Positions 1-64,000 of a stretch of DNA of 64,000 bases are shown here, piece by piece (positions within the stretch are counted from its first letter, which is position 1; every line of letters starts with the position of its first letter). The notes below the pieces were generated by a model. The model was not told where the DNA came from and made no database searches. It was given only the letters and a program-made list of their open reading frames with translations. Origin of the DNA: Larkinella terrae (GTDB lineage Bacteria > Bacteroidota > Bacteroidia > Cytophagales > Spirosomataceae). Where the stretch lies: the NCBI RefSeq assembly GCF_009668025.1, contig NZ_WJXZ01000014.1:1335097-1399096 (forward strand). Reading direction: 5' to 3'. The position numbers were made by a program, and so were the translations under genes.

Positions 1-2
1 CG

Positions 3-3000
3 GTTCCGGTGGTGAGCAATGTAACGGCCAGCACGGTGTGCAGCAATGGGGTAGCCACGATTCAGCTGACGGCCTCCGGGGGTGGCAGCTACGGGTGGAC
101 GGGTCCCAATGGCTACAGCAGCAGCAGTCAGAATCCGATCATTGCCAATGCGACTTCGGCCAACAACGGTAGTTATACGGTGGTGGTGAGCACGGCTTCC
201 GGCTGCAGTGCGGTGCAGGCCACGAGTGTGGTGGTGGGCACCTGTGCCCCGAGCTGTAACCTGAACGCCAGTGTGGTGTCATCGCAGACGGCCGTGTGTG
301 CGGGGGGTAGTGTGGTGTTGACCGCCAGTGCGACGGGTAACGTCGGCAGTGTGAGCTATCAATGGAGTGGACCTAACCTGTCGGGCACGAATGGCCCGAG
401 TGTAACGGCTTCTAACCTAAGCAGTACGAGTACCTATACGGTGGTGGTCAGTGATGGGGGAGTCAGTGGCTGTAGTGTGACGAAGGTTCTTACGGTGGTG
501 GTCAACCCGGTTCCGGTGGTTACCGTGGTGACTACTGTAAATCCAAGCTTGTGTACAGACAGTAATGACGGAAGTATTACTTTAGGCGGATTTGACGCTA
601 ATCAAAGCTATTCAATCAGCTACAGCCGAAATGGCGATGAAGTAGTAACACAATTATTAAATACCGGAGGCAGCGGACAAATTTCATTGAGTACGCTATC
701 GGCTGGTTCATACAGTATTACAGCTACAAAAGGATCGTGCAGCAGCAATCCGGTAACTGCAACATTAGTGGCACCAAATGTTCCGTCAAAACCGCAAATA
801 TCGGTTTCGCCATCCGTAACCAGCTGTTTGGGTGAGACAGTCACTTTAACGGCAGCAGGTGCTTCAGGGGCTTCATTCCAATGGACAGGCTCAGGTTTAT
901 CCGCATTATCCGGTGCTGTTGTAACCGTTACTCCGACCGTCGCGGGTAGCCAGATCTATTCCGTCAAACAAACCGTTAATGGTTGCACAAGTTCCGAATC
1001 AGCTACTATCACGATTACCGGGGTTCAATGCACCACCTGTGCGACTGAGCCTCCCGTTATTACCTGTACGGTGACCGATATTTGTCCGGGCGATGCCGTT
1101 GAACTCCAAGCTTCAGGATGTACCGGAAATGTAATTTGGTCGACGGGCGAAAGAGGAGAAAGTATTGTTGTTTCACCGATTACGTCAACAACGTATACCG
1201 CTCAGTGCCAACAAACGGGCTGTACAAGTGTTCCGTCGAAACCGATTGTAATCAAAGTTTCTGACCCGAAACCGCCTACCATCAATGCTAATGCCAAGGA
1301 AGTATGTATCGGCGGCACGGTGAGCCTGACAGCCACTGGATGCGAAGGCAAAGTGATCTGGTCAACGGGTGTTACCGGTTCTGTTATTTCCGTCATGCCG
1401 GAAGGCAATACCACCTATTACGCCAACTGTCGTATACATAATTGCATCAGCGGTCCGTCGGCGGGTATTACGATTCGTACCGGCCCGATACCAACTCCTC
1501 AAATCAGTAGCAATACGAATACCGTATGTCCTGGCGAGAACGCCACACTATCTGTAGCCAATTGTGCTGGAGTACCGATGTGGTCGACCGGTGAAACGAC
1601 GGCAAGCATTGTTGTTTCACCGAATGAAACAACTTCCTACACGGTTATATGTAAACAAGGTTCCTGCATTAGCCAGGCATCTAATCCATATGCAATTTCG
1701 GTCGTAAAACCGCAGTCACCGCAGGTTGATCTCAATGCCGATATAATATGTCTGGGCGGTTCTGTTCAATTGACTGCTATGGGTTGTGCGGGAACCGTCA
1801 TCTGGTCAAACGGTGCCACCGGAGTGAACATCACTGCAAGTCCCACCAGCAACATGACATACAGGGCTTCCTGCAAGGTAGGAAACTGTACAAGCGACCC
1901 ATCTCAGCCACTTTCCGTAACGGTTGTTAACCCTGCGGCACCAATTATCAAATCGAACAAAACATTGATTTGCGCCGGTGAGCAGGTAATTCTGACTGCA
2001 GAAGGTTGTTCGGGTGGACAGATCATCTGGTCGAATGGAGCGACGGGTAATAGCCTGACCGTGATGCCGGGCTCAACCACCAGCTATACCGCACAATGTA
2101 AAGAACACGCTTGTACGAGCGGACCTTCCAATGCCATCACCATTAATGTCACCAACGGTACGGCACCAACTCCAACGGTCACCGCATCGTCTACGGTGAT
2201 TTGTAAAGGCCAACCGGTAACATTGACGGCTACGGGTTGCGGGACTGGCACGGTGGTTTGGTCGACAGGAGCCACAGGTGGCAGCCTGGAGGTGAATCCA
2301 AACCAAACAACGGAATATTACGCAGCCTGTAAAACCACTGAGTTATGTAATGGTAGCCCGGCCAAAGTGACGGTTCAGGTCAATACGCCACTAACGCCAA
2401 CGATCAGGGTGTGTAAGTGCACCGATGGCCACATCTGTTTGGGCGACGAGATCCGACTGACGGTTGAAGGGTGTTCGGGCACGCCATTGTGGTCGAACGG
2501 TGCTAACTCGACAAGCATTTTAGTTTCGCCCACGCAGACAACGGCTTACACGGTGGTTTGTCAAAACAGCACCTGTACCAGTTTGCCTTCGGAAGCTTAT
2601 ACTGTCGTTGTGAGCACACCGACTCCGCCGGTGGTCTGGGCATCGAAAACCGAAATAGAACCGGGAGAAACCGTGGTGCTATCAGCGACCGGTTGTGCGG
2701 GCGGACAGATTATCTGGTCGAATGGAGCTACGGGAAGCAGTATCGAAGTTAGCCCGACTACCACAACGAGTTACTACGCAAATTGTAAAATCAAAGGCTG
2801 TCTGAGCGACCCAACGCCGATCACCATTAGAATCAAAGGTGATTGCGACGCACCGGTGCCGCAGGTCTCGGCTTCCACGATGGTGGTGTGTTTTGGCGGA
2901 ACGGCTACTTTGCAGGCGACCGGCTGTACAAGTGGAACGGTGGTTTGGTCAAATGGCGATACCGGAAATAGCCTGGTACTTACTAACATAACCGCAAATC

Positions 3001-6000
3001 ATCCTTACACAGCCATTTGCAAAGTCGGCGAAGCGTGCGAAAGCGCGGCATCCGCACCAATTAGTGTGTCAGTTATTATGCTGAATCCTCCGACTGTTGC
3101 TGCGGATAAGCCGGTTCTATGTCCGGGTGAAAGCGCAAAACTGACCGCCGTTGGTTGTCCGGGTCTGGTAACCTGGTCAACGGGAGTAACCGGAAACAGT
3201 ATTGATATTCAACCGACACAAACCACCGATTATTGGGCGACTTGCTCGCTTGGCAATTGCGTAAGTGAAAAATCACCATTGAGCACGGTGAAAATTGGTA
3301 CTCCGGTTTCACCAACAATTTCGGCCAGCATGACAACCGTCTGTTTCGGAGGAGCCGTAACACTGAAAGCCGCTGGCTGTCAGGATGGTAATGTAATCTG
3401 GTCAAATAATCAGGTAGGCTCTGAAATTATTATTAACCCGGCGCTGACGGCTACGTATTCTGCGGTTTGTTGTACGTCCAGTGCTTGCAAGAGCGGTAAA
3501 TCGAACGATCTCGTAATAACCGTATATCCAAAAGTTAGAAAGCCAACGGTCGTCAACCTCAACAATGAATGCCCGTTTGCAACCGCAGACCTGACCAAAG
3601 CCGTCAGCAGTTCTGTATCCATGGCAGGTAGCGTATTTGAGTTCTATACCAGCTCAATACCCAATCCAGCTAATAAAGTAGCCAATCCAAAATCGGTTGA
3701 GGCCGGAACGTTCTACGTGGTAGAGAAAACCGCTGCGGGTTGTTATAGTCTGTCCAGCCAGATTTTAGTTACGATTATTAACTGCAACGACGTCGCTCTG
3801 TGTACGACCAACCCGGCAGTGGCGACGGCTGGACCTGATGCTACAATCTGCGCGGCAAAAGATTACAAGCTGAACGGAACGATGGGCGGGGCCGCCACCA
3901 GTGCGCTCTGGACTAGCAGTGGTACTGGTACGTTCGATAACGCATCTTTGCTGGACGCAACCTATAAACCGTCTTTAGCCGACGTTCAGGCGGGTTTTGT
4001 GATCCTGACATTTACAACGAATGACCCGGACGGCAACGGCCCCTGTGTGGCGGCCAAGTCGAGTTTGAAATTGACGATCGAAGGGCTTAAAGTGCAGCCG
4101 ACCATCGCCCAGGTTAACCCGGTGTTGTGCCACGGCGATTCGGTAACGCTGAGTGCGTTGCCCGACGGATACAAATACCGCTGGAATACGATGGCTACGA
4201 CCCAAAGTATTCTCGTCAAAACCAGTGGTACCTATTCGGTGCAACTGGTGGATGCAAAAGGTTGTACGTCAGTCGCTTCCGAAAGCGTGACGATAACCGT
4301 TAAAAATCCGATCGAGTCGCCTATCTCGTCGATGATGGCGCGGAATACCTGCCCGGAACATACGGTTAATCTGGTCAAACTCATTGAAAACAAACCGTTC
4401 ACACCGAATGGAACCTTTGAATTCCACATTGGGGAAAATCCGGGTTCTCCAATCGTAATGCGCCCGGATTCGGTGGGCCACGGTATGTTCTACGCATTTG
4501 AACGGAGCACTTCCGGCTGTTACAGTCCGGCAACCATGATTGAAGTGTCGATCTTCGATTGTAATACGGATACGTGCCGGACGGATTTATACATCAAATA
4601 CTCGGTTGATAAACCGCATCCGAAAGTAGGCGAAGTTGTGACGTTCAATGTGAAAATGGGGAACAAAGGCGATTGTCCGGCTACGCACAGCGACATCCGG
4701 ATTATTCTCCCGTCGGGTTTTGAATTGGTGTCGCCGGGCAATATGATTGTCGATGCCCATGGGCACCTTGGGGTCTGGATTCCGGTTCTTTCAAAAGGTG
4801 ATGAGCTTTCCTATTACTACAGCGCGCGGGTTCTGACCAAAGGCTCAATTGTCAATCTGGCAGAAATTACTTACCTCGATCAGGTCGATCCAAATCCGGC
4901 CAATAATAAAGCTACGATTACGATCGAGGATAGTACCATGACCCGATCGATGATGGTGGGTGTGGCAAAAGCGCTGAAGGGTGTTCAACACAAGGAAGAA
5001 ACGCTGTTTGAATTTACCTATGACATTGCGTTGACGAATTACAGCGATCAGGACGCCACCCAGGTTCAGGTCTCGGACGACGTACAATCGGTATTTGATC
5101 CCCACGTCATTGAGTCGGTTTCCGCTACACTCGATAAAGCATCGACGCTAAAACTTAATCTGGGCTATTCGGGTTGGGTCGGCAATACACAGTTGTTGAA
5201 CAGCCAAAGCGTTCTGAAAGCGGGTGATACCCAGCATATTCTGTTGAAGGTAAATGTTCGCTTGCATCCGGACGGTAGCCTCAGTAAGACGTTCCTGAAT
5301 CAGGCGTATTTACTGGCCAAGCTGAATGGATTGACGGTCGACGACGCTTCCACCAACGGCAGCAAAGCGGACCCGGACAACGACGGAAATCCGAATAACA
5401 ACAGCGAACCGACACCGGCTAAGTTTGACTCGGCACCTCCCTCTCAGATTGGAGTTGCGCTGGCAGTTACTAAAGTAGACCTGCAGCCCGACAGCAGCTA
5501 CAATGTCACGTATAAAGTGACGGTTAAAAACTACGGTACTGCCGATCTGAAGCAGGTACAATTGTCAGATAGCCTGATTTCCGGTTTTGACACACCGGTT
5601 TCGTATCGTATCGTTTCCCCACCGGTAGTTGGTGTTGGCAGTACATTGACTCCAAATACTAATTTCACCGGAAGCGGTTTGTCCTCACTGTTGATCGGCG
5701 ATAAAAGTACGCTGGCCGTAGGTGTGGCCGATACAGTGCTCGTTACGGTCAATATTAAACCCAACAACGCATTAGGACCCTTCTACACGCAGGTCGTCGG
5801 CACGGGTATGCACGCGGATTCGATTGTCGTCGATCTTTCGAACAACGGTTTTAATCCGGCACCTTTGGGAGCCGTGCCAACCGGCGTACGATTTGATCTG
5901 CCGCCATCATTACTCGGAGTCGCCAAGTCGGTCAGTAAACTGGAGGATCTGGGATCGGGCGTTTACAATGTCACCTACTCGATTAAGGTGAGCAATCTGG

Positions 6001-7187
6001 GGTCGGACGACTTGAAAAAGGTTCAGGTGATTGATAATCTGACCGAAACGTTTGGCAACGATGTGCTGATTGGACCGAATAAGCCTGTTCTAAAGGCTGA
6101 TGCCGGTTTAACAGTCGATACGACCTACACCGGACAGGGTATGCTGACGAATCTGTTGATTGATTCGCTGAGCACATTACCCAAGGGAACCGCCCGGACC
6201 ATTGAACTGACCGTACGCGTCGATGTGCGCAACAGCCACAAGAATGTCTACTACAATAGTGCGTTTGCCAGTGCGAGTTTACTGGATGGCAGTGCGATGT
6301 TGACGGATACTTCGACGGCGGGTCCCAATGTCGATCCGGATAATGACCTGGATCCGCGGAATAATAACACGCCCACCGCCTTAACCCTGATGGGTTTACC
6401 GGTAACGCCGAACATTGGCGTGGCAATGGCCGTCAAAGATACGGTTCGCCAGAACGATGGCAGTTACAACGTAACCTACCAGGTCATTGTCAAAAACTAC
6501 GGATCGACCGATTTCACGGATGTTCAGTTGACCGACAAACTGGCCGATGTATTCAACACAACCACGGGAGCCAGCTATAGTGTGATTGCCGCACCGGTTC
6601 TTTCGGCAGGCAGTCATCTATTGAGCAACACGAGCTATGATGGCGATTCGACCATTGAATTGCTGGCAGCCGGTAGCAAGCTGGCGGCTGGTCAGAGCGA
6701 TACGCTGCTGCTCTTACTGAATGTGAAAACGGATGGGCGCACGATGCCGTACCTGAATACTGTCTATGCAAAAGCCATCGCTGGTTCCGATACTGTCAGG
6801 GATGTTTCGACCGACGGTTTTGAGCCGGACCTGAACGGAAATAATGATCCGACCGAAACCGAAGAAAGTGTGGCTACACCTTTGACGCTCAATGCGAACG
6901 GCGATGAAGTGATCATACCGGAAGGCTTCTCACCAAACGGCGATAACATCAATGATTTGTTTGTCATTCGAAATACGGGCGGTGCGACTGTGATTCTGGA
7001 GGTGTTCAACCGCTGGGGAAACACGGTTTATCGAAACCATGATTACAAAAATGATTGGGATGGCACCACAAATACCGGTGTGCGAATTGGCTCGAGCTCG
7101 AAAGGGCTGCCGGATGGCACGTACTTCTACATCGTTCAATTAAGCGATGGCCGCAAGTTTATTCGATATATGACGATTAATCGCTAA
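3..7187 (+). CDS. Giant repeat surface protein with type B T9SS sorting domain (5' partial)
   Basis: The reading frame is open to the left edge of the window, so the N-terminus and signal peptide are missing; about 2,394 residues are visible. Order of parts: G-rich Ig/PKD-like repeats (to about 535), further Ig-like repeats, then eleven cysteine-bearing Ig-like repeats of 74-80 residues (about 1070-3535) with the core GC..xxWSxGxTG and usually four Cys each. A linker follows, then one DUF11-type and four related 'xxGVAxAV' repeats (about 4580-6890). The C-terminal domain (6905-7184) begins IPEGFSPNGDNIND and contains VFNRWGNTVY, the signature of the gliding-motility-associated (type B) sorting domain. 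Family knowledge: such proteins are exported by T9SS and stay on or leave the cell surface. A PorP/SprF gene follows after 4 bases, as is usual for type B substrates. An adhesin role is inferred. Confidence is high for the sorting domain and low for any ligand. Confidence 0.93.
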   Translation, partial: VPVVSNVTASTVCSNGVATIQLTASGGGSYGWTGPNGYSSSSQNPIIANATSANNGSYTVVVSTASGCSAVQATSVVVGTCAPSCNLNASVVSSQTAVCAGGSVVLTASATGNVGSVSYQWSGPNLSGTNGPSVTASNLSSTSTYTVVVSDGGVSGCSVTKVLTVVVNPVPVVTVVTTVNPSLCTDSNDGSITLGGFDANQSYSISYSRNGDEVVTQLLNTGGSGQISLSTLSAGSYSITATKGSCSSNPVTATLVAPNVPSKPQISVSPSVTSCLGETVTLTAAGASGASFQWTGSGLSALSGAVVTVTPTVAGSQIYSVKQTVNGCTSSESATITITGVQCTTCATEPPVITCTVTDICPGDAVELQASGCTGNVIWSTGERGESIVVSPITSTTYTAQCQQTGCTSVPSKPIVIKVSDPKPPTINANAKEVCIGGTVSLTATGCEGKVIWSTGVTGSVISVMPEGNTTYYANCRIHNCISGPSAGITIRTGPIPTPQISSNTNTVCPGENATLSVANCAGVPMWSTGETTASIVVSPNETTSYTVICKQGSCISQASNPYAISVVKPQSPQVDLNADIICLGGSVQLTAMGCAGTVIWSNGATGVNITASPTSNMTYRASCKVGNCTSDPSQPLSVTVVNPAAPIIKSNKTLICAGEQVILTAEGCSGGQIIWSNGATGNSLTVMPGSTTSYTAQCKEHACTSGPSNAITINVTNGTAPTPTVTASSTVICKGQPVTLTATGCGTGTVVWSTGATGGSLEVNPNQTTEYYAACKTTELCNGSPAKVTVQVNTPLTPTIRVCKCTDGHICLGDEIRLTVEGCSGTPLWSNGANSTSILVSPTQTTAYTVVCQNSTCTSLPSEAYTVVVSTPTPPVVWASKTEIEPGETVVLSATGCAGGQIIWSNGATGSSIEVSPTTTTSYYANCKIKGCLSDPTPITIRIKGDCDAPVPQVSASTMVVCFGGTATLQATGCTSGTVVWSNGDTGNSLVLTNITANHPYTAICKVGEACESAASAPISVSVIMLNPPTVAADKPVLCPGESAKLTAVGCPGLVTWSTGVTGNSIDIQPTQTTDYWATCSLGNCVSEKSPLSTVKIGTPVSPTISASMTTVCFGGAVTLKAAGCQDGNVIWSNNQVGSEIIINPALTATYSAVCCTSSACKSGKSNDLVITVYPKVRKPTVVNLNNECPFATADLTKAVSSSVSMAGSVFEFYTSSIPNPANKVANPKSVEAGTFYVVEKTAAGCYSLSSQILVTIINCNDVALCTTNPAVATAGPDATICAAKDYKLNGTMGGAATSALWTSSGTGTFDNASLLDATYKPSLADVQAGFVILTFTTNDPDGNGPCVAAKSSLKLTIEGLKVQPTIAQVNPVLCHGDSVTLSALPDGYKYRWNTMATTQSILVKTSGTYSVQLVDAKGCTSVASESVTITVKNPIESPISSMMARNTCPEHTVNLVKLIENKPFTPNGTFEFHIGENPGSPIVMRPDSVGHGMFYAFERSTSGCYSPATMIEVSIFDCNTDTCRTDLYIKYSVDKPHPKVGEVVTFNVKMGNKGDCPATHSDIRIILPSGFELVSPGNMIVDAHGHLGVWIPVLSKGDELSYYYSARVLTKGSIVNLAEITYLDQVDPNPANNKATITIEDSTMTRSMMVGVAKALKGVQHKEETLFEFTYDIALTNYSDQDATQVQVSDDVQSVFDPHVIESVSATLDKASTLKLNLGYSGWVGNTQLLNSQSVLKAGDTQHILLKVNVRLHPDGSLSKTFLNQAYLLAKLNGLTVDDASTNGSKADPDNDGNPNNNSEPTPAKFDSAPPSQIGVALAVTKVDLQPDSSYNVTYKVTVKNYGTADLKQVQLSDSLISGFDTPVSYRIVSPPVVGVGSTLTPNTNFTGSGLSSLLIGDKSTLAVGVADTVLVTVNIKPNNALGPFYTQVVGTGMHADSIVVDLSNNGFNPAPLGAVPTGVRFDLPPSLLGVAKSVSKLEDLGSGVYNVTYSIKVSNLGSDDLKKVQVIDNLTETFGNDVLIGPNKPVLKADAGLTVDTTYTGQGMLTNLLIDSLSTLPKGTARTIELTVRVDVRNSHKNVYYNSAFASASLLDGSAMLTDTSTAGPNVDPDNDLDPRNNNTPTALTLMGLPVTPNIGVAMAVKDTVRQNDGSYNVTYQVIVKNYGSTDFTDVQLTDKLADVFNTTTGASYSVIAAPVLSAGSHLLSNTSYDGDSTIELLAAGSKLAAGQSDTLLLLLNVKTDGRTMPYLNTVYAKAIAGSDTVRDVSTDGFEPDLNGNNDPTETEESVATPLTLNANGDEVIIPEGFSPNGDNINDLFVIRNTGGATVILEVFNRWGNTVYRNHDYKNDWDGTTNTGVRIGSSSKGLPDGTYFYIVQLSDGRKFIRYMTINR
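1070..3535 (+). repeat. Eleven tandem Cys-rich Ig-like coding repeats
   Basis: Within the adhesin gene, units of about 222-240 bases repeat eleven times. Each encodes a pattern close to C-xG-(7)-GC-x-W-S-x-G followed by two further Cys. At DNA level some units are close copies: the stretches starting near 2022 and 2708 both read atctggtcgaatggagc. Ten units keep the first Cys. The eighth (near 2650) reads EIEPGE where the others read ICPGE-like, so it has lost that Cys. The even number of Cys per unit suggests two disulfides per domain, which is inference. Confidence 0.8.
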
Positions 7188-7191
7188 AAAA

Positions 7192-8181
7192 ATGATACGC
7201 ACATTTACCAGAAAGTTTGGAAAAATAGCGCTATTACTGGCCGGAATAGCCGGTAGTAGCCAGGTTCACGCCCAGCAGGACCACATGTTTTCGCAGTATA
7301 TGTTTAACATGATGGCCATGAACCCGGCCTACGCGGGTAGTCGTGATGTGCTGAGTATGACGGCCTTATACCGGAATCAGTGGGGTGGGGTGGAAGGCGC
7401 ACCGCAGACAACAACCTTTACGATCGACATGCCGGTCAACCGGGAGCGCATCGGTCTCGGTTTGCAATTATTCAACGACCGGATTGGGGAGTACAACACG
7501 ACGGGTGCGTATGCCTCTTACGCATTTCGGATCAAGGTGGGCAGCCGGTCTACGCTGGGATTGGGGCTTCAGGCGGGCGCAAGCAGTTTTCAGGCGGATT
7601 TAACGAAGGTTAGAACCGATCAGGGCAACGATCCGGCTTTTTCGCAGAACATCTCCAAAATTCTGCCCAACTTCGGAACTGGCATCTACCTGAGCAACGA
7701 CAAATCCTACATCGGCATTTCGGTGCCGCAGTTGATCAAGAATAAACTTACCGACTACGATTCCGGGGTCCAACGAGCTACCCAACGGCGACATGCCTAC
7801 GCGATGGCGGGTTTTGTCGTTCGGCTGAGTCCGGTTTTAAAACTGAAACCGTCGACGCTCGTGAAATACGTAGAAGGGGCTCCACTGGGCATTGATGGGA
7901 ATCTTAACCTGTGGATTGCCGACCGGGTTGCCGTTGGCGTTTCCTATCGCCGAAACCAGTTTAACAGTTACGAAAGTGCCCTGCTAAACGGCAAAGTGTA
8001 CAACCAGGACGCTATTGTCGGAATCGTTGAAGTCCAGTTGTCTGATCAGCTACGGCTGGGATATGCGTATGATAGAATGTTAAATAATCTTCAAAACTTC
8101 GGGGCGCTGTCGCACGAAATCATGCTCCGGTATGAACTGGGCTTCGGGAAAAACAAAATTCTGACTCCCCGGTATTTCTGA
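7192..8181 (+). CDS. PorP/SprF family T9SS outer-membrane protein (first copy)
   Basis: 329 residues with a signal peptide ending near HAQQD. The N-terminal stretch QYMFNMMAMNPAYAGSRD is the PorP/SprF hallmark (a QYMFN..NPAYAG motif just after the signal peptide). The rest alternates short amphipathic strands with Gly/Asn turns, as in an outer-membrane beta-barrel. Family role: PorP/SprF proteins are needed for secretion or surface attachment of T9SS substrates, and type B substrates are commonly paired with a neighbouring copy. It starts 4 bases after the type B adhesin stop and is almost certainly co-transcribed with it. A paralogue lies at 10699-11619. Which of the two serves the adhesin cannot be decided from sequence; adjacency favours this one. 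Confidence 0.93.
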   Translation: MIRTFTRKFGKIALLLAGIAGSSQVHAQQDHMFSQYMFNMMAMNPAYAGSRDVLSMTALYRNQWGGVEGAPQTTTFTIDMPVNRERIGLGLQLFNDRIGEYNTTGAYASYAFRIKVGSRSTLGLGLQAGASSFQADLTKVRTDQGNDPAFSQNISKILPNFGTGIYLSNDKSYIGISVPQLIKNKLTDYDSGVQRATQRRHAYAMAGFVVRLSPVLKLKPSTLVKYVEGAPLGIDGNLNLWIADRVAVGVSYRRNQFNSYESALLNGKVYNQDAIVGIVEVQLSDQLRLGYAYDRMLNNLQNFGALSHEIMLRYELGFGKNKILTPRYF

Positions 8182-8277
8182 TCCTGATCACCCTCAAGCC
8201 CAGTGGGACATTCTTTCCGAAGCGGTTTCGGTAGGCTGTATTTCTTTTGGCTCCTGAAAATCAAAAAGCCATTAAAT

Positions 8278-10659
8278 ATGCGCTGCTTTTATTTGTTGTG
8301 CTGTCTGGTTGTCTTTTTGACCGGATCAGCAATGGCGCAAACGTTGTTAAAGCAAGCGGATCGCCAGTTTGACGTTTTGGCATTCGGCAACGCCATCGGG
8401 CTGTATGAACAGGCGCTCAACCACGTCAACTTATCCGAGGAGGAGCGGTTGGCGACACTGTCGAAACTGGGATATAGTTACCGACAGATTCGGGATACGC
8501 AAAATGCCGAACGGGTTTACCGAACCCTGCTCGGTTCTCTGAAACAGCCCAAAAACGACTACATCCCCTGTTATCTCTATTTTGCTCAGGCGTTGGCCAG
8601 CAACGGCAAGTACAAAGAATCGCAGGAAGTTTACGGTATCTACAGCAAATACCAGAGCGACGATCCACGGGGTAAGCAGTTTTCCAAACTCTACAATGAC
8701 GTCAGTATCCTGTCGCGCAATGCCGGAAACTATAAGATAGAATTTCTGGAAATTAATACGAAGAAGGCCGAATTCAGTCCGATGTATTACAAGGAAGGAC
8801 TGGTTTTTGTCGCCAATAAGAGACCGGGAAAGGCCTTGAAAAGGGTCTTCAGCTGGGATAATTCGACTTTTCTGGATTTATACTACATGCCCGATGCGAC
8901 CGTAATGGGCGAAACCGTGGCCAGTTTGGGCGGGGCGCCGGAAAACCGGAAGAAAAAGCGGACCAGACACCTGCGAACCCTGGGCGAGGATGAATACACC
9001 GAACCGACGGCCAATGATTCCCGAACCCTGGGATTTAATAACGGAACTACCGGCCAGAACCAGCGTAATTTGGAGGAAGGGGCATCCCTTAACACCCGAA
9101 GCTTCGGGCAGACCCTAAACACCAAATACCACGAAGGACCGGTCGCGTTTACGAAAGATGGCGCAAAGGTTTTCTTCACCCGAAATAATTACAACAACGG
9201 AAAATACCGCCAAAGCTCAGATGGGATCAATAAATTAAAGCTGTATGTGGCTGAGGGCCAGAAAGGTGTCTGGGGAGATGCGAAGGAACTGCCCTTCAAC
9301 AGCGATGAGTATTCGACCGGGCACCCGGCGCTGAGCCCGAATGATAAACTTCTGTTTTTTGCCTCAGACCGGCCGGGCGGTTTTGGCGGAACCGACCTGT
9401 ACGTGTCCGGTTTTGCGGATGGGAAATGGTCGGAACCGGTTAATTTGGGGAAAGATATCAATACCAGAGGAAACGAACTGTTTCCGTTTGTCGACGACCG
9501 GGGCAATCTCTATTTCTCGTCGGACGGCCACCCCGGTTTGGGCGATCTGGATATTTTTTACGCCCAGCTAATGGACGGAACGCGGGTGAAATCGGTGCAG
9601 AATATTGGTGAACCGCTCAATTCCTCCAAAGACGATTTTGGGATTGTTACCGACGGAGCGCGGATGCTGGGGTTTATCAGCAGCAACCGACTGAACGGTG
9701 GGACCGATGATGACATTTACCGGTTTCGGCGGGAAGGGGCGTTGTATGCCTGTCGCGAACTGACCATCAATGTGTTCGACTCGCAGACGAAACAACCCAT
9801 CGGAAATGCGCTGCTTGATATTGATCAGAAAGATTTTCTGGATGGCAAGCGGCAGACCCAAACCGATGGGGAAGGTAACATCCGGATTTGTTTGGACCCG
9901 GAAAGTGATTTTCGGATTTCGGCTTCCATGAATGGTTACCAAACCAACCGGCTGGGTTTTTCGACCAAAGGCCTGTCGGACGATCAGCCGCTTCGGCTCG
10001 AAATACCGCTCAATGGGGTTGAATTGCTCACGACGAAACCGCTGAAATCAAAAATTCGGGGACGTGTTTTGACCCACTCGGAGCGGCAACCCATTGATGG
10101 CGTGGAAGTTGTTCTGCGCAATCTGTGTGATAGCACGGTTTTGGAAATGATAACCGGTCCGGATGGTAGCTACGAGTTTTCGGTCGATCCAGGTTGTGAA
10201 TACATTGTCGAAGCCTTGAAAGATTGCATGGGAACGACCGGCGCGCGCGTTTCGCCTGCCGCCGATGCTTCCACCGAACTGACCATGTTTCGCGAAGGCG
10301 ACATAATTGAAATTGACAACATTTACTACGACCTCGATAAATGGAATATTCGCCCCGATGCGGCCATTGAAATGGATAAACTGGTGGTTTTGATGAAAAA
10401 ATACCCGACAATGCGGATTGAAATGCGATCGCATACCGATAGTCGGGGATCGGCGCTTTATAACAAAATCCTATCGACGAAAAGGGCCGAAGCCGCCGTG
10501 GCTTACCTCAGAAAAAATGGTATTTCGGCCCGGCGAATGAAAGCGGGCGGTTATGGCGAAAGCATTCTGCTGAACGCGTGCCGGGATGGCGTGAGGTGTA
10601 CCGAAGCCGAACACCAACGCAATCGCCGGACGGAAATTAAGATACTTCAGATTGAATAA
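8278..10659 (+). CDS. PorE-like OmpA-family protein (TPR, PD40 propeller, CRD, OmpA)
   Basis: 793 residues from the ATG at 8278. An in-frame ATG at 8203 would add 25 residues with no signal character, whereas 8278 gives a clean signal peptide ending AMAQ. Order of parts: TPR-like helices (about 20-150), WD40-like PD40 propeller blades (about 160-500; TGHPALSPNDKLLFFASDR is one blade), carboxypeptidase-regulatory-like beta domains (about 510-680), and a C-terminal OmpA peptidoglycan-binding domain with SHTDSRGSALYNKILSTKRA. This is the architecture described for PorE, the T9SS periplasmic protein that ties the outer-membrane complex to peptidoglycan. An unusual basic and Asn/Gly-rich insert (about residues 220-280, starting RKKKRTRH) interrupts the propeller. 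It is flanked by two PorP/SprF genes. It may be the housekeeping PorE or a paralogue dedicated to this cassette. Confidence 0.88.
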   Translation: MRCFYLLCCLVVFLTGSAMAQTLLKQADRQFDVLAFGNAIGLYEQALNHVNLSEEERLATLSKLGYSYRQIRDTQNAERVYRTLLGSLKQPKNDYIPCYLYFAQALASNGKYKESQEVYGIYSKYQSDDPRGKQFSKLYNDVSILSRNAGNYKIEFLEINTKKAEFSPMYYKEGLVFVANKRPGKALKRVFSWDNSTFLDLYYMPDATVMGETVASLGGAPENRKKKRTRHLRTLGEDEYTEPTANDSRTLGFNNGTTGQNQRNLEEGASLNTRSFGQTLNTKYHEGPVAFTKDGAKVFFTRNNYNNGKYRQSSDGINKLKLYVAEGQKGVWGDAKELPFNSDEYSTGHPALSPNDKLLFFASDRPGGFGGTDLYVSGFADGKWSEPVNLGKDINTRGNELFPFVDDRGNLYFSSDGHPGLGDLDIFYAQLMDGTRVKSVQNIGEPLNSSKDDFGIVTDGARMLGFISSNRLNGGTDDDIYRFRREGALYACRELTINVFDSQTKQPIGNALLDIDQKDFLDGKRQTQTDGEGNIRICLDPESDFRISASMNGYQTNRLGFSTKGLSDDQPLRLEIPLNGVELLTTKPLKSKIRGRVLTHSERQPIDGVEVVLRNLCDSTVLEMITGPDGSYEFSVDPGCEYIVEALKDCMGTTGARVSPAADASTELTMFREGDIIEIDNIYYDLDKWNIRPDAAIEMDKLVVLMKKYPTMRIEMRSHTDSRGSALYNKILSTKRAEAAVAYLRKNGISARRMKAGGYGESILLNACRDGVRCTEAEHQRNRRTEIKILQIE

Positions 10660-10698
10660 CTTTAATTTGTACCTTCGTACACCCAATTCTGCATGTGA

Positions 10699-11619
10699 AT
10701 GATTCGACGACTTGTCTGGAAAACCGCCCTTGGTATTGTCTTGCTGTTTGCCGGAAGCCAAACCGTATGGGCGCAACGTGAGGTACTCTATTCACAATAT
10801 TTAATTAATCCCCTGACGATCAACCCCGCCTATACCGGTGCGCGCGAAAGCCTGACCATGACCGCCATTTTTCGCCGAAAATGGTTTGGACTTCAGGGAG
10901 CGGGTTTTCCAATTACACAAAGTTTTGGCGCCGACGGGGCGCTTGCCGGTGGAAAAGTGGGTATTGGACTTCAGGCCCTGAACGACCGGATGGGGCTGTA
11001 TTCGGCAACCGGTTTTTACGGCAGTCTGGCCTATCTGATTACGCTGCCGTCGATGGCAAAGCTATCTTTTGGAGGTTCGGGCGGTATCAACGTATTACCG
11101 ATTTACGATCCCACGAGTTCAACGAGTATCAATCGGGCCATTCCCAGTGTTGGCGTGGGCGTTTATTACGAAGCCGACCGATTCTGGGCCGGTATTTCCA
11201 TGCCCGAACTGGTAACCCGTCCGATTTCGCTGGCGGCCGGGCAGGCGGCTCCACTTCGTTACCAGCGTCCGCTGTATATTAATTTCGGTGGACGTTTCTC
11301 AGCGGGTGAAAGCATTGATTTTATGCCCTCCATTTTACTGACCCACCAGACCGGTTTACCGCTCGGCATTGACCTGAATGCCAAACTTTGGATCGAACAA
11401 AAACTGGGTCTGACGCTTTCCTACCGGGCCAACAATGCCACGCTCATCAGTACACAGAACTATTTCGTTGCCATGGCGGAATACGAGCTGTCGAAGAGCA
11501 TTCGGGTGGGTTATTCGCTCAGCAGTCGGCAGGTCGAGAATCCGTTTTATCCCCAGAAAAGCGTTCACGAGATCATATTCCGATTCACGCCCAATCCCAT
11601 TAAATTTCGCTATCAGTAA
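10699..11619 (+). CDS. PorP/SprF family T9SS outer-membrane protein (second copy)
   Basis: 306 residues, with a signal peptide ending near VWAQR and then QYLINPLTINPAYTGARES, the family's conserved N-terminal motif. It is clearly paralogous to the product of 7192-8181: both share NPAYxG, a NDRxGxYxxTGxY segment and a C-terminal RxGYxxxxxxxNxxxxxxHEIxxR pattern. It follows the PorE-like gene by 39 bases and is probably in the same operon. It is expected in the outer membrane as part of a T9SS assembly. Its substrate is unknown, since no second type B protein is visible nearby. Confidence 0.92.
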   Translation: MIRRLVWKTALGIVLLFAGSQTVWAQREVLYSQYLINPLTINPAYTGARESLTMTAIFRRKWFGLQGAGFPITQSFGADGALAGGKVGIGLQALNDRMGLYSATGFYGSLAYLITLPSMAKLSFGGSGGINVLPIYDPTSSTSINRAIPSVGVGVYYEADRFWAGISMPELVTRPISLAAGQAAPLRYQRPLYINFGGRFSAGESIDFMPSILLTHQTGLPLGIDLNAKLWIEQKLGLTLSYRANNATLISTQNYFVAMAEYELSKSIRVGYSLSSRQVENPFYPQKSVHEIIFRFTPNPIKFRYQ

Positions 11620-11622
11620 CGG

Positions 11623-11704
11623 GTTTATGATTTCTGGTTAGCAATTCCGCACGATTGAGACCCACTGCCAGGCTTGCTCAGGCTTTAAACCAGAAACTTT
11701 AAAC
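11623..11704. repeat. Imperfect long-armed inverted repeat
   Basis: The left arm (11623-11642, with core tttctggtt) pairs with the right arm (11681-11704, core aaccagaaa). The arms are about 20 bases and imperfect, with a 38-base spacer. It fills the gap between the second PorP gene and the glycosyltransferase and may end the T9SS operon transcript; there is no U tract directly after it. Confidence 0.5.
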
Positions 11705-11717
11705 GGTCCAGCTACTT

Positions 11718-12590
11718 ATGAAAGTTTCCGGTTTTAGCTTCATCCGAAATGCCGTCAAATACGATTATCCGATCATTGAAGCCATCCAATCGGTCCTGCC
11801 GCTTTGTGATGAGTTTGTAATCGCAGTCGGGAATTCGGAAGACGATACGCTGAAACTCATTCAATCGATCGGGTCGGACAAAATCCGGATTATTGAAACC
11901 GTCTGGGATGATTCGTTGCGGGAAGGGGGGCGGGTGCTGGCAATTGAAACCGATAAGGCGCTGGCGGCTGTGGCTCCGGATTCTGACTGGGCCTTTTACA
12001 TTCAGGGTGACGAGGTTTTGCATGAAAAATACCTGCCCGCAATCCGCGAGGCCATGCTCAGGTATAAGGACGATCCGGCGGTCGAGGGATTATTGCTCAA
12101 CTACCTGCATTTTTACGGGTCCTATCGGTACGTCGGAGATTCCCGGCGCTGGTACCGCCGGGAAATCCGGATTATCCGCAACAATGGCAACATCCTGGCG
12201 TACCGGGATGCGCAGGGCTTCCGGACTCGTGACAATCAGAAGCTTGGCGTGAAGCTCATCAACGCAACCATGTACCATTATGGCTGGGTAAAACCGCCTG
12301 AAAAACAGGTCGATAAACTCAGTAATTTCGGGCGATACTGGCACGATGACGCGCACATGGCCAGATCACGCGAAGAACTGAAAGAGTTCGATTACCGGGA
12401 AGTAGATTCGCTGGCGTTCTTCGAGGGGACGCATCCGGCGGTTATGCAACCCCGCATCGATCGCATGAACTGGCAGTTCGACTTCGATATTCGGCAGAAG
12501 AAATTGTCCTTCAAAAACCGGTTTCTGAAAGCCATCGAAAACCTGACGGGCTGGCGAGTGGGCGAATACCGGAATTATAAATTACTCTGA
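11718..12590 (+). CDS. Family-2-like glycosyltransferase
   Basis: 290 residues, with no signal peptide or membrane segment. It begins MKVSGFSFIRNAVKYDYP, typical of GT2-like enzymes (SGFxFIRNxxxxDYP), continues with SVLPLCDEFVIAVGNSEDDT and carries a metal-binding-like acidic site in FYIQGDEVLHEKY. The C-terminal half is rich in Tyr/Trp/Arg. Family role: transfer of a sugar from an NDP-sugar to an acceptor in the cytoplasm, usually for surface glycans. Donor and acceptor cannot be read from sequence. It stands alone, convergent with the iron permease-like gene 6 bases downstream. Confidence 0.85.
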   Translation: MKVSGFSFIRNAVKYDYPIIEAIQSVLPLCDEFVIAVGNSEDDTLKLIQSIGSDKIRIIETVWDDSLREGGRVLAIETDKALAAVAPDSDWAFYIQGDEVLHEKYLPAIREAMLRYKDDPAVEGLLLNYLHFYGSYRYVGDSRRWYRREIRIIRNNGNILAYRDAQGFRTRDNQKLGVKLINATMYHYGWVKPPEKQVDKLSNFGRYWHDDAHMARSREELKEFDYREVDSLAFFEGTHPAVMQPRIDRMNWQFDFDIRQKKLSFKNRFLKAIENLTGWRVGEYRNYKLL

Positions 12591-12596
12591 ATCAGC

Positions 12597-13076
12597 TTAT
12601 TTGTTTTTTTTGTGGTTCTTGCCTTTTCCCTGCGCTTCCATTTTTTCGGCATGAAGTTCTTCCGCTTCTTCCACCGAATGCGATTCGGTTACTCTGTTTT
12701 CCTTTTTCGCTTTTTCAACCAGCACACCGTAAAACCGGTGCAGGGTGATCAGTTCTTCTTCCGACAAGTCTTCAATATTGAGCAGCCGGTTGCTGGCTTT
12801 GCTGTGGGAGGCAATCAACTCATTTAATTTGAGCTGAATGGCCATTGAATCCTTGTTCTGCGATTTCTGAATCAGAAAAACCATCAGAAAAGTGATGATG
12901 GTCGTTCCGGTGTTGATAATCAATTGCCAGGTATCGGAATAGTGAAAAATCGGGCCGGTAATGAGCCAGACGATAATTGTCAATAAGGCAAGCAGAAAAG
13001 CAGTTGAACTGCCGGTGGCTTTCGTAACCACACCGGCAAAATGTTCGAAAATGGCAACAAATCCCTTCTTTTCCAT
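12597..13076 (-). CDS. Low-affinity iron permease family membrane protein
   Basis: 159 residues with two transmembrane segments (about 22-43 and 50-68: FLLALLTIIVWLITGPIF, then an IINTGTTIITFLMVFLIQ segment). The motif TGPIFHYSDTWQLIINTGTTIITFLMVFLIQKSQN followed by a cytoplasmic KLNELI helix is characteristic of the family named after fungal Fet4. The C-terminus is highly charged and ends in Lys-rich residues. Bacterial members are much shorter than Fet4 and their transport activity is not established, so the name should be read as a family label. It is convergent with the glycosyltransferase and divergent from the ABC exporter. Confidence 0.8.
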   Translation of the reverse strand: MEKKGFVAIFEHFAGVVTKATGSSTAFLLALLTIIVWLITGPIFHYSDTWQLIINTGTTIITFLMVFLIQKSQNKDSMAIQLKLNELIASHSKASNRLLNIEDLSEEELITLHRFYGVLVEKAKKENRVTESHSVEEAEELHAEKMEAQGKGKNHKKNK

Positions 13077-13153
13077 TACTTGGGGCTATTTTTAAGGTGG
13101 TTTTTGAGTGAATTCTGGACCGCTTACCAGAAAGTGGCAAGATACGAACTCAG

Positions 13154-13188
13154 TACGTTGCCAGAACCAATTTCGTTCTGACAACGTA
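13154..13188. promoter_or_regulatory. Operator-like inverted repeat before the ABC exporter
   Basis: Two 14-base arms (13154-13167 tacgttgccagaac and 13175-13188 gttctgacaacgta) with one mismatch and a 7-base spacer. The right arm runs into the first candidate ATG (13188). The position suits a repressor site or a leader hairpin controlling the exporter. If it is a leader hairpin, translation more likely begins at the second ATG (13197). The binding protein is unknown. Confidence 0.45.
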
Positions 13189-15059
13189 TGGTTTATATGG
13201 CAAAAACTCCAGTCCCAGACTTTCCGGGTCGCGTGATCGCAAGTGCGGAAGACAAGTCCGAATTATCCTGGAAAGACCGGTTTGCGGCTCTTCGAAACAT
13301 ACCGGCATTTTTCCGGATGATCTGGCAGGCATCGCCCGGTTTATTCCTGGGCAATGCGGCCGTGCGGCTTATTCGGGCGGCCATGCCTGCCTTAACGCTG
13401 TACATTGGGAAGCTCATCATTGATGAGGTCATTCTGTTGTCGAAACAAGCCGGGAGCAATACAGATTGGCTCTGGACATTGGTAGCGGCTGAGTTCGGGC
13501 TGGCGGTTTTGTCAACTGCACTCGGGCGGCTCACCAGTCTGATCGACGGTTTGCTGGGCGATCTGGTCACCAACCGTACGTCGGTCCGGCTGATGGAACA
13601 CGCGGCTACGCTGGATCTCGAGCAGTTTGAAGATGCCACGTTCTATGACAAACTCGAGCGCGCCCGGCGGCAGACCACGGGCCGGTCTTTTCTGCTTTCC
13701 GGCGTTTTTGGCCAGCTTCAGGAACTCATCTCGGTAGGTTTTCTGGCCGCTGGTCTGGCCGTTTACAATCCCTGGCTGCTGCTTTTACTGCTTCTGGCCG
13801 TCATTCCGGCCTTTATTGGCGACAATTATTTTAACCAGAAAAGCTATTCCCTATCGCGGAGCTGGACGCCCGAACGGCGCGAGCTCGATTACCTGCGGTT
13901 TGTGGGCGCGAGCGATGAAACCGCTAAAGAAGTCAAGATCTTCGGTTTATCGAACTTCCTGATCGACCGGTTTCGGGATTTGTCGGGGCAATATTACCTG
14001 AAAAACCGGAATCTGTCCATCCGGCGGGCAGGCTGGGGAACTGCCCTGACCATCATCGGAACCGTGGGGTATTACAGTGCCTACATCTGGATCGTGGCGC
14101 GGGCGGTCAATGGCAGCATTTCCATCGGTGACCTGACGTTTCTGGCGGGATCGTTTCGGCAACTGCGCGGGTCGATGGAAGGTATTCTGCTGCAATTCAG
14201 TAGTTTAACGCAGGAAGCGGTTTATCTACAGGATTTATTCGATTTTTTTGAAATAAAACCGCTGATTCACTCGTCGGAAAAACCGCTGCCGTTTCCCGGA
14301 AAAATCCAGCAGGGGTTTGTGTTTGAGAATGTTGGGTTTAAATACACCAACTCCGACCGATGGGCCCTTCGCAACCTGAGTTTCCAGCTCACACCCGGCG
14401 AAAAACTGGCGCTGGTGGGCGAAAACGGGGCAGGAAAAACGACCCTGGTCAAGCTGCTGGCTCGCTTGTATGACCCGACGGAGGGCCGGATTCTGCTCGA
14501 CGGACATGACCTCCGCGACTACGATTTGCTCGATCTGCGTCGGAACATCAGCGTAATTTTTCAGGATTACGTCCGTTTCAAAATGTCGGCCGGCGTCAAT
14601 ATTGCCGTCGGCGACATTGACGCCCGAACGAACCAGCCGCGTATCGAAAACTCCGCGCAACGCAGCCTGGCTGATACCGTCATAGCGAAATTGCCCGGCG
14701 GTTATGAACAGCAATTGGGCCGCAGCTTCGGCAAAGGCGTTGAATTATCGGGCGGAGAATGGCAGAAAGTGGCGCTGGGCCGGGCCTACATGCGGGATGC
14801 GGAAGTCCTGATTCTCGACGAACCGACAGCCGCGCTGGATGCCCGCGCCGAATACGAAGTTTTCCAGCGGTTTTCCCGACTGACCGAAGGCAAAACCGCG
14901 GTTATTATCTCCCACCGGTTTTCGACCGTCCGCATGGCCGACCGGATTCTGGTCTTGGAAAGTGGGAAATTGCTGGAAATCGGCAGTCATAACGAGTTAC
15001 TGGAAAAGAACGGCCGGTATGCGGAACTGTTTCAGTTGCAGGCTCGGGGATATCTGTAA
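13188..15059 (+). CDS. ABC-type exporter, fused permease and ATPase
   Basis: 623 residues from 13188, or 620 from the in-frame ATG at 13197, which begins MAKTPVPDF. The N-terminal half is a six-helix ABC transmembrane domain (about 40-340). The C-terminal half is the ATPase, with Walker A GENGAGKTT near residue 410, signature LSGGEWQ near 519, Walker B LILDEPTAALDA near 543 and switch His in ISHRFST. Exporters of this build work as homodimers or heterodimers in the inner membrane and export lipids, peptides or drugs. No partner half-transporter lies next to it, so a homodimer is likely. Substrate unknown. An inverted repeat sits directly in front of the start. Confidence 0.92.
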   Translation: MVYMAKTPVPDFPGRVIASAEDKSELSWKDRFAALRNIPAFFRMIWQASPGLFLGNAAVRLIRAAMPALTLYIGKLIIDEVILLSKQAGSNTDWLWTLVAAEFGLAVLSTALGRLTSLIDGLLGDLVTNRTSVRLMEHAATLDLEQFEDATFYDKLERARRQTTGRSFLLSGVFGQLQELISVGFLAAGLAVYNPWLLLLLLLAVIPAFIGDNYFNQKSYSLSRSWTPERRELDYLRFVGASDETAKEVKIFGLSNFLIDRFRDLSGQYYLKNRNLSIRRAGWGTALTIIGTVGYYSAYIWIVARAVNGSISIGDLTFLAGSFRQLRGSMEGILLQFSSLTQEAVYLQDLFDFFEIKPLIHSSEKPLPFPGKIQQGFVFENVGFKYTNSDRWALRNLSFQLTPGEKLALVGENGAGKTTLVKLLARLYDPTEGRILLDGHDLRDYDLLDLRRNISVIFQDYVRFKMSAGVNIAVGDIDARTNQPRIENSAQRSLADTVIAKLPGGYEQQLGRSFGKGVELSGGEWQKVALGRAYMRDAEVLILDEPTAALDARAEYEVFQRFSRLTEGKTAVIISHRFSTVRMADRILVLESGKLLEIGSHNELLEKNGRYAELFQLQARGYL

Positions 15060-15102
15060 ACTGAATAGTTTGTTCGGTTTTATGTAGTTAACTATTTAAA
15101 AA

Positions 15103-16026
15103 TCAGCGCACTGCTTTTTGATCTTCAGGAAGGGCGACGGGTTGCATATAAGCATGTTTGATGGCCGGAAATTTCTGCTGAATCGATTGGTGGATGCGCA
15201 CAATGGCCTGATTGATGGCGTCCGTCGTTAAATCAGCCTGAAAAACCACTCCCTGCACCAGTGTAATTTCTTCCGGTCCCAGGTAAATAGTGGCAATTTT
15301 GAGGGCTTTCAGCACCGCCGGATCGGATTCCGTCAGCGCCATCAGTTGCTGACTCGTCTCGTGATCGACGCCTTCGCCCATCAGTAAACTCTTGCTTTCG
15401 CGGGCCAGTACCACCGAAACCGATACCAGCAACAGGCCAATCAGAATAGACGCCAGCCCATCGAAATACGGATTATTCAGTTCATGTCCGAGAATAACGC
15501 CTAAAAAGGCGATAATCAGTCCCAGCACGTCAGAAGCATCTTCAAACAAAACCGTAAACGTGGCCGAATCCTTACTGTCTTTGATGGCCGCCCAGAAAGA
15601 CTGGTTTCCGCGCTGAACGTTAAAAGCCCGCCAGGCAGTGATCAATGAATAACCGTCGAGCACAAAAGCTACGCCCAAAACAATGTAATTCCAGAACGGA
15701 TCCTTGATCAATTCCGGGTGCTGGATGTGCGTCACGCCCTCGTAAAACGACACGCCCCCGCCAATGGCAAAAATCAACAGGGCCACCACGTACGACCAGA
15801 AATACTGCTCCCGACCGTAACCGAAAGGCCGTTTTTCGTCGGGCGGTCGCTGGCTTCGGCTCACGCCCAGCAGCAGAAGCAACTCGTTCAGGGTGTCGAC
15901 CAGCGAGTGAATTCCCTCGGAAATCATGGCCGAGCTGCCTGTCACGCTGGCCGCTACAAACTTGGTGGCGGCAATGCCCAGATTGGCCGCCAATGCCGTA
16001 TAAAGCGGAGTTTTCGATGATGCCAT
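15103..16026 (-). CDS. Cation diffusion facilitator family transporter
   Basis: 307 residues from the ATG at 16026 (MASSKTPLYTALAANLGIA). A further upstream in-frame start at 16077 would add 17 basic residues before the first membrane helix. CDF features: an HxxxD metal site in SEGIHSLVDTLNELLLLLG, a second acidic pair in LFEDASDVLGL, a cytosolic His-containing turn, and a C-terminal beta-alpha domain. Family role: proton-coupled efflux of Zn2+, Fe2+, Mn2+ or related ions from the cytoplasm. The metal cannot be assigned with confidence. It is convergent with the ABC exporter and divergent from the GH-like gene. Confidence 0.9.
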   Translation of the reverse strand: MASSKTPLYTALAANLGIAATKFVAASVTGSSAMISEGIHSLVDTLNELLLLLGVSRSQRPPDEKRPFGYGREQYFWSYVVALLIFAIGGGVSFYEGVTHIQHPELIKDPFWNYIVLGVAFVLDGYSLITAWRAFNVQRGNQSFWAAIKDSKDSATFTVLFEDASDVLGLIIAFLGVILGHELNNPYFDGLASILIGLLLVSVSVVLARESKSLLMGEGVDHETSQQLMALTESDPAVLKALKIATIYLGPEEITLVQGVVFQADLTTDAINQAIVRIHQSIQQKFPAIKHAYMQPVALPEDQKAVR

Positions 16027-16243
16027 ACCACTGAAACGGTTCTGCAGTTGCAGATGTTTCGAGGTAATTTTCCGCAATCGGCGTGCTGGTGGATCATGAT
16101 AATCGGTTGAGAATTAATTGCATTATATTTCCCTGTTCCGGCGCTTTTGGGTATGAACTACTTTCCGGATTCCCGTTCGTAGTTCGGTGAATGTAAAACC
16201 GTTATTTAAAATCCCGGAGTGAGCTGGCTCGCCCGAATAGATT

Positions 16244-18424
16244 ATGGAACGAAGAGATTTCATTAAAGCGGCCAGCCTGATGGGTGGGGCATATGCGCTT
16301 TCCGGACCTGCCGCGCTGGCGAAACCGGTTGACGCGATGGAACTGGCGCCGGACGCAACCCTGTGGCTCGACGGTCCGATGCGGTGGGCGCAACTGGCGT
16401 TTGTCGAACGCGATCCCGGCCATTACGATCCCGATTTCTGGCTCAGTTATTTCAGGCGAATCCACGCCGATGGGGCGCTGCTCAGTGCCGGTGGGGTTGT
16501 AGCTTTTTATCCGACTCAGATTCCGCTCCAACACCGCAGCGATTTTCTGGGTAATTCCGACACGCTGGGCTATCTGGTGGAAGGCTGCAGGAAACAGGGG
16601 ATGAAGATTATGCTGCGAACGGACCCGCATGCCGCCCGGCAAAATGTGTACGACGCTCATCCTGACTGGATTGCGGTTTTGGCTGATGGGCAGAAACGTC
16701 GGCACTGGGCCAACCCCGATCTGTGGGTTACCTGCGCCCTGGGACCGTATAATTTCGAATTTATGACGCAGGTAACCGGCGAAATCATGCAGCGGTTTCA
16801 ACCGGAGGGGATTTTCTCGAACCGCTGGGCGGGCCACGATATTTGTTACTGTGAACATTGCCAGCGTAACTTTAAAGCGGCCGCCGGTCTGGCGTTGCCC
16901 GCTAAAATTGACAAACTCGATCTGACGTACCGGAAATGGACGGAATGGCGGATGAAGCGACTGCGGGAATTGTGGTCGGTCTGGGACGCTGAGATTCGCA
17001 AACACCGGGCAGCGTCCCGTTTTATTCCCAACGGTTTTCCGGATAAGGTAGTAACCGGGAAAGAAGCCGATCTTTTCTTCGCGGATCAGCAGGCCCGGCG
17101 GGGGCTAACGGCTCCCTGGTCGAATGGCAAAGGCGCGAAAGAACTCCGGTCAACGCTGGGTTTAAAACCGCTGATTGGCATATTCAGCGTGGGAATCGAA
17201 GAGGAATTCCGCTGGAAAGATTCGGTTCAGAGCGACGCCGAAATCCGGATTTGGGTGGCCGAGGGAACCGCCAACGGCATGCGGCCGTGTTTTGTGAAAT
17301 TCGGGGGCGACATCTACGACAAGCGGTGGATGGAAGCGGTGGCGAAGGTTTATGAAGGCTATCACAAAAACGAAAAATACCTGCGAAATACCGCTCCAAT
17401 GGCAAGGGTAGGCGTGGTTTATTCTGAGCAAACCGATCGAAATTACGGCGGAAAACCGTGGCAGCAAAAAAGCGGAGATCACCTCGACGGGATGTACCAT
17501 GCGCTCGTGGAAAGCCGTATTCCATTCGATATGGTCAACGACCGTTTACTGACTCCTGACGACCTGAAGCGCTTTAAACTGCTGATATTGCCCAATGTTG
17601 CGGCCCTTTCTACCGCGCAATGCCAGCAGATTCAGGCCTTTGTCGATTCCGGCGGAAGCGTCGTGGCTACGTTTGAAACCTCGCTCTACGACGAAGAAGG
17701 CCAGCAGCGGCCGGATTTCGGACTGGCCGGTTTGTTCGGCGTTTCTTACGATCAGAAAGTGGAAGGTCCGCTGCGGAATAGCTACCTGCACTTGCGCAAC
17801 AATATTAAAAATAGCCAGACACAATTGATTCTGAAAGGGTTGGACGATACGCCCCGCATCATCAACGCGATTTACAAGGTCAATGTAAAACCCACCACTT
17901 CGTTTCCCAGTCCGATTACGCTCATTCCCACGTATCCGGATCTGCCAATGGAGGATGTTTACCCGCGCGTAGCCGAAACCGACACGCGGGAGTTGTATCT
18001 GCGCCAGGTCGGCAAAGGGCGGGTTGCCTACATTCCCGGCGACCTGGACCGGTCGTTCTGGCAACTATTGAACACGGATCACGGACAATTACTGAGCAAC
18101 GTCATTCACTGGGCGCTCGATGAAGAACCCGTTGCGGCCGTTACGGGGCCGGGGGTGATCGATGTGTCGGTTTGGCGGCAGGAAAAATCCATGACCGTCC
18201 ATTTGGTGAACCTGACGAATCCGATGATGATGAAAGGACCCTTTCGGGAGTTGATTCCCGTCGAAGCCCAGGTGCGGATTCAGGTTCCGGCCGGTGCAAA
18301 AGTGACGGGTGTCAAATTGTTGATGAGCGATCAGAAGCCGAAATACGAATCGAAAGACGGCAGGGTAACGATGAACGTTCCCCGGATTCTTGACCACGAA
18401 ATTGTTGCATTGGATTTTGCGTGA
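16244..18424 (+). CDS. Tat-exported GH42/trimerisation-domain-like protein
   Basis: 726 residues. The start MERRDFIKAASLMGGAYALSG is a Tat signal (RRDFIK). The middle reads as a TIM-barrel glycoside hydrolase-like domain (LQHRSDFLGNSDTLGYLVEG, MKIMLRTDPHAA, IFSNRWAGHDICYCEHCQR). It is followed by a flavodoxin-like domain resembling the beta-galactosidase trimerisation domain (about 390-620; LTPDDLKRFKLLILPNVAALS, then GGSVVATFETSLYDEEG) and a C-terminal beta domain. Proteins of this build are usually annotated as hypothetical or GH42-like, and catalytic residues are not certain here. Export by Tat implies folding, possibly with a cofactor, before secretion. It is a single gene closed by a strong terminator. 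Confidence 0.75.
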   Translation: MERRDFIKAASLMGGAYALSGPAALAKPVDAMELAPDATLWLDGPMRWAQLAFVERDPGHYDPDFWLSYFRRIHADGALLSAGGVVAFYPTQIPLQHRSDFLGNSDTLGYLVEGCRKQGMKIMLRTDPHAARQNVYDAHPDWIAVLADGQKRRHWANPDLWVTCALGPYNFEFMTQVTGEIMQRFQPEGIFSNRWAGHDICYCEHCQRNFKAAAGLALPAKIDKLDLTYRKWTEWRMKRLRELWSVWDAEIRKHRAASRFIPNGFPDKVVTGKEADLFFADQQARRGLTAPWSNGKGAKELRSTLGLKPLIGIFSVGIEEEFRWKDSVQSDAEIRIWVAEGTANGMRPCFVKFGGDIYDKRWMEAVAKVYEGYHKNEKYLRNTAPMARVGVVYSEQTDRNYGGKPWQQKSGDHLDGMYHALVESRIPFDMVNDRLLTPDDLKRFKLLILPNVAALSTAQCQQIQAFVDSGGSVVATFETSLYDEEGQQRPDFGLAGLFGVSYDQKVEGPLRNSYLHLRNNIKNSQTQLILKGLDDTPRIINAIYKVNVKPTTSFPSPITLIPTYPDLPMEDVYPRVAETDTRELYLRQVGKGRVAYIPGDLDRSFWQLLNTDHGQLLSNVIHWALDEEPVAAVTGPGVIDVSVWRQEKSMTVHLVNLTNPMMMKGPFRELIPVEAQVRIQVPAGAKVTGVKLLMSDQKPKYESKDGRVTMNVPRILDHEIVALDFA

Positions 18425-18443
18425 GCTAACGGCAGCCACTATT

Positions 18444-18506
18444 AAAAATCCTTCCGTTCTGAGTTAAAAACCGCCTGACGGTTTGTGACAGAATGGAAGG
18501 ATTTTT
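18444..18506 (+). terminator. Strong nested hairpin terminator
   Basis: The 18-base arms (18444-18461 and 18489-18506) pair with one mismatch, and the loop holds a smaller stem aaaccg/cggttt. The right arm ends in ttttt, giving an intrinsic terminator 20 bases after the stop of the GH-like gene. Confidence 0.8.
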
Positions 18507-18640
18507 GCATTAAAAACCGTGTTCCGGTGATTCTGGATTGGCTGAAAGGTATACTGGTGAACGAAGTTTATCACTAATTTTTGAATCGGTATTTGCCGGT
18601 TATCTAAAAAAAATACAAATTTGGGAACAATCGAAGATTG

Positions 18641-19912
18641 ATGCGCGTCTTTATGAAAGAACCTCCACCACAGTTTATGACTCGGCGCCAGCATTTTATC
18701 GTCATCCTGATTTTGGGAATATTGACGACGATCAGTCCATTTTCCATCGACATGTATTTGCCGGGTTTTCCGGCCATTGCAAAAAGCCTGCACACCACCA
18801 TCGATCAGGTTCAGCTTTCCTTAACCGCTTACCTGATCGGAATTTCCTTTGGTCAACTCCTGTACGGTCCTTTGCTGGATCGTTACGGCCGCAAGGTGCC
18901 CCTTTACGCGGGCCTGGTGCTGTATCTGTTTGCTTCGCTGGGTTGCGCCGTGACTTCGTCGATTGAAACCCTGATCGTGATGCGGCTTTTGCAGGCGCTT
19001 GGCGGATGCGTTGGTTTGGTGGCGGCTCAGGCGCTGGTGCGGGATTTGTTTCCGGTTACGCAAACGGCGCAGGTCCTGTCGCTGCTGGTGCTGGTCATGG
19101 CGGTTTCGCCCATGATTGCCCCGACGGTGGGCGGTTACACCACAGTGGCCCTGGGCTGGCATTCCATTTTCCTGATTCTAGCCGGTATCACGGCGGTCAT
19201 ATTACTCGGTATTTATTTCGCCTTACCCGACGGTAAAAAGCCCGATCCGTCGCTTTCATTACGTCCCAAAGCCGTTCTGGGAAGTTTTCTGACGGTTTTA
19301 AAGCAGCCCCAGTTCCTGACTTACGCACTGGTGGGCGGTATTGCCACCTCAGCGCCCTTCGCCTATATTGCTGGATCGCCCGACGTTTTTATGAATCTGT
19401 ACCACGTCAGTGAGCAGGAATACGGCTGGATTTTTGCCTTTTTAGCCATTGCCATCATTGCCCCAACGCAACTGAACCACATTCTGTTGAAGCGGTTTCG
19501 GAGCGAACAGATCATTCAGGTCACGTTGACCTATCAGTCGATAATCGGCCTGCTGATGTTGTGGGGAACCTGGGCGGGTTGGTTCGGCCCCTACGGTTTG
19601 ATTGCGATGTTATTTTTATTCCTGGCTGGACAGGGATTGACAGGCCCCAACGCGTCGGCCCTTTCGCTGGCGCCCTTTTCCCGGCACGCGGGCAGCGCTG
19701 CGGCATTGATGGGCAGTTTCCGGATGGGCGTTGGCGCGCTGGTTTCCGCTGCGGTCAGCGTCTTTCATAACCACACCGCCATTCCGATGGTCGGAACCAT
19801 GACGGTTTGCGTAGTCAGCGGTTTGGCTATTTTCCTGACCGGAAACCGGGTTATTCAATACCGCAACAAGAAATTTGGTCTGGAAGAATCGCTGTCAGAG
19901 GTGGCATTATAA
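18641..19912 (+). CDS. Bcr/CflA family multidrug efflux MFS transporter
   Basis: 423 residues from the ATG at 18641; ATG at 18653 (MKEPPPQF) is an alternative. Twelve hydrophobic segments are visible. Motif MYLPGFPAIAKSL in helix 1, then FGQLLYGPLLDRYGRKVPL (MFS motif A) and VAAQALVRDLFP in the helix 4 region are diagnostic of the drug/H+ antiporter subfamily that includes Bcr and CflA. It should export small toxic molecules, using the proton gradient, across the inner membrane. It is a single gene, convergent with the VOC gene across a shared terminator. Its substrate is not predictable. Confidence 0.92.
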   Translation: MRVFMKEPPPQFMTRRQHFIVILILGILTTISPFSIDMYLPGFPAIAKSLHTTIDQVQLSLTAYLIGISFGQLLYGPLLDRYGRKVPLYAGLVLYLFASLGCAVTSSIETLIVMRLLQALGGCVGLVAAQALVRDLFPVTQTAQVLSLLVLVMAVSPMIAPTVGGYTTVALGWHSIFLILAGITAVILLGIYFALPDGKKPDPSLSLRPKAVLGSFLTVLKQPQFLTYALVGGIATSAPFAYIAGSPDVFMNLYHVSEQEYGWIFAFLAIAIIAPTQLNHILLKRFRSEQIIQVTLTYQSIIGLLMLWGTWAGWFGPYGLIAMLFLFLAGQGLTGPNASALSLAPFSRHAGSAAALMGSFRMGVGALVSAAVSVFHNHTAIPMVGTMTVCVVSGLAIFLTGNRVIQYRNKKFGLEESLSEVAL

Positions 19913-19930
19913 GCGTTTCTTCTGCACGAA

Positions 19931-19962
19931 AAAAGCCGTAGTGGAAATCCGCTACGGCTTTT
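19931..19962. terminator. Bidirectional terminator hairpin
   Basis: The arms 19931-19944 (aaaagccgtagtgg) and 19949-19962 (ccgctacggctttt) pair with one G-T-type mismatch around an aaat loop. An A run on one side and a T run on the other let it end both the convergent MFS and VOC transcripts. Confidence 0.85.
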
Positions 19963-19991
19963 GTTATTACTGGAATAAATCAAATGCTCGT

Positions 19992-20423
19992 TTAGTTACT
20001 GACTTCCGCCGTCGGCTGCGGCTGATTAATGGCTGTGGGGTCCATCCACATGACTTCCCACAAGTGGCCATCCAGGTCCTCAAAGCCGTGTCCGTACATA
20101 AAACCCTGATCCTGTTTTTCGTTGGGCGTTTTACCTCCGGCGGCCAGGGCTTTGCTGACCAGTTCATCGACGGCTTCGCGGCTGTCGGCCGAGAGGCAAA
20201 TGATCGATTCCGTGGTTTTGGTAGCGTCGGCAATGTCCTTTTTGGTAAACGATTTGAAAAACGGTTCCACCAGCAGCATGACGAAAATGTCCTCGCTGAT
20301 GATCATGCAGGTAGCATTTTCGTCCGTAAACTGCGGATTGAATGTGTAACCGAGGCTGGTGAAAAACGCGACGGATTTGCCCAAGTCTTTAACGGGGAGG
20401 TTTACAAAAATTTTAGTTGCCAT
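19992..20423 (-). CDS. VOC family (glyoxalase-fold) protein
   Basis: 143 residues, cytoplasmic. It begins MATKIFVNLPVKDLGKSVAFF and ends its fold with GFEDLDGHLWEVMWMDP, the two strand patterns that mark a paired beta-alpha-beta-beta-beta glyoxalase/bleomycin-resistance fold. The Glu in HLWEV is the usual metal ligand position. This subgroup (FVNLPVKDL...; GHGFEDLDGHLWE) is often annotated as a glyoxalase or extradiol dioxygenase-like protein without a known substrate. It is preceded by a TACCTTTG element on the same strand. Confidence 0.88.
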   Translation of the reverse strand: MATKIFVNLPVKDLGKSVAFFTSLGYTFNPQFTDENATCMIISEDIFVMLLVEPFFKSFTKKDIADATKTTESIICLSADSREAVDELVSKALAAGGKTPNEKQDQGFMYGHGFEDLDGHLWEVMWMDPTAINQPQPTAEVSN

Positions 20424-20450
20424 TGTATTTGAGGTTTAAAGTTTACCTGA

Positions 20451-20458
20451 CAAAGGTA
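20451..20458 (-). promoter_or_regulatory. Bacteroidota -7 promoter element for the VOC gene
   Basis: On the minus strand the eight bases read TACCTTTG, an exact match to the TAnnTTTG -7 consensus of Bacteroidota, 28 bases before the VOC start codon. No clear TTG box lies at the usual 17-23 base distance. Confidence 0.45.
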
Positions 20459-20701
20459 CGCCCGTTCCCCAAAAACCGGGGTGTATGAATGCGACAAGAA
20501 GCGGGTCAATTGCGACTTTTTGACGCCATTTTCGGCTTTCCAATTGCAAAAAGTCAGCATCAGATTAGGGCCGAAAAGGACCGGATTTCTTCATCCCACC
20601 CCTCACTTTGAAGTTCCATTTGATGTGTTAATGTTACCAAGTTTTAAACTATTGGTAATTATATATATCTATAAGTCATCAATCAATTAACAACGAAGGC
20701 T

Positions 20702-21220
20702 ATGAAAACGACACATAATAAGATAATCCTGATTGCGCTGGTGGTCTTGCTGGCGGGTCATTCGATGCAGGCTCAGATTCTGAAAAGCTGGAGCCCGCAG
20801 GCCAAAGGGACGGCCATTGGGGTTGGTACCGGAGCCGCTGCCGGGGCAATTATCAACAAGCGAAACCGGGTGGTTGGTGGCGTTATCGGGGGTGTCCTGG
20901 GCGGAGCTGCCGGTTATGCCATTGGTAAACACATCGACAACAAACGGAAAAAAGCAGACTGGGAAATGGCCGGCCGCCGGGCCGCTGAACGACCCCTTGC
21001 CGCCAGCACCCAGAAAGCACCATCCATTACGAAATCGGCTTCCGTGTATGCGAAGCCTGCCAAATCAGCGATAAAACCAGCCTTCAGCGCTGTTGAAACG
21101 CCGGAAACGGAAAGCAACCCGGCCTTGTATATTCTTAACCAAGGCTATCTGCCAAACCCATTTTACGGCAACCATTCGACACCCTACGGGATGACTGAAT
21201 TTCGGCAGAAGAGCTGGTAA
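20702..21220 (+). CDS. Secreted or envelope glycine-zipper protein
   Basis: 172 residues with a signal peptide ending MQAQ. A glycine-zipper segment follows (about 40-85), with GTAIGVGTGAAAGAI and VVGGVIGGVLGGAAGYAIGK: alternating small residues that form tightly packed membrane helices, as in the YMGG-like zipper family. The rest is basic and Ala/Pro-rich and likely disordered. Family members are envelope proteins of unknown role. It stands in a run of small plus-strand envelope genes (20702-22373), each with its own gap, so co-expression is not proven. Confidence 0.8.
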   Translation: MKTTHNKIILIALVVLLAGHSMQAQILKSWSPQAKGTAIGVGTGAAAGAIINKRNRVVGGVIGGVLGGAAGYAIGKHIDNKRKKADWEMAGRRAAERPLAASTQKAPSITKSASVYAKPAKSAIKPAFSAVETPETESNPALYILNQGYLPNPFYGNHSTPYGMTEFRQKSW

Positions 21221-21262
21221 GTTCCCGGTGTTCAATCCATCAACCTTTAAATCACAAACAAT

Positions 21263-21724
21263 ATGAAAGCATTAGCCTATAGTTTGGTGTTGGGCCTGCT
21301 GAGTGTAGCCTGCACCACCTCAACCACTTCAACAGAACCGGTCAATGTTCAGGAAATGAATCAGCAGTTCATTCGTGCCTGGAATAGTAAAGAGTCCGAT
21401 AAAATCATTGCGTACCTGGCCGATGATGTGCAGTTTGTGCAGGGCAGCAGCCACTGGCAGGGAAAATCAGAGGTATCCAATAAATGGGTACGGGAAACCT
21501 TGCCTACGCTGGACGATTTAAAAACCTACGCCGTGAGTTCAGGAACGGATGAGAAAACCGCTTACGAAGCCGGGACTTTTTCCGTGGATGTTTTGCCCGC
21601 CAATCAGGGCGAACCGCACGGAACCGGTGAAGGAAATTACATGCTTCTCTGGAAGAAAGGAACCGACAATAACTGGAAACTCAGTTACGCCCAACTGGAA
21701 GATTTGCCGGTTCACGTAAAGTAA
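21263..21724 (+). CDS. NTF2-like (SnoaL/DUF4440-type) lipoprotein
   Basis: 153 residues. The lipobox SVAC places the lipidated Cys at 17, so the protein is probably membrane-anchored. The mature part reads as an NTF2-like cone fold: NQQFIRAWNSKESDKIIAYLADDVQFV, then WQGKSEV and a C-terminal strand NWKLSYAQLEDLP. Bacterial proteins of this fold bind small ligands or act as hydrolases or isomerases, but a secreted lipoprotein member has no predictable substrate. It ends before the hairpin at 21759-21797. Confidence 0.82.
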   Translation: MKALAYSLVLGLLSVACTTSTTSTEPVNVQEMNQQFIRAWNSKESDKIIAYLADDVQFVQGSSHWQGKSEVSNKWVRETLPTLDDLKTYAVSSGTDEKTAYEAGTFSVDVLPANQGEPHGTGEGNYMLLWKKGTDNNWKLSYAQLEDLPVHVK

Positions 21725-21758
21725 GTACAGAACCGTATTAGTAAGTTGTAAACAGCAG

Positions 21759-21797
21759 CCGCCTGTCCAATCATCCTTCGGGAAAAGGGGCAGGCGG
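21759..21797 (+). terminator. Intrinsic terminator after the NTF2-like gene
   Basis: Arms ccgcctgtcc (21759-21768) and ggggcaggcgg (21787-21797) pair, and a ttttt run follows directly. It lies 35 bases after the stop of the NTF2-like lipoprotein gene. Confidence 0.75.
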
Positions 21798-21886
21798 TTT
21801 TTGCTATTCATCCACCTGATCAGCCATTCATCCCGGAATTTTTACCGCCAAAGTACTATGTATAGCAAGGTACCTTATGTTTTGAA

Positions 21887-21894
21887 TACCTTTG
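21887..21894 (+). promoter_or_regulatory. -7 promoter element for the small exported protein gene
   Basis: TACCTTTG matches the TAnnTTTG -7 consensus exactly, 83 bases before the ATG at 21978. It supports that start over an upstream in-frame start at 21801. A -33 TTG at the right distance is not evident. Confidence 0.4.
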
Positions 21895-21977
21895 AGTCAT
21901 CAAAACGGCCCAATGAAGTAACCGGGTCGAAAAACAGTAAACAACAAAAACTGAAACACACACTAACAACAGATACT

Positions 21978-22373
21978 ATGAAAACGCTAGTTGCTTCCGC
22001 CCTGATTACACTGACTTTCGCCCTGTCGTCGGCAACTTTTGCCGCTGACAACAAGGAAAACGCTGAAGTGAAATCCACCTTCCAGTCGGCGGTTTATCCG
22101 GTGATTAACACCATGAAACTGAGTGTGAACGTCAGCAAGGCGAAAGACAGCAAAGTCAACATCCGGTTGATCAACGAAGCCGGTCAGACGCTGACGGTTT
22201 TGCGATTAGGCAAAGACAACGAGTCGTCGAACATCCGGTTTGACCTGAACGACCTGGAAGATGGCGTCTACACGGTGGAAGTTTCGGACGGGGTTAAAAC
22301 CGAAACCAAAACGGTAAAAGTGCAAACCAGTGCGCCCGTTGCCGAAACTCACCGGGAAGTTAGCTTGAAGTGA
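21978..22373 (+). CDS. Small exported beta-sandwich protein
   Basis: 131 residues from the ATG at 21978, which opens a standard signal peptide (MKTLVASALITLTFALSS, cleavage after FAA). The open frame extends upstream to 21801, but that part has no signal sequence and crosses a promoter-like element. The mature domain (about 45-115) alternates strands: KVNIRLINEAGQTLTVLRLG, then FDLNDLEDGVYTVEVSDG. The GVYxVEVxDG ending resembles the last strands of Bacteroidota secretion or Ig-like domains but is followed by a polar tail, so it is not a classical T9SS sorting domain. Function unknown. Confidence 0.75.
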   Translation: MKTLVASALITLTFALSSATFAADNKENAEVKSTFQSAVYPVINTMKLSVNVSKAKDSKVNIRLINEAGQTLTVLRLGKDNESSNIRFDLNDLEDGVYTVEVSDGVKTETKTVKVQTSAPVAETHREVSLK

Positions 22374-22517
22374 TCGCCCGGAATCCTTCACGATTTGATA
22401 ACCTGGTAACACCTGAATTCGTGGTACATTTGTACTCTTTCGTATTCTCATGTTCATTGGGTATTCAAACAGTCTGATGGCTTCCGGCAGGTCTGTTTAA
22501 CGATTTTGATCAGAACG

Positions 22518-22548
22518 AACAAATCCCGACACCTTGCCGGGATTTGTT
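22518..22548. terminator. Bidirectional terminator hairpin
   Basis: Arms aacaaatcccg (22518-22528) and cgggatttgtt (22538-22548) pair perfectly around a 9-base loop, followed by a T run. It sits between two convergent genes (21978-22373 plus, 22583-23071 minus). Confidence 0.8.
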
Positions 22549-22582
22549 TTTTTTATACGGTTTTTGGTTGAAAATGAGTTGA

Positions 22583-23071
22583 TTAGTTTCCGGAAACCCG
22601 GTAGTGAAGATGTCGGATTTGCGACTGGAACCCGGCGATGTGTTGGGAGAGCAGCCGAACGGACGTTTTCCGAAGCAGCATTTTTTTGAACACCAGACAC
22701 TGATCGGGTAAAATCGGTTGGTTGCCGGACGGTTTTACTGAACGCATTCCCGGGCGGGACGACGACAGCAGCGACACTTCCTGCGCCTGTTGCCGGATCT
22801 GTTCGTTCAGGTTCAGCAATACGGTCTCGGATTCCCCGTTCAGCATAGCCATCCTTAGGACAGTAACGGACGAGTCGAGGGAGGAAATGGACTGGAGGTG
22901 AATCTGTTGAAATGCCTGATCGGCGGAATGGCCCGGGGCGGTTGCCGCGGAAGCCGGTGCGGTCAGGTTGGCAAAACGCCAGGCTCCCCAACCTGCCAGC
23001 ATCATGAGCAAACCCAGCCAGAAGGCCTGATTGAGTCGTCGGAGGAGAAGTTCACGCAGGGAGTGAGTCAC
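22583..23071 (-). CDS. Unknown single-span membrane protein
   Basis: 162 residues. One hydrophobic helix (about 17-35, AFWLGLLMMLAGWGAWRF) follows a basic N-terminus, giving a signal-anchor with the rest outside the cytoplasm. The remainder is helical and polar (SLDSSVTVLRMAMLNGESETVLLNLNEQIRQQAQEVSLL), with a Cys near 126 and a His-rich end (QIRHLHYRVSGN). I recognise no family. An overlapping frame on the same strand (22497-22991) is Arg/Pro/Ser-rich and looks like a shadow. Confidence 0.6.
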   Translation of the reverse strand: MTHSLRELLLRRLNQAFWLGLLMMLAGWGAWRFANLTAPASAATAPGHSADQAFQQIHLQSISSLDSSVTVLRMAMLNGESETVLLNLNEQIRQQAQEVSLLSSSRPGMRSVKPSGNQPILPDQCLVFKKMLLRKTSVRLLSQHIAGFQSQIRHLHYRVSGN

Positions 23072-23161
23072 GCAAAGGCTTGGATGTTTGCGTAAAGTTC
23101 CACTTCGGAAATGACCTCAGCGTGAAGGCAATGTGAACGGTTTGCGAAGTTTTCGAAAAAA

Positions 23162-23195
23162 CAACGGCTCCGAAGTTTTGTCTTCGGAGCCGTTG
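23162..23195 (-). terminator. Perfect 14-bp terminator hairpin
   Basis: Arms caacggctccgaag (23162-23175) and its complement (23182-23195) pair without mismatch around a 6-base loop. On the minus strand a T run follows, so it ends the Lys-rich gene transcript 7 bases after its stop. Confidence 0.85.
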
Positions 23196-23201
23196 CGTTC
23201 C

Positions 23202-23423
23202 TTATTGAATCGCTGCTTCAGGCTTCTTTTTCGTTTCTTTTTTGGCCTGTTTCTGCTTTTCTTTTTCTTCCTTTTTGGTCACCTTGATCAACTTTGCCGC
23301 CAGTTTTTTGGCCGATTGCTTGATCACTTTCTTGATCTTCTTGGACTGTACACCCATTCCGGCCAATTTTGATTCGACAGAATTTGAAATATCGGTAGCC
23401 AGGGCCTTCTTTTGGGCTTTCAT
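23202..23423 (-). CDS. Small lysine-rich protein
   Basis: 73 residues, with Lys above 30% by eye, concentrated in the C-terminal half (KLIKVTKKEEKEKQKQAKKE). The N-terminal part (ATDISNSVESKLAGMGVQSKKI) could form a short helix-turn-helix-like pair. There is no signal peptide, Cys or hydrophobic segment. Strongly basic small proteins like this often bind nucleic acid or are ribosome-associated, but I recognise no family. The start follows an A/C-rich leader and the gene has its own perfect terminator, which supports it being real and well transcribed. Confidence 0.6.
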   Translation of the reverse strand: MKAQKKALATDISNSVESKLAGMGVQSKKIKKVIKQSAKKLAAKLIKVTKKEEKEKQKQAKKETKKKPEAAIQ

Positions 23424-23728
23424 ACTGTTTGTTGGTTTGTTGCTTTAGCTGGTAGACAAAAAAACTACAAACAAATACAAAAAAAAGAGCACAAACAAAA
23501 GCCCAATGTTAAGTTTCTGTTAAGCTTTTATCCAAAAATTCTGGAAATCAGGCTCGTTTTAGCCACTATTTTTAGAAAATCAACGACGGCGGCACCACCC
23601 GCAAAACCGCGTTGCCGGTAAACGTCCCGCCGTACGATTCCCTGGCGCGAAACTCAACCCTGTGATCAACAACGGGAAGATTGCCGCTTAGTCCGGCCTT
23701 CCGGTTTCTGGAGTTCTGACGGAACGAA
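23424..23728. other. AT-rich gap between the Lys-rich and glycosyltransferase genes
   Basis: This 305-base stretch holds the promoter region of the Lys-rich gene (minus strand, with an A/C-rich leader and several T runs) and the 3' flank of the glycosyltransferase gene. The minus-strand frame 23572-23760 overlapping the glycosyltransferase end looks like a shadow. I see no clear RNA gene or exact TAnnTTTG element. Confidence 0.5.
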
Positions 23729-24874
23729 TCAGGACTGGCTTCCGGCTGTGGACAGGGCACCGGGCCGCTGTCTGGACTTTGATGTTTTGGACTGAACCGC
23801 GCGGTTCAGGGCTGCCAGGAACAGGTAATACCCTCGCCCATACCACGCCCTGAATTGTTCGCTGGTTTCGGTCGTATACTGAGGCATAAACGTCAGCAAG
23901 GGATTCAGGTCGAAGGTGTTAGCTGAAACCCCCACCCCGGCGCGTTGACCATCCAGGGCGTTACAGGCCTGTTCGAAATGGTTCGGCTGCGGAATCATCA
24001 GCACGGGTTTGCCCAGGTAAAAAGCTTCGCAGACCGACTCAAAACCCGCCGTTGTGACCACCGCCCGGCACTGCTGCATGGCATCCAGAAACCGCTGTCC
24101 GTTGATCGCGTGATAGGTCAACGTTTCGTCGATCCGCTCTTCCGCAAGCTGCGCGCCCGAATGAAAAATCCGCATCGGAATTTCCGGATGTTGCTGATGC
24201 GTTTTGATTAGTTCCGTGACCAGACCCGGCTGCGTGGTGTACGCCAGAAAGAAGTCGCCCGTCGTTGGGTTTAGCTCCGCAACTTCGCGACGCAGGAGTG
24301 GGGGCACTACCCGCAGACGGCGGCCCGGAACGTCCGGCTGCTGGTCGAACGACAGAGCCAGCATTTCTTCGGCTCCCCAGGCCGTGAGTCGCGAAGTGAG
24401 TTTGAAAAGTGCCCGGTCGATGAGCTGACCCGCCGGAAAGGGAAACCGGGGATGAAAAGCCAGGTATTGATGGGCGATGCAGATCATGGGCACCGACGGC
24501 CGGTAAAAACCGTAAGTTAAACCGCCCAGAAGTTCGTAAAAATTAATGACCACATCCGGTTTCCGGGATTCAATGACGTCCCGAATCTGCCGGATGCTGC
24601 GTCGGTACGCTCGGGCGTTCAGCAGGGCTTTCCAGGCGGTTTTGGAAGGCTGAAGCGCATTGGTCTGGGTGTGATAAACCAGACCGGGGCTGGGTAGGGG
24701 CGTGAGCGGAGCCGGGAACTGTTCGCTGAAAAAAGCAGGCGTCGGGCGGTCTTGGGTGACGCCGACCAGAGCGCCAATTACCTCATGACCAGCCGATTCG
24801 GCCAACTGAGCAAATGAAAGGGCCTGCGTCAAATGACCGCGACCTTCTCCCTGGACCAGAAACAATATGCGCAT
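23729..24874 (-). CDS. MurG-like (GT-B) glycosyltransferase
   Basis: 381 residues, cytoplasmic. It begins MRILFLVQGEGRGHLTQALS, the nucleotide-sugar glycosyltransferase start in which GxGRGHxxQ replaces the MurG GGTGGH loop. The C-terminal Rossmann domain carries VVTTAGFESVCEAFYLGKPV and MIPQPNHFEQACNA, the donor-binding pattern of this GT-B group. The last 20 or so residues are a basic Ser/Arg/Gln tail with no fold. Relatives are annotated only as glycosyltransferase family protein; a lipid or glycan acceptor is likely but unproven. It is not MurG itself: the glycine loop differs and no cell-wall genes surround it. Confidence 0.85.
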   Translation of the reverse strand: MRILFLVQGEGRGHLTQALSFAQLAESAGHEVIGALVGVTQDRPTPAFFSEQFPAPLTPLPSPGLVYHTQTNALQPSKTAWKALLNARAYRRSIRQIRDVIESRKPDVVINFYELLGGLTYGFYRPSVPMICIAHQYLAFHPRFPFPAGQLIDRALFKLTSRLTAWGAEEMLALSFDQQPDVPGRRLRVVPPLLRREVAELNPTTGDFFLAYTTQPGLVTELIKTHQQHPEIPMRIFHSGAQLAEERIDETLTYHAINGQRFLDAMQQCRAVVTTAGFESVCEAFYLGKPVLMIPQPNHFEQACNALDGQRAGVGVSANTFDLNPLLTFMPQYTTETSEQFRAWYGRGYYLFLAALNRAVQSKTSKSRQRPGALSTAGSQS

Positions 24875-25067
24875 GAACGGTTGATATACAGTTTTCTGAT
24901 TCGAAGCTACTGAGGGAGAATTACATAAATTTTACGGCCAGATTATCAATTGACGGGCAATTGGCCGCTTTTGGATTTTTTCTTAACACTTTCTTAATAA
25001 ACCGGGCGGTCCGTTGCCGGGCGAAACCCGCTACCTTTCCGCGTTTAATCTTGTTTTTGGATCACGC

Positions 25068-26426
25068 TTGTCTACTTCATCACTTTCATTTTCCCGTCAC
25101 GATTTTGGAACCGACTTTGTCTGGGGGGCGGCTACGGCGGCTTACCAGATTGAGGGAGCGCACCAGACCGACGGACGCGGGGCTTCCATTTGGGACACCT
25201 TTACGCACAGCAAACGCTGGGGGCAATTTCGTGATCATGGCGACGTAGCCTGTGATTTTTACCACCGCTACGAAGAAGATCTGGCGTTACTGAAGAGCAT
25301 GGGTTTCCGGGCTTTCCGGTTTTCACTTTCATGGTCCAGGATCTTGCCCGACGGAACCGGCCGGGTCAATGAACAGGGGCTGGCGTTTTACGACCGGCTG
25401 ATCGACACCTGTCTGGCAATGGGCATCGAACCCTGGGTGACGCTCTACCACTGGGATCTGCCGCAGGCGCTCGAAGCCAAAGGCGGCTGGACCAACCGGG
25501 CGGTTATTCGCTGGTTTTCAGAATACGTCGAGTGCTGCACCAAAGCGTTTGGGCATAAAGTGAAAAACTGGATGGTACTGAACGAACCGCTGGTTTTTAC
25601 GGCAGGCGGTTATTTTGCCGGTATTCACGCGCCCGGTCGGCGGGGGTTATGGAATTTTCTGCCTGCCGTCCACCATGCGGTTATTTGTCAGGGCGAAGGC
25701 GGTCGGATTATTCGCCGGAATGTGCCCAACGCCCGGATCGGTACCACGCTTTTTTGTGCACCCGTTGCACCGCATACGCATTCCGTTCGGGATTTTCAGG
25801 CCGTGGCCCGGATCGATGCGCTGGGCAACCGGCTTTTTATCGAACCCAGCCTGGGATTGGGCTACCCGGTTCGGGAAGCGCCCCTGTTGAAGCAACTGCT
25901 GGCGAAATACACCAGTCTGGGCGATTTGCAGCGGGCGGTTTTTGATTTCGATTTTATCGGGTTGCAGAATTATTTCCGGCTGGTGGTTCGGCATGACTGG
26001 TTTACGCCCTACGTCTGGGCGCGGGAAGTGAAGCCCAAACAGCGGAACGTGGCGGAAACCACGGCGATGGACTGGGAGGTGTTTCCGGAAGGAATCTATC
26101 AGGTAATTCGTCAGTTTTCGGCTTACGAAAAAGTGAAAGAAATCATTATTACGGAAAACGGAGCGGCTTTTCCGGATCACCTTCACAACGGCCAAGTCAA
26201 TGATCCCCAGCGGGTTGCATTTTACCAGAATTACCTCCGTCAGGTCTTGCGGGCCAAGCAGGAAGGCTTTCGGGTGGGCGGTTATTTTGCCTGGTCGCTG
26301 ATGGATAACTTTGAGTGGGCAGAGGGCTATCGGCCCCGTTTCGGACTGATTTATATCGACTATCCAACGCAGCAACGGATTGTGAAAGAGTCGGGTAACT
26401 GGTTTCGGGAGTTCCTGACCCGCTAA
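25068..26426 (+). CDS. GH1 family beta-glucosidase
   Basis: 452 residues if translation begins at the TTG at 25068 (LSTSSLSFSRHDFGTDFVWG). No in-frame ATG exists before residue 80 or so, and a TTG at 25014 is the only other option. A TACCTTTC element at 25032-25039 would put the transcript start between the two and favours 25068. GH1 signature parts: FVWGAATAAYQIEGA at the start, acid/base Glu173 in LNEPL, nucleophile Glu363 in ITENG and a C-terminal SLMDNFEWAEGY. No signal peptide, so it probably acts in the cytoplasm on imported beta-glucosides. The length is normal for the family. Confidence 0.93.
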   Translation: MSTSSLSFSRHDFGTDFVWGAATAAYQIEGAHQTDGRGASIWDTFTHSKRWGQFRDHGDVACDFYHRYEEDLALLKSMGFRAFRFSLSWSRILPDGTGRVNEQGLAFYDRLIDTCLAMGIEPWVTLYHWDLPQALEAKGGWTNRAVIRWFSEYVECCTKAFGHKVKNWMVLNEPLVFTAGGYFAGIHAPGRRGLWNFLPAVHHAVICQGEGGRIIRRNVPNARIGTTLFCAPVAPHTHSVRDFQAVARIDALGNRLFIEPSLGLGYPVREAPLLKQLLAKYTSLGDLQRAVFDFDFIGLQNYFRLVVRHDWFTPYVWAREVKPKQRNVAETTAMDWEVFPEGIYQVIRQFSAYEKVKEIIITENGAAFPDHLHNGQVNDPQRVAFYQNYLRQVLRAKQEGFRVGGYFAWSLMDNFEWAEGYRPRFGLIYIDYPTQQRIVKESGNWFREFLTR

Positions 26427-26938
26427 TCTAAAGGCATCCATTCGGGATCAGAAACCGGTTTCTTTATATTATTTCCCGGTTTCTGAAAAATAGTTTGGAA
26501 ATAATGGTGATAATGGCCCGTTGTGCTACTCTATAATGTTGAAAGACACGTGTTTTTCATCATAGGTTGGTAGAGCACAGGCTCCGGCGGTTTGTCGGAG
26601 TTTTGTGTTTTGGTACAAGTCATTGTCTTCCTGTTGTTTAAGTAAGAAAGCTTTGGACCGTTTGTGTAAATTAATCCGTTCGGATGTTGCAAATAGAAAA
26701 TTGGGTGGTAAATTTCCATGTTGTAAAAGTTCAAAAACAGTTTGGTCTGGCAGTATGCCCTTCATTCAAACCCTGATTTTAATCTAATTAATGACTAATT
26801 AAGGACGTTCGCTGGTGTTCCGGATAAACCCCGCCTGAGTGATTTCGTTTCGTTATCATCTTCTTTGGTCCCGGGAATTTGCTACCCGATCCGAAGAGAA
26901 TTTCAGGAAACCGGTCGGCACGTCAACTGATTTTTTTG
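26427..26938. other. 512-base gap with a terminator and a degenerate tRNA-like stretch
   Basis: The first 60 bases hold the GH1 terminator (26448-26486). The middle (about 26563-26625) has a stretch resembling parts of a tRNA: TTGGTAGAGCAC like a D-arm, then CGGTTTGTCGGAG and GGTACAAGTC like variable and T-arm pieces, without pairing arms or an acceptor stem. A 79-residue minus-strand frame (26526-26765) has no recognisable features and is probably not a gene. The last 150 bases are the AT-rich upstream region of the desaturase gene. Confidence 0.45.
26448..26486 (+). terminator. GH1 gene terminator
   Basis: Arms tcagaaaccgg (26448-26458) and ccggtttctga (26476-26486) pair perfectly over a T/A-rich 17-base loop, 21 bases after the GH1 stop, followed by aaaaa rather than a T run. 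Confidence 0.6.
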
Positions 26939-28036
26939 ATGCAAACACCCGTAAAATTTAGCAATACCAGTCGGTCGCAATTTTTCGCCACCGCCCGCAA
27001 ACGAGTTGATGCCTATTTCAAGGAAAACGGTATTTCGCCCAACGCCAACTTCGCCATGTGGTTTAAAACCATTTTCTTTCTGGGTGGCTACGGGCTTCTC
27101 TATGGCCTGATCATTTCCGACCTGTTCAATACCTGGACAATGCTGGGATTGGCCGTTTTGCTGGGCATATTTGCGGCTTTTATTGGCTTCAACGTATCGC
27201 ACGATGCCATTCACGGCGCGTTTTCGTCCCGAAGCTGGCTCAATAAACTGCTCGGGAGTAGCTTCTACTTCATTGGGGCCAACCCGTACGTCTGGAAAAT
27301 TTCGCACAATATCGTCCATCACACCTACACGAATATTTTCGGGCACGACGAGGATATCGACGTAGCACCGGGGCTGATCCGGCTGGAGGATGGCGAAGAT
27401 TACCGGCCCTGGCAGCGCTATCAGCACCTGTACGCCCTGCCGCTGTATTCGCTGACCTCGCTCTCCTGGGTTTTTCGGAAAGATTTTGTGAAATTTTTCC
27501 AGAAAAAAATCGGTCAGCACGCCAACCCGCGCCATCCCCGGCACGAATACGTTACCTTATTTGCAACTAAAGCAGCATACTATTTCTGCTTTCTGGTGCT
27601 GCCGTACCTGGTGCTGAATCTGGCCTGGTGGCAGGTTTTGCTGGGTTTTGTGGTCATGCATCTGGTGGAAGGGGCGCTCATCGCCATCGTTTTTCAACTG
27701 GCACACCTGGTGGAAGGGACCTCATTTCCGGTTCCGGTCAACGGCATGAGTATTCAGGAAGCCTGGGCGGTTCATCAACTGCGCACCACCGCTAATTTTG
27801 CTCCCCGCAGTAAAACGGCAGCTTTTTTCTGTGGTGGCTTAAACCGCCAGATCGAACACCACCTGTTTCCGAAGGTTTGCCACATTCATTATCCGGCGAT
27901 CACGGCCATTGTGCGGCAAACCGCTCAGGAATTTGAATTGCCGTACCTGGAAAACCGGTCGTTTCTTTCCGCCCTGCATTCGCATTACCGTATCCTGAAA
28001 CGGCAGGGCCGCGCTGAACTGGCTGAAGCAGCTTGA
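26939..28036 (+). CDS. Membrane fatty acid desaturase
   Basis: 365 residues from the ATG at 26939; a non-ATG extension to 26879 adds nothing conserved. Three histidine boxes bind the di-iron centre: HDAIH at 88-92, HNIVHH at 123-128 and QIEHH at about 304-308 (in NRQIEHHLFPKVCH). Hydrophobic pairs lie at about 45-85 and 205-245. The QxEHH third box and total length fit acyl-lipid front-end or delta-type desaturases, which introduce a double bond into membrane lipid acyl chains using O2 and electrons from ferredoxin or cytochrome b5-like donors. No cytochrome b5 domain is fused. The double-bond position cannot be read from sequence. It is closed by a perfect 17-bp palindrome. Confidence 0.92.
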   Translation: MQTPVKFSNTSRSQFFATARKRVDAYFKENGISPNANFAMWFKTIFFLGGYGLLYGLIISDLFNTWTMLGLAVLLGIFAAFIGFNVSHDAIHGAFSSRSWLNKLLGSSFYFIGANPYVWKISHNIVHHTYTNIFGHDEDIDVAPGLIRLEDGEDYRPWQRYQHLYALPLYSLTSLSWVFRKDFVKFFQKKIGQHANPRHPRHEYVTLFATKAAYYFCFLVLPYLVLNLAWWQVLLGFVVMHLVEGALIAIVFQLAHLVEGTSFPVPVNGMSIQEAWAVHQLRTTANFAPRSKTAAFFCGGLNRQIEHHLFPKVCHIHYPAITAIVRQTAQEFELPYLENRSFLSALHSHYRILKRQGRAELAEAA

Positions 28037-28044
28037 ACATGTAG

Positions 28045-28080
28045 ACACGTACCCACAGACTAAAGTCTGTGGGTACGTGT
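28045..28080. repeat. Perfect 17-bp palindrome with two-base loop
   Basis: The left arm 28045-28061 (acacgtacccacagact) and right arm 28064-28080 are exact complements around aa. It lies 8 bases after the desaturase stop and 54 bases before the next ATG. No T run follows (taataaaaacc), so it may be a dispersed palindrome rather than a classic terminator. Confidence 0.75.
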
Positions 28081-28134
28081 AATAAAAACCGGGTTTATTC
28101 GTCTTTGCAGGTAGATAACCTAATCGCCCTGCCA

Positions 28135-28851
28135 ATGAAATCCTGTCAGCTGCTTCCGATTTTTTTTCTCCTGTTTTTCCCGGCAATCTGTTTTGCGCAG
28201 CAGCCCGGTGGTTACCGCGTCATGGGCCACATTCAGGGCCTGCCCGATCAAACCAAGCTGTACCTGATCGACGGAGGAAAACGGAAAATCATTGACTCGG
28301 CGGTGGTTCGGCAGGAGCGGTTTGTCATGAACGGGCACATGGCCGAAACGGCGCATACCTACCTGTATGCCGGGAAGGGTAGCCTCAGCATGAAACTGGC
28401 GGATATTTTGCTGGACAACCGCTCCGTCAAGGTCGAAGGAACCAGACCGGTTTACGATAGCGTAACCATTCATGGCTCGGACATCGACCGGATTTGGAAG
28501 GAGTGGTGGAAAGAGGATCAACAGATTGGCTATCAGCGGTTTCGGATTAAGCAGGTCTTCGAGGCCCTGACGACAAAGAACGACACGGCCAACGCGAATC
28601 CCTTGAAAAAAATAATGGATGAAATGACTGCCGAACGGATCGATTTACTAAAATCCTACGTTCAGCAAAACCGCACTACCGCCGTTGGCGCTGCTCTGCC
28701 AACGCTTTGTACCTTAGGTAATTACCTGACAAAGGCGGATTATCTCGAAATGTATCAGACCTTAGCGCCAGCCTGGCAAAACTCCGGTTTCGGCCGGGAA
28801 ATTCTGGATCAGGCCGGGAAGAAAGGAAACCCGCTTCCATCAGCTAAATAG
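28135..28851 (+). CDS. Exported DUF4369-type protein without thioredoxin domain
   Basis: 238 residues from the ATG at 28135, with a signal peptide ending CFAQQ. The N-terminal domain (about 25-120) follows the DUF4369 pattern: YRVMGHIQGLPDQTKLYLID, then RFVMNGHM and NRSVKVEGTRPVYDSVTIHGS. In most proteins DUF4369 precedes a TlpA/AhpC redoxin, as in the 42671-43786 gene of this window. Here the protein ends after about 115 further helical residues and no CxxC redox centre is present. It may be a redoxin-free paralogue or a natural truncation. Its role is unknown, with probable periplasmic or outer-membrane location. The 3' end overlaps the small minus-strand gene by 12 bases. Confidence 0.75.
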   Translation: MKSCQLLPIFFLLFFPAICFAQQPGGYRVMGHIQGLPDQTKLYLIDGGKRKIIDSAVVRQERFVMNGHMAETAHTYLYAGKGSLSMKLADILLDNRSVKVEGTRPVYDSVTIHGSDIDRIWKEWWKEDQQIGYQRFRIKQVFEALTTKNDTANANPLKKIMDEMTAERIDLLKSYVQQNRTTAVGAALPTLCTLGNYLTKADYLEMYQTLAPAWQNSGFGREILDQAGKKGNPLPSAK

Positions 28852-29004
28852 CAACGTCAGCGCAATCATTACGAAGGTGAAAACCACCAGCCAGTCGGGA
28901 CGGTCGGGCTGCGGTTTTTTTTGCGACGGTTTTCCGAACTGGTTGTAATAACTGGCAAACCGGTTCGGCCTCGTCTGAATGTGGTTTTGGAATGGCAAAA
29001 TCAT
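28840..29004 (-). CDS. 54-residue tail-anchored small membrane protein
   Basis: A short frame from the ATG at 29004 to the TGA at 28840-28842, 54 residues. The N-terminal 37 residues are polar and basic (FQNHIQTRPNRFASYYNQFG, then SQKKPQPDRPDW), followed by one hydrophobic stretch VVFTFVMIALTLL near the C-terminus. This is a soluble head with a single C-terminal membrane anchor. The clear amphipathic layout, ATG start and tight fit between two genes support a real small protein. I recognise no family. It overlaps the convergent DUF4369 gene by 12 bases. Confidence 0.5.
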   Translation of the reverse strand: MILPFQNHIQTRPNRFASYYNQFGKPSQKKPQPDRPDWLVVFTFVMIALTLLFS

Positions 29005-29089
29005 GGTAATTTCAGGTTGTTTAACGACCCAAAATTGCCCGCCGATTCTTAAATCGGCCTGAATATCTGCTTAGAATTTACTTAGAGGG

Positions 29090-29536
29090 TCAATATTCGT
29101 ACGTTACCGTTTGCTGGAGGACAGGACCGCCATCCGGTTTAAACGAAACCAGCATAAGCCCTTTTTTGCTGGTTTTCTGGTAGTCCTGCTGTTGAGTCGA
29201 GGTCTTGTACGGAATGGGAGTTGTTTCAAAACCCAGCATCTTTTTTTTCAGCGAGCCTTGTCCAAACGTAAGCGGACGGAAACTGGCTTCTGTCAATGCC
29301 GTATCCAGTTCGGAAACCGTAAAAACTGAGTCCTTACTGGATATACCCTGAATTTCAATCAGTAGCAGCCCCGTAGCGCTGGTCGGTTTGTCGTCCTCAT
29401 CCACCAGCGCAACTGAAACCACCAGGCCATCGACTCCTTCTTTTCGTACTTCGACTTCCTTCAATAATTTGGGCGGATGGTCATTTTTGCAGCCCGCCAT
29501 GAGCAGCACGGCCAATACAAAACCAAGGGTTTTCAT
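29090..29536 (-). CDS. Unknown lipoprotein
   Basis: 148 residues. The lipobox LMAGC places the lipidated Cys at 16. The mature part begins KNDHPPKLLKEVEVRKEG and is predicted mainly beta (GLVVSVALVDEDDKPTSATG, LLLIEIQG), ending with strand QQTVTYEY. The phrase DEDDKPTSATG looks like the edge loop of a small Ig-like or carboxypeptidase-regulatory-like fold. No family is recognised. It stands alone on the minus strand downstream of the heparinase-like gene, separated by an inverted repeat, and is likely membrane-anchored in the periplasm or on the outer membrane. Confidence 0.7.
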   Translation of the reverse strand: MKTLGFVLAVLLMAGCKNDHPPKLLKEVEVRKEGVDGLVVSVALVDEDDKPTSATGLLLIEIQGISSKDSVFTVSELDTALTEASFRPLTFGQGSLKKKMLGFETTPIPYKTSTQQQDYQKTSKKGLMLVSFKPDGGPVLQQTVTYEY

Positions 29537-29590
29537 AGATCGGTAGGAAATAGTCCAATCTCATAACCCGCCGGACTGAAAATGGTTATT

Positions 29591-29700
29591 GGTTTACGAT
29601 TTATCGTTTTCGGTTTACGGTGGTTGATGCATTCCTATTTCGTTATTCGATATTTTAAGAATGAACGCGTCCGCCAACCGTAAACCAAAAACCGTAAACC
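29591..29700. repeat. Dispersed imperfect inverted repeat (copy 1)
   Basis: The left arm 29591-29634 (ggtttacg..., cggtttacgg, then tgatgcattc) faces the right arm 29663-29700 (gaacgcgtccgcc, then aaccgtaaacc). The central AT-rich part reads ttattcgatattttaagaa. A second copy at 61731-61850 has the same order of parts and a near-identical core. Both lie just past the 3' end of a gene, suggesting a mobile or terminator-like element. Confidence 0.65.
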
Positions 29701-31577
29701 TATTTCCCCCAAGCGCTCAGCGGTTTCACTTTTTCCCTGGCGGTTTTGGCGGCTTTTTCGGGGATGAGCAAAACCGTCAGGGCGGTTTTGGAATTGGCGG
29801 GGACTTTTATTTCGAAGCCCACCCGAATCGTGCCGGGGTTGGGCGCATCGTAAGTATGGGGGGGGGCGGTGGACCAGGTTTTTAGCTCAACGTTGGCCGG
29901 TTCCCGTACTTCCAGAATCAACTTTTTACCGTCTTTGGTCAGTTCCGCCCGGTTCTTGCCTACCAGTTTGACGTCGGCCGGAGTCAGCATCGTCCAGCGA
30001 ACGGCGGTTTCGGCGGGGGCGGTTTCCAGCTCATCCCGAACCACGACGTAGGCTTTGTTGACCAGCGCCACACCCCGCACGGCTTTCAATACCGATTGAT
30101 TGTAAATGGACGTCAGATCTGTAACGGCATTCATGAACGCGGGATTTTTCGATGAAGAGATAATCAGGGCATCTCCGGCGACTTGCTGCATTTTGTCGTT
30201 GATTGTCAATGTATTGTGGGTGTAATTGTTGTAGCGAAACACCTGCCACCGTTGCGAATCCTGCTTCTTGTTCCACAAATCGACGCCCTTGGATTCCAGC
30301 GATTCGTAGTCCTGCATCCCAAAATCCATCGCCCACCGAACGCCATCCGCATCCATCACGAACGATCCGGCGTCCATGTGGGCGTGGTTCATCGAGGGAC
30401 TTCCGCCCTTGACGCCCAGAAAAATAGCCGCCGGATCGGTCCAGGAAGAGCGCATCAGGGCCACCGGCGTTTTTCCGGCCCCCACCCACATCAATTCCTT
30501 CGGTTCTTTCATGGACGAGATACCAACGCCGGCACTCCACAGCATCACCGATGGCAGCAGCCGGTCTTTGACAAACCGGTTGGCACCGTCGTTCAGCAAA
30601 TGGTTGCGTTCAACCCACAGCAACGACGGATCTTTCAGTTTGTTGGAAAACCAGAACATGGCCGATTCCAATCCTCCAGCCAGACCTGAATCCGAATAAT
30701 TGAACGCATTGCCCGTTGGACCGGTCATGTTTTCCAGATACGCTGCGGTTTTCAGAAAACCGGATTGAGCCGCCAAGCCGTAATCGCTGCCGAATGCTTT
30801 TTCCAACGCACTGATCAGCATCACGTTGAAGCTCGTGCCGTAGCCCCAGTAGCTGTAGCCTTCGGGATAAGCACCGTCCGGTTTGTAATCGTTCATCGGT
30901 AAAACGACCGAGCTGATGGCCCGATTAATGATATTTCTGGCCAGTTGGGGTTGATCTTCGAAAATGGCGAGCGCCCCGTAGGCCATCCCGGCGTTACAAA
31001 CCTGATTCCAGTTATTGCTGACATTCAGCCAGTTATTGTACTTGGAATCAAGGGATGGTTCAATGCCATTTTTGAGAATAGCGGTTTTAATGATTTGCCG
31101 CGATTGCTCGGATAAACCGTAATACAGCCAGTCGTAACCGATCGCTACGGCCATGGTCATTTCGCCGACGTCCAGAAAGTGCGACGGATTCCAGTCGCTG
31201 AAACCGGAAATGGCAATCAGTTCCTTTTCGGCCCGGCGGAGGTAATTTTCCTGCTGGGTCATCCGCCAGGCGTAGGACAGAAAGAAAATCCGGCGCAACC
31301 CTTCCCGGGATTTACCGAGCAATCGTCGCCCGATCTGAATCCGCTCGATGGGCGGCTCACCCAGCAGTGCGTCGCATTCGGCCAGGATGATTCCGTGCAT
31401 TTTCTCCCACGTTTTATCCGACTCAACGGTCCGTTTGATGGCGGCTTCTTCGCCTTTGAGCAGCAGAATGCGCGGGTGATTGGGCAGGGAAACCTGGGTG
31501 CCGAGGTGATCCGTCTGCGCCGTTGCCGAAGCAGAAGTGAGCAACAGGACGGCCAGTAACTTCAGGACGGATTTCAT
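29700..31577 (-). CDS. Heparinase II/III family protein
   Basis: 625 residues with a signal peptide ending ATAQ. The N-terminal alpha/alpha toroid (about 45-380) has NNWNQVCNAGMAYGALAIF and DGAYPEGYSYWGYG, with the Tyr/Glu pattern of the family active site. The C-terminal beta part (about 390-620) carries the conserved NHAHMDAGSFVMDADG. Family knowledge: polysaccharide lyases acting on uronic-acid-containing chains such as heparin, heparan, alginate or related glycans, located in the periplasm of Bacteroidota. The substrate is not predictable. It is divergent from the Gfo/Idh/MocA gene and may be part of the same catabolic locus. Confidence 0.87.
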   Translation of the reverse strand: MKSVLKLLAVLLLTSASATAQTDHLGTQVSLPNHPRILLLKGEEAAIKRTVESDKTWEKMHGIILAECDALLGEPPIERIQIGRRLLGKSREGLRRIFFLSYAWRMTQQENYLRRAEKELIAISGFSDWNPSHFLDVGEMTMAVAIGYDWLYYGLSEQSRQIIKTAILKNGIEPSLDSKYNNWLNVSNNWNQVCNAGMAYGALAIFEDQPQLARNIINRAISSVVLPMNDYKPDGAYPEGYSYWGYGTSFNVMLISALEKAFGSDYGLAAQSGFLKTAAYLENMTGPTGNAFNYSDSGLAGGLESAMFWFSNKLKDPSLLWVERNHLLNDGANRFVKDRLLPSVMLWSAGVGISSMKEPKELMWVGAGKTPVALMRSSWTDPAAIFLGVKGGSPSMNHAHMDAGSFVMDADGVRWAMDFGMQDYESLESKGVDLWNKKQDSQRWQVFRYNNYTHNTLTINDKMQQVAGDALIISSSKNPAFMNAVTDLTSIYNQSVLKAVRGVALVNKAYVVVRDELETAPAETAVRWTMLTPADVKLVGKNRAELTKDGKKLILEVREPANVELKTWSTAPPHTYDAPNPGTIRVGFEIKVPANSKTALTVLLIPEKAAKTAREKVKPLSAWGK

Positions 31578-31683
31578 AATAAGTAGAATTGGGAGGGAGT
31601 TTCGTTTTTAGTAGCATAAACCGGTTTCAGCGGCTGGTCTACCCGTTTCGCCGGACCGGTTTTTAAAAGAAATTTTTGCGAAG

Positions 31684-31712
31684 TTGGTAGTTTTTTAACG
31701 TTTATACCTTTA
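31684..31712 (+). promoter_or_regulatory. Candidate promoter of the Gfo/Idh/MocA operon
   Basis: TTG (31684-31686), an 18-base spacer and TACCTTTA (31705-31712, one mismatch to TAnnTTTG). The spacing fits the Bacteroidota -33/-7 arrangement. The transcript would start near 31719, about 57 bases before the ATG at 31776. Confidence 0.5.
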
Positions 31713-31775
31713 TGTAAAAGGTACATAATAACAAATCTAAAACCCCGGCGTCTACCGTCCGAAACCTTCAATTAA

Positions 31776-33146
31776 ATGGATCTTCTTAACATCAATCGAC
31801 GTCGATTTCTGCAAGGCGCCACGGCGTCGCTCGCTCTTTCCACGCTGGGAGCTTACGGAATGGATATGCCCTACCAGGGAAAAACCTGGCGGGTGGCGCT
31901 GATCGGTACCGGCTGGTACGGAAAAAGCGATTTATTCCGTCTGATTCAGGTAGCTCCCGTCGAAGTGATAGCCCTCTGCGACGTGGATAAAAACCAGCTG
32001 GACGCGGCCGCCAAGCTCGTTAGTCAGCGGCAAAAATCCGGCAAAACGCCCAAGCTTTACGGCGATTACCGGAAGTTGCTGGCTGAAAATCAGTTAGATA
32101 TCGTGCTGATCGGGACGCCCGACCACTGGCACGCACTTCAGGCGATTGACGCCGTTAAAGCGGGAGCGAACGTTTATGTGCAGAAACCGATCAGCGTCGA
32201 TGTCATGGAAGGCGAAGCCATGGTGGCTGCAGCCCGGAAATACAATAAAGTGGTGCAGGTCGGGACGCAGCGCAAAAGTACGCCCCACCTGATCGAAGCC
32301 AAGAAAAACATTGTGGACGCCGGTTTGCTGGGGAAAGTGTCGCACGTCGAAATGTGCTGCTACATTCACATGCGGGCCAATGGTAATCCGCCGACGCAGC
32401 CCGTTCCGGCTTTTCTGGATTATGAAATGTGGACCGGACCGGCACCGCTGCGACCGTACGATGGCTTGCCCCACATCCGCTGGTGGCGGACCTTTAAAGA
32501 ATATGGCAACGGGATTATGGGCGACATGTGTATCCACATGTTCGACACCGTTCGCTGGATGCTGAAGCTCGGCTGGCCGACCAAAATCAGCTCGGAAGGC
32601 GGTATTTACGTCCAGAAGGAAGGCAAATCCAATATTTCCGATACGCAATCGGCGGTTTTTGAATACCCTGAACTGAACTGCGTGTGGCAGCATCGCACCT
32701 GGGGCTCGCCCAACAACCCGGCTTATCCGTGGTCATTTACGCTGTACGGAGACAAAGGAACGCTGTGGGCCAGCACCATGCAATACGACTTTATTCCGCA
32801 GGCCAAAGACGGCGAGAAAATCCATAAGGATGTCGTTTACGAAAAAGAAAAATACCCGGAAGACAACACCGAGGAACGTATTGAGCTGAATGCGGCCCCG
32901 GCAACCCGGCTGCACATGCTCGACTTCCTGGCCGCCATCGAGAAGAAGAGCCGCCCGGTGGCCGATATTGAGGAAGGTCATATTTCAACCGCGAGTTGCT
33001 TGCTGGCTAACCTTTCGATGGACCTCAAGCGCCCCATGGTTTATGATCCGCAGAAACGGGAGGTCGTTGGCGACAAGGAAGCAACTGCCATGCTGGCCCG
33101 GAAATACCGGAGTCCCTGGGTTCACCCTGATCCGAAGAAAGTATAG
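31776..33146 (+). CDS. Tat-exported Gfo/Idh/MocA family oxidoreductase
   Basis: 456 residues. The start has a Tat signal (NINRRRFLQGATASLALSTLG). The NAD(P)-binding Rossmann domain follows (about 35-160): VALIGTGWYGKSDL with the glycine loop, LIGTPDHWHALQAIDAVKAG and VYVQKPISVDV, where QKP replaces the usual EKP. The C-terminal dehydrogenase domain has WWRTFKEYGNGIMGDMCIH. Family role: NAD(P)-linked oxidation or epimerisation of sugars, here with export of the folded enzyme together with its cofactor. The stop codon is directly followed by the ATG of the next gene, so the two are surely co-transcribed. Proximity of a DUF1080 gene suggests 3-keto-glycoside chemistry. Confidence 0.9.
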   Translation: MDLLNINRRRFLQGATASLALSTLGAYGMDMPYQGKTWRVALIGTGWYGKSDLFRLIQVAPVEVIALCDVDKNQLDAAAKLVSQRQKSGKTPKLYGDYRKLLAENQLDIVLIGTPDHWHALQAIDAVKAGANVYVQKPISVDVMEGEAMVAAARKYNKVVQVGTQRKSTPHLIEAKKNIVDAGLLGKVSHVEMCCYIHMRANGNPPTQPVPAFLDYEMWTGPAPLRPYDGLPHIRWWRTFKEYGNGIMGDMCIHMFDTVRWMLKLGWPTKISSEGGIYVQKEGKSNISDTQSAVFEYPELNCVWQHRTWGSPNNPAYPWSFTLYGDKGTLWASTMQYDFIPQAKDGEKIHKDVVYEKEKYPEDNTEERIELNAAPATRLHMLDFLAAIEKKSRPVADIEEGHISTASCLLANLSMDLKRPMVYDPQKREVVGDKEATAMLARKYRSPWVHPDPKKV

Positions 33147-34862
33147 ATGGATCGACGTACATTTGTCCGCTTCGGAACGGTCTCGCTATGCAGTTTACCC
33201 ACGTTGACAACGGCATCGCTCGCCCGTTCCTTTGCGATTGCACCCCCAGTCAAACCCGCCTGGCTGCTTGAAATTATCAAAGTCAACGATCAGCATATCG
33301 ATCAAATCAGGGCTTACCGCATCAAAGAAGCCGCCAGCCCGGCTTTCGGGGGCGTGAAAGACGGAGAGGACATTCCGAATGCCCAGTCGACCGCCGATTA
33401 TGTCCGGCGGTGCTGTTGCGCTATTTCCTGCCCGGAATCAACGTTTTACCGCTCAAAGGAATTGCTGGCCGAAACCGGTCAGGCGATTCAATACCTGCTG
33501 AAAATTCAGCATTCGGACGGTACGATCGATTTGCCCTCTACCAATTTTCATTCAACGCCCGATACCGGTTTCATTGTCAAGCGATTAACGACCGGTTATT
33601 CGTTGCTGAACCGTTCCGGTGCACCCGGTATGGAGACGGTTTTGCCGTCTTTGAAGACGTTTCTGCAACGAGCGGGCGAAGCCCTGACGGTTGGCGGAAT
33701 CCACACTCCGAACCACCGCTGGGTGGTGTCGGCGGCCCTGACCAAGCTGAACGTGCTCTGGCCCGACGATCGCTATGTCAAACGGATCGAACAGTGGCTG
33801 GGCGAACACATCGACATGGATGAGGACGGCCAGTACAACGAGCGCAGCACGCTGATTTACTCGCCCCTGACCGACCGCCTGCTGATCACGATTGCGAAGG
33901 GGATGAACAAGCCGGAGTTGTTCGACTATGTGCGGAGAAATCTGGCGATGACGCTCTACTACATTCATCCGAACGGCGAGGTGGTTTCGGACGCTTCGGG
34001 ACGGCAGGACAAAGCGCTGGTCGGCACGCTGGAAGGCTATTACTACCCGGCCCGGTTTATGGCTTTGCGGGATAAAAACGGCGAACTGGCCGCGTTAGCC
34101 CGTCAAATCGAGAAAACCGTGCTGATGAAAGGCGTTCATTTTCTGGACTATTTTCTGGATGATCCGGCGTTCTGGAGCGAATTGCCCCCGGACAAACCAC
34201 TACCGACTCATTACGTAAAACCGTTCCCGTTTTCGGGGCTGGTCCGGATTCGGCGGGGAAATTGGGACAGCACGATATTGAAAACCAATCCGGTTTTTCT
34301 CACGTTTTCGAAAGGCGAAGCGGTTTTACAAGGAGTGCGGGTGTCGGCTTCCTTTTTCGGGAAAGGCCAGTTTCAGACTGAAAATATTGAAAAACAGGGG
34401 GATAGCTGGGTGCTGACCCAATCCCTGAAAGGGCCTTATTACCAGCCCGTTGCCAAAAACGAGATTGATCCGGCGGGCAACTGGGAGAAAATGCCCCACG
34501 CCAAACGGAAACAAACGAACGTGCAGGATTACGAAGCGAAAGTGACGATCCGCGAAACCAGCAATGGGATGGAGGCTCAGATTCAGATTACCGGTACCGA
34601 AAATGTTCCGGTTTCCGTGGAACTGATTTTTCGGCAGGGCGGTACGCTGGCGGGCGTTACCAAACATCCGACCCGTGCCAATGCCCATTTGTTGAGTGGC
34701 CAATCCGGGACGTATACAGTTGGAAAAGACACTATTACGTTTGGGCCGGGCAAGGCTCTGCACAAAGGTGTCGTGTTGCGGGGAGCTTTGCCGCCGATGG
34801 ATGCGCTAACCGTTTACCTGACCGGTTTTACCCCTTTTGAACACACGATCCGGCTTTCGTAG
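33147..34862 (+). CDS. Unknown Tat-exported protein, heparinase-like build
   Basis: 571 residues. The start MDRRTFVRFGTVSLCSLP fits a Tat signal (RRTFVRF). The mature N-terminal two thirds are helical (YLLKIQHSDGTIDLPSTNFH, then EQWLGEHIDMDEDGQYNERS), which suggests an alpha/alpha barrel. The last third (about 360-571) is rich in beta strands (VLQGVRVSASFFGKGQ; VPVSVELIFRQGGTLAG). The overall order, helical barrel plus beta sandwich, resembles polysaccharide lyases and GH88/105-like enzymes, but I recognise no catalytic motif. Zero spacing to the Gfo/Idh/MocA gene makes it a likely partner on the same substrate. Confidence 0.72.
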   Translation: MDRRTFVRFGTVSLCSLPTLTTASLARSFAIAPPVKPAWLLEIIKVNDQHIDQIRAYRIKEAASPAFGGVKDGEDIPNAQSTADYVRRCCCAISCPESTFYRSKELLAETGQAIQYLLKIQHSDGTIDLPSTNFHSTPDTGFIVKRLTTGYSLLNRSGAPGMETVLPSLKTFLQRAGEALTVGGIHTPNHRWVVSAALTKLNVLWPDDRYVKRIEQWLGEHIDMDEDGQYNERSTLIYSPLTDRLLITIAKGMNKPELFDYVRRNLAMTLYYIHPNGEVVSDASGRQDKALVGTLEGYYYPARFMALRDKNGELAALARQIEKTVLMKGVHFLDYFLDDPAFWSELPPDKPLPTHYVKPFPFSGLVRIRRGNWDSTILKTNPVFLTFSKGEAVLQGVRVSASFFGKGQFQTENIEKQGDSWVLTQSLKGPYYQPVAKNEIDPAGNWEKMPHAKRKQTNVQDYEAKVTIRETSNGMEAQIQITGTENVPVSVELIFRQGGTLAGVTKHPTRANAHLLSGQSGTYTVGKDTITFGPGKALHKGVVLRGALPPMDALTVYLTGFTPFEHTIRLS

Positions 34863-34924
34863 TAGCTGACACTCTATTGTCAGTGATCCTGCGCGCGGCA
34901 AGTTGAAACCTATAAACCTTGACG

Positions 34925-34965
34925 AATAAACCTGTAAGGTCATTTGAAAACCTTACAGGTTTATT
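34925..34965. terminator. Perfect 16-bp bidirectional terminator
   Basis: Arms aataaacctgtaaggt (34925-34940) and its exact complement (34950-34965) flank a 9-base loop. It separates the convergent 33147-34862 and 35005-35643 genes. Confidence 0.8.
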
Positions 34966-35004
34966 TATTTGAAAGGAGTTTTGGTAGAATCCTGCCTGAC
35001 AATA

Positions 35005-35643
35005 TTACGGCAATTCCTCCAGCGTAATGTCTTTGTAGTGAACTTCCGCCTTTCCACCGCCGTGGATCTGCAATCCAATCAGCCCTTCCTGCGGGATCGT
35101 TTGATCCGGTTCCGTATAATCCACGGTTTGTTTTCCGTTCAGATAAAGGCGGATGCGCCGGTTTTCGGCCCGGATTTCGTAGTCATTCCAGTCGTTTGGT
35201 TTAAGTATTTTCTTGACCAGAGCCGAGTCCGGCGCGATCAGGGTTTTGTTCCGGCGCGATTCGTCGTACAGGCTGGCCCAATATCCTTTGCCCAGATCAG
35301 CCTGATAACCAGTCATTTCGTAAGCCGGATTGGTAAGTCGTTTGCTGCGAAACTGAACACCCGTGTTAATGAAACCTTCGGTGCCCAGCAGTTTGAATTT
35401 CACGCGCATGATGAAGTTGGCGTAGGAGCGGGTGGTACACAGAAAGTCATTGTGCGGCACGGTTTCGGTCAGCGAACCACCCACCAGCGCCCCATCGCGG
35501 ATTCGCCAGGTTTTGATCGTGTCGCCCTCCCAGCCCCGGAACGTTTTTCCGTCGAAAAGCCGGGCGGTTTTTTGGGGCGAATGGGTGATAAAACCCGCCA
35601 GAATGGCTCCGCCTATAAGTGTGGAAAGAAGTGAAAATTTCAT
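35005..35643 (-). CDS. DUF1080 (3-keto-disaccharide hydrolase-type) exported protein
   Basis: 212 residues from the ATG at 35643. The open frame extends to 35784, but that portion is Pro/Arg-rich with no conserved features. The signal peptide (about 1-22) is followed by the DUF1080 concanavalin-like fold: LFDGKTFRGWEG, DGALVGG, DFLCTTRSYANFIMRVKFKL, NTGVQFRS and QTIPQEGLIGLQIHGGG. Some family members cleave 3-keto-glycosides produced by Gfo/Idh/MocA oxidoreductases. The neighbouring oxidoreductase fits that scheme. It probably forms an operon with the ThuA gene 40 bases upstream. Confidence 0.87.
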   Translation of the reverse strand: MKFSLLSTLIGGAILAGFITHSPQKTARLFDGKTFRGWEGDTIKTWRIRDGALVGGSLTETVPHNDFLCTTRSYANFIMRVKFKLLGTEGFINTGVQFRSKRLTNPAYEMTGYQADLGKGYWASLYDESRRNKTLIAPDSALVKKILKPNDWNDYEIRAENRRIRLYLNGKQTVDYTEPDQTIPQEGLIGLQIHGGGKAEVHYKDITLEELP

Positions 35644-35683
35644 GGGATCTGGGATGGTTTGTAAAATAGCGTTTAGGATCTGC

Positions 35684-36628
35684 TCAGTGCGGGCATTGGT
35701 TCTCGCCCATTTCCTCTTTGGATGGGGTTGACGATGGAACACCACCGGCGGGAATATCGGCCCTGGCAACCCAGGCGATGGCATTCAGGACCAGTTTTCG
35801 CAAATTGTCGTCGGCCCAGACCCGGTGGAAGTGGCCACCGGTAATACCGAAACCGCGCCCTCCGTCGGCTCGTTCGCGGCACCAGGCGGTGTGCTGCGGT
35901 TTTCCCGCTGCCAATTCAGCCCGAACATCCTTGTTACCCTCGTGTGGACCGTCGGCCCGATCCAGCGTCGATGCGGGCGGAACCGTGGTCAGCAGGGGCG
36001 TCACCCCGTCCATATGGTTTCGAAACCGCATGTGGTAATACCACTCATCGTTGATCGTAAACGGTTTTACCCCGGTGGTAATGGCGTGATCCGGCAGCGT
36101 TTTATACTCCGCCGTCCAAACCGGATTCACCGACCAGAACGTTTCGAAGTAACCGCCCAGCCAATTCAGAAAATAGTTGCCCGCCGGGCCTTTCGGAACT
36201 TCGACGGCGTAATGAATACAGACCAGGCCCACGCCTTTTTTCATGAGTGCATCGACCGGTTTCAGGTGCTGGTTGATCAGGTGTCCTTCGCCACCATCGC
36301 CGTAGATGACGACGGCATCGGCCTTGTCAAAAGCGGCCGGACTAGCGGGCCAGCCGTCGGTAAACACCTCCGTTTCGATGGATGGAATGCTTTCGTGCAA
36401 CCGTTTCGCCAGTAAAATACAACCGGCTTTGTGCTCGTGCTGTCCGGCGCCATGACTGCAACTTCCGGCAATAAAAACCACCCGTTTGGGGGCATTAACC
36501 AGGGAGTTTTTCTGAGTAACGGGACGTTTCGGTGCCGACAATGGTTCGTCATCCGGACGAAAAGCCGGTAAAAAACTGCTCAGACTTAGCAGCAAACCAA
36601 CCAGGGACAGGGAAAGCAGGGTGCGCAT
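35684..36628 (-). CDS. Exported ThuA-domain protein
   Basis: 314 residues with an N-terminal signal peptide (about 1-22). The mature part is a flavodoxin-like ThuA domain: RVVFIAGSCSHGAGQHEHKAG, then FDKADAVVIYGDGGEGHLIN and GVGLVCIHYAVE, with a late FGITGGHFHRVWADDNLRKL. ThuA proteins are linked to disaccharide utilisation (trehalose, and 3-keto sugars), but their chemistry is poorly known. Secretion here points to a periplasmic role. It precedes the DUF1080 gene in the same direction. The C-terminal tail (SSTPSKEEMGENQCPH) is polar and likely disordered. Confidence 0.87.
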   Translation of the reverse strand: MRTLLSLSLVGLLLSLSSFLPAFRPDDEPLSAPKRPVTQKNSLVNAPKRVVFIAGSCSHGAGQHEHKAGCILLAKRLHESIPSIETEVFTDGWPASPAAFDKADAVVIYGDGGEGHLINQHLKPVDALMKKGVGLVCIHYAVEVPKGPAGNYFLNWLGGYFETFWSVNPVWTAEYKTLPDHAITTGVKPFTINDEWYYHMRFRNHMDGVTPLLTTVPPASTLDRADGPHEGNKDVRAELAAGKPQHTAWCRERADGGRGFGITGGHFHRVWADDNLRKLVLNAIAWVARADIPAGGVPSSTPSKEEMGENQCPH

Positions 36629-36850
36629 CGCAAATTTCTTTTCGGGTCAGTGGGAAAAGTATTTTGCGGGGTATAACTACTGAAAGGTCGTCCGGATTGG
36701 CACAGATTTAGTGGGATAGCGGGTATGCGTTAAAATACCGAATACAAACTTTCTGCGGAACTGGTCTGGTATTTGCACCGTGATCGGTACTCTGTCTACT
36801 ACCGATATTCTTCTGATAATATACATCTCTACCAATTTTGCATTTCACGA

Positions 36851-37222
36851 ATGAAAAAGTCGGTATTGGTTGTTGAAGATCATTCTTCACAACGTAAAAT
36901 GATGGTTGACGCTTTGCAGCGTGCGGGCTACATCATTTATCAGGCCGCTGATGTTCAACAAGCAATTAGCCTGCTCAACCAACACAAACCGGATGTGGTG
37001 GTAGCCGACATGCATTTGCCCAGTGGAGATGGTACGGAAGTAATCCGGGAAGCGCGGAAAGTGGCCGGTGCACCGATTGCCATTGTCGCCGTTTCAATCG
37101 ATCTGGCGATCCTGAATCAGAATACGATTTCAGTTAACCAGGCCGATGCGTATTTGTCTAAACCTTTCCACCCCCGCGAGCTTTTAAAGCTGGTTGAGGA
37201 ACTGGTGGGAGTGTCGCTGTGA
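36851..37222 (+). CDS. Stand-alone response regulator receiver protein
   Basis: 123 residues from the ATG at 36851. An upstream non-ATG extension (36773) is not conserved-looking. It is a bare CheY-like receiver: VLVVEDHSSQRKMM with the acidic pair, phospho-acceptor Asp53 in VVVADMHLPSGDG and Lys104 in YLSKPF. There is no DNA-binding or enzymatic output domain, so it should act by protein contact. No cognate kinase is adjacent. Its last 65 bases overlap the 3' end of an antisense frame (37158-37439). Single-domain receivers can regulate motility, kinase relays or sporulation-like steps; nothing here selects one. Confidence 0.88.
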   Translation: MKKSVLVVEDHSSQRKMMVDALQRAGYIIYQAADVQQAISLLNQHKPDVVVADMHLPSGDGTEVIREARKVAGAPIAIVAVSIDLAILNQNTISVNQADAYLSKPFHPRELLKLVEELVGVSL

Positions 37223-37439
37223 TTTTCGTAAAACCCATATGAATCAGCTGGTTACCTACTTCGGGAGCGACCACCCAGTACTTAAGATCGTCGTTGGTAA
37301 CAATCCACAATTTGTCTTCTTCAAAACCATTCAGCAGAATCCAGGCTTCGGCCTGAACCGGGTTATCGAAAATAACCAGCGGAATATCAATAGCAGTTGG
37401 TAAGGCTTGCAATACTGCAAACCAGGTATGTTCGTTCAT
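37158..37439 (-). CDS. Small unknown protein
   Basis: 93 residues, no signal. The N-terminal 72 residues look protein-like (WFAVLQALPTAIDIPLVIFD, then QAEAWILLNGFEEDKLWIVT and LKYWVVAPEVGNQLIHMGF), with alternating hydrophobic strands and helices. The last 20 residues (Pro/Gly/Arg-rich) lie in the antisense overlap with the receiver gene and look unstructured. No family is recognised. The overlap of 65 bases with a convergent gene lowers confidence but does not exclude a real gene. Confidence 0.5.
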   Translation of the reverse strand: MNEHTWFAVLQALPTAIDIPLVIFDNPVQAEAWILLNGFEEDKLWIVTNDDLKYWVVAPEVGNQLIHMGFTKITATLPPVPQPALKARGGGKV

Positions 37440-37490
37440 AAAGGGCGGGACAGAAATGACGATTCAATAAGGGATGCGAATGCACCTTAA

Positions 37491-37694
37491 TCAGTGCATT
37501 GGCACACTTTTAATAAGACCTCCCAGGGATGCCCATCCCAGCAAAAAAGCAACAACTACAACAACCAGCGCAGTGACCAGTCGACGTATTTTGTGAAGCG
37601 GTTTTTGCGAATTCTGGAAAGCAGAATAGACATAATAGCCTGCGATCAATCCATAAAGGAATATTGAAACCCCGATAAAGTAGACTGCATGCAT
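37491..37694 (-). CDS. Small two-helix membrane protein
   Basis: 67 residues. Two hydrophobic segments are visible: about 3-25 (VYFIGVSIFLYGLIAGYYVY) and about 42-60 (ALVVVVVAFLLGWASLGGLI), separated by a basic loop (KPLHKIRRL). It probably forms a hairpin in the inner membrane. No family or motif is recognised. It sits alone between the receiver and GH116 genes, directed opposite to both. Confidence 0.55.
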   Translation of the reverse strand: MHAVYFIGVSIFLYGLIAGYYVYSAFQNSQKPLHKIRRLVTALVVVVVAFLLGWASLGGLIKSVPMH

Positions 37695-37905
37695 GTGACT
37701 TTCGATCCTGTTGAGTGAGCTTTTTAAGTTAATTAATTAGTATAGGCGGTGATTTACCATGTATGCATCAAAATACATGCCATTTTGGCCAATTTGACCG
37801 AAATTAGTTAAAGTATGCGTAATTTTACTTAGCGAAAAATTCTCTGTTTGTCTACTTAATACCACTTAAATTTTTACCATTTTTGGAATTAAAAACCCTG
37901 AATCC

Positions 37906-40494
37906 ATGAATGTTCGTCGCCTTTTTGTTCTGCTTGCTTTCAGTGCACAGACGGTTTTTGCTCAGTGGCAGCCAGGACCGTGGCCGACCCTGAAGCACTA
38001 TGATAAAAACCACCTGTACCACATCGCTCTGCCGCTGGGCGGCATCGGCACCGGGACGGTTTCGCTGGGCGGTCGGGGTGAGTTGCGCGACTGGGAAATC
38101 ATGAACAAACCGGCCAAAGGTTTCAGCACGGTGACGGTCGGCAACAACGCCCCGTTCTTTGCCATCCACGTTCAGCCCGCCAGCGGCAAGTCTCAGACCA
38201 AAGCCCTGATCGGTCCGCTCGATCCCGCCGAATATCTGCATTACGAAGGTCGGCCCGTGAATCAGCACGGTTTTCCGCGCTTTTCGGAAGCGTCTTTCGA
38301 TGCGGCTTATCCCTTTGGTCAGGTGAATTTGTCGGACAATAAAATGCCGGTCAGTGTAAAGATTAAAGGCTTCAATCCGTTCCTTCCGGGCAACGCCGAC
38401 GCGAGCGGTATCCCGATTGCCGTACTGGCCTATGAAGTGACCAATACGGGAAAAGAGCCTCTGACGGTTTCAGTTTGTGGTTCGATGCGCAATTTTATTG
38501 GCAAAGACGGTAGTCAGTACCGAAAAGACTGGAAAGGTGACATTGTTCCAACCGGCGCTAAAAAGAATACGAATGTGTACAAAACCGCTGCTGGCGTTCA
38601 GGGAATTTACATGTTTTCAGACAGTGTAAACCGGCGGGACCCCGCCTGGGGAACCATCGCACTGACGACCAACAGCCCGTCGGGCGTCAGTTACCGCACT
38701 TCGTCGCGATCGAACGACTGGGAAAATGCGATGCTCGATTTCTGGGACGATTTCAGCGAAGACGGCAGCCTGACGGAAAAAGCGAAACTGGTGGACGATG
38801 ACCCGCTGGCGTCGCTGGCCGTTCAGAAAGCCATCGCACCGGGACAAACCCAGACGTATACCTTTTTTATTACCTGGAACTTCCCAAACCGGCTGGCCTG
38901 GTCGTCGTTCTCGGCCCAACCGGAACAGAACACGATCGGCAATTATTATTCGACTCAGTACGCCGACGCCTGGGACGTTATTACGAAAACCTTACCGCAA
39001 CTGCCGGTTCTGGAGCAGAAAACCGCGCAGTTTGTGAATGCGTTCGTGACCAGCTCGTACCCGGAAGTGATCAGGGAAGCAGCTCTTTTTAATCTGGCAA
39101 CTCTGCGTTCGCAAACGGTTTTTCGGATTCCGAGTGGGCAAATGATGGGCTGGGAAGGCGTTTTCGATGAGTTTGGTTCGTGCTTTGGATCGTGTACGCA
39201 CGTCTGGAATTACGAGCAGGCGACGGCCTTTCTATTCTCGGATCTGTCGCAGTCGATGCGGGACATCGAATTTAATTACGCCACCAATGACATTGGAAAA
39301 ATGAGTTTCCGGGTGATGTTACCGTTGTCGAAAGCGCAGGACTGGAAAAATGCGGCTGCCGACGGGCAAATGGGTACGGTTTTGAAATTTTACCGCGACT
39401 GGCAGCTGTCCGGTAATTCGGAGTTTTTACGGAAAAACTGGGAGCAGGTGAAGAAAGTGATGAGTTACGCCTGGATTCAGGGCGGCTGGGACGGCAATCA
39501 GGACGGCGTAATGGAAGGTCGTCAGCACAATACGATGGACGTCGATTATTTTGGTCCGAATCCGCAAATGGGGTTCTGGTATCTGGGCGCACTGAAAGCC
39601 ACCGCCGAAATGGCCACAGCGATGAAAGACAAAGTACTGGCTAAAAAATGCGACGATTTATTCCGGAAAGGCAGGGCCTGGATGGATCAGAATCTGTTCA
39701 ACGGCGAATATTACGAACACAAAATTACCGACCCGAAAACGTTTGCCTTTCTGGATTGGGAAGGAAAACCGGAGGTGAACATTCCGGATTACCAGTTGGG
39801 AAAAGGCTGTCTGGTGGACCAACTGGTTGGGCAGATGATGGCCCATATGGTCGGATTGGGTTATCTGGCAAAACCGGAGAATATTCAAACGGCGCTGCAA
39901 AGTGTGATGAAATACAATTACTTAGAAAATTTTTCCGATCATTTTACCAACATGCGGTCGTATGTCATGGGTGACGAATCCGGTCTGCTGATGGCGAGCT
40001 GGCCCAAAGGCCGGTTGAAAGTACCGTTTCCGTATTTCGCCGAATCCATGACCGGTTTTGAATACACGGCTGCCGTGGGCATGATCTACGAAGGACAAAC
40101 GGAAAACGCATTGAAATGCATGAAAAGCATCCGCGACCGTTTTGATGGGCGGAAGCGCAACCCGTTTAATGAGCCGGAATGCGGCCATCATTACGCCCGT
40201 TCGATGACGAGCTGGAATGCGGTTTTGGCCTGGAGCGGTTTTCAGTATTCCGGCGTCACCGAGTCGATGACCATGACGGCGAGGCCCGGTACGTATTTCT
40301 GGTCGAACGGGTCGGCCTGGGGAACCTGTACGATATCGGCGGACGGAGCGGCAAACCGGGTGTCCTTACAAGTGCTGGATGGAAAAATTCGTGTCCGGCA
40401 ATTCCAACTGGCGAACGCCGGAAAACATTCGTTTAAGCAAAGTCAGGAATTGACGGCGGGCAAAACGCTCGACTTTCTGGTGAAACGGTTGTGA
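37906..40494 (+). CDS. GH116-family exported glycosidase (GBA2-type)
   Basis: 862 residues, with a signal peptide ending VFAQ. The N-terminal beta-sandwich begins HLYHIALPLGGIGTGTVSLG, the hallmark of this family (PLGGIGTG, DUF608-like). The C-terminal six-helix toroid has GSCTHVWNYEQATAFLF, RQHNTMDVDYFGPNPQMGF and PECGHHYARSMTSWNAVLAW. Families with this fold are beta-glucosidases, beta-xylosidases and glucosylceramidases. Secretion suggests action on plant or microbial glycans or glycolipids. Catalytic residues are probably in the two motif regions, but I do not assign them. It is a single gene, followed by a long palindrome. Confidence 0.9.
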   Translation: MNVRRLFVLLAFSAQTVFAQWQPGPWPTLKHYDKNHLYHIALPLGGIGTGTVSLGGRGELRDWEIMNKPAKGFSTVTVGNNAPFFAIHVQPASGKSQTKALIGPLDPAEYLHYEGRPVNQHGFPRFSEASFDAAYPFGQVNLSDNKMPVSVKIKGFNPFLPGNADASGIPIAVLAYEVTNTGKEPLTVSVCGSMRNFIGKDGSQYRKDWKGDIVPTGAKKNTNVYKTAAGVQGIYMFSDSVNRRDPAWGTIALTTNSPSGVSYRTSSRSNDWENAMLDFWDDFSEDGSLTEKAKLVDDDPLASLAVQKAIAPGQTQTYTFFITWNFPNRLAWSSFSAQPEQNTIGNYYSTQYADAWDVITKTLPQLPVLEQKTAQFVNAFVTSSYPEVIREAALFNLATLRSQTVFRIPSGQMMGWEGVFDEFGSCFGSCTHVWNYEQATAFLFSDLSQSMRDIEFNYATNDIGKMSFRVMLPLSKAQDWKNAAADGQMGTVLKFYRDWQLSGNSEFLRKNWEQVKKVMSYAWIQGGWDGNQDGVMEGRQHNTMDVDYFGPNPQMGFWYLGALKATAEMATAMKDKVLAKKCDDLFRKGRAWMDQNLFNGEYYEHKITDPKTFAFLDWEGKPEVNIPDYQLGKGCLVDQLVGQMMAHMVGLGYLAKPENIQTALQSVMKYNYLENFSDHFTNMRSYVMGDESGLLMASWPKGRLKVPFPYFAESMTGFEYTAAVGMIYEGQTENALKCMKSIRDRFDGRKRNPFNEPECGHHYARSMTSWNAVLAWSGFQYSGVTESMTMTARPGTYFWSNGSAWGTCTISADGAANRVSLQVLDGKIRVRQFQLANAGKHSFKQSQELTAGKTLDFLVKRL

Positions 40495-40520
40495 TTTTAT
40501 TCAAAACTGGCTTCGATTGG

Positions 40521-40592
40521 CCGCTGTCAGGGTCGCTGACCGCTGACAGGACCTCCGAAACCGCTGTCAGCGGTCAACGACCCTGACAGCGG
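40521..40592. repeat. 29-bp-arm palindrome between GH116 and GHMP kinase genes
   Basis: The left arm 40521-40549 (ccgctgtcagggtcgctg...) and right arm 40564-40592 are complementary with one mismatch across 29 bases, with a 14-base loop. The stem is far longer than needed for an intrinsic terminator and there is no T run. Confidence 0.8.
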
Positions 40593-40689
40593 TTTGCGAG
40601 ATTCCCAACCGCAATCGTTTATTTTTCATTGTTCATTATTCATTTAACCCCTAACTTGCCGCCCAACGTTACCGTAATTCGAAGAACTC

Positions 40690-41685
40690 TTGATTATTGA
40701 AACTCGCGCCTATGCCCGCGCCGGGCTTTTAGGCAATCCATCTGACGGTTTTTTTGGTAAAACGATCTCCATTTCGGTTCGGAACTTCGGCGCTACCGTG
40801 TCGTTGTATGAGTCGCCGGAGCTGAACATCGAACCTCAGGAACAGGACACCAACTCATTTCGGAGCATTTACCACCTGCGTGATGCCGTGGCTTCGCTGG
40901 GCTACCACGGCGGGGTGCCGCTCATTAAAGCGGCTCTCAAGCGGTTTTGTGAATATTGCGACCAGCGGGATATCCGGCTTCCGAACAAGAATTTCACTAT
41001 TCGGTACAGCACCTCCATCCCGCGTCAGGTGGGGTTGTCCGGTTCCAGCGCCATCATTGTGGCCACTTTTCGGGCGCTGATGCGATTCTATCAGGTCGAA
41101 ATTCCGCTGCCTGAGCTGCCAACGCTGGTTTTGAAAACCGAATCGGAGGAACTGGGCATCACGGCCGGCCTTCAGGATCGGGTGATTCAATGCTACGAAG
41201 GTTGCGTTTACATGAATTTCGATCGGGAATTTCTGGAAAAAAACGGTCACGGACAGTACAAACCCATCGAGCCGCATCTGCTGCCCAAATTGTATATCGC
41301 CTACAAAACTTCGCTCGGGAAACAGTCGGGCCGAATTCACAACGACGTTCGCTCGCGTTGGGACAAAGGCGAGGAACTGGTTGTCAAGACCTTGCAGGAC
41401 ATTGCCGACGTAGCCCGCCGGGGTCACGAAGCGATTTTGAACAGCGACACCGAGCAGCTTCACGAGCTAGTCAACGAAAATTTCGACCTGCGCCGACGCA
41501 TTTACAACATCAGTGAAAGTAACCTGGAAATGATTTCGGCGGCCCGTCGCATCGGCGCGTCGGCTTCGTTCGCCGGTTCGGGCGGGGCCATCGTCGGAAT
41601 TTACAAAGACGACGACATGCTCAACCGCCTGTTCGTCCAGATGAAACACCTGAATGCCCGAGTTATCAAGCCATACGTAGTTTAA
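40690..41685 (+). CDS. Glucuronokinase-like GHMP kinase
   Basis: 331 residues, starting at TTG 40690; the protein then begins at once with IIETRAYARAGLLGNPSDG, matching the expected N-terminus, so the TTG start is credible. GHMP motifs: substrate loop RAGLLGNPSDGFFGKTIS at 10-27, ATP loop PRQVGLSGSSAII near 108-120 and C-terminal FAGSGGAIVG. The phrase GLLGNPSDxxFGxTIS is shared with plant glucuronokinase, which makes glucuronate 1-phosphate. Galacturono- or other sugar 1-kinases are alternatives. The next gene is galU, which supports a role in making a UDP-sugar. The two are separated by an inverted repeat. Confidence 0.82.
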   Translation: MIIETRAYARAGLLGNPSDGFFGKTISISVRNFGATVSLYESPELNIEPQEQDTNSFRSIYHLRDAVASLGYHGGVPLIKAALKRFCEYCDQRDIRLPNKNFTIRYSTSIPRQVGLSGSSAIIVATFRALMRFYQVEIPLPELPTLVLKTESEELGITAGLQDRVIQCYEGCVYMNFDREFLEKNGHGQYKPIEPHLLPKLYIAYKTSLGKQSGRIHNDVRSRWDKGEELVVKTLQDIADVARRGHEAILNSDTEQLHELVNENFDLRRRIYNISESNLEMISAARRIGASASFAGSGGAIVGIYKDDDMLNRLFVQMKHLNARVIKPYVV

Positions 41686-41695
41686 ATTTATTGCG

Positions 41696-41788
41696 TGAAT
41701 GAGTGATTGTGCGATTGAGTGAAAACCGGTTCCTGGTCAATAACTTCGTTCGTCGTTTCGCTCAATCACTCAATCGCAACTCACTCAA
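41696..41788. repeat. Imperfect inverted repeat in front of galU
   Basis: The left arm (about 41696-41724, tgaatgagtgattg...) pairs imperfectly with the right arm (41757-41788, tttcgctcaatcactcaatc...). Each arm repeats the word gattgagtg or its complement. It ends one base before the galU ATG, so as RNA it would fold right at the start codon. Confidence 0.65.
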
Positions 41789-41789
41789 T

Positions 41790-42659
41790 ATGATTAAGAA
41801 AGCTGTTATTCCTGCTGCCGGTTTGGGAACCCGGTTTTTACCGGCGACCAAAGCGCAACCGAAAGAAATGCTGCCCATTATCGATACGCCCACGATTCAG
41901 TATGTGGTGCAGGAAGCTGTCGATTCGGGCATTGAAGATATTCTGATCATTACCGGGAAGGGCAAACGCTCCATCGAGGACCATTTCGACCGGAATTACG
42001 AACTGGAAACCCGGCTGGAAGAAAAAGAAGACGAAGCACTGCTGCTCGAAATGCGTCGGTTGTCGGACATGGCCGACATTCATTTTGTTCGCCAGAAGGA
42101 ACTGAACGGCTTGGGGGATGCGATTTATTACGCCCGTCACCACGTTGGAAACGAGCCGTTTGCGGTTTTGCTGGGCGATACGATCATGGATTCGGTAATT
42201 CCGGTCACGCAGCAATTGATCGATACCTACGACCAGTACCGCGGAACGGTCATTGCCGTGGAGGAAGTACCCGCCGACAAAGTGAACCGCTACGGCATTG
42301 TGGGTGGTACGCCCCTGAGCGACAGCATTATGGAGTTGAACACCCTGATCGAAAAACCATCCATCAAAGCTGCCCCGTCGAATCTGGCCATTGCCGGTCG
42401 CTACGTTCTGACGCCCGATATTTTTGCCGCCATTGAGCAGACGCCGAAAGGGAAAAACAACGAAATTCAGCTCACGGACGCGATGCTGCTGCTACTCAAG
42501 CGGGAAAATTTGTATTCGCACCGCATCGAAGGAAAGCGTCACGATATCGGCAATAAGCTGGATTTTTTGAAAACGACGGTTGAGTTTGCCTTGAAACGCA
42601 AGGAGTTTTCAGCTCCTTTTCTGGCGTTTTTGAAAGAAATCGTAGCCGCTCATTCCTAA
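41790..42659 (+). CDS. galU: UTP--glucose-1-phosphate uridylyltransferase
   Basis: 289 residues from the ATG at 41790. The longer frame to 41703 runs through the inverted repeat and adds no conserved residues. The nucleotidyltransferase signature is intact: AGLGTRFLPATKAQPKEMLP at 10-29, then GKRSIEDHFDRNYELE and FAVLLGDTIMD, with a catalytic Lys in LIEKPS. It makes UDP-glucose from glucose 1-phosphate and UTP in the cytoplasm, feeding envelope glycans and UDP-glucuronate. Pairing with the glucuronokinase-like gene raises the possibility that it also accepts a uronate phosphate, though GalU enzymes normally prefer glucose. Confidence 0.95.
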   Translation: MIKKAVIPAAGLGTRFLPATKAQPKEMLPIIDTPTIQYVVQEAVDSGIEDILIITGKGKRSIEDHFDRNYELETRLEEKEDEALLLEMRRLSDMADIHFVRQKELNGLGDAIYYARHHVGNEPFAVLLGDTIMDSVIPVTQQLIDTYDQYRGTVIAVEEVPADKVNRYGIVGGTPLSDSIMELNTLIEKPSIKAAPSNLAIAGRYVLTPDIFAAIEQTPKGKNNEIQLTDAMLLLLKRENLYSHRIEGKRHDIGNKLDFLKTTVEFALKRKEFSAPFLAFLKEIVAAHS

Positions 42660-42670
42660 CCGTTGGTACC

Positions 42671-43786
42671 TTAATTAAAGACCAGCGCGAGTTGCTTTTC
42701 GAGTTCGGCACCGTGGAGTCCTTTGCGGATGATAAAGCCTTCTTTGTCGATCAGCAGATTCATCGGAATCGAGTTGTTCCCGTATTGGGTGCCGACCACA
42801 TTCTTGCTGCCCACCCGATCGGAAAGTTGGGTCCAGGGCAAATTGGCTTTCTGAAGCGCTTTCTTCCAGGCCTTGCGATCTTCGTCAACCGACACACTGA
42901 TGATCGTGAGGCCTTTGTCTTTGTATCGTTTGTAGAGCGATTTAAGCTGGGTATGCTCCCGCACGCAATGATCGCACCAACTGGCCCAGAAATCGATGAG
43001 GACCACGCTGCCTTTTTTGGCGAGCAAATCGACCGGTTTTGCCTGTCTGTCGGTTAAAACCAGATTGGGAGCGTATTGGCGCAGTGAAGCCATCTGGTCA
43101 AAAACCTGTTCGCGGATATGTTTGCCGACCGAGTGGTTCTGAAGCGAATAGTCAAGTCGGTTGTAGAGACTTTTGGCCCGTTCCTTCGGAATGTCAGGGA
43201 GGATTTCCAGTAGCGTAAAAAGACTGACGAGTGATTTGGGGTTGAAACTGATAAAGGTTGATTTAATATCCAGGATGCCGTTGTGCAAATCCTGGTACTT
43301 CTTGTGCAGAACGAACGACTTGTCTTTATCTCCATATTGCACCGCATGCATCATCAAAGGTTCGAGATTTTTCTGCGATTTCAGGTACATTTCAATGGAT
43401 TTATGCAGAACCAGTTCATCGCGAAAGGAAGAACTGCCCAGAATGGAGGCCCGCTCCAGCGAGTCGGCGTCACCAACGATGCTGACGGGCGTATCGTCGA
43501 GAATAAAGAATTTAAACTGAGTACGGGTTTGCCCTTTGATGCCGATGGCGAAATAATTCGGTTCCCCGATGATCCCTTCCATCGCGAAGCGACCCTCCCG
43601 GGCTACGCAGGAGTCGATTCGTCTTACCTGTAAATTCGGCGAATTCAGCTCCGAGTGAGGGATCAGATAAACCGTCTGGTTGTTCAGATTTTTTAGGTAA
43701 CCCGTGATCGAATAGCGGGCTACCGGTTTCTGACTCAATACCTTACCGGCCAGCAGAAGCGCGAAAACGAGCACGATCCGGTTCAT
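42671..43786 (-). CDS. DUF4369/TlpA-like thiol-disulfide oxidoreductase
   Basis: 371 residues with a signal peptide (about 1-18). The N-terminal DUF4369 domain (about 25-120: ARYSITGYLKNLNNQTVYLI, FKFFILDDTPVSIVGD) and a helical linker precede a thioredoxin-fold domain with the redox centre Cys271-Asp-His-Cys274 in WASWCDHCVRE, and a cis-Pro segment NNSIPMNLLIDKEG. Such proteins reduce or repair disulfides in the periplasm, often linked to cytochrome maturation or outer-membrane proteins, in Bacteroidota frequently next to carbohydrate genes. It stands alone here, facing galU. Confidence 0.92.
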   Translation of the reverse strand: MNRIVLVFALLLAGKVLSQKPVARYSITGYLKNLNNQTVYLIPHSELNSPNLQVRRIDSCVAREGRFAMEGIIGEPNYFAIGIKGQTRTQFKFFILDDTPVSIVGDADSLERASILGSSSFRDELVLHKSIEMYLKSQKNLEPLMMHAVQYGDKDKSFVLHKKYQDLHNGILDIKSTFISFNPKSLVSLFTLLEILPDIPKERAKSLYNRLDYSLQNHSVGKHIREQVFDQMASLRQYAPNLVLTDRQAKPVDLLAKKGSVVLIDFWASWCDHCVREHTQLKSLYKRYKDKGLTIISVSVDEDRKAWKKALQKANLPWTQLSDRVGSKNVVGTQYGNNSIPMNLLIDKEGFIIRKGLHGAELEKQLALVFN

Positions 43787-43940
43787 AGCTTTTCCGTTTA
43801 AAACCAGTTGATAATTTCAACAAAATCTTCCGAAAGTACAAACTATTTTCCTAGTTAATTTTCTGAATCGGTATTTTCCGGTTTCAGCTAGTTTCGGATA
43901 ATGAGCGCTTGATACGACTGATCCACTCAGGAATCGCGAA

Positions 43941-45239
43941 CTACCGATTGAACGGGTATTCGTTGATCCAATGAAAGCCCCGGTTGACCAGCAGAAACCG
44001 CTCGGGATTTTGCCTTTTCAGCCGGGCATAAATCGAATCTTTCCGAAACAATCCCTTCATAATGAGGGTATTCGTGTCGGGCCGTTGGTACGCCAGGCGG
44101 TATTTGTGTGCCGTATCGAACCGGGCGTACACTACGGCGTTCAATTTTACCGTGTCCGGTTCGAAGACGTAACGACGCAGCGAATCGGTCATCAGGCGGA
44201 CTGTTAAGCTGGGGTAATTCCGATACCCCGCAACAATCACCTGCCGCCAGCGGGTCGTGTCGGTGAGGATGGGCGCCAGCGTATCGCCGTTAAGGGCAAA
44301 GGATTCGACTTCATAAAGTCCATACAGGGGCGGTTTTGGGGCCAGATCGCCATATTGTTTCATTGTTGAAAATCCATCGAAAATATGGGAATACAGCGCC
44401 AGTCCAATAATAACGGTTTTGATAGCCAGTCGACCAATCCGCCAGCGACGTGTAGTCCGGAAAGGAGTGAGGTCAAGGGCGGGTGCCGGGCGATTTAGCA
44501 AAAGGACGTTGATCAGTCGTTTGCCTTCGGCGGTCAGGACGAAAAGGGTCATTAACAGCAGATTCGACGAATAAAGTTTCACCGGTACATCAAAACAGAA
44601 GTTGATGGCAACGATGTTTCCAATGGTGGCAATCAGAATGATGGCTCCCAAAGCCGTTGTCCGGCGGAACAGCAGGAGTCCACCGCCGATGATTTCGCCC
44701 AAACCGGTGAACCAGTTGTACGCTGTTGAGTAGCCCATAAAGGTCCAGGCCAGTCCCATTGGCGACGATTGGCCGTACGGCTGCATGAGTCGGGTCAGAT
44801 TGGGAAACGGGAATTGGGTCTTGAAGATTTTCGCAAAACCGTAGGTAAACATGGTGAAAGCCAGGTAATACCGCAGGAACACAACCAGCCAGTAAAGCAG
44901 CGTATTGTAATTCGCCCGATTGCGATCCAGCACCGACCAGATGACCGACGCCACCAATGCCAATACGACGAAGCAAAGCAACTGAACGTAATTGAAAGTG
45001 GTATCGCCACTGCCATTCGGAAAAACCGTTATTTCGTAAGGTAACTGCAAAACCGCCCGACCTACCCACGGTACCAGCGTGTTCCAGGCATCGGAATAAT
45101 ATTCAAAAAGAGTGTTTGAGCCCGGAAGATGCCCAAATGGGAAGGGGAAAACATAAAGGATAAAATAAACAAAGAAAAACCGGAAGCCTGCTTTTTGCGC
45201 AGCGTTCCACTGAAGGGGATAGATAAGCGGTTGGTTCAT
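43941..45239 (-). CDS. DoxX-like multispan membrane protein
   Basis: 432 residues with about eight hydrophobic segments in the first 300 (for example FFFVYFILYVFPFPF and LYWLVVFLRYYLAFTMFTYG) and a polar C-terminal domain (about 310-432). The segment FMGYSTAYNWFTGLGEIIGGGLLLFRRT is close to the DoxX pattern, in which a G-E-x-x-GG loop ends helix 3. DoxX-like proteins are linked to quinone and thiol chemistry but the large extracytoplasmic domain here is unusual. It runs head to tail with kynureninase (73 bases apart), though a functional tie is not clear. Confidence 0.78.
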   Translation of the reverse strand: MNQPLIYPLQWNAAQKAGFRFFFVYFILYVFPFPFGHLPGSNTLFEYYSDAWNTLVPWVGRAVLQLPYEITVFPNGSGDTTFNYVQLLCFVVLALVASVIWSVLDRNRANYNTLLYWLVVFLRYYLAFTMFTYGFAKIFKTQFPFPNLTRLMQPYGQSSPMGLAWTFMGYSTAYNWFTGLGEIIGGGLLLFRRTTALGAIILIATIGNIVAINFCFDVPVKLYSSNLLLMTLFVLTAEGKRLINVLLLNRPAPALDLTPFRTTRRWRIGRLAIKTVIIGLALYSHIFDGFSTMKQYGDLAPKPPLYGLYEVESFALNGDTLAPILTDTTRWRQVIVAGYRNYPSLTVRLMTDSLRRYVFEPDTVKLNAVVYARFDTAHKYRLAYQRPDTNTLIMKGLFRKDSIYARLKRQNPERFLLVNRGFHWINEYPFNR

Positions 45240-45312
45240 AACGTGATGTAACGGTGGTAAGGCGGTTACAAAATACGACCAACGACTCAGGAAGCAAACC
45301 GGTTGCCGATAA

Positions 45313-46572
45313 TTATGACGTAAACCGTTCCGAACCGCTGATTACCTGACCAACCCGCCAGACTTCCTCGAAGGTGTTGTATAAGGGCGTGGGGGCCAGC
45401 CGGATGCAGTCTGGCTCGCGCCAGTCGCCGATGATGCCTTTTTCGGTTAAATCAGAGAACACGGTTTTTCCGTTTCGTTCGATCAGAATGGACAACTGAC
45501 ATCCCCGCTCCGCCGGATTCGCGGGCGTGATGATCGTGAGTGGAAGACCCGATTGCTGCAGTGTCCATTCCAGAAAACCGGTCAGCAATTCACTTTTCCG
45601 GCGCAGCGCATCCATTCCGGCTTCTGCCGTAATGGCTAAAGCCGCTTCGTGAACCGCCATCGCCAAAACCGACGGGGTGCTCAATTGCCAGCCGTCGGCA
45701 CCCGGCATGGGCACAAAGCCTTTGGTCATTTCAAATCGCCGGGCTTCGTCGTAGCCCCACCAGCCCGCCAACCGGGGACGGTTTTCGGCGTGGTGTTTTT
45801 CATGAATGAACAGCCCGGAAACGCCACCCGGACCAGAATTAAGGTATTTGTAGGAACACCAGAACGCAAAATCGACCTCCCAGTCGTGGAGTTTCAGCGG
45901 AATATTACCAACCGCGTGCGCCAGATCAAAGCCAACGGGAATGCCCACTTCGCGGGCTTTACGGGCAATGGCGGCCATATCGAAAACCTGACCGGTGTAA
46001 TAATGCAAACCACTCATCAGCACCAGCGCCAGCGAATCACGGTGCTGCTCGATGGCGGCCAGAATATCGTCCGTGCGCCAGGTAGGCTCATGGGGCCGGG
46101 GAAAAACTTCCAGCAGGGTTTCGTCGGGGTTCAGGCCCCGGGTGCGGATGTGACTTTCGAGCGCGTATTGATCCGACGGAAAATCCCCGCCGATGGTCAG
46201 AATCCGGCTGCGGTTTTGAGTGGGCTGATAAAAGGAAGTAAGCAACAGGTGCAGATTGACCGTCAGATTGTTCATCGGGCACACTTCCGACGGATGGGCG
46301 CCCACAATTTGCGCGAGCGGTTTTTTGCAGCGTTGGTGAATCGAAAGCCAGGGCTTTTCGCCTTCAAACCAACCTTCTACACCTTGTTGCTGCCAGACCT
46401 CCAGTTCCTGATCCAGCGCCTGACGCGCGGTTTTGGGCTGCAAACCAAGCGAGTTTCCACAGAAATAAATGAGCGGTTTTCCGCCACGTTCAGGAATATA
46501 AAACCGCTCGCGAAAGGAGCGAAGCGGGTCCGCGCGGTCAAGCTGTTGGGCAAATTCCAGCGAATTTTCCAT
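45313..46572 (-). CDS. kynU: Kynureninase
   Basis: 419 residues, cytoplasmic. PLP enzyme of fold type I: CGNSLGLQPKTARQAL near 38, MNNLTVNLHLLL (about 100-111), FDLAHAVGNIPL with the PLP-binding Asp, and WCSYKYLNSGPGG with the Schiff-base Lys242. Length and motifs match kynureninase, which cleaves kynurenine to anthranilate and alanine, or 3-hydroxykynurenine to 3-hydroxyanthranilate for NAD synthesis. No other kynurenine-pathway gene is within the window. An imperfect inverted repeat lies in front of the start. Confidence 0.95.
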   Translation of the reverse strand: MENSLEFAQQLDRADPLRSFRERFYIPERGGKPLIYFCGNSLGLQPKTARQALDQELEVWQQQGVEGWFEGEKPWLSIHQRCKKPLAQIVGAHPSEVCPMNNLTVNLHLLLTSFYQPTQNRSRILTIGGDFPSDQYALESHIRTRGLNPDETLLEVFPRPHEPTWRTDDILAAIEQHRDSLALVLMSGLHYYTGQVFDMAAIARKAREVGIPVGFDLAHAVGNIPLKLHDWEVDFAFWCSYKYLNSGPGGVSGLFIHEKHHAENRPRLAGWWGYDEARRFEMTKGFVPMPGADGWQLSTPSVLAMAVHEAALAITAEAGMDALRRKSELLTGFLEWTLQQSGLPLTIITPANPAERGCQLSILIERNGKTVFSDLTEKGIIGDWREPDCIRLAPTPLYNTFEEVWRVGQVISGSERFTS

Positions 46573-46574
46573 GA

Positions 46575-46672
46575 ACGAGTTAAGAGTTATGAGTTAAGAA
46601 TTGACTTCTGCCTGTCACCTTCTTCACAATGGTGTTCTTGTTTGAACTCATAACTCATAATTCATAACTCAT
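46575..46672. repeat. Imperfect inverted repeat between kynU and the HMA gene
   Basis: The left arm (about 46575-46602, gagttaagagttatgagtta...) faces the right arm (46644-46672, gaactcataactcataattc...). Both arms are built from the word gagttatgaattat or its complement. It overlaps the HMA gene stop by a few bases. Confidence 0.6.
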
Positions 46673-47022
46673 TTATGCCCCAGTCCGCTTTTTTTGCAAC
46701 AGGAGGGGAGCTTGGCGTACCCTTTCTCGTCAGCCATAACTTCGTCGGCGTCGTAACCGGTTTTTGAAATATTGGCTTTGATTTTGTTAACGTCGGTTTT
46801 TTTAGGATTGTAGCGGACCGTAATGACTTTGTCTTTCAGATCCAGATTCGATTCCTTGATGCCTTTCTCAAAAGCCAGGTTGCGCTCAATGCGCTCCTTG
46901 CACATTTCGCAGATGGCCGAGGTTTTGATTTTTACCTCTTTTTCTTTGTCATCACCGGCTTTTGCGGTTGCGCCCCAGGCCAGAAACAACAAAGTGATCA
47001 GTCCAAACAGGTGCTTTTTCAT
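46669..47022 (-). CDS. Exported HMA-domain (heavy-metal-associated) protein
   Basis: 117 residues with a signal peptide (about 1-22, cleavage near TAKAG). The mature protein is a single ferredoxin-like HMA domain: KIKTSAICEMCKERIERNLA carries the metal-binding Cys38-x-x-Cys41, and the later NVKxxxK-like strands close the fold. A C-terminal CCKKSGLGHK adds two more Cys and a His that could bind Cu(I). Cytosolic HMA proteins hand copper to P-type ATPases; a secreted one likely buffers or delivers copper in the periplasm. It is the last gene of a metal-rich cluster. Confidence 0.88.
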   Translation of the reverse strand: MKKHLFGLITLLFLAWGATAKAGDDKEKEVKIKTSAICEMCKERIERNLAFEKGIKESNLDLKDKVITVRYNPKKTDVNKIKANISKTGYDADEVMADEKGYAKLPSCCKKSGLGHK

Positions 47023-47056
47023 GGATATAATGAGTTTGGTCGAAAGAATGGTCAGG

Positions 47057-48514
47057 TTAATGGTGATTCATGGGCTTCTGCGGCATCATCATCGGGATCA
47101 GCGAAGGCGTAATCCGCAGGTAAATCTGCCCTGATAACGGTATTTTTCCGTAAATCGGTTCCAATGCCCTGTCGGGAAAAGAACCGGTCAACTGCGCACC
47201 CAGCACCAAATCCGTACGGGCCAGTTGCAGAAGTCGGTAATTCATGCCCAGTGTCAGGCTGTTAATCGTAACCAGTTTCGTTTCTTTGGTCGGATAATCA
47301 AAAAAGTATTCCCGCAACCCCAATTCGTCAACTGATTTGGTGATATTCTCATAACGCCCGTACAAGGCCGTTCGTGCCAATTGCAGACTGCTTTCGGCCA
47401 GATACGCATTTTCGTTGACGCCCTCGTGCGAATTCATTCCCCAGACCAGAGCCGACGAAACGTATCGATCAGGGCGGCCCAGCGGTTTGCTGTGCAGGAG
47501 CGACGCCGTTGTGCGGGTTACATTATGCTCCGGTTCGGCCGCTTCCGGGCTTTTGATAAATCCCTGCGAAAACTGCAACGCCAGGGCTGGCGAGGGATTC
47601 ACCGAAAACCGGTACGAATAACTGTCAAACCGTGGCCGGTCGAACCCATAGCGGTTTTCGTTCGGTTCGCGTCCCGTAAAACTGGACACTTCCAATTTAG
47701 CAATTTTATACCGAAAACCCGCCGTCGCCACTCCAAATGTAATGTGCGTCGCGTCGGTCCAGTGATGACCCAGGGGCGAATCGGGGTTGTTAAACGACGA
47801 AAGCCGGTGCATAAAAGCCGGAGGGCCCAGCGCCGGTTCGCCCGGATAGCCGACGTACCCAAACACGTCCGAATTGGGAGAAAGAGCGTACGAATAACCA
47901 ACCGACAATTCCGAAAATAAATCATGCTGGTGCTGGCGGTCGATGAGCCGCTGGCCTTTGTAGGTTTCGCCCGACTGAAAAAGCAACGGATAACCGTTGT
48001 TACCGACCGTCAGCGGATCGAGCGACAACATGGCTTTAAAGGCCAGCAAACCCCGTTGCCCGACCTGCCGCTGCGCCATTCCCATGACGTAATTAGGCGC
48101 GTCGAATTGCGTATTGCTACCTCGTTTGCCGGAATTGTTGAAATTCTGATTGGTATGCCGGATAAAAATACTGTAGTGCAGCATCGTCATCCACTTGTTA
48201 CCACTCCCGTTGGGGTGGAACATGTACATATACATCGGCGACTGGTCGGGGTGCCAGGCCGTTCCGGAGGCATTCCGATTCATCGGCAGGTTGCGCGAAT
48301 ACAGGTGCGACATCATCGACATGCCCTGTTGCATCTGCATCATATTGTGCATAGCGTGACCCATCGCGGCATGATCCATGCTGTCCTGCCGCATCATCCG
48401 CCGGGCTGGCGGCATTCGGGCTTTCCGGCTGGTGTCAACCGGAAAACCTTCGGCCCAGGCCGAGCCCTCGGTAATGCATAACAGAACAATTAAAATTTTT
48501 ACGGTTGTATTCAT
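47057..48514 (-). CDS. Met/His-rich outer-membrane barrel-like protein
   Basis: 485 residues from the ATG at 48514. The frame continues to 48655, but residues encoded there overlap the copper-storage gene and lack a signal. The mature protein opens with a Met/His-rich region (RMMRQDSMDHAAMGHAMHNM, MQMQQGMSMM), typical of Cu(I)-binding peptides. The rest alternates beta strands and loops with many His pairs (DRQHQHD, LGHHWTDATHI) and ends MMMPQKPMNHH. Layout suggests an outer-membrane barrel with metal-binding extensions. I recognise no named family. It lies 22 bases from the copper-storage gene and 34 from the HMA gene. Confidence 0.72.
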   Translation of the reverse strand: MNTTVKILIVLLCITEGSAWAEGFPVDTSRKARMPPARRMMRQDSMDHAAMGHAMHNMMQMQQGMSMMSHLYSRNLPMNRNASGTAWHPDQSPMYMYMFHPNGSGNKWMTMLHYSIFIRHTNQNFNNSGKRGSNTQFDAPNYVMGMAQRQVGQRGLLAFKAMLSLDPLTVGNNGYPLLFQSGETYKGQRLIDRQHQHDLFSELSVGYSYALSPNSDVFGYVGYPGEPALGPPAFMHRLSSFNNPDSPLGHHWTDATHITFGVATAGFRYKIAKLEVSSFTGREPNENRYGFDRPRFDSYSYRFSVNPSPALALQFSQGFIKSPEAAEPEHNVTRTTASLLHSKPLGRPDRYVSSALVWGMNSHEGVNENAYLAESSLQLARTALYGRYENITKSVDELGLREYFFDYPTKETKLVTINSLTLGMNYRLLQLARTDLVLGAQLTGSFPDRALEPIYGKIPLSGQIYLRITPSLIPMMMPQKPMNHH

Positions 48515-48536
48515 TTCTTTACGGTTCAAACCGGTC

Positions 48537-48875
48537 TTACGCGCTTGCCGAAAGGTGGCGACAATCGTCGGCACAACGGCGGCAGGCTTCGGCGCAGGCC
48601 CGGCAATGTTCATGATCGTGTTTACTGCATTCGTTTGCACAGGCATCGCATACATCGGCGCAAAGCACCATAAATTGACGCATAAATTCAGAATCGCGGG
48701 CGGTGAGGCTACCGCACATTTTACAGAAATCGGCGCAATCGCGGCAAAGCCGGATGCAATCGCGCATCATCATCACGTGGTCTTCCCGTAGACAGGCCGT
48801 AGCGCAGTGTTCACAGGCCGCAGCGCAATCAAAACAAATTTGTACATGCTGCTGGTGGTTTTGCATCGTTTCCAT
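48537..48875 (-). CDS. Four-helix copper-storage-like (Csp/DUF326) protein
   Basis: 112 residues with 19 cysteines arranged as CxxC/CxxxC pairs along four helices (for example ICFDCAAACEHCATAC, CIRLCRDCADFCKMC and CRACAEACRRCADDC), plus several His. This is the pattern of Csp proteins, whose four-helix bundles hold many Cu(I) ions through Cys thiolates. No signal peptide is evident, which suggests the cytosolic Csp3-like type. It is followed by the Met/His-rich gene and preceded by a TACTTTTG element; it would buffer excess copper. Confidence 0.92.
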   Translation of the reverse strand: METMQNHQQHVQICFDCAAACEHCATACLREDHVMMMRDCIRLCRDCADFCKMCGSLTARDSEFMRQFMVLCADVCDACANECSKHDHEHCRACAEACRRCADDCRHLSASA

Positions 48876-48936
48876 ACCGTATCGACTTAAAAGGTGAAAA
48901 ATTGATTTACATTCGCTTGCGTTACGGTGGATAGTG

Positions 48937-48944
48937 CAAAAGTA
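48937..48944 (-). promoter_or_regulatory. -7 promoter element for the copper-storage gene
   Basis: On the minus strand the bases read TACTTTTG, an exact TAnnTTTG match, 61 bases before the ATG of the copper-storage gene at 48875. The identical octamer precedes the HYC_CC_PP gene. No clear TTG at the right spacing. Confidence 0.45.
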
Positions 48945-48992
48945 CGCGCTATGAATAGAACGGGCCGTACAGAACTATGGTGTGGTTGTATA

Positions 48993-49571
48993 TCATTTTG
49001 AGCCGCCCACTTTGTCGATTTCGGTTCGATAAACGAGCCCCGTTCGTTTAAAATCACCCGGCGTCAGACCTACAACCTGTTTAAACTGGTTCGACAAATG
49101 CTGGGCACTGCTGTACCCCAGCCGCCAGGCAATCTCACTCAGGGTTAACTCGCCATACAGCAAATACTCTTTTACTTTCTCGATTTTTTGAGCAATGACG
49201 AATTTCTCGATCGTGAGTCCTTCAATCGCCGAAAATAAATGGCTCAGGTAGGAGTAGTCGTAACCCATTTTCTGCGTTAAAAAATCCGACAGGTTCTGGT
49301 GGTCGGGTCGTTCGCGCCGGTCGTGGTGGATTTCGTTGACGATCAGGGTCTTGATCTGCTCGATCAGCACCGCTTTGCGGTCTTCCAGCAGTTCGAAATC
49401 GTTTTCAGCCAGCAATTGCCGGATGGTTTCGATGGATACGGTTTCGGGCCAGTCGCCGGTTTCAACTTCCCCCAACTCTACCTTCTGGACTTCAATCCCC
49501 AATTCCTCCAGAATATCCCGAACGACGCGCTTGCACCGACCGCAGACCATATGTTTGATGTATAGTTTCAT
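48993..49571 (-). CDS. AraC-family regulator with CxxC metal-sensor-like N-terminus
   Basis: 192 residues. The N-terminal 70 residues (IKHMVCGRCKRVVRDILEEL, then EVQKVELGEVE) follow the fold and Cys10-x-x-Cys13 position of an HMA-type metal-binding domain. The C-terminal half (about 90-185) is a double helix-turn-helix AraC DNA-binding domain with LSHLFSAIEGLTIEKFVIAQ and TLSEIAWRLGYSSAQHLSNQ. Inference: copper or another soft metal bound by the CxxC changes DNA binding and controls the neighbouring genes. It is much shorter than classical AraC proteins because the sensor is small. It lies between the copper-storage gene and the TonB receptor. Confidence 0.88.
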   Translation of the reverse strand: MKLYIKHMVCGRCKRVVRDILEELGIEVQKVELGEVETGDWPETVSIETIRQLLAENDFELLEDRKAVLIEQIKTLIVNEIHHDRRERPDHQNLSDFLTQKMGYDYSYLSHLFSAIEGLTIEKFVIAQKIEKVKEYLLYGELTLSEIAWRLGYSSAQHLSNQFKQVVGLTPGDFKRTGLVYRTEIDKVGGSK

Positions 49572-49573
49572 GG

Positions 49574-49696
49574 ACTATGATGTCTATGATTTTCTTTGAT
49601 GACTTTGATTGCAGTGATTTAGGTAGAGGTTATGATTTGATGATGCATTCATTTAAATCATAGGTATCACAGAAAATCACCGTAATCATAGCTTAG
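49574..49696. repeat. Imperfect inverted repeat upstream of the AraC gene
   Basis: The left arm (49574-49620) and right arm (49654-49696) are imperfect complements built from the words ctatgat and tgattttct. The loop contains tgatgcattc (49641-49650), also present in the repeat at 29591-29700. It lies between the AraC start and the TonB receptor stop and overlaps the latter by 4 bases, so it could be a regulator site or a transcript end. Confidence 0.55.
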
Positions 49697-51951
49697 ATTT
49701 TAAGTTTATATCGAAAACCGCCGTAAATCATTCGGCCAGTGATGGGCCCCCAGACGCGGGCGGCAGCGTCGAAGTCTCGTCCGAAGGGGTCACTGGCGCC
49801 AACAATTGGATTCGTTTGCCGGAAATTGCCGAGGTTCTCGCCCCCCAGGTACACATCCCAGGTCCGGAACGACTTGGTAATCTGGGCGTTGATGTTGTAA
49901 AAACCGGGGGCATTTTCGCGGGGCATATTCTGGTAACTGGTGTGCTCGTAGCCTTCGCGCAGGTACGGAATCCGTTTCGGGCCGTTCCATTGCACCGTCA
50001 AATCGAACTTCCATTTGTCGAACGGCAGCGCGTAGCCCGCATTGAACAGCACCCGGTCGCGACTCACCATCATACGGGGCAGCAGGAGACTTTCGCCAAA
50101 GGTCATCCCCATCGACTGCCGGACGTCGAAAAGCCGGTAGGCCAGCTTAACCTCCATCCGGCGGATCGGCTGGTAATTCAACTCGGCCTGGAAGCTGTTG
50201 GAAAACGAACGCGCTTTCAAACCGGGTGCCGACCGACTCGACAGGTAGTAAAAATGGAGTTCACGCGGGTGTTCCAGATCAGCAATCAACTGGTTCTGGA
50301 AATTCGTGCGGTAATAATCCAGCACCAGCGACGCTTTTTGGCCGAACAGGTTAAACTCCTGCGTCAGGCTCGTTCCGTAATTCCAGGAGATCTCCGGTTG
50401 CAGTCTGGCGTCGAAATAAACCGCTCGCGAACTGACCAGATACCCATAATTTTCGGCCAGCGCATTGGGTGTCCGGAAACCGCGCCCTGCCGAGGCCCGC
50501 AACGTCAGGTTGTCATTCAGGTCATATTTCGCGTGGAATCGGGGCGTGAACTGCGTCCCGAACAGGTTGTGAAAATCCAGCCGGGCACCGGCCACCAGCG
50601 TTACTTTCTCCAGATACTTGTATGTATATTCCCCAAAAATGCCCGGCACGGACTCGGTGCGCGTCATCAGTGTATCGCGGTATTTTTCGCGGTAATCGTC
50701 GAGCAGGTAACTGACACCCGCCTTGAACGAATGATTCGTATTGTCGATGATGGACTGGTAAATCAGGTTTCCGTAGAGCGTTTGCTGCCGACCGTTGTAC
50801 GGAATGAAACCAAAAAACGAGTTCTGTTCGTGGTTGACGGCATTCAGAATCAGCCCGAGACCTTTGTACGGTTTTTCGGGATAAAGCCTGGCGGTTTTGG
50901 AAAAAAGCTCGACGCGTTTGGTCGTGTTCGTAAAGCGGTAGGTTGGGCTACCGTTGGGGTTGCTGCTCACCTGTCCGCCGGTACGGTCGTCGTACAGCGC
51001 TTTTGCCCCAAACTGTGTCATAAACCGCTCGGATGCGTATTTGGCCCGAACAATACCGTTATACTGGCTGAATAACGGCAAGTCAAGAATCCGGTCGCCG
51101 TTCTGGTCCAGGCGGTTTTGCAAGGTGCTGGCGTGGCCCAGAAAACCAACGCTCCATTTTTCGGTGAGCGGTTTTGAAAGATTCAGGTTGCCTTCTACCC
51201 GTCCGAAACTGTTGACGTAGGCATTGGCGTAAACCCGTTCCCGGGCATCCGGTTTTTGCAATTCGACGTTCATGGCACCCGACATGCCCTCGTATCCATT
51301 CACAACCGAGCCGGAACCTTTGCCAATGTCGATGGATGAAATCCAGGTACCCGGTATGAAATTGAGCCCGAAAGTCGTAGCGAGTCCGCGGATGGTCGGG
51401 ATATTCTCGACGTTCGTCTGGACGTAATTGCCGCTCAAACCCAGCATCTGGATCTGCTTGGCGCCGGTAATGGCATCGGTGTACGACACATTGACCGATG
51501 CGTTAGTTTCAAACGATTCGGAAAGGTTGCAGCAGGCAGCTTTGGCCAACGTTCGGGTGGTCAGTATTTCGTTTTGGATAGGCGAAAACCGGTCGATCTG
51601 GGTCGAATTCCCCTGTACAGTTACTTCCTGCAAGGTATTCTGATTAACCAGATTGACGTCCAGGCTGGTTTGAGTCGTAATCAAAACCGTATCGGATCTG
51701 AAGCCTACAAAACTAAATACGAGCTGGTGGCTACTTTCAGACCGGGTGATTTCGAACTGGCCGGTGCTGGTTGACGTGGTCGAAACGGAAGTTCCGGCCC
51801 AATATACGGTAACACCTGCCAGGGGAATAGCTTTGGCATTGACGCGTTCCGAAACCGTACCGGTGATGGTTTGCGCGTGGGAATAATAGAAACTGAGAAT
51901 CGACAGCCAAACGACTACGAACCCTTTTCGATGGATTGATTGTGGACACAT
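49693..51951 (-). CDS. TonB-dependent receptor of the metal cluster
   Basis: 752 residues. A signal peptide (about 1-27) is followed by a carboxypeptidase-regulatory-like domain (about 28-115: ITGTVSERVNAKAIPLAGVT). A plug domain comes next (about 130-240) with TKLAKAACCNLSESF-like residues LAKAACCNLSESFETNA, where the adjacent CysCys pair is notable. The C-terminal 22-strand barrel ends MIYGGFRYKLKI. Family role: energised uptake of metal complexes or other ligands across the outer membrane. The CysCys in the plug and the neighbours suggest a copper or copper-chelate ligand; that is inference. It follows the HYC_CC_PP gene by 80 bases. Confidence 0.92.
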   Translation of the reverse strand: MCPQSIHRKGFVVVWLSILSFYYSHAQTITGTVSERVNAKAIPLAGVTVYWAGTSVSTTSTSTGQFEITRSESSHQLVFSFVGFRSDTVLITTQTSLDVNLVNQNTLQEVTVQGNSTQIDRFSPIQNEILTTRTLAKAACCNLSESFETNASVNVSYTDAITGAKQIQMLGLSGNYVQTNVENIPTIRGLATTFGLNFIPGTWISSIDIGKGSGSVVNGYEGMSGAMNVELQKPDARERVYANAYVNSFGRVEGNLNLSKPLTEKWSVGFLGHASTLQNRLDQNGDRILDLPLFSQYNGIVRAKYASERFMTQFGAKALYDDRTGGQVSSNPNGSPTYRFTNTTKRVELFSKTARLYPEKPYKGLGLILNAVNHEQNSFFGFIPYNGRQQTLYGNLIYQSIIDNTNHSFKAGVSYLLDDYREKYRDTLMTRTESVPGIFGEYTYKYLEKVTLVAGARLDFHNLFGTQFTPRFHAKYDLNDNLTLRASAGRGFRTPNALAENYGYLVSSRAVYFDARLQPEISWNYGTSLTQEFNLFGQKASLVLDYYRTNFQNQLIADLEHPRELHFYYLSSRSAPGLKARSFSNSFQAELNYQPIRRMEVKLAYRLFDVRQSMGMTFGESLLLPRMMVSRDRVLFNAGYALPFDKWKFDLTVQWNGPKRIPYLREGYEHTSYQNMPRENAPGFYNINAQITKSFRTWDVYLGGENLGNFRQTNPIVGASDPFGRDFDAAARVWGPITGRMIYGGFRYKLKI

Positions 51952-52031
51952 TGGAGTGTGGAAATGTGATGAAAATACAAACAGTAGCCCATGCGTTTAC
52001 CCGCACGGCTTCATTCAGCACATTTGAACTC

Positions 52032-52496
52032 CTATAGCAGGAAACTTTGGACGAACGATAGCAGACTACGCCCGTAGGGAAGGGGAGGAGAATCGATCAC
52101 GGCCGCCGACGACTCACGATCGGCCGGGAGCAGATCATACAGCAGCCAGGTAATGAGGGTTGCCATGCCCGCCAAAGCCGTATCGGCAACGGACTTGATA
52201 AACTTGGCTACCAACTGCGTAATGGACGAAGAAAAATCAACATTTTCGTAGCGTTGTTCTTCCTTGCAGCAGTTCGTTTTTTTGATGGTCGTACCCGGAT
52301 AACCCTGGTGGGAAACCGAGAACGTTTTCTTGCTGTGAACCGCGCAAGCCGGTTTTTTATCGTCATGGTTAATGGCCATCGATACTCGCTTCCCGCGCAT
52401 CAGGCAGGTGTGCTCGATCAGGCCGAAACCGGTACTGCTCAGCAGCACGAGGCAGGCCATCAGGAGGTTGAAGTATTTAAAGGCAGCGCGTTTCAT
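52032..52496 (-). CDS. HYC_CC_PP family protein
   Basis: 154 residues with an N-terminal hydrophobic segment (about 9-26, acting as signal or anchor). The three marks that name the family are seen in order: HTC in GLIEHTCLMRGKR (HYC-like), CysCys in TIKKTNCCKEEQRYEN, and Pro-Pro in VIDSPPLP. A second hydrophobic stretch (about 110-124) follows. The family is restricted to Bacteroidota and is often found next to TonB receptors; its function is unknown, and metal binding by the Cys and His is plausible. It is the first gene of the metal cluster and carries the best promoter match in this window. Confidence 0.85.
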   Translation of the reverse strand: MKRAAFKYFNLLMACLVLLSSTGFGLIEHTCLMRGKRVSMAINHDDKKPACAVHSKKTFSVSHQGYPGTTIKKTNCCKEEQRYENVDFSSSITQLVAKFIKSVADTALAGMATLITWLLYDLLPADRESSAAVIDSPPLPYGRSLLSFVQSFLL

Positions 52497-52503
52497 GACG
52501 GGT

Positions 52504-52534
52504 CAAAAGTAGACCAGGATAACTATAAATGCAA
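52504..52534 (-). promoter_or_regulatory. Consensus promoter of the metal cluster
   Basis: On the minus strand TTG (at 52534-52532), 20 bases, then TACTTTTG (52511-52504), an exact -7 match at ideal spacing. The -7 box ends 8 bases from the ATG at 52496, so the transcript would have almost no leader. It probably drives the HYC_CC_PP and TonB receptor genes. Confidence 0.6.
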
Positions 52535-52617
52535 GTGCATCATTTTCGGATAATGTACAGGATTTTGCGGTTTCGGCTCAAAACTGGTAAAAAAGTAGGT
52601 AAATCCGGATAAAACAA

Positions 52618-52644
52618 GAGAGGTGGAACGTCGTCCCACCTCTC
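52618..52644 (-). terminator. Terminator after the SusD gene
   Basis: Arms gagaggtgg (52618-52626) and ccacctctc (52636-52644) pair perfectly around a 9-base loop that can pair further (acg/cgt). On the minus strand an untranslated region of 31 bases separates it from the SusD stop. A T-rich stretch (cttgttttatcc) follows. Confidence 0.65.
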
Positions 52645-52675
52645 CGGATAATTTGAATCAAAATCGGCTATTGAA

Positions 52676-54418
52676 TTAATAACCGGGGTTTTGTTTCAGC
52701 AAGGTCGTTCCCTGCAAGTCGATTTCGCGTTGTGGCAGCGGCATAATTTCATTTTTGCCTGCGGTGAATTTAGCGCCACCCAATGCGTTTGCCAGTTTGG
52801 CACCTTCGTAAGTTAAGTAAGCGTTCAGGACGGTAGAAGCGGTTCCCCAGCGAACAAGGTCAAAGAAGCGATGGCCTTCGCCCGACAATTCCAGTTTCCG
52901 TTCGAATTGGACGGCCGTACGAGCTGCGGCTTTATCGGTCCAGGGCGAATCGTAGGTTCCAATGACGTAGTTAGCCGCTGGAGCCGTTCCGTTCATGACA
53001 AAACCGGCCGGATTGGCAGCGCGTTTCCGAATCTGGTTGACATAGTCGCGGGCTTTTTCCAGGCTTCCTACTTCAATTTCGCACTCAGCAGCCATCAACA
53101 GCACATCAGCGTAACGAATCAGGATCACGTTGATACCGGTCCAGCCTTTGGTCCAGTTCGAAACGTCAGCAATCCGGGCTTCCTGTGCTTTGGTATAAAT
53201 GTATTTCTTGGGCGCATACGGTCCACCGAAAGCCTGGTCACGAATCCAGTCCTGACCGGGGAATACCTGCCAGTCCAGATACTGAATACCACGACGACCT
53301 ACTGAGTGGTCAAGGCGGGGATCTACCGGGCCAGCGTCAGGCGTAAAGGCTGCTGAAGAGGCAATACCCTGATCGGTTTTCAGTGCGTTCGCGGCTGAGT
53401 TGTACGAGCCATCCAGCAGCGGCAATCCTTTGGCATCCGTCCGGAACGAGTTCGCTAACTCGAAGCTGGGCTGGAAGAAACCGCAGCAACCCACCGGACC
53501 CGCAGGACCCGTGTTGTAAGGCCAGTTCAGGTTAAGGTCACCCGAAGCAGCATCCGAGCTTCCCGCGTTGGCGACGTTTTGCGTGGCGAATACGATTTCG
53601 TCGTTTTTCTCATTGTCGGCGCTGAACACCATCCAGTACGATGGAAACAGAGCGTATTTGTTACCCGAAGAGGTTTTACCGCTGGCAATAACCGCATCGA
53701 ACAGGGTTTTTGCTTCCGCGTATTTCTTCTGATACAGATATACTTTTCCCAGATAGGCACCGGCCGCCCATTTGTTGGCTCTTCCGGCTGCGGTCTGTAC
53801 TTCGGGCAGTGCATCGTAAGCGGCTTTCAAGTCAGCTTCGATTTTTGGCCAAAGGTCAGCATTGTTACCGATTTCAGTAATCCCGGCAGCGTAGTCGACG
53901 CTTTCGTCAATGTAAGGCGTATTGTTGAAGGTACGCTTCAATTCGAAGTAGTAGTGGGCGCGCAGGAATTTGGCTTCTGCCCCGATCCGGGCCAGATCTG
54001 CCGCACTGACACCAGCATCCGGCGTTTTCAGCTGGCGCAGCACGGAATTGGCGCGGCTTATCCCTTCGTACATACACTGCCAGCGGGCCGTCAGCTCGCC
54101 ACTGGAAGCCAGCATTTCGTAGCGTTGGAAGGGGGTGATGGAGTTAAAGTCACCAGCGTTAGAGCCTTTATTGGCTTCTCCACCCATGATACTCCCGTAC
54201 ATCCAGTTCGTTGAGCTGGCAGTCTGGCTGAAACCCCGACCGTTCAACTCCGTATACGCACTGATCAACAAACCCTCCAATCCATTTTTGGTACTTAACT
54301 GGGAACTGGTCAGCGTACCGGTTGGTGCGACCACCAGGAAGCTATCCTTACAGGCCAGCGTGCCAAACGTTAAAGCCAGCGCCAGCAGGGTTCCTTTTGT
54401 GACTATATCTTTCATCAT
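52676..54418 (-). CDS. SusD/RagB family nutrient-binding lipoprotein
   Basis: 580 residues. Lipobox GTLAC, lipidated Cys23. The SusD fold is clear: SFLVVAPTGTLTSSQLSTKN, then NGLEGLLISAYTELNG, TPR-like helices with YLGKVYLYQKKYAEAKTLFD, and the C-terminal LIRYADVLLMAAECEIEVG and RKLELSGEGHRFFDLVRWGT. It sits on the outer surface and closes over the SusC channel to capture a glycan or other nutrient. It follows SusC by 29 bases in one operon. No glycosidase, sulfatase or peptidase adjoins the pair, so the substrate is not suggested by context. Confidence 0.95.
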   Translation of the reverse strand: MMKDIVTKGTLLALALTFGTLACKDSFLVVAPTGTLTSSQLSTKNGLEGLLISAYTELNGRGFSQTASSTNWMYGSIMGGEANKGSNAGDFNSITPFQRYEMLASSGELTARWQCMYEGISRANSVLRQLKTPDAGVSAADLARIGAEAKFLRAHYYFELKRTFNNTPYIDESVDYAAGITEIGNNADLWPKIEADLKAAYDALPEVQTAAGRANKWAAGAYLGKVYLYQKKYAEAKTLFDAVIASGKTSSGNKYALFPSYWMVFSADNEKNDEIVFATQNVANAGSSDAASGDLNLNWPYNTGPAGPVGCCGFFQPSFELANSFRTDAKGLPLLDGSYNSAANALKTDQGIASSAAFTPDAGPVDPRLDHSVGRRGIQYLDWQVFPGQDWIRDQAFGGPYAPKKYIYTKAQEARIADVSNWTKGWTGINVILIRYADVLLMAAECEIEVGSLEKARDYVNQIRKRAANPAGFVMNGTAPAANYVIGTYDSPWTDKAAARTAVQFERKLELSGEGHRFFDLVRWGTASTVLNAYLTYEGAKLANALGGAKFTAGKNEIMPLPQREIDLQGTTLLKQNPGY

Positions 54419-54447
54419 CTAAAATTTTTCGACTAGGTTGATTCAAA

Positions 54448-57400
54448 TTAGAATGTTACGCCAAGGCCAAAGTTGAAGCTCCGGGTCAATGGGTAGTTAC
54501 CGACATCAATACCGAAGTTGGAGTCAGCCGCTCCACCAACGCCGGGGTCTAAGCCCTGGTATTTCGTGATGGTGAAGATGTTGTTAACCGATGCCGAAAC
54601 CCGTACGCGGGTCAGTTTCACTTTGTTCAGCAGGGCTGAAGGCAGGGTATAACCGACCGTGAGGTTTTGCATCCGCAGGTAAGAACCATCCTCAACGTAG
54701 AATGAGTTAGGCTGGGTATTGGTGCTGAAGTTTGAAACGTCTTCGAAAATGGGTTGGGTACCACCCGTATTCGAAGCCGTCCAGGAGTCTTTAACCCGCG
54801 CGCTAACAGCAGCACCAGGAAACGAAGGATAGAAATCGGTGTACCATTTCGACAGGTTGAAAATTTTGTTGCCGAGAGAAGTATACAGGTACGTTGCGAG
54901 GTCAAATCCTCGGTAGTTCAACTGGATGTTCAAACCACCCGTAAATTTCGGTACTGGGCTACCGATGAACGTCCGGTCGTTGTTGTCGATAACGCCGTTG
55001 CCATCGATATCAGCAAAGCGGAAACGACCTACACCCGCGCCGGTTTGGGTGGGAGCGGCTTTAACTTCTTCCTGGCTCTTGAACAAACCAACAACCTGGA
55101 AGCCGTAGAAAGAAGCAATTCCCTGACCCGGCTGGTTCCGTGTTGCCGGCAAACTCAGACGGTTGGAGGCAGGTGACACGTCGAAATAAGGTACGCCTGG
55201 TGCCAGAGACTGAATGCGGTTTTGGAGAACGCTTCCCGTCAGGCTCACTTCGTAACCGATATCATTGGCCAGTTTGCCGCGAGTCGTAAGCATCAGGTCA
55301 ATCCCTTTGTTGGTCATCGAAGCTACGTTAACCGACGGAGCCGTTGCCCGAATTCCGATTACCCCCGGAATGGGTACCTGATACAGCAGGTCTTTGGTGT
55401 CTTTCTTCCAGATGTCGAAAACCAAATCCAGTTTGCCGTTGAAGAACGTTGCGTCGATACCTAAGTTAGAGGTCGTACTGGTTTCCCATTTCGCATTCGG
55501 GTTACCGATCCGGCTCCGGAAGAACCCGGGGTTAACCGTGCTGTTGGTGGCGGCAATGTCGTAGGAGTTGGCTACGTTGGTGGCAAACAAGCTGTACTGG
55601 TTGTTGGGGTCAACGTTGTTGGAGTTACCCATTTGTCCCCAGCCACCGCGGATTTTCAGGTCGGTGATGAACGAAACGCTCTTCATGAAGTTCTCACCCG
55701 TCAGACGCCAGGCCGCCGAGAATGCCGGGAATACCCCGTACCGGTTGGTAGAACCGAACCGCGACGAACCATCGCGACGAATAACCCCCGTTACAATGTA
55801 TTTATCGTTGAAGATGTAGTTAACCCGACCAAAAGTAGAGTAGAAGTTCACCCCGCTCTGGATGTTACTGTTCACAACCCGGCCAACCGAGGAAGTCGTG
55901 CTCAGGGTTACGTAATTGACATCGGTAGTGAACGGGTTTGAGCCGGTTCCGCTGATGTTCCGTCCGCGACCGTCGTTCAGGGCTTCAACACCGGCGAGAA
56001 CGTCGATGTTATGCAGACCGAATTTTTTCCGGTATTGAGCGGTGTTCGTGAACGTCCAGGCCAGGAAATAACCGCCCCCTTCGCTAATTGACAAACCGCG
56101 ACCGTTACCTTCGGCATTCCAGTAAGTGTTTTGCGAGGTCGTTTTGTTGTAGAAGTTGAAGAACTGACCCCCAATACTGCTCCGCAGGGTCAGGTCCGCA
56201 ATCGGATCAAATTCCAGATAGGCATTTCCAAAAACACCCACACCAAAGTTCTGGTTGTTTTTGGATCCGTCGCGGCTGGCAACCGGGTTCGCCGGGTTGT
56301 TAAACCCTTTAGCCGCCGTACCGGCCCATCCGCCAAATTCATCATAAATCGGAATGATCGGAGCCATCCGGAAGGCGCTCAGGATTTCGCTTTCTTCCTG
56401 CGACAGGTTCTGACCGGTGTTACCGCCCACCTGACCGGAGGTATTTGCGTAAGTCAACTGAATGTTCTCACCAAACCGCAATCCTTTAACAATGTCGAAT
56501 TCCGTGTTGGCCCGGAGATCGTAGCGCTGGAATTTGTTGAAATTCAGAATACCATTCTGGTTCTGCTGACCCAGGCTGAAGAAATAACGACTGCTTTCGG
56601 TGCCGCCCGAGAAGCCGAGCGTCTGGCGCAGAATCGGGGCTCTCCGCGTAATGGCGTCATACCAGTCGGTTCCGGCTTTGTTGGCTTTTACCACCTGATA
56701 AACCGCACCCGCATCCGTATTAATATTGTATTTTGCTTTTTCGGCAGCTAAATCAACGCTTCCAATTACCCCAACCCGGGTTCCAACCTGCAGGTAATCC
56801 GGCAGGACCGGTTTTGAGCCCGTTCCGTACTGACCGTTGGCAATCCCCGAAAAATCATCGGGTAAACCGAGCGATGCCTGACGGTTGTGAACGGCAGCCC
56901 AGGTCCAGTCGGCCTGCTCCTGCGGATTCAGAATCGCCTGTGATTTGCCGGGGTCCGTAAAACCGTACATTCCATCGTACGTTACGGTTAATTTTTGAGC
57001 TCTCCGGGCACCTTTCTTGGTCGTATAAACGATAACCCCGTTGGCAGCCCGTGCACCGTAAATAGAAGCTGCAGCCGCATCTTTCAGGACGGTAGTGGTT
57101 TCAATATCATCCGGATTCAGGAAGTTGGAGGTCCCAATGGGCACCCCATCGACAACGATCAGCGGCTGGTTACCACCGAAGGCCCCAAAGCCCCGCACCC
57201 GAACGGTGTTGTTGGCACCCGGCTGGCCGCTGGTGATTACCGTAACCCCGGCAACCCGTCCCTGCAACTGCGTTTCGATGTTGGCCGAAGGTGTAACTTT
57301 CAGGTCGCGGGATTTGACGGTTGAAATAGCCGCTGCGTTGTCGCGTTTGCTATCCGTGGTATACCCCGTTACAACGACTTCATTCAGCGAAGTAACGTCA

Positions 57401-57705
57401 TCTTCCACGGTGACGTCAACGGACGTGCGGTTTCCAACCGCAACTTCAGTGGATTTAAAACCGATTGCCGAAACGACAAGGACCGGATTAGCACCCCGAA
57501 CATTCAAAGCATAATTACCCTCGGCATCTGTAGACGTACCGGTGGTTGTTCCTTTTAATACAATGTTTGCTCCCGGAACCGGTCCATCTTTGCCTGTCAC
57601 CTTTCCCGTGATCCGACGATCCTGAGCCATCACGTTCATGCTCAAGAGCGACAAAAACGCACACAGGAATGCAGACTGAAACAATCTGTAGAATTGTGCT
57701 TTCAT
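54448..57705 (-). CDS. SusC/RagA family TonB-dependent transporter
   Basis: 1,085 residues. A signal peptide (about 1-27, ending VMAQ) is followed by a carboxypeptidase-regulatory-like domain (about 30-110: ITGKVTGKDGPVPGANIVLK). The plug has the family's SLNEVVVTGYT and DDIETTTVLKDAAAASIYGA, then GVIVYTTKKGA. A long C-terminal barrel ends RSFNFGLGVTF. It imports large nutrients through the outer membrane with TonB energy, in complex with the adjacent SusD. No anti-sigma or sigma factor pair is adjacent, so regulation is not obvious. An AT-rich region separates it from the divergent FG-GAP gene. Confidence 0.96.
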   Translation of the reverse strand: MKAQFYRLFQSAFLCAFLSLLSMNVMAQDRRITGKVTGKDGPVPGANIVLKGTTTGTSTDAEGNYALNVRGANPVLVVSAIGFKSTEVAVGNRTSVDVTVEDDVTSLNEVVVTGYTTDSKRDNAAAISTVKSRDLKVTPSANIETQLQGRVAGVTVITSGQPGANNTVRVRGFGAFGGNQPLIVVDGVPIGTSNFLNPDDIETTTVLKDAAAASIYGARAANGVIVYTTKKGARRAQKLTVTYDGMYGFTDPGKSQAILNPQEQADWTWAAVHNRQASLGLPDDFSGIANGQYGTGSKPVLPDYLQVGTRVGVIGSVDLAAEKAKYNINTDAGAVYQVVKANKAGTDWYDAITRRAPILRQTLGFSGGTESSRYFFSLGQQNQNGILNFNKFQRYDLRANTEFDIVKGLRFGENIQLTYANTSGQVGGNTGQNLSQEESEILSAFRMAPIIPIYDEFGGWAGTAAKGFNNPANPVASRDGSKNNQNFGVGVFGNAYLEFDPIADLTLRSSIGGQFFNFYNKTTSQNTYWNAEGNGRGLSISEGGGYFLAWTFTNTAQYRKKFGLHNIDVLAGVEALNDGRGRNISGTGSNPFTTDVNYVTLSTTSSVGRVVNSNIQSGVNFYSTFGRVNYIFNDKYIVTGVIRRDGSSRFGSTNRYGVFPAFSAAWRLTGENFMKSVSFITDLKIRGGWGQMGNSNNVDPNNQYSLFATNVANSYDIAATNSTVNPGFFRSRIGNPNAKWETSTTSNLGIDATFFNGKLDLVFDIWKKDTKDLLYQVPIPGVIGIRATAPSVNVASMTNKGIDLMLTTRGKLANDIGYEVSLTGSVLQNRIQSLAPGVPYFDVSPASNRLSLPATRNQPGQGIASFYGFQVVGLFKSQEEVKAAPTQTGAGVGRFRFADIDGNGVIDNNDRTFIGSPVPKFTGGLNIQLNYRGFDLATYLYTSLGNKIFNLSKWYTDFYPSFPGAAVSARVKDSWTASNTGGTQPIFEDVSNFSTNTQPNSFYVEDGSYLRMQNLTVGYTLPSALLNKVKLTRVRVSASVNNIFTITKYQGLDPGVGGAADSNFGIDVGNYPLTRSFNFGLGVTF

Positions 57706-58090
57706 AATAGGTTTTGTAATAATTGGTTTTATTTTCGTACTAAATTAAGATTACTTTAAACATACTTCAAAATTTTCTAAAGAATATTATAAACTTTTGG
57801 ATGAAAACCCTTTATTATAAGTTGATGAGATTTAAGGGTATAATATTGATTATTAATCATTTAACATTACGGTAACAATACCCTCATTTGGGTGATTTTT
57901 TTTCATTAAGATTTGATTAATAATTATATAGCGGTTTTATATAGGCGATTTTACTTATTTTGTCCGGCAATGCGGACGTGATTTCAAACCCCGCTAGCGC
58001 GGCAATTAACGGCATTTCAACACCAGCGCAAATTCGGTTGCAGCGAAGTGGATTTTTGTACTTTATTAATTTTGAATATTGTATTTGATT
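57706..58090. other. AT-rich divergent promoter region
   Basis: This 385-base stretch between the SusC start and the FG-GAP gene is clearly richer in A/T than the coding sequence on either side, with runs such as ttataaacttttgg and attattaatcattt. It should hold both promoters. One plus-strand candidate (58067-58074) is listed separately. No open frame of note: a 61-residue minus-strand frame (57917-58102) looks spurious. No clear RNA or palindrome seen. Confidence 0.6.
58067..58074 (+). promoter_or_regulatory. Candidate -7 element for the FG-GAP gene
   Basis: TAATTTTG matches TAnnTTTG exactly, 16 bases before the ATG at 58091, so the leader would be short. A TTG at 58038-58040 lies 26 bases upstream, slightly too far for a good -33 box. 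Confidence 0.35.
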
Positions 58091-61000
58091 ATGTTTCGAC
58101 AATCGATACCTTCTTTTTTACTACTGCTTCTGATCGGTTTACTCAGTGCCTGCCAGTCTGCTAATAAACCTCTTTTCAGTCTGTTACCCGCCGAAGAAAC
58201 CGGGATCACATTTGCCAACCAGATGGATGAAAAGGATACGCTGAGTATTCTGGATATCGATTATTTCTACAACGGAGGTGGGGTGGCAATCGGCGATTTT
58301 AATAACGACAGCCTGCAGGATGTCTTCTTCACTGGAAACCTGGTGGCGAATAAACTGTACCTCAACAAGGGCAATCTGAAATTTGCCGATGTCTCCGGGC
58401 AGGCGGGTGTCGGCGGAGGTGGAAAATGGTGTTCGGGAGTGGCCCTGATCGACATCAATAACGACGGACTCCTGGATATATACGTTACCGCGACCATCAG
58501 AAAATCGGCCCGCGACCGGCAAAATATGCTGTTTGTGAATCAGGGCTGGAAGGGGCAGAAAGACAGCGTTCCGGTTTTTAAGGAAATGGCCAGCGAATAC
58601 GGCATCGCCGATGACAGCTTCACCACGAATGCGGCTTTCTTCGATTACGACAACGACGGCGACCTGGACCTCTTTCTCCTGACCAACATGGCGGAGAAAT
58701 ATCCCAACTCGTACCACCCGAAACTGGTCGACGGATCATCGCCCACCACCGACCGGCTGTACCGCAACGACTTTGACCCAAAACTCGGGCATCCGGTTTT
58801 TACGGATGTCTCCAAAGAGGCCGGTATACAACTGGAAGGCTACGGTCTGGGCCTGAACATCTGCGACATCAACCGCGATGGCTGGAAGGATATTTACATC
58901 ACCAACGACTTCCTGAGCGAAGACCATTTCTTCATCAACAACCAGGCAGGCGGTTTTCAAAAACCGGCGTTCACGGACCGCGCCGGGCAGTTTTTCAAGC
59001 ATACCAGCCAAACGGCAATGGGCAACGACGTCACCGATCTGAACAATGACGGGCTGATGGACATCGTGGTGCTGGACATGCTGCCGAACGACAATTTCCG
59101 CAAGAAAATGTTCATTCCGCCGAACAACTACCAGACCTACCTGAACAACGAGGAATATAAGTTCACCTATCAATACATGCGGAATACCCTGCAACTGAAT
59201 CAGGGTTTCCGGCCCGGCACGCGTGAACCGGTTTTCAGCGAAATCAGCCTGATGTCGGGCATCGCAGCTACCGACTGGAGCTGGACGCCATTGGCCGTCG
59301 ATTTCGACCACGACGGTTTTCGGGATATTGTGGTGACGAACGGTTTTCCAAAGGACGTTACGGACCGCGACTTCATGCAGTATTACGCCGATAACTCGTC
59401 GGTGGCCACCAATCAATTCATGCTGGGCCAGATTCCGGTCATCAAAATCAACAATTACGCGTTCAAAAATAACGGCGGCAACCTGACTTTTTCGGACGTT
59501 TCCAAAGAATGGGGCCTGATGACTCCGGCATTTTCGGGCGGAGCTGCCTACGGCGATCTGGACAACGACGGCGATCTGGACATGGTGATCAACAACATCA
59601 ACGATCCGGCTTTTGTCTACCGCAACAACCTGGTCGAGCAAAAATCGCAGCAGGCCAATTACCTCCGGATTCAGTTTAAAGGCAGCGAACAAAACCGCTC
59701 GGGACTGGGCGCTTTTGTAGAACTGGCATATGGGAAAGGTCAGAAACAGATTTACGAACATACGATTTACCGGGGGTATCTGTCGACGGTTGAAAATGCC
59801 GCCCATTTTGGTCTGGGAGAAACCACCACCGTTAACGAGGTGCGGATCACCTGGCCCGCGCAAAATGGAAAACCGGGCAAAACCCAGACGCTGCGGAATG
59901 TGAAAGCCAATCAGACGCTGACGGTTGACGTCAATAACGCGACCGAAACCGCCACGATCCCACCAACTGCCCCCGCCGGAACGCTTTTCCGGGACGTGAC
60001 CGATTCGCTGAACGTCAAATTTGTGCATCAGGAACCGGAATACATCGACTTCAATCAGCAGAAACTGTTGCCGCATAAACTGTCGCAATACGGCCCGGCG
60101 GTGTCCGTAGGCGACATCAACGGCGACGGTCTGGACGATTTGTTCATTGGCGGTTCGCGCACCCAGAAAGGCTCTTTTCTGATTCAGACGGCGGCCGGAA
60201 AGCTGGTTCAGCAGGATTTGCTGCCAGGAGCGGCCGGTGAGGGAAAACCGGAGGAAGATATGGGTACGCTGCTTTTCGATGCCGATGGCGACGGCGATCT
60301 GGATCTGTACGTGGCCAGCGGTGGCGACGAAGGCGACGCCAACACGGCGGCTTACCAGGATCGTTTTTATGTCAACGACGGCAAGGGGCGGTTTACATTT
60401 TCGACCCAAACCCTGCCGCCGAACCAGATCAGCAAGTCCTGCGTCAAAGCCGCGGATTACGACCGCGATGGCGACCTGGATTTGTTCGTGGGCGGGCGGG
60501 TTGTACCCAATCAGTATCCGCGACCAGTTTCGAGTTTTATTCTCCGGAACGATTCCAAACCTGGTTTGCCGAAATTTACCGACGTGACGAAAACCGTTGC
60601 GCCCGAACTGCAAAACATTGGTCTGGTGTGCGACGGTCTCTGGACCGACACCGATAACGACGGCTGGCCTGACCTGATGCTGGCGGGCGAATGGATGCCG
60701 TTGACCATTCTGAAAAACGAGCGGGGGAAAAAGCTTAACGCCATGTCTGGCACTCAACCGCTCAATCACTCCATCGCTCAATGGAAAGGCTGGTGGAATT
60801 CCCTCGTTGCGGCCGATTTCGATCACGATGGCGACATGGACTACATCGCCGGTAATCTGGGATTGAACACGCTGGCGCACTCCAGTGAGCAGGAACCGTT
60901 GCGGGTTTATGCCAAGGATTTCGACAACAACGGTTTCTACGACGCCATTCCAACGGTGTTTTTTCCGGATGCCAAAGGGGAGCGCCACGAGTTTCCGTTC

Positions 61001-61726
61001 AATGGCCGGGAAGACCTGATCAAGCAGATTATTTCGATGCGGGCGCGGTTTCCGCTGCACAAGGATTTTGCGGTGGCAACGATCGATAAACTTTTCAAGG
61101 AAGAGGAACTTAAAGATGCGATTGTGCTGGAAGCCAATTACATGAAGTCAGCGTACGTGGAAAACAAAGGCGACGGCACCTTTGAACTGCACGACCTGCC
61201 GATTCAGGCGCAAACCGCCCCGGTTTTCGGGATGATTGCCGACGATTTCGATCAGGACGGCAACCCGGATGTGCTGCTGGTCGGTAATGATTTCAGCAAC
61301 GAACTGCTGGTCGGACGGTTGGATGCCCTGAATGGGCTGTTGTTGAAAGGCGACGGGAAAGGCGGTTTTACGGCCCTGAATCCGGCTGCCAGCGGTTTTT
61401 ACGTTCCCGGAAATGCCAAAGGAATGGTGCGCTTGTCGGGCGCTGGAAGTAATGGAAAACCGGGCCAGTCGCTGATTGTGGCGACCCAAAACCGGGGAGC
61501 GTTGAAAGTATTCCGCAGTTCAAGACCAACGCAAACTGTTCGGCTGAACCCGACGGATGTTGCGGCCAATCTGGTGTTCACCAACGGCAAGAAACAGAAG
61601 CTGGAGTTTTTCTACGGCCAGTCGTTTCTCTCCCAATCCGCCCGCGAAATTGCCATAGGTAACAATGTTAAATCCTTGGAAATCACCGACTCGAAAGGAG
61701 CGAAGCGGGTAATGGCGATGAAGTAA
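58091..61726 (+). CDS. Large FG-GAP/VCBS and ASPIC-domain lipoprotein
   Basis: 1,211 residues from the ATG at 58091; a TTG at 58079 is not needed. Lipobox LLSAC, lipidated Cys21. Repeated calcium-loop motifs such as IGDFNNDSLQDVFF, LIDINNDGLLDIYVT, FDYDNDGDLDLFL and DLDNDGDLDMVINN mark FG-GAP/VCBS propeller blades in two blocks (about 50-510 and 650-1,080). An ASPIC/UnbV domain sits between them (about 525-625; GYLSTVENAAHFGLGE). Such proteins of Bacteroidota are surface-exposed or secreted and often border SusC/SusD loci; their ligand is unknown. Divergent orientation to SusC across a shared region suggests joint control. Confidence 0.93.
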   Translation: MFRQSIPSFLLLLLIGLLSACQSANKPLFSLLPAEETGITFANQMDEKDTLSILDIDYFYNGGGVAIGDFNNDSLQDVFFTGNLVANKLYLNKGNLKFADVSGQAGVGGGGKWCSGVALIDINNDGLLDIYVTATIRKSARDRQNMLFVNQGWKGQKDSVPVFKEMASEYGIADDSFTTNAAFFDYDNDGDLDLFLLTNMAEKYPNSYHPKLVDGSSPTTDRLYRNDFDPKLGHPVFTDVSKEAGIQLEGYGLGLNICDINRDGWKDIYITNDFLSEDHFFINNQAGGFQKPAFTDRAGQFFKHTSQTAMGNDVTDLNNDGLMDIVVLDMLPNDNFRKKMFIPPNNYQTYLNNEEYKFTYQYMRNTLQLNQGFRPGTREPVFSEISLMSGIAATDWSWTPLAVDFDHDGFRDIVVTNGFPKDVTDRDFMQYYADNSSVATNQFMLGQIPVIKINNYAFKNNGGNLTFSDVSKEWGLMTPAFSGGAAYGDLDNDGDLDMVINNINDPAFVYRNNLVEQKSQQANYLRIQFKGSEQNRSGLGAFVELAYGKGQKQIYEHTIYRGYLSTVENAAHFGLGETTTVNEVRITWPAQNGKPGKTQTLRNVKANQTLTVDVNNATETATIPPTAPAGTLFRDVTDSLNVKFVHQEPEYIDFNQQKLLPHKLSQYGPAVSVGDINGDGLDDLFIGGSRTQKGSFLIQTAAGKLVQQDLLPGAAGEGKPEEDMGTLLFDADGDGDLDLYVASGGDEGDANTAAYQDRFYVNDGKGRFTFSTQTLPPNQISKSCVKAADYDRDGDLDLFVGGRVVPNQYPRPVSSFILRNDSKPGLPKFTDVTKTVAPELQNIGLVCDGLWTDTDNDGWPDLMLAGEWMPLTILKNERGKKLNAMSGTQPLNHSIAQWKGWWNSLVAADFDHDGDMDYIAGNLGLNTLAHSSEQEPLRVYAKDFDNNGFYDAIPTVFFPDAKGERHEFPFNGREDLIKQIISMRARFPLHKDFAVATIDKLFKEEELKDAIVLEANYMKSAYVENKGDGTFELHDLPIQAQTAPVFGMIADDFDQDGNPDVLLVGNDFSNELLVGRLDALNGLLLKGDGKGGFTALNPAASGFYVPGNAKGMVRLSGAGSNGKPGQSLIVATQNRGALKVFRSSRPTQTVRLNPTDVAANLVFTNGKKQKLEFFYGQSFLSQSAREIAIGNNVKSLEITDSKGAKRVMAMK

Positions 61727-61730
61727 ATTA

Positions 61731-61850
61731 CCGGTTTTCAGTTTACGGTTTTGAGTGGGCTGACGCATTCATTGTTCGATATTCGCTATTCATTATTCGC
61801 TATTTAAGAACGAACGCGTCAGCCAACCCTAAACTGAAAACCGTAAACCG
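61731..61850. repeat. Dispersed imperfect inverted repeat (copy 2)
   Basis: The left arm (61731-61770, ccggttttcagtttacgg..., gctgacgcattc) and right arm (61811-61850, cgaacgcgtcagcc..., aaccgtaaaccg) pair over about 38 bases with mismatches. The core ttattcgctatttaagaa differs from copy 1 at 29591-29700 by only a few bases. It lies between two convergent genes. Confidence 0.65.
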
Positions 61851-61858
61851 ATAAACCG

Positions 61859-62341
61859 TTACTCTTCCTGGCCGATCACTTCGCTCAGGGGTTTGAGGTT
61901 TCCGGGAATGCGTTCTTCTTCCACGTACGGATAAATATCCAGGATTTTGGTGGTGTTGACGTCCGTCGTCTCGAACGGAATCAGCATGGTTCGCAGACTC
62001 AGTTCGATGCGCTCATACGCCTGTTTGACGTTCTCGGCATTTACAAGCATCTGATTGACAATGCGTTTCTCCCGACCTTTGTCGTCTTCCGTAATGTAAA
62101 CCACCTTGCATTTGAACCAGGTTTCTCCGCCTTCCTCGAAATGAAACAGATCGGCCAGCCGCATGCGGGAGATAGCGGTCACCGTGAAGTCGGGCGTGTT
62201 GGCGGCAACTTCCTTGTACAGCCGGGCTTCGGCGTCGGTATACGAAACGGCGTCGATCAGGTAAGCTTCGTTGATGGTTTTGAATTTCCCGGTTGGGTCC
62301 TGTTGTTGGTAGCGAATTTTTCCCTGGTACCAGCTTGGCAT
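61859..62341 (-). CDS. DUF4494 family protein
   Basis: 160 residues, cytoplasmic, no Cys pairs of note. It begins MPSWYQGKIRYQQQDPTGK and continues ETWFKCKVVYITEDDKGREKR, IVNQMLVNAENVKQAYERIE and LDIYPYVEEE, the conserved segments of a widespread Bacteroidota family of unknown function. Members are typically single, well-expressed genes; the fold appears to be alpha/beta with a long helix (about 110-130). A transcript starting at the TACTTTTG element near 62491 would carry a 38-bp palindrome in its leader. Confidence 0.9.
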   Translation of the reverse strand: MPSWYQGKIRYQQQDPTGKFKTINEAYLIDAVSYTDAEARLYKEVAANTPDFTVTAISRMRLADLFHFEEGGETWFKCKVVYITEDDKGREKRIVNQMLVNAENVKQAYERIELSLRTMLIPFETTDVNTTKILDIYPYVEEERIPGNLKPLSEVIGQEE

Positions 62342-62379
62342 AACTCGTTGATCTAAAAAGTAATAGAGTTTTTTAAGAG

Positions 62380-62481
62380 TTATTTCGCGGAGTTGAGCGG
62401 AGGAGAGCGAAGTTCAGAGGAGAGATAATTAGAAAAACCTTCACTGAACTTCGCTTTCCTCCGCTCAACTCCGCGAAATAA
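62380..62481. repeat. 38-bp-arm palindrome
   Basis: Left arm 62380-62417 and right arm 62444-62481 pair over 38 bases with a single mismatch, around a 26-base AT-rich loop. The arms are built from ggag/gcgga words. It is the longest near-perfect stem in the window. It lies 38 bases upstream of the DUF4494 start and inside its probable leader. Confidence 0.85.
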
Positions 62482-62490
62482 TCACACGTT

Positions 62491-62498
62491 CAAAAGTA
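62491..62498 (-). promoter_or_regulatory. -7 element that may drive the DUF4494 gene
   Basis: On the minus strand it reads TACTTTTG, an exact TAnnTTTG match, located just outside the 38-bp-arm palindrome and 150 bases before the DUF4494 ATG. No TTG box at the expected distance was found. Confidence 0.35.
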
Positions 62499-62567
62499 CA
62501 GAAAAAGCCTATCTTTCGGTAGGTTCGACGGCTCATCCGATTTTTTGGTGAGTTCGTCGGTGGGAAA

Positions 62568-62598
62568 TTGCGGGTGCGTAGTTGCAACACCATCTTTG
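62568..62598 (+). promoter_or_regulatory. Candidate promoter of the DUF2807 gene
   Basis: TTG (62568-62570), 20 bases, then CATCTTTG (62591-62598), one mismatch from TAnnTTTG. It would give a transcript starting about 20 bases before the ATG at 62623. Confidence 0.4.
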
Positions 62599-62622
62599 TC
62601 AAAGAAATAAGCACCGTTGAAA

Positions 62623-63390
62623 ATGAATGACTTAACGAACTTCCTGTTGATTGCCGATGCGTTGCCCGTTGAACCGGTAAAAAATTATTTACACCTCACT
62701 TTATTATCGGTCGGCCTGCTGGCGCTGGTGACGACCATCTGGTGGCAAACCGACAAGGAGTCGTACGAAGAAGTGACTGAAGACCTGCCGATTACGGCGT
62801 TCGAAAAACTGGAAATCTGGGGAATGCTCAACGTACTCGTAACCGACGGCCCGACGTATTCGCTGACGGCCCGGGGGTCGCGTCGCGCGATTTCCAACGT
62901 GAAAGTGCGGCTGCGGGGAAAATGGCTGAAAATCGGGTCGAGCTTTTTCTTCTGGCACCGCCAGTACGATTTGTTTCTGACCATTACCACGCCAAACCTG
63001 AGTAAGCTGGACGTATCGGGCGCCTGTACGGTTCAGTTGACCGGTTTTAAGGAATTATCAGGTCTGGATATCGATATCACCGGCGCTTCCAATGTCTCAC
63101 TGGAGGGAGAAGTGCAGACGCTCAATATCGACATTACCGGCGCATCCCGCCTGACGCTGGTCGGCCACGGAAACCAACTGACGGCCGACATCACCGGCGC
63201 GTCGGCCCTGCACGCTCTGAAGTATCCGGTCGATGTCGCCACGGTGGAGGTAACGGGTGCCTGTACGGCACAGGTCCACGCCATCCGAACTCTGCGGGCC
63301 GAAGCAACCGGGGCCAGCAAGGTCGAATACCACGGCGATCCGAGCGTGGATTTTGAAAGCGCCGGAGCCAGTTACATAAAAAAAGTATAA
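62623..63390 (+). CDS. Head-GIN (DUF2807) domain membrane protein
   Basis: 255 residues from the ATG at 62623, or from a TTG two codons earlier. One transmembrane helix (about 25-45, LTLLSVGLLALVTTIWW) anchors the N-terminus. The rest is a right-handed beta-helix-like DUF2807 domain: LEIWGMLNVLVTDGPTYSLT, then the repeated phrases SGLDIDITGASNVSLEGE, TLNIDITGASRLTLVG and TADITGASALHALKY, each an ITGAS rung. Family members are envelope proteins of unknown role, once called auto-transporter adhesin head GIN domains. The sensor kinase gene starts 34 bases downstream in the same direction. Confidence 0.88.
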   Translation: MNDLTNFLLIADALPVEPVKNYLHLTLLSVGLLALVTTIWWQTDKESYEEVTEDLPITAFEKLEIWGMLNVLVTDGPTYSLTARGSRRAISNVKVRLRGKWLKIGSSFFFWHRQYDLFLTITTPNLSKLDVSGACTVQLTGFKELSGLDIDITGASNVSLEGEVQTLNIDITGASRLTLVGHGNQLTADITGASALHALKYPVDVATVEVTGACTAQVHAIRTLRAEATGASKVEYHGDPSVDFESAGASYIKKV

Positions 63391-63424
63391 AACCGTACTG
63401 TACAGATCATTAGCGATTGCACCA

Positions 63425-64000
63425 ATGAGAAATAAAATCAGGCTTTGTATTTTACTGACGCTGCTGGCCCTGTTGATTTATGGCCTGATGGACACCGAAT
63501 CCGCCATTCCCATTGAAATCAAATTAACCATTATTAGTATCGTTATCGGTAGCGGACTCTTTATTTACATGGCACTTTCCTGGTTTATTCCGTACTTATT
63601 GAACCGTTCGGCGGAGCAGTTGTCCCCCCAGAAGCTGGTGTCGCTGACGGTAACTTCCAGCGGGATTCTGGCGGCCATGACCGGTTTTCTGGCTACCTGG
63701 GGCATCAGCTTTTCGTGGCACATCGCTTTCCGGCCGGTCGATTATTGTTCGATCTGCGGTTTGTTCGCCATCATTACGGCGGGGATCACGGCGGTTTATT
63801 CCCTGAAATCGTTCGTGCAGCGCTGGAAAGCCCTGTTGCTGATGGAAGAAGGACTGAAACAGGCGGTTTTGAAGGCCGAGTTCGAATCGTTGAAAAACCA
63901 GGTCAATCCGCACTTTCTGTTCAACTCACTCAACATTCTGAGTGCCCTGATTCCGGAAGATACCGGCAAGTCGGTTCAGTTTGTCGAACGGCTTTCGAAG
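63425..64000 (+). CDS. LytS-type sensor histidine kinase (3' partial)
   Basis: 192 residues are visible before the window ends; the frame starts at ATG 63425 and stays open. Four hydrophobic segments are seen (about 5-22, 34-52, 76-92, 109-125), forming a membrane sensor region with short loops. Then comes LKNQVNPHFLFNSLNILSAL, the histidine-kinase motif of the LytS/YehU family, with the phospho-acceptor His of NPHFLFN. The ATP-binding domain lies beyond the edge. Such kinases usually pair with a LytTR response regulator encoded next door, which should follow outside this window. Confidence 0.9.
   Translation, partial: MRNKIRLCILLTLLALLIYGLMDTESAIPIEIKLTIISIVIGSGLFIYMALSWFIPYLLNRSAEQLSPQKLVSLTVTSSGILAAMTGFLATWGISFSWHIAFRPVDYCSICGLFAIITAGITAVYSLKSFVQRWKALLLMEEGLKQAVLKAEFESLKNQVNPHFLFNSLNILSALIPEDTGKSVQFVERLSK

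Follow-up and report, generated by a model that had tools for sequence, protein, structure and literature searches.

The role of copper sensor next to copA is filled in described systems by CueR, CsoR, CopY and CusRS, while Csp3 proteins of B. subtilis and M. trichosporium are Cys-rich, of the four-helix type and devoid of a signal peptide. TonB receptors in a copper context are exemplified by OprC and by CrtA, which has a copper leader ahead of it. According to the available parts of two reports, CutF of R. capsulatus and CruR of B. pertussis are short exported products of a first gene with a Cys motif and a late PP at fixed spacing, followed by a gene for copper traffic, with a downstream stem-loop in the case of CutF and a receptor in the case of CruR (PMC9973294, PMC9426467). 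The CutF survey, in the same parts, did list members from Bacteroidota (PMC9973294, PMC9426467), whereas a 2025 survey of RAPP/RGPP uORFs, as far as its available part goes, found no copper-related ones in this phylum (PMC12992588). The available part of a 2024 survey of one Bacteroidota genome, that of Bizionia argentinensis, reports no convincing cytosolic copper regulator; CueR- and CopY-like proteins lacked copper sites, and the word AraC is absent from that part (PMC11213822).

In the window, that is the whole 64,000-nucleotide stretch of Larkinella terrae DNA that was analysed, a sequence-only reading had described a minus-strand cluster of six genes, and checking gene by gene confirmed the coordinates and strand of all six.

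46669-52496, minus strand: putative copper-handling cluster, six genes, Larkinella genome
52032..52496, minus strand: HYC_CC_PP small exported protein (NF047658), first gene, candidate copper-sensing leader
51952..52034, minus strand: interval from the stop codon of HYC to the start of the receptor gene, with a predicted stem-loop, 3' arm abutting the receptor start codon
49693..51951, minus strand: TonB-dependent receptor (Pfam) with a CysCys plug
48993-49571, minus strand: HMA-AraC regulator (Pfam HTH_18), MVCGRC at residues 8-13
48537..48875, minus strand: predicted cytosolic Csp3-type copper storage protein (DUF326), 19 Cys, without signal peptide
47057..48514, minus strand: protein with Met/His-rich N-terminus and porin-like beta-barrel (structure model)
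46669..47022, minus strand: secreted HMA protein (CopZ/MerP-like), C-terminal SCCKK, PF00403 44.7 bits

Based on gene content and context, we consider it likely that the locus is a copper homeostasis unit under the control of an HMA-AraC Cu(I) sensor, with HYC_CC_PP as a probable cis-acting leader.

Linkage, storage and outer-membrane components

The grouping of the cluster genes is not due to chance, since AraC lies within 8 kb in 37 and Csp within 1.5 kb in 29 of the 45 named loci from the search with the outer-membrane protein, counts that are biased because loci were chosen for containing AraC, porin or HYC and were mostly top-ranked, hand-picked matches. Conservation beyond the Larkinella genome is borne out by the loci of relatives, but the neighbourhood search that had been suggested divides the set: the HMA-AraC regulator with CopA/CopZ and the AraC-Csp-porin core are widespread, whereas the complete set, present in 11 of 56 tabulated loci with the Larkinella window counted, is confined among these to Larkinella, Fibrisoma and two further Spirosomataceae genomes.

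The best PDB sequence match of the Csp is the CSP3 structure 5fig (E 5e-26, 103 residues aligned). This similarity to a solved Csp3 with Cys-lined helices, together with the 19 Cys, bears out the earlier description as copper-storage-like and supports the assignment as a putative Csp3-like storage protein. In contrast to the Csp3 proteins of B. subtilis and M. trichosporium, which it resembles in type, its gene is located between those for HMA-AraC and the Met/His-rich porin, behind a conserved operator-like site.

The porin gene starts at 48655 in the list of open reading frames, but a start at 48514 is likelier (485 aa, 29 Met, 19 His); with this revision, the description as a Met/His-rich outer-membrane protein holds. 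The form starting at 48655 matches no Pfam family at E 0.1 and no NCBIfam family. The structure model (pLDDT 73) is a porin-like barrel and the best 50 of 895 Foldseek matches are porins, the top ones 16-stranded general porins. In CopB, a Met/His-rich N-terminal stretch precedes the barrel, and the protein shares this arrangement with PcoB/CopB but differs from them in having no Pfam match. An assignment as CopB/PcoB was rejected, as it found no support in the Pfam scan, where the CopB family is not matched, in sequence comparisons, or among the best 50 of 895 Foldseek matches. The porin is also present on Pseudomonadota plasmids and hence is a mobile component. The Pfam match listed above upholds the sixth gene product as a secreted HMA protein, and NCBIfam CopZ models match it below their cut-off.

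The HMA-AraC regulator and its putative operator

The C-terminus of the regulator matches HTH_18 at 64.6 bits (cut-off 33.6), with the double HTH of AraC/XylS proteins. Its N-terminus had been read as HMA-type, which agrees with the MVCGRC motif and the predicted fold but not with the profile cut-offs: PF00403 is not matched at E 0.1 in the Pfam scan, and NCBIfam CopZ-type models match weakly (E 0.016-0.017), below their cut-offs. In the predicted structure (pLDDT 88.6), the N-terminal domain runs strand-helix-strand-strand-helix-strand (E2-6, H11-23, E28-32, E35-38, H47-56, E60-62), the beta-alpha-beta-beta-alpha-beta order of the HMA fold, with the CxxC (C10, C13) in the first loop, and the N-terminal half models as an HMA-like fold. 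Foldseek matches the protein to AraC domains and to CopZ-type proteins, the latter with TMt 0.67-0.75 but E 0.02-0.05. The N-terminal domain and the secreted HMA protein thus resemble CopZ/MerP metallochaperones in fold or family, but the regulator carries its HMA domain joined to a DNA-binding domain of AraC type. Likewise, HMA-AraC would share the copper-sensor role next to copA with CueR, CsoR, CopY and CusRS, yet comes from another DNA-binding family.

Searches with HMA-AraC gave matches in 190 of 395 genomes, eight of which, by hand count, reach just ~1e-8 to 1e-10, the level of the HTH alone; the Larkinella genome has a single HMA-AraC, its other 22 matches spanning the HTH half only. 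Among 70 AraC-centred loci, taken by hand and mostly best matches, CopA lies on the same strand within 1.5 kb in 35. Copper genes are found within 4 kb of 51/60 MVCxRC copies and of 0/16 MVSxRC copies at these loci (one copy is unclassed). Since the MVSxRC copies are confined to one clade of the tree, with 2-3 label changes, the contrast represents few independent events; a Fisher test (p 1.9e-10) overstates this independence and was dropped as independent evidence. HTH_18, the predicted HMA fold and the linkage to copper genes together support the earlier proposal that the protein is a regulator.

The sequence-only reading had spoken of copper handling and of a soft metal; CopA, CopZ, Csp3 and multicopper oxidase as partners support a homeostasis function and make copper (or silver) the likely metal. 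A sensor of other or broader soft metals (Ag, Hg, Cd, Zn) within a general soft-metal response is rather unlikely: matches of HMA and MerP-like type do not single out one metal, and Ag and Cu share sensors of this kind, but the partners are those just named and the MVSxRC paralogues have no listed copper genes within 4 kb.

Two operator-like sites accompany the cluster.

52535..52566, minus strand: operator-like tandem half-sites AAAATCCTGTAC-N8-AAAATGATGCAC, upstream of HYC, spacing 20
52504..52511, minus strand: box TACTTTTG, HYC start codon 7 bases further on
48967..48999, minus strand: operator-like tandem half-sites AAAATGATATAC-N9-ATAGTTCTGTAC, upstream of Csp, spacing 21
48937..48944, minus strand: box TACTTTTG, -7 box-like, ~25 bp after the Csp-side operator

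The half-sites are spaced 20-21 bp apart and lie ~25 bp ahead of TACTTTTG, which matches the Bacteroidota -7 box, TAnnTTTG. The best site of the window, directly upstream of HYC, is conserved in Larkinella alignments, kept in 7/8 Larkinella loci and scores 34.4 bits with a half-site profile whose training set includes it; the Csp-side site, which overlaps the end of the AraC gene, scores 26.6 bits with this profile and 24.2 bits with a refined one. The half-site profile, built from 8 Larkinella loci, gave 68 dimers of at least 17 bits in a scan of 158 other loci (2.83 Mb), 21 of them upstream of listed copper genes and 47 not, compared with a mean of 1.8 and a maximum of 4 upstream of copper genes in 30 permutations. 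In a two-fold check at 20 bits, 19/27 and 16/20 matches of the refined profile fall near copper gene starts, and those of permuted profiles never do (20 trials each fold), with the qualification that the seeds were author-chosen from matches near copper genes and that Larkinella loci are present in both folds. A TTTG box accompanies 34/45 near-gene matches, at an offset of 24-26 in 32 of those 34; none of the 22 Hymenobacter porin loci contributes a near-gene match of the refined profile. Sites of 23.0 and 21.7 bits (refined profile) are found on a plasmid outside the training set (L295), one ahead of a leader-like gene, the other separating the HMA-AraC gene from CopA, and an operator-like site also precedes the distant copZ-copA of the Larkinella genome.

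Direct repeats two helical turns apart are typical of AraC-type operators, and sites of at least 20 bits lie within 1.5 kb of 29/60 MVCxRC copies. For these reasons it is quite improbable that the tandem site serves another regulator and is linked to HMA-AraC only indirectly, although some strong sites do occur in stretches without a nearby HMA-AraC (the porin loci L141 and L150, and L226). Just 29 of the 60 MVCxRC copies have a site so close, however, and so do 4/16 MVSxRC copies, which weighs against the main reading. HMA-AraC is found repeatedly next to copper genes, together with a matching DNA site, across many Bacteroidota, and this makes it a good candidate copper sensor, overlooked in this phylum.

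HYC_CC_PP, the receptor and the predicted intervening stem-loop

The first gene product belongs to HYC_CC_PP (NF047658, 30.1 bits, curated cut-off 28), a family for which a literature search found no published function. H29, C31, C51, C76 and C77 are invariant across 40 aligned members, drawn from 66 HYC proteins. The Cys motif is followed by a late PP at fixed spacing in 62/66 (CC-to-PP 56.9 +/- 2.9, PP-to-end 17.5 +/- 1.6), PP being absent from the other 4; HYC-to-CC spacing is looser (38.6 +/- 6.6, 56 proteins). In 8 Larkinella sequences, pN/pS is 0.10 from PP to the end versus 0.28-0.51 in other thirds, with 0.18 in one inner stretch. HYC is found as first gene close upstream of RND, OEP, HMA, DUF305, HMA-AraC and receptor genes. 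In these respects and in the receptor that follows in the window, possibly also in the predicted stem-loop, it resembles CutF and CruR as presented in the available parts of the reports (PMC9973294, PMC9426467). In contrast to these leaders, it is not DUF2946 by sequence, an assignment that was rejected: 0/40 members match PF11162 at E 1, a whole-genome search exceeds the PF11162 cut-off in 2/148 genomes, and weak matches overlap HYC frames in just two genomes (G138 and G080, E 0.14 and 0.24). Furthermore, the distance from PP to the end is 14-22 residues, whereas the CutF survey, in its available part, kept proteins <150 aa with PP in the last 15 residues.

The arms of the window's predicted stem-loop form a duplex of -16.6, compared with a mean of -7.6 when paired with the arms of other loci. 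The intergenic folding z at HYC loci averages -2.76 (n=53) versus -1.25 for control pairs (160/395), a difference that shrinks for gaps of 60-125 (-2.91 vs -1.94, p 2.7e-4); z is -1.4 for the gap in the window itself and 0.1 for that of L124. Control gene pairs show arm pairing too (own -9.31, swapped -6.75), and the arm-swap test was dropped as decisive proof because the controls scored as well (z -7.2 vs -13.7). The stem-loop is clear ahead of receptor and RND genes and weak ahead of others, where pairing averages -6.1 and 4/21 genes are at <=-9, against controls that are not empty.

For HYC_CC_PP, a short leader gene ahead of genes for copper transporters is a better explanation than a buffer protein. 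It is possible, if somewhat doubtful, that the protein acts in trans, be it as a small chaperone for periplasmic copper or as a partner of the neighbouring transporter, with its constrained C-terminus as a docking or folding signal, as the five invariant Cys/His positions in the 40 aligned members, the signal-like N-terminus, the obligate copper-handling neighbours and purifying selection at the protein level would allow. The CC-to-PP spacing kept while sequence varies, the first-gene place upstream of unrelated copper gene types and the stem-loop ahead of receptor and RND genes speak against this, and HYC_CC_PP is, judged by its sequence and position, a probable cis-acting leader.

The plug and barrel of the receptor exceed the Pfam cut-offs, and Cys140-Cys141 do lie within the plug, as had been noted. 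A search gave one match per genome in 31/118 genomes, and C140-C141 (CC being part of the selection) and His 273, 461 and 473 are present in 23/23 aligned receptors. The copper receptor motif of OprC is given as CxxxM-HxM in the available part of one source (PMC11213822); since no Met is conserved at 90% across the 23 receptors, they lack this motif, and the receptor, although found like OprC and CrtA in a copper context, differs from them in this. Its proposed role in uptake is not supported, as the OprC motif is absent and the gene lies inside the same putative operator-controlled unit as storage. An iron or haem receptor was also rejected, as siderophore-receptor matches are weak and the gene context points to copper. 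We further consider it unlikely that HYC and the receptor form a unit of their own, for iron, haem or a different ligand, that merely adjoins copper genes in Spirosomataceae. AraC lies within 8 kb in just 11/40 HYC-centred loci (mostly better-scoring ones), HYC-receptor pairs being not within this distance of it in most other lineages, and the receptor's best PDB sequence matches, though weak, are siderophore-type; however, the conserved operator-like site upstream of HYC, and the RND, HMA and HMA-AraC genes that HYC heads elsewhere, tie the pair to copper genes.

Proposed mechanism and its meaning for Bacteroidota

We hypothesize that HMA-AraC acts as a cytosolic Cu(I) sensor in which copper binds the CxxC of the CopZ-like domain, and that its AraC domain would bind the tandem half-sites, placed much as for an activator ~25 bp ahead of the -7 box, before HYC and Csp and, in trans, before the distant copZ-copA. 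Among the regulated products, Csp3 would serve storage and CopZ-CopA efflux, while the Met/His-rich porin, the secreted HMA protein and the TonB receptor would act in the envelope. HYC_CC_PP would be translated first, its nascent chain sensing copper via the Cys/His ligands, and ribosome pausing at the conserved C-terminus would set whether the stem-loop before the receptor opens, so that the receptor could be tuned apart from the remaining cluster. It is a tentative extension, to which we give slightly less than even chances, that Bacteroidota possess a two-layer copper switch, in which a phylum-wide HMA-AraC sensor would act via tandem AAAATTMTGTAA half-sites (spacing 21 bp) and nascent-chain leaders, HYC_CC_PP and relatives that are unrelated in sequence to DUF2946, would gate receptor and RND genes of the same operons by a stem-loop starting from the leader stop codon.

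Little is known of how Bacteroidota sense copper, and a predicted sensor together with a predicted operator allows a direct test in many species, including those of gut and soil. If the proposal is true, an AraC-type fusion would join the known metal sensors, HYC_CC_PP would gain a function, and copper leaders would reach beyond DUF2946.

Layout and distribution of the copper gene cluster

The six minus-strand genes at 46669-52496 are transcribed in the order HYC_CC_PP (NF047658, a small exported Cys protein), TonB receptor with a CysCys (CC) plug, HMA-AraC (an HMA-like N-domain with MVCGRC fused to an AraC HTH), Csp (19 Cys), Met/His-rich porin and secreted HMA protein. Gene calls and family profiles of the window confirm the order and coordinates proposed in the sequence-only reading, and its copper-storage-like call for the 19-Cys protein agrees with a sequence match to Csp3. 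Following a neighbourhood check, the proposed gene set is also kept beyond this genome, being complete in Larkinella and Fibrisoma records (L123, L124, L125, L127, L128, L129, L130, L146) and in two genomes of the same family, L043 and L052. The kynureninase gene that comes after the cluster (45313-46572) occupies the same place in Larkinella, Fibrisoma and L043. A perfect-looking hairpin, GAGAGGTGGGACG/CGTTCCACCTCTC, lies at approximately 52590-52650, is kept in most Larkinella and probably terminates the SusD gene preceding the cluster. The receptor-AraC gap contains an AT-rich stretch of about 120 bp (49572-49692) with repeated ATGATT/ATCATA words; a similar stretch is seen in L. rosea (L123), whereas in the other aligned Larkinella just a few bases separate the receptor gene from the AraC start.

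Regulator-protein matches (E 1e-8 or better) were found in 190 of 395 Bacteroidota genomes, 8 of which, by hand count, hold only HTH-level matches. The porin is present in 9 of 296 genomes including the window's own, and in five of the other eight a few kb at most separate it from the regulator; the porin genes of the window and of L. rosea share 92% identity. Scanning named genomes turned up 45 porin loci, from Larkinella, Fibrisoma, Hymenobacter, other Bacteroidota and two Gemmatimonadales. AraC is found within 8 kb of the porin in 37 of these (34 within 1.5 kb on the same strand) and Csp within 1.5 kb in 29, of which 19 have it on the opposite strand only. A Pontibacter plasmid carries the same parts under the annotations HTH protein, copper-translocating P-type ATPase, hypothetical protein (the porin) and four-helix bundle copper-binding protein, while on two Sphingobium plasmids a MerR regulator stands beside the porin in place of HMA-AraC. 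In Foldseek the predicted porin structure (pLDDT 73, unreliable over the first 66 residues) is similar to general porins (TMt about 0.6).

Operator-like tandem sites at copper genes

Alignment of the Larkinella intergenic regions revealed two conserved blocks with common half-sites. A 12-base half-site profile built from 8 Larkinella loci marks two candidate operators in the window, where no other separate site exceeds 15 bits:

52566: candidate operator upstream of HYC_CC_PP, 34.4 bits
48999: candidate operator upstream of Csp, 26.6 bits

Over 158 other loci (2.83 Mb) this profile found 68 dimers of at least 17 bits, against an average of 35 matches for permuted profiles. For 21 of these dimers a listed copper gene begins no more than 450 bp downstream (permuted mean 1.8, maximum 4; 30 trials), and 17 of the 21 also have a TTTG, as in the -7 box (permuted mean 0.8, maximum 4). 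At a threshold of 20 bits, two-fold testing of a refined profile (83 test loci per fold) yielded 27 matches with 19 near copper genes (18 loci) in fold one and 20 matches with 16 near copper genes (15 loci) in fold two; permuted versions of this profile gave 0.7 and 1.0 matches per fold and none near copper genes (20 trials each). The next gene after near hits is CopZ (15), HMA-MauE (8), CopA (8), HYC (4), Csp (4), AraC (3), porin (2) or receptor (1), and TTTG stands at offset 24-26 in 32 of the 34 near hits having the box. On L295, a Pontibacter plasmid outside the training set, a 23.0-bit site with TACCTTTG at offset lies upstream of a leader-like small gene, and a 21.7-bit site lacking the box lies between regulator and CopA. 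Against the operator reading count the 22 Hymenobacter loci missing from the near-gene site list and the half of the MVCxRC regulator copies that have no site within 1.5 kb. The Sphingobium plasmid stretches have no site at 14 bits.

The HMA-MauE protein, assigned from a scan of a related protein in L211, has an N-terminal HMA and a C-terminal MauE-like part and often lies between regulator and porin, or alone behind an operator:

L131:9066-9842, L055:8647-9396, L046, L044 and others: HMA-MauE-type membrane protein, 8 near operator hits

At L062, the copA locus of the window's genome, a site at 9915 scores 18.2 bits with the Larkinella profile and 27.7 bits with the refined profile, whose training it had joined. 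No HMA-AraC lies beside this copA and the window regulator is the sole HMA-AraC of its genome, which implies that the latter may control the distant copA in trans.

The regulator motif and its copper context

Of 70 AraC-centred loci (L052-L122 minus L062), 35 have CopA on the same strand at a distance of 1.5 kb or less, and 40 have it within 8 kb. Their 77 regulator copies comprise 60 with MVCxRC (or RVCLRC), 16 with MVSxRC and one with neither; a listed copper gene is found within 4 kb of 51 of the 60 and none of the 16 (Fisher p 1.9e-10). As 2-3 changes on a tree of 92 rows explain the 16 MVS copies, this contrast reflects a few events and not 76, but loss of the first Cys still accompanies loss of the copper context. 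The MVSxRC subfamily (L070, L076, L077, L087, L103, L107, L111, L121 and others) is flanked by large ORFs of PAS-like type and small cupin-like proteins, not by copper genes. The regulator is predicted (pLDDT 88.6) to have an HMA-type N-domain; in Foldseek, AraC domains rank first and CopZ-type proteins follow at E 0.02-0.05 (TMt 0.67-0.75).

HYC_CC_PP as a leader-like protein

In the openly available literature, subscription papers lying mostly outside the search, we found no paper on HYC_CC_PP or on an HMA-AraC copper regulator. HYC family members were found in 59 of 198 Bacteroidota genomes (exceeding the cut-off in 56) and in 1 of 14 controls. Across the fetched loci 66 HYC genes were identified, followed on the same strand by a CC-plug receptor within 0.9 kb in 22 and, by our own count, directly by an ORF of at least 1100 aa in 18; one such ORF, when scanned, was ACR_tran, and other scanned downstream genes encode OEP, HMA, DUF305, HMA-MauE and HMA-AraC-like regulators. 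A receptor search made without selection on HYC returned one copy each in 31 of 118 genomes, and hand comparison of positions placed HYC directly upstream on the same strand for 19 of the 31. H29, C31, C51, C76 and C77 are invariant in 40 aligned members, the lengths from CC to the late Pro-Pro motif (PP) and from PP to the end are tight, that from HYC to CC is not, and pN/pS is 0.10 for the last 18 residues (8 Larkinella).

The stretch from HYC to the next gene has a mean folding z of -2.76 relative to shuffled sequences (62% below -2, n=53), compared with -1.25 (22% below -2) for control gene pairs (160 of 395; p 7e-9), a contrast that is smaller at gaps of 60-125 bp (p 2.7e-4). Arms starting at the HYC stop codon pair at -10.27 with their own 3' arm and at -5.57 with those of others (0 of 5000 permutations), an effect also seen, to a lesser degree, in control gene pairs. 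Pairing reaches -9 or lower before 11 of 12 receptors, 14 of 17 RND genes and 4 of 21 other genes. This anatomy matches that of the copper leaders CutF and CruR as described in PMC9973294 and PMC9426467. None of 40 HYC members matches DUF2946, so HYC is not a DUF2946 protein like these two; hence we describe HYC as leader-like, and by analogy it probably works like a copper leader.

Two other kinds of small protein were seen. Cys-rich exported proteins ending in IWLPPKI-like residues precede DUF3347-like copper genes (L099:10501-10881 and five relatives); the L099 protein matches HYC_CC_PP weakly (E 1.2e-4), and the type is possibly a further leader family. The leader-like protein of the Pontibacter plasmid (L295:1155-1655), annotated as hypothetical, is exported, has CC and a late APP and lies upstream of HMA-AraC.

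The aligned TonB receptors have no conserved Met. That the receptor should be co-induced by copper together with storage and efflux seems odd. Acting as a leader, HYC might open or shut the receptor separately from storage and efflux, and we infer that such separate switching would resolve this oddity.
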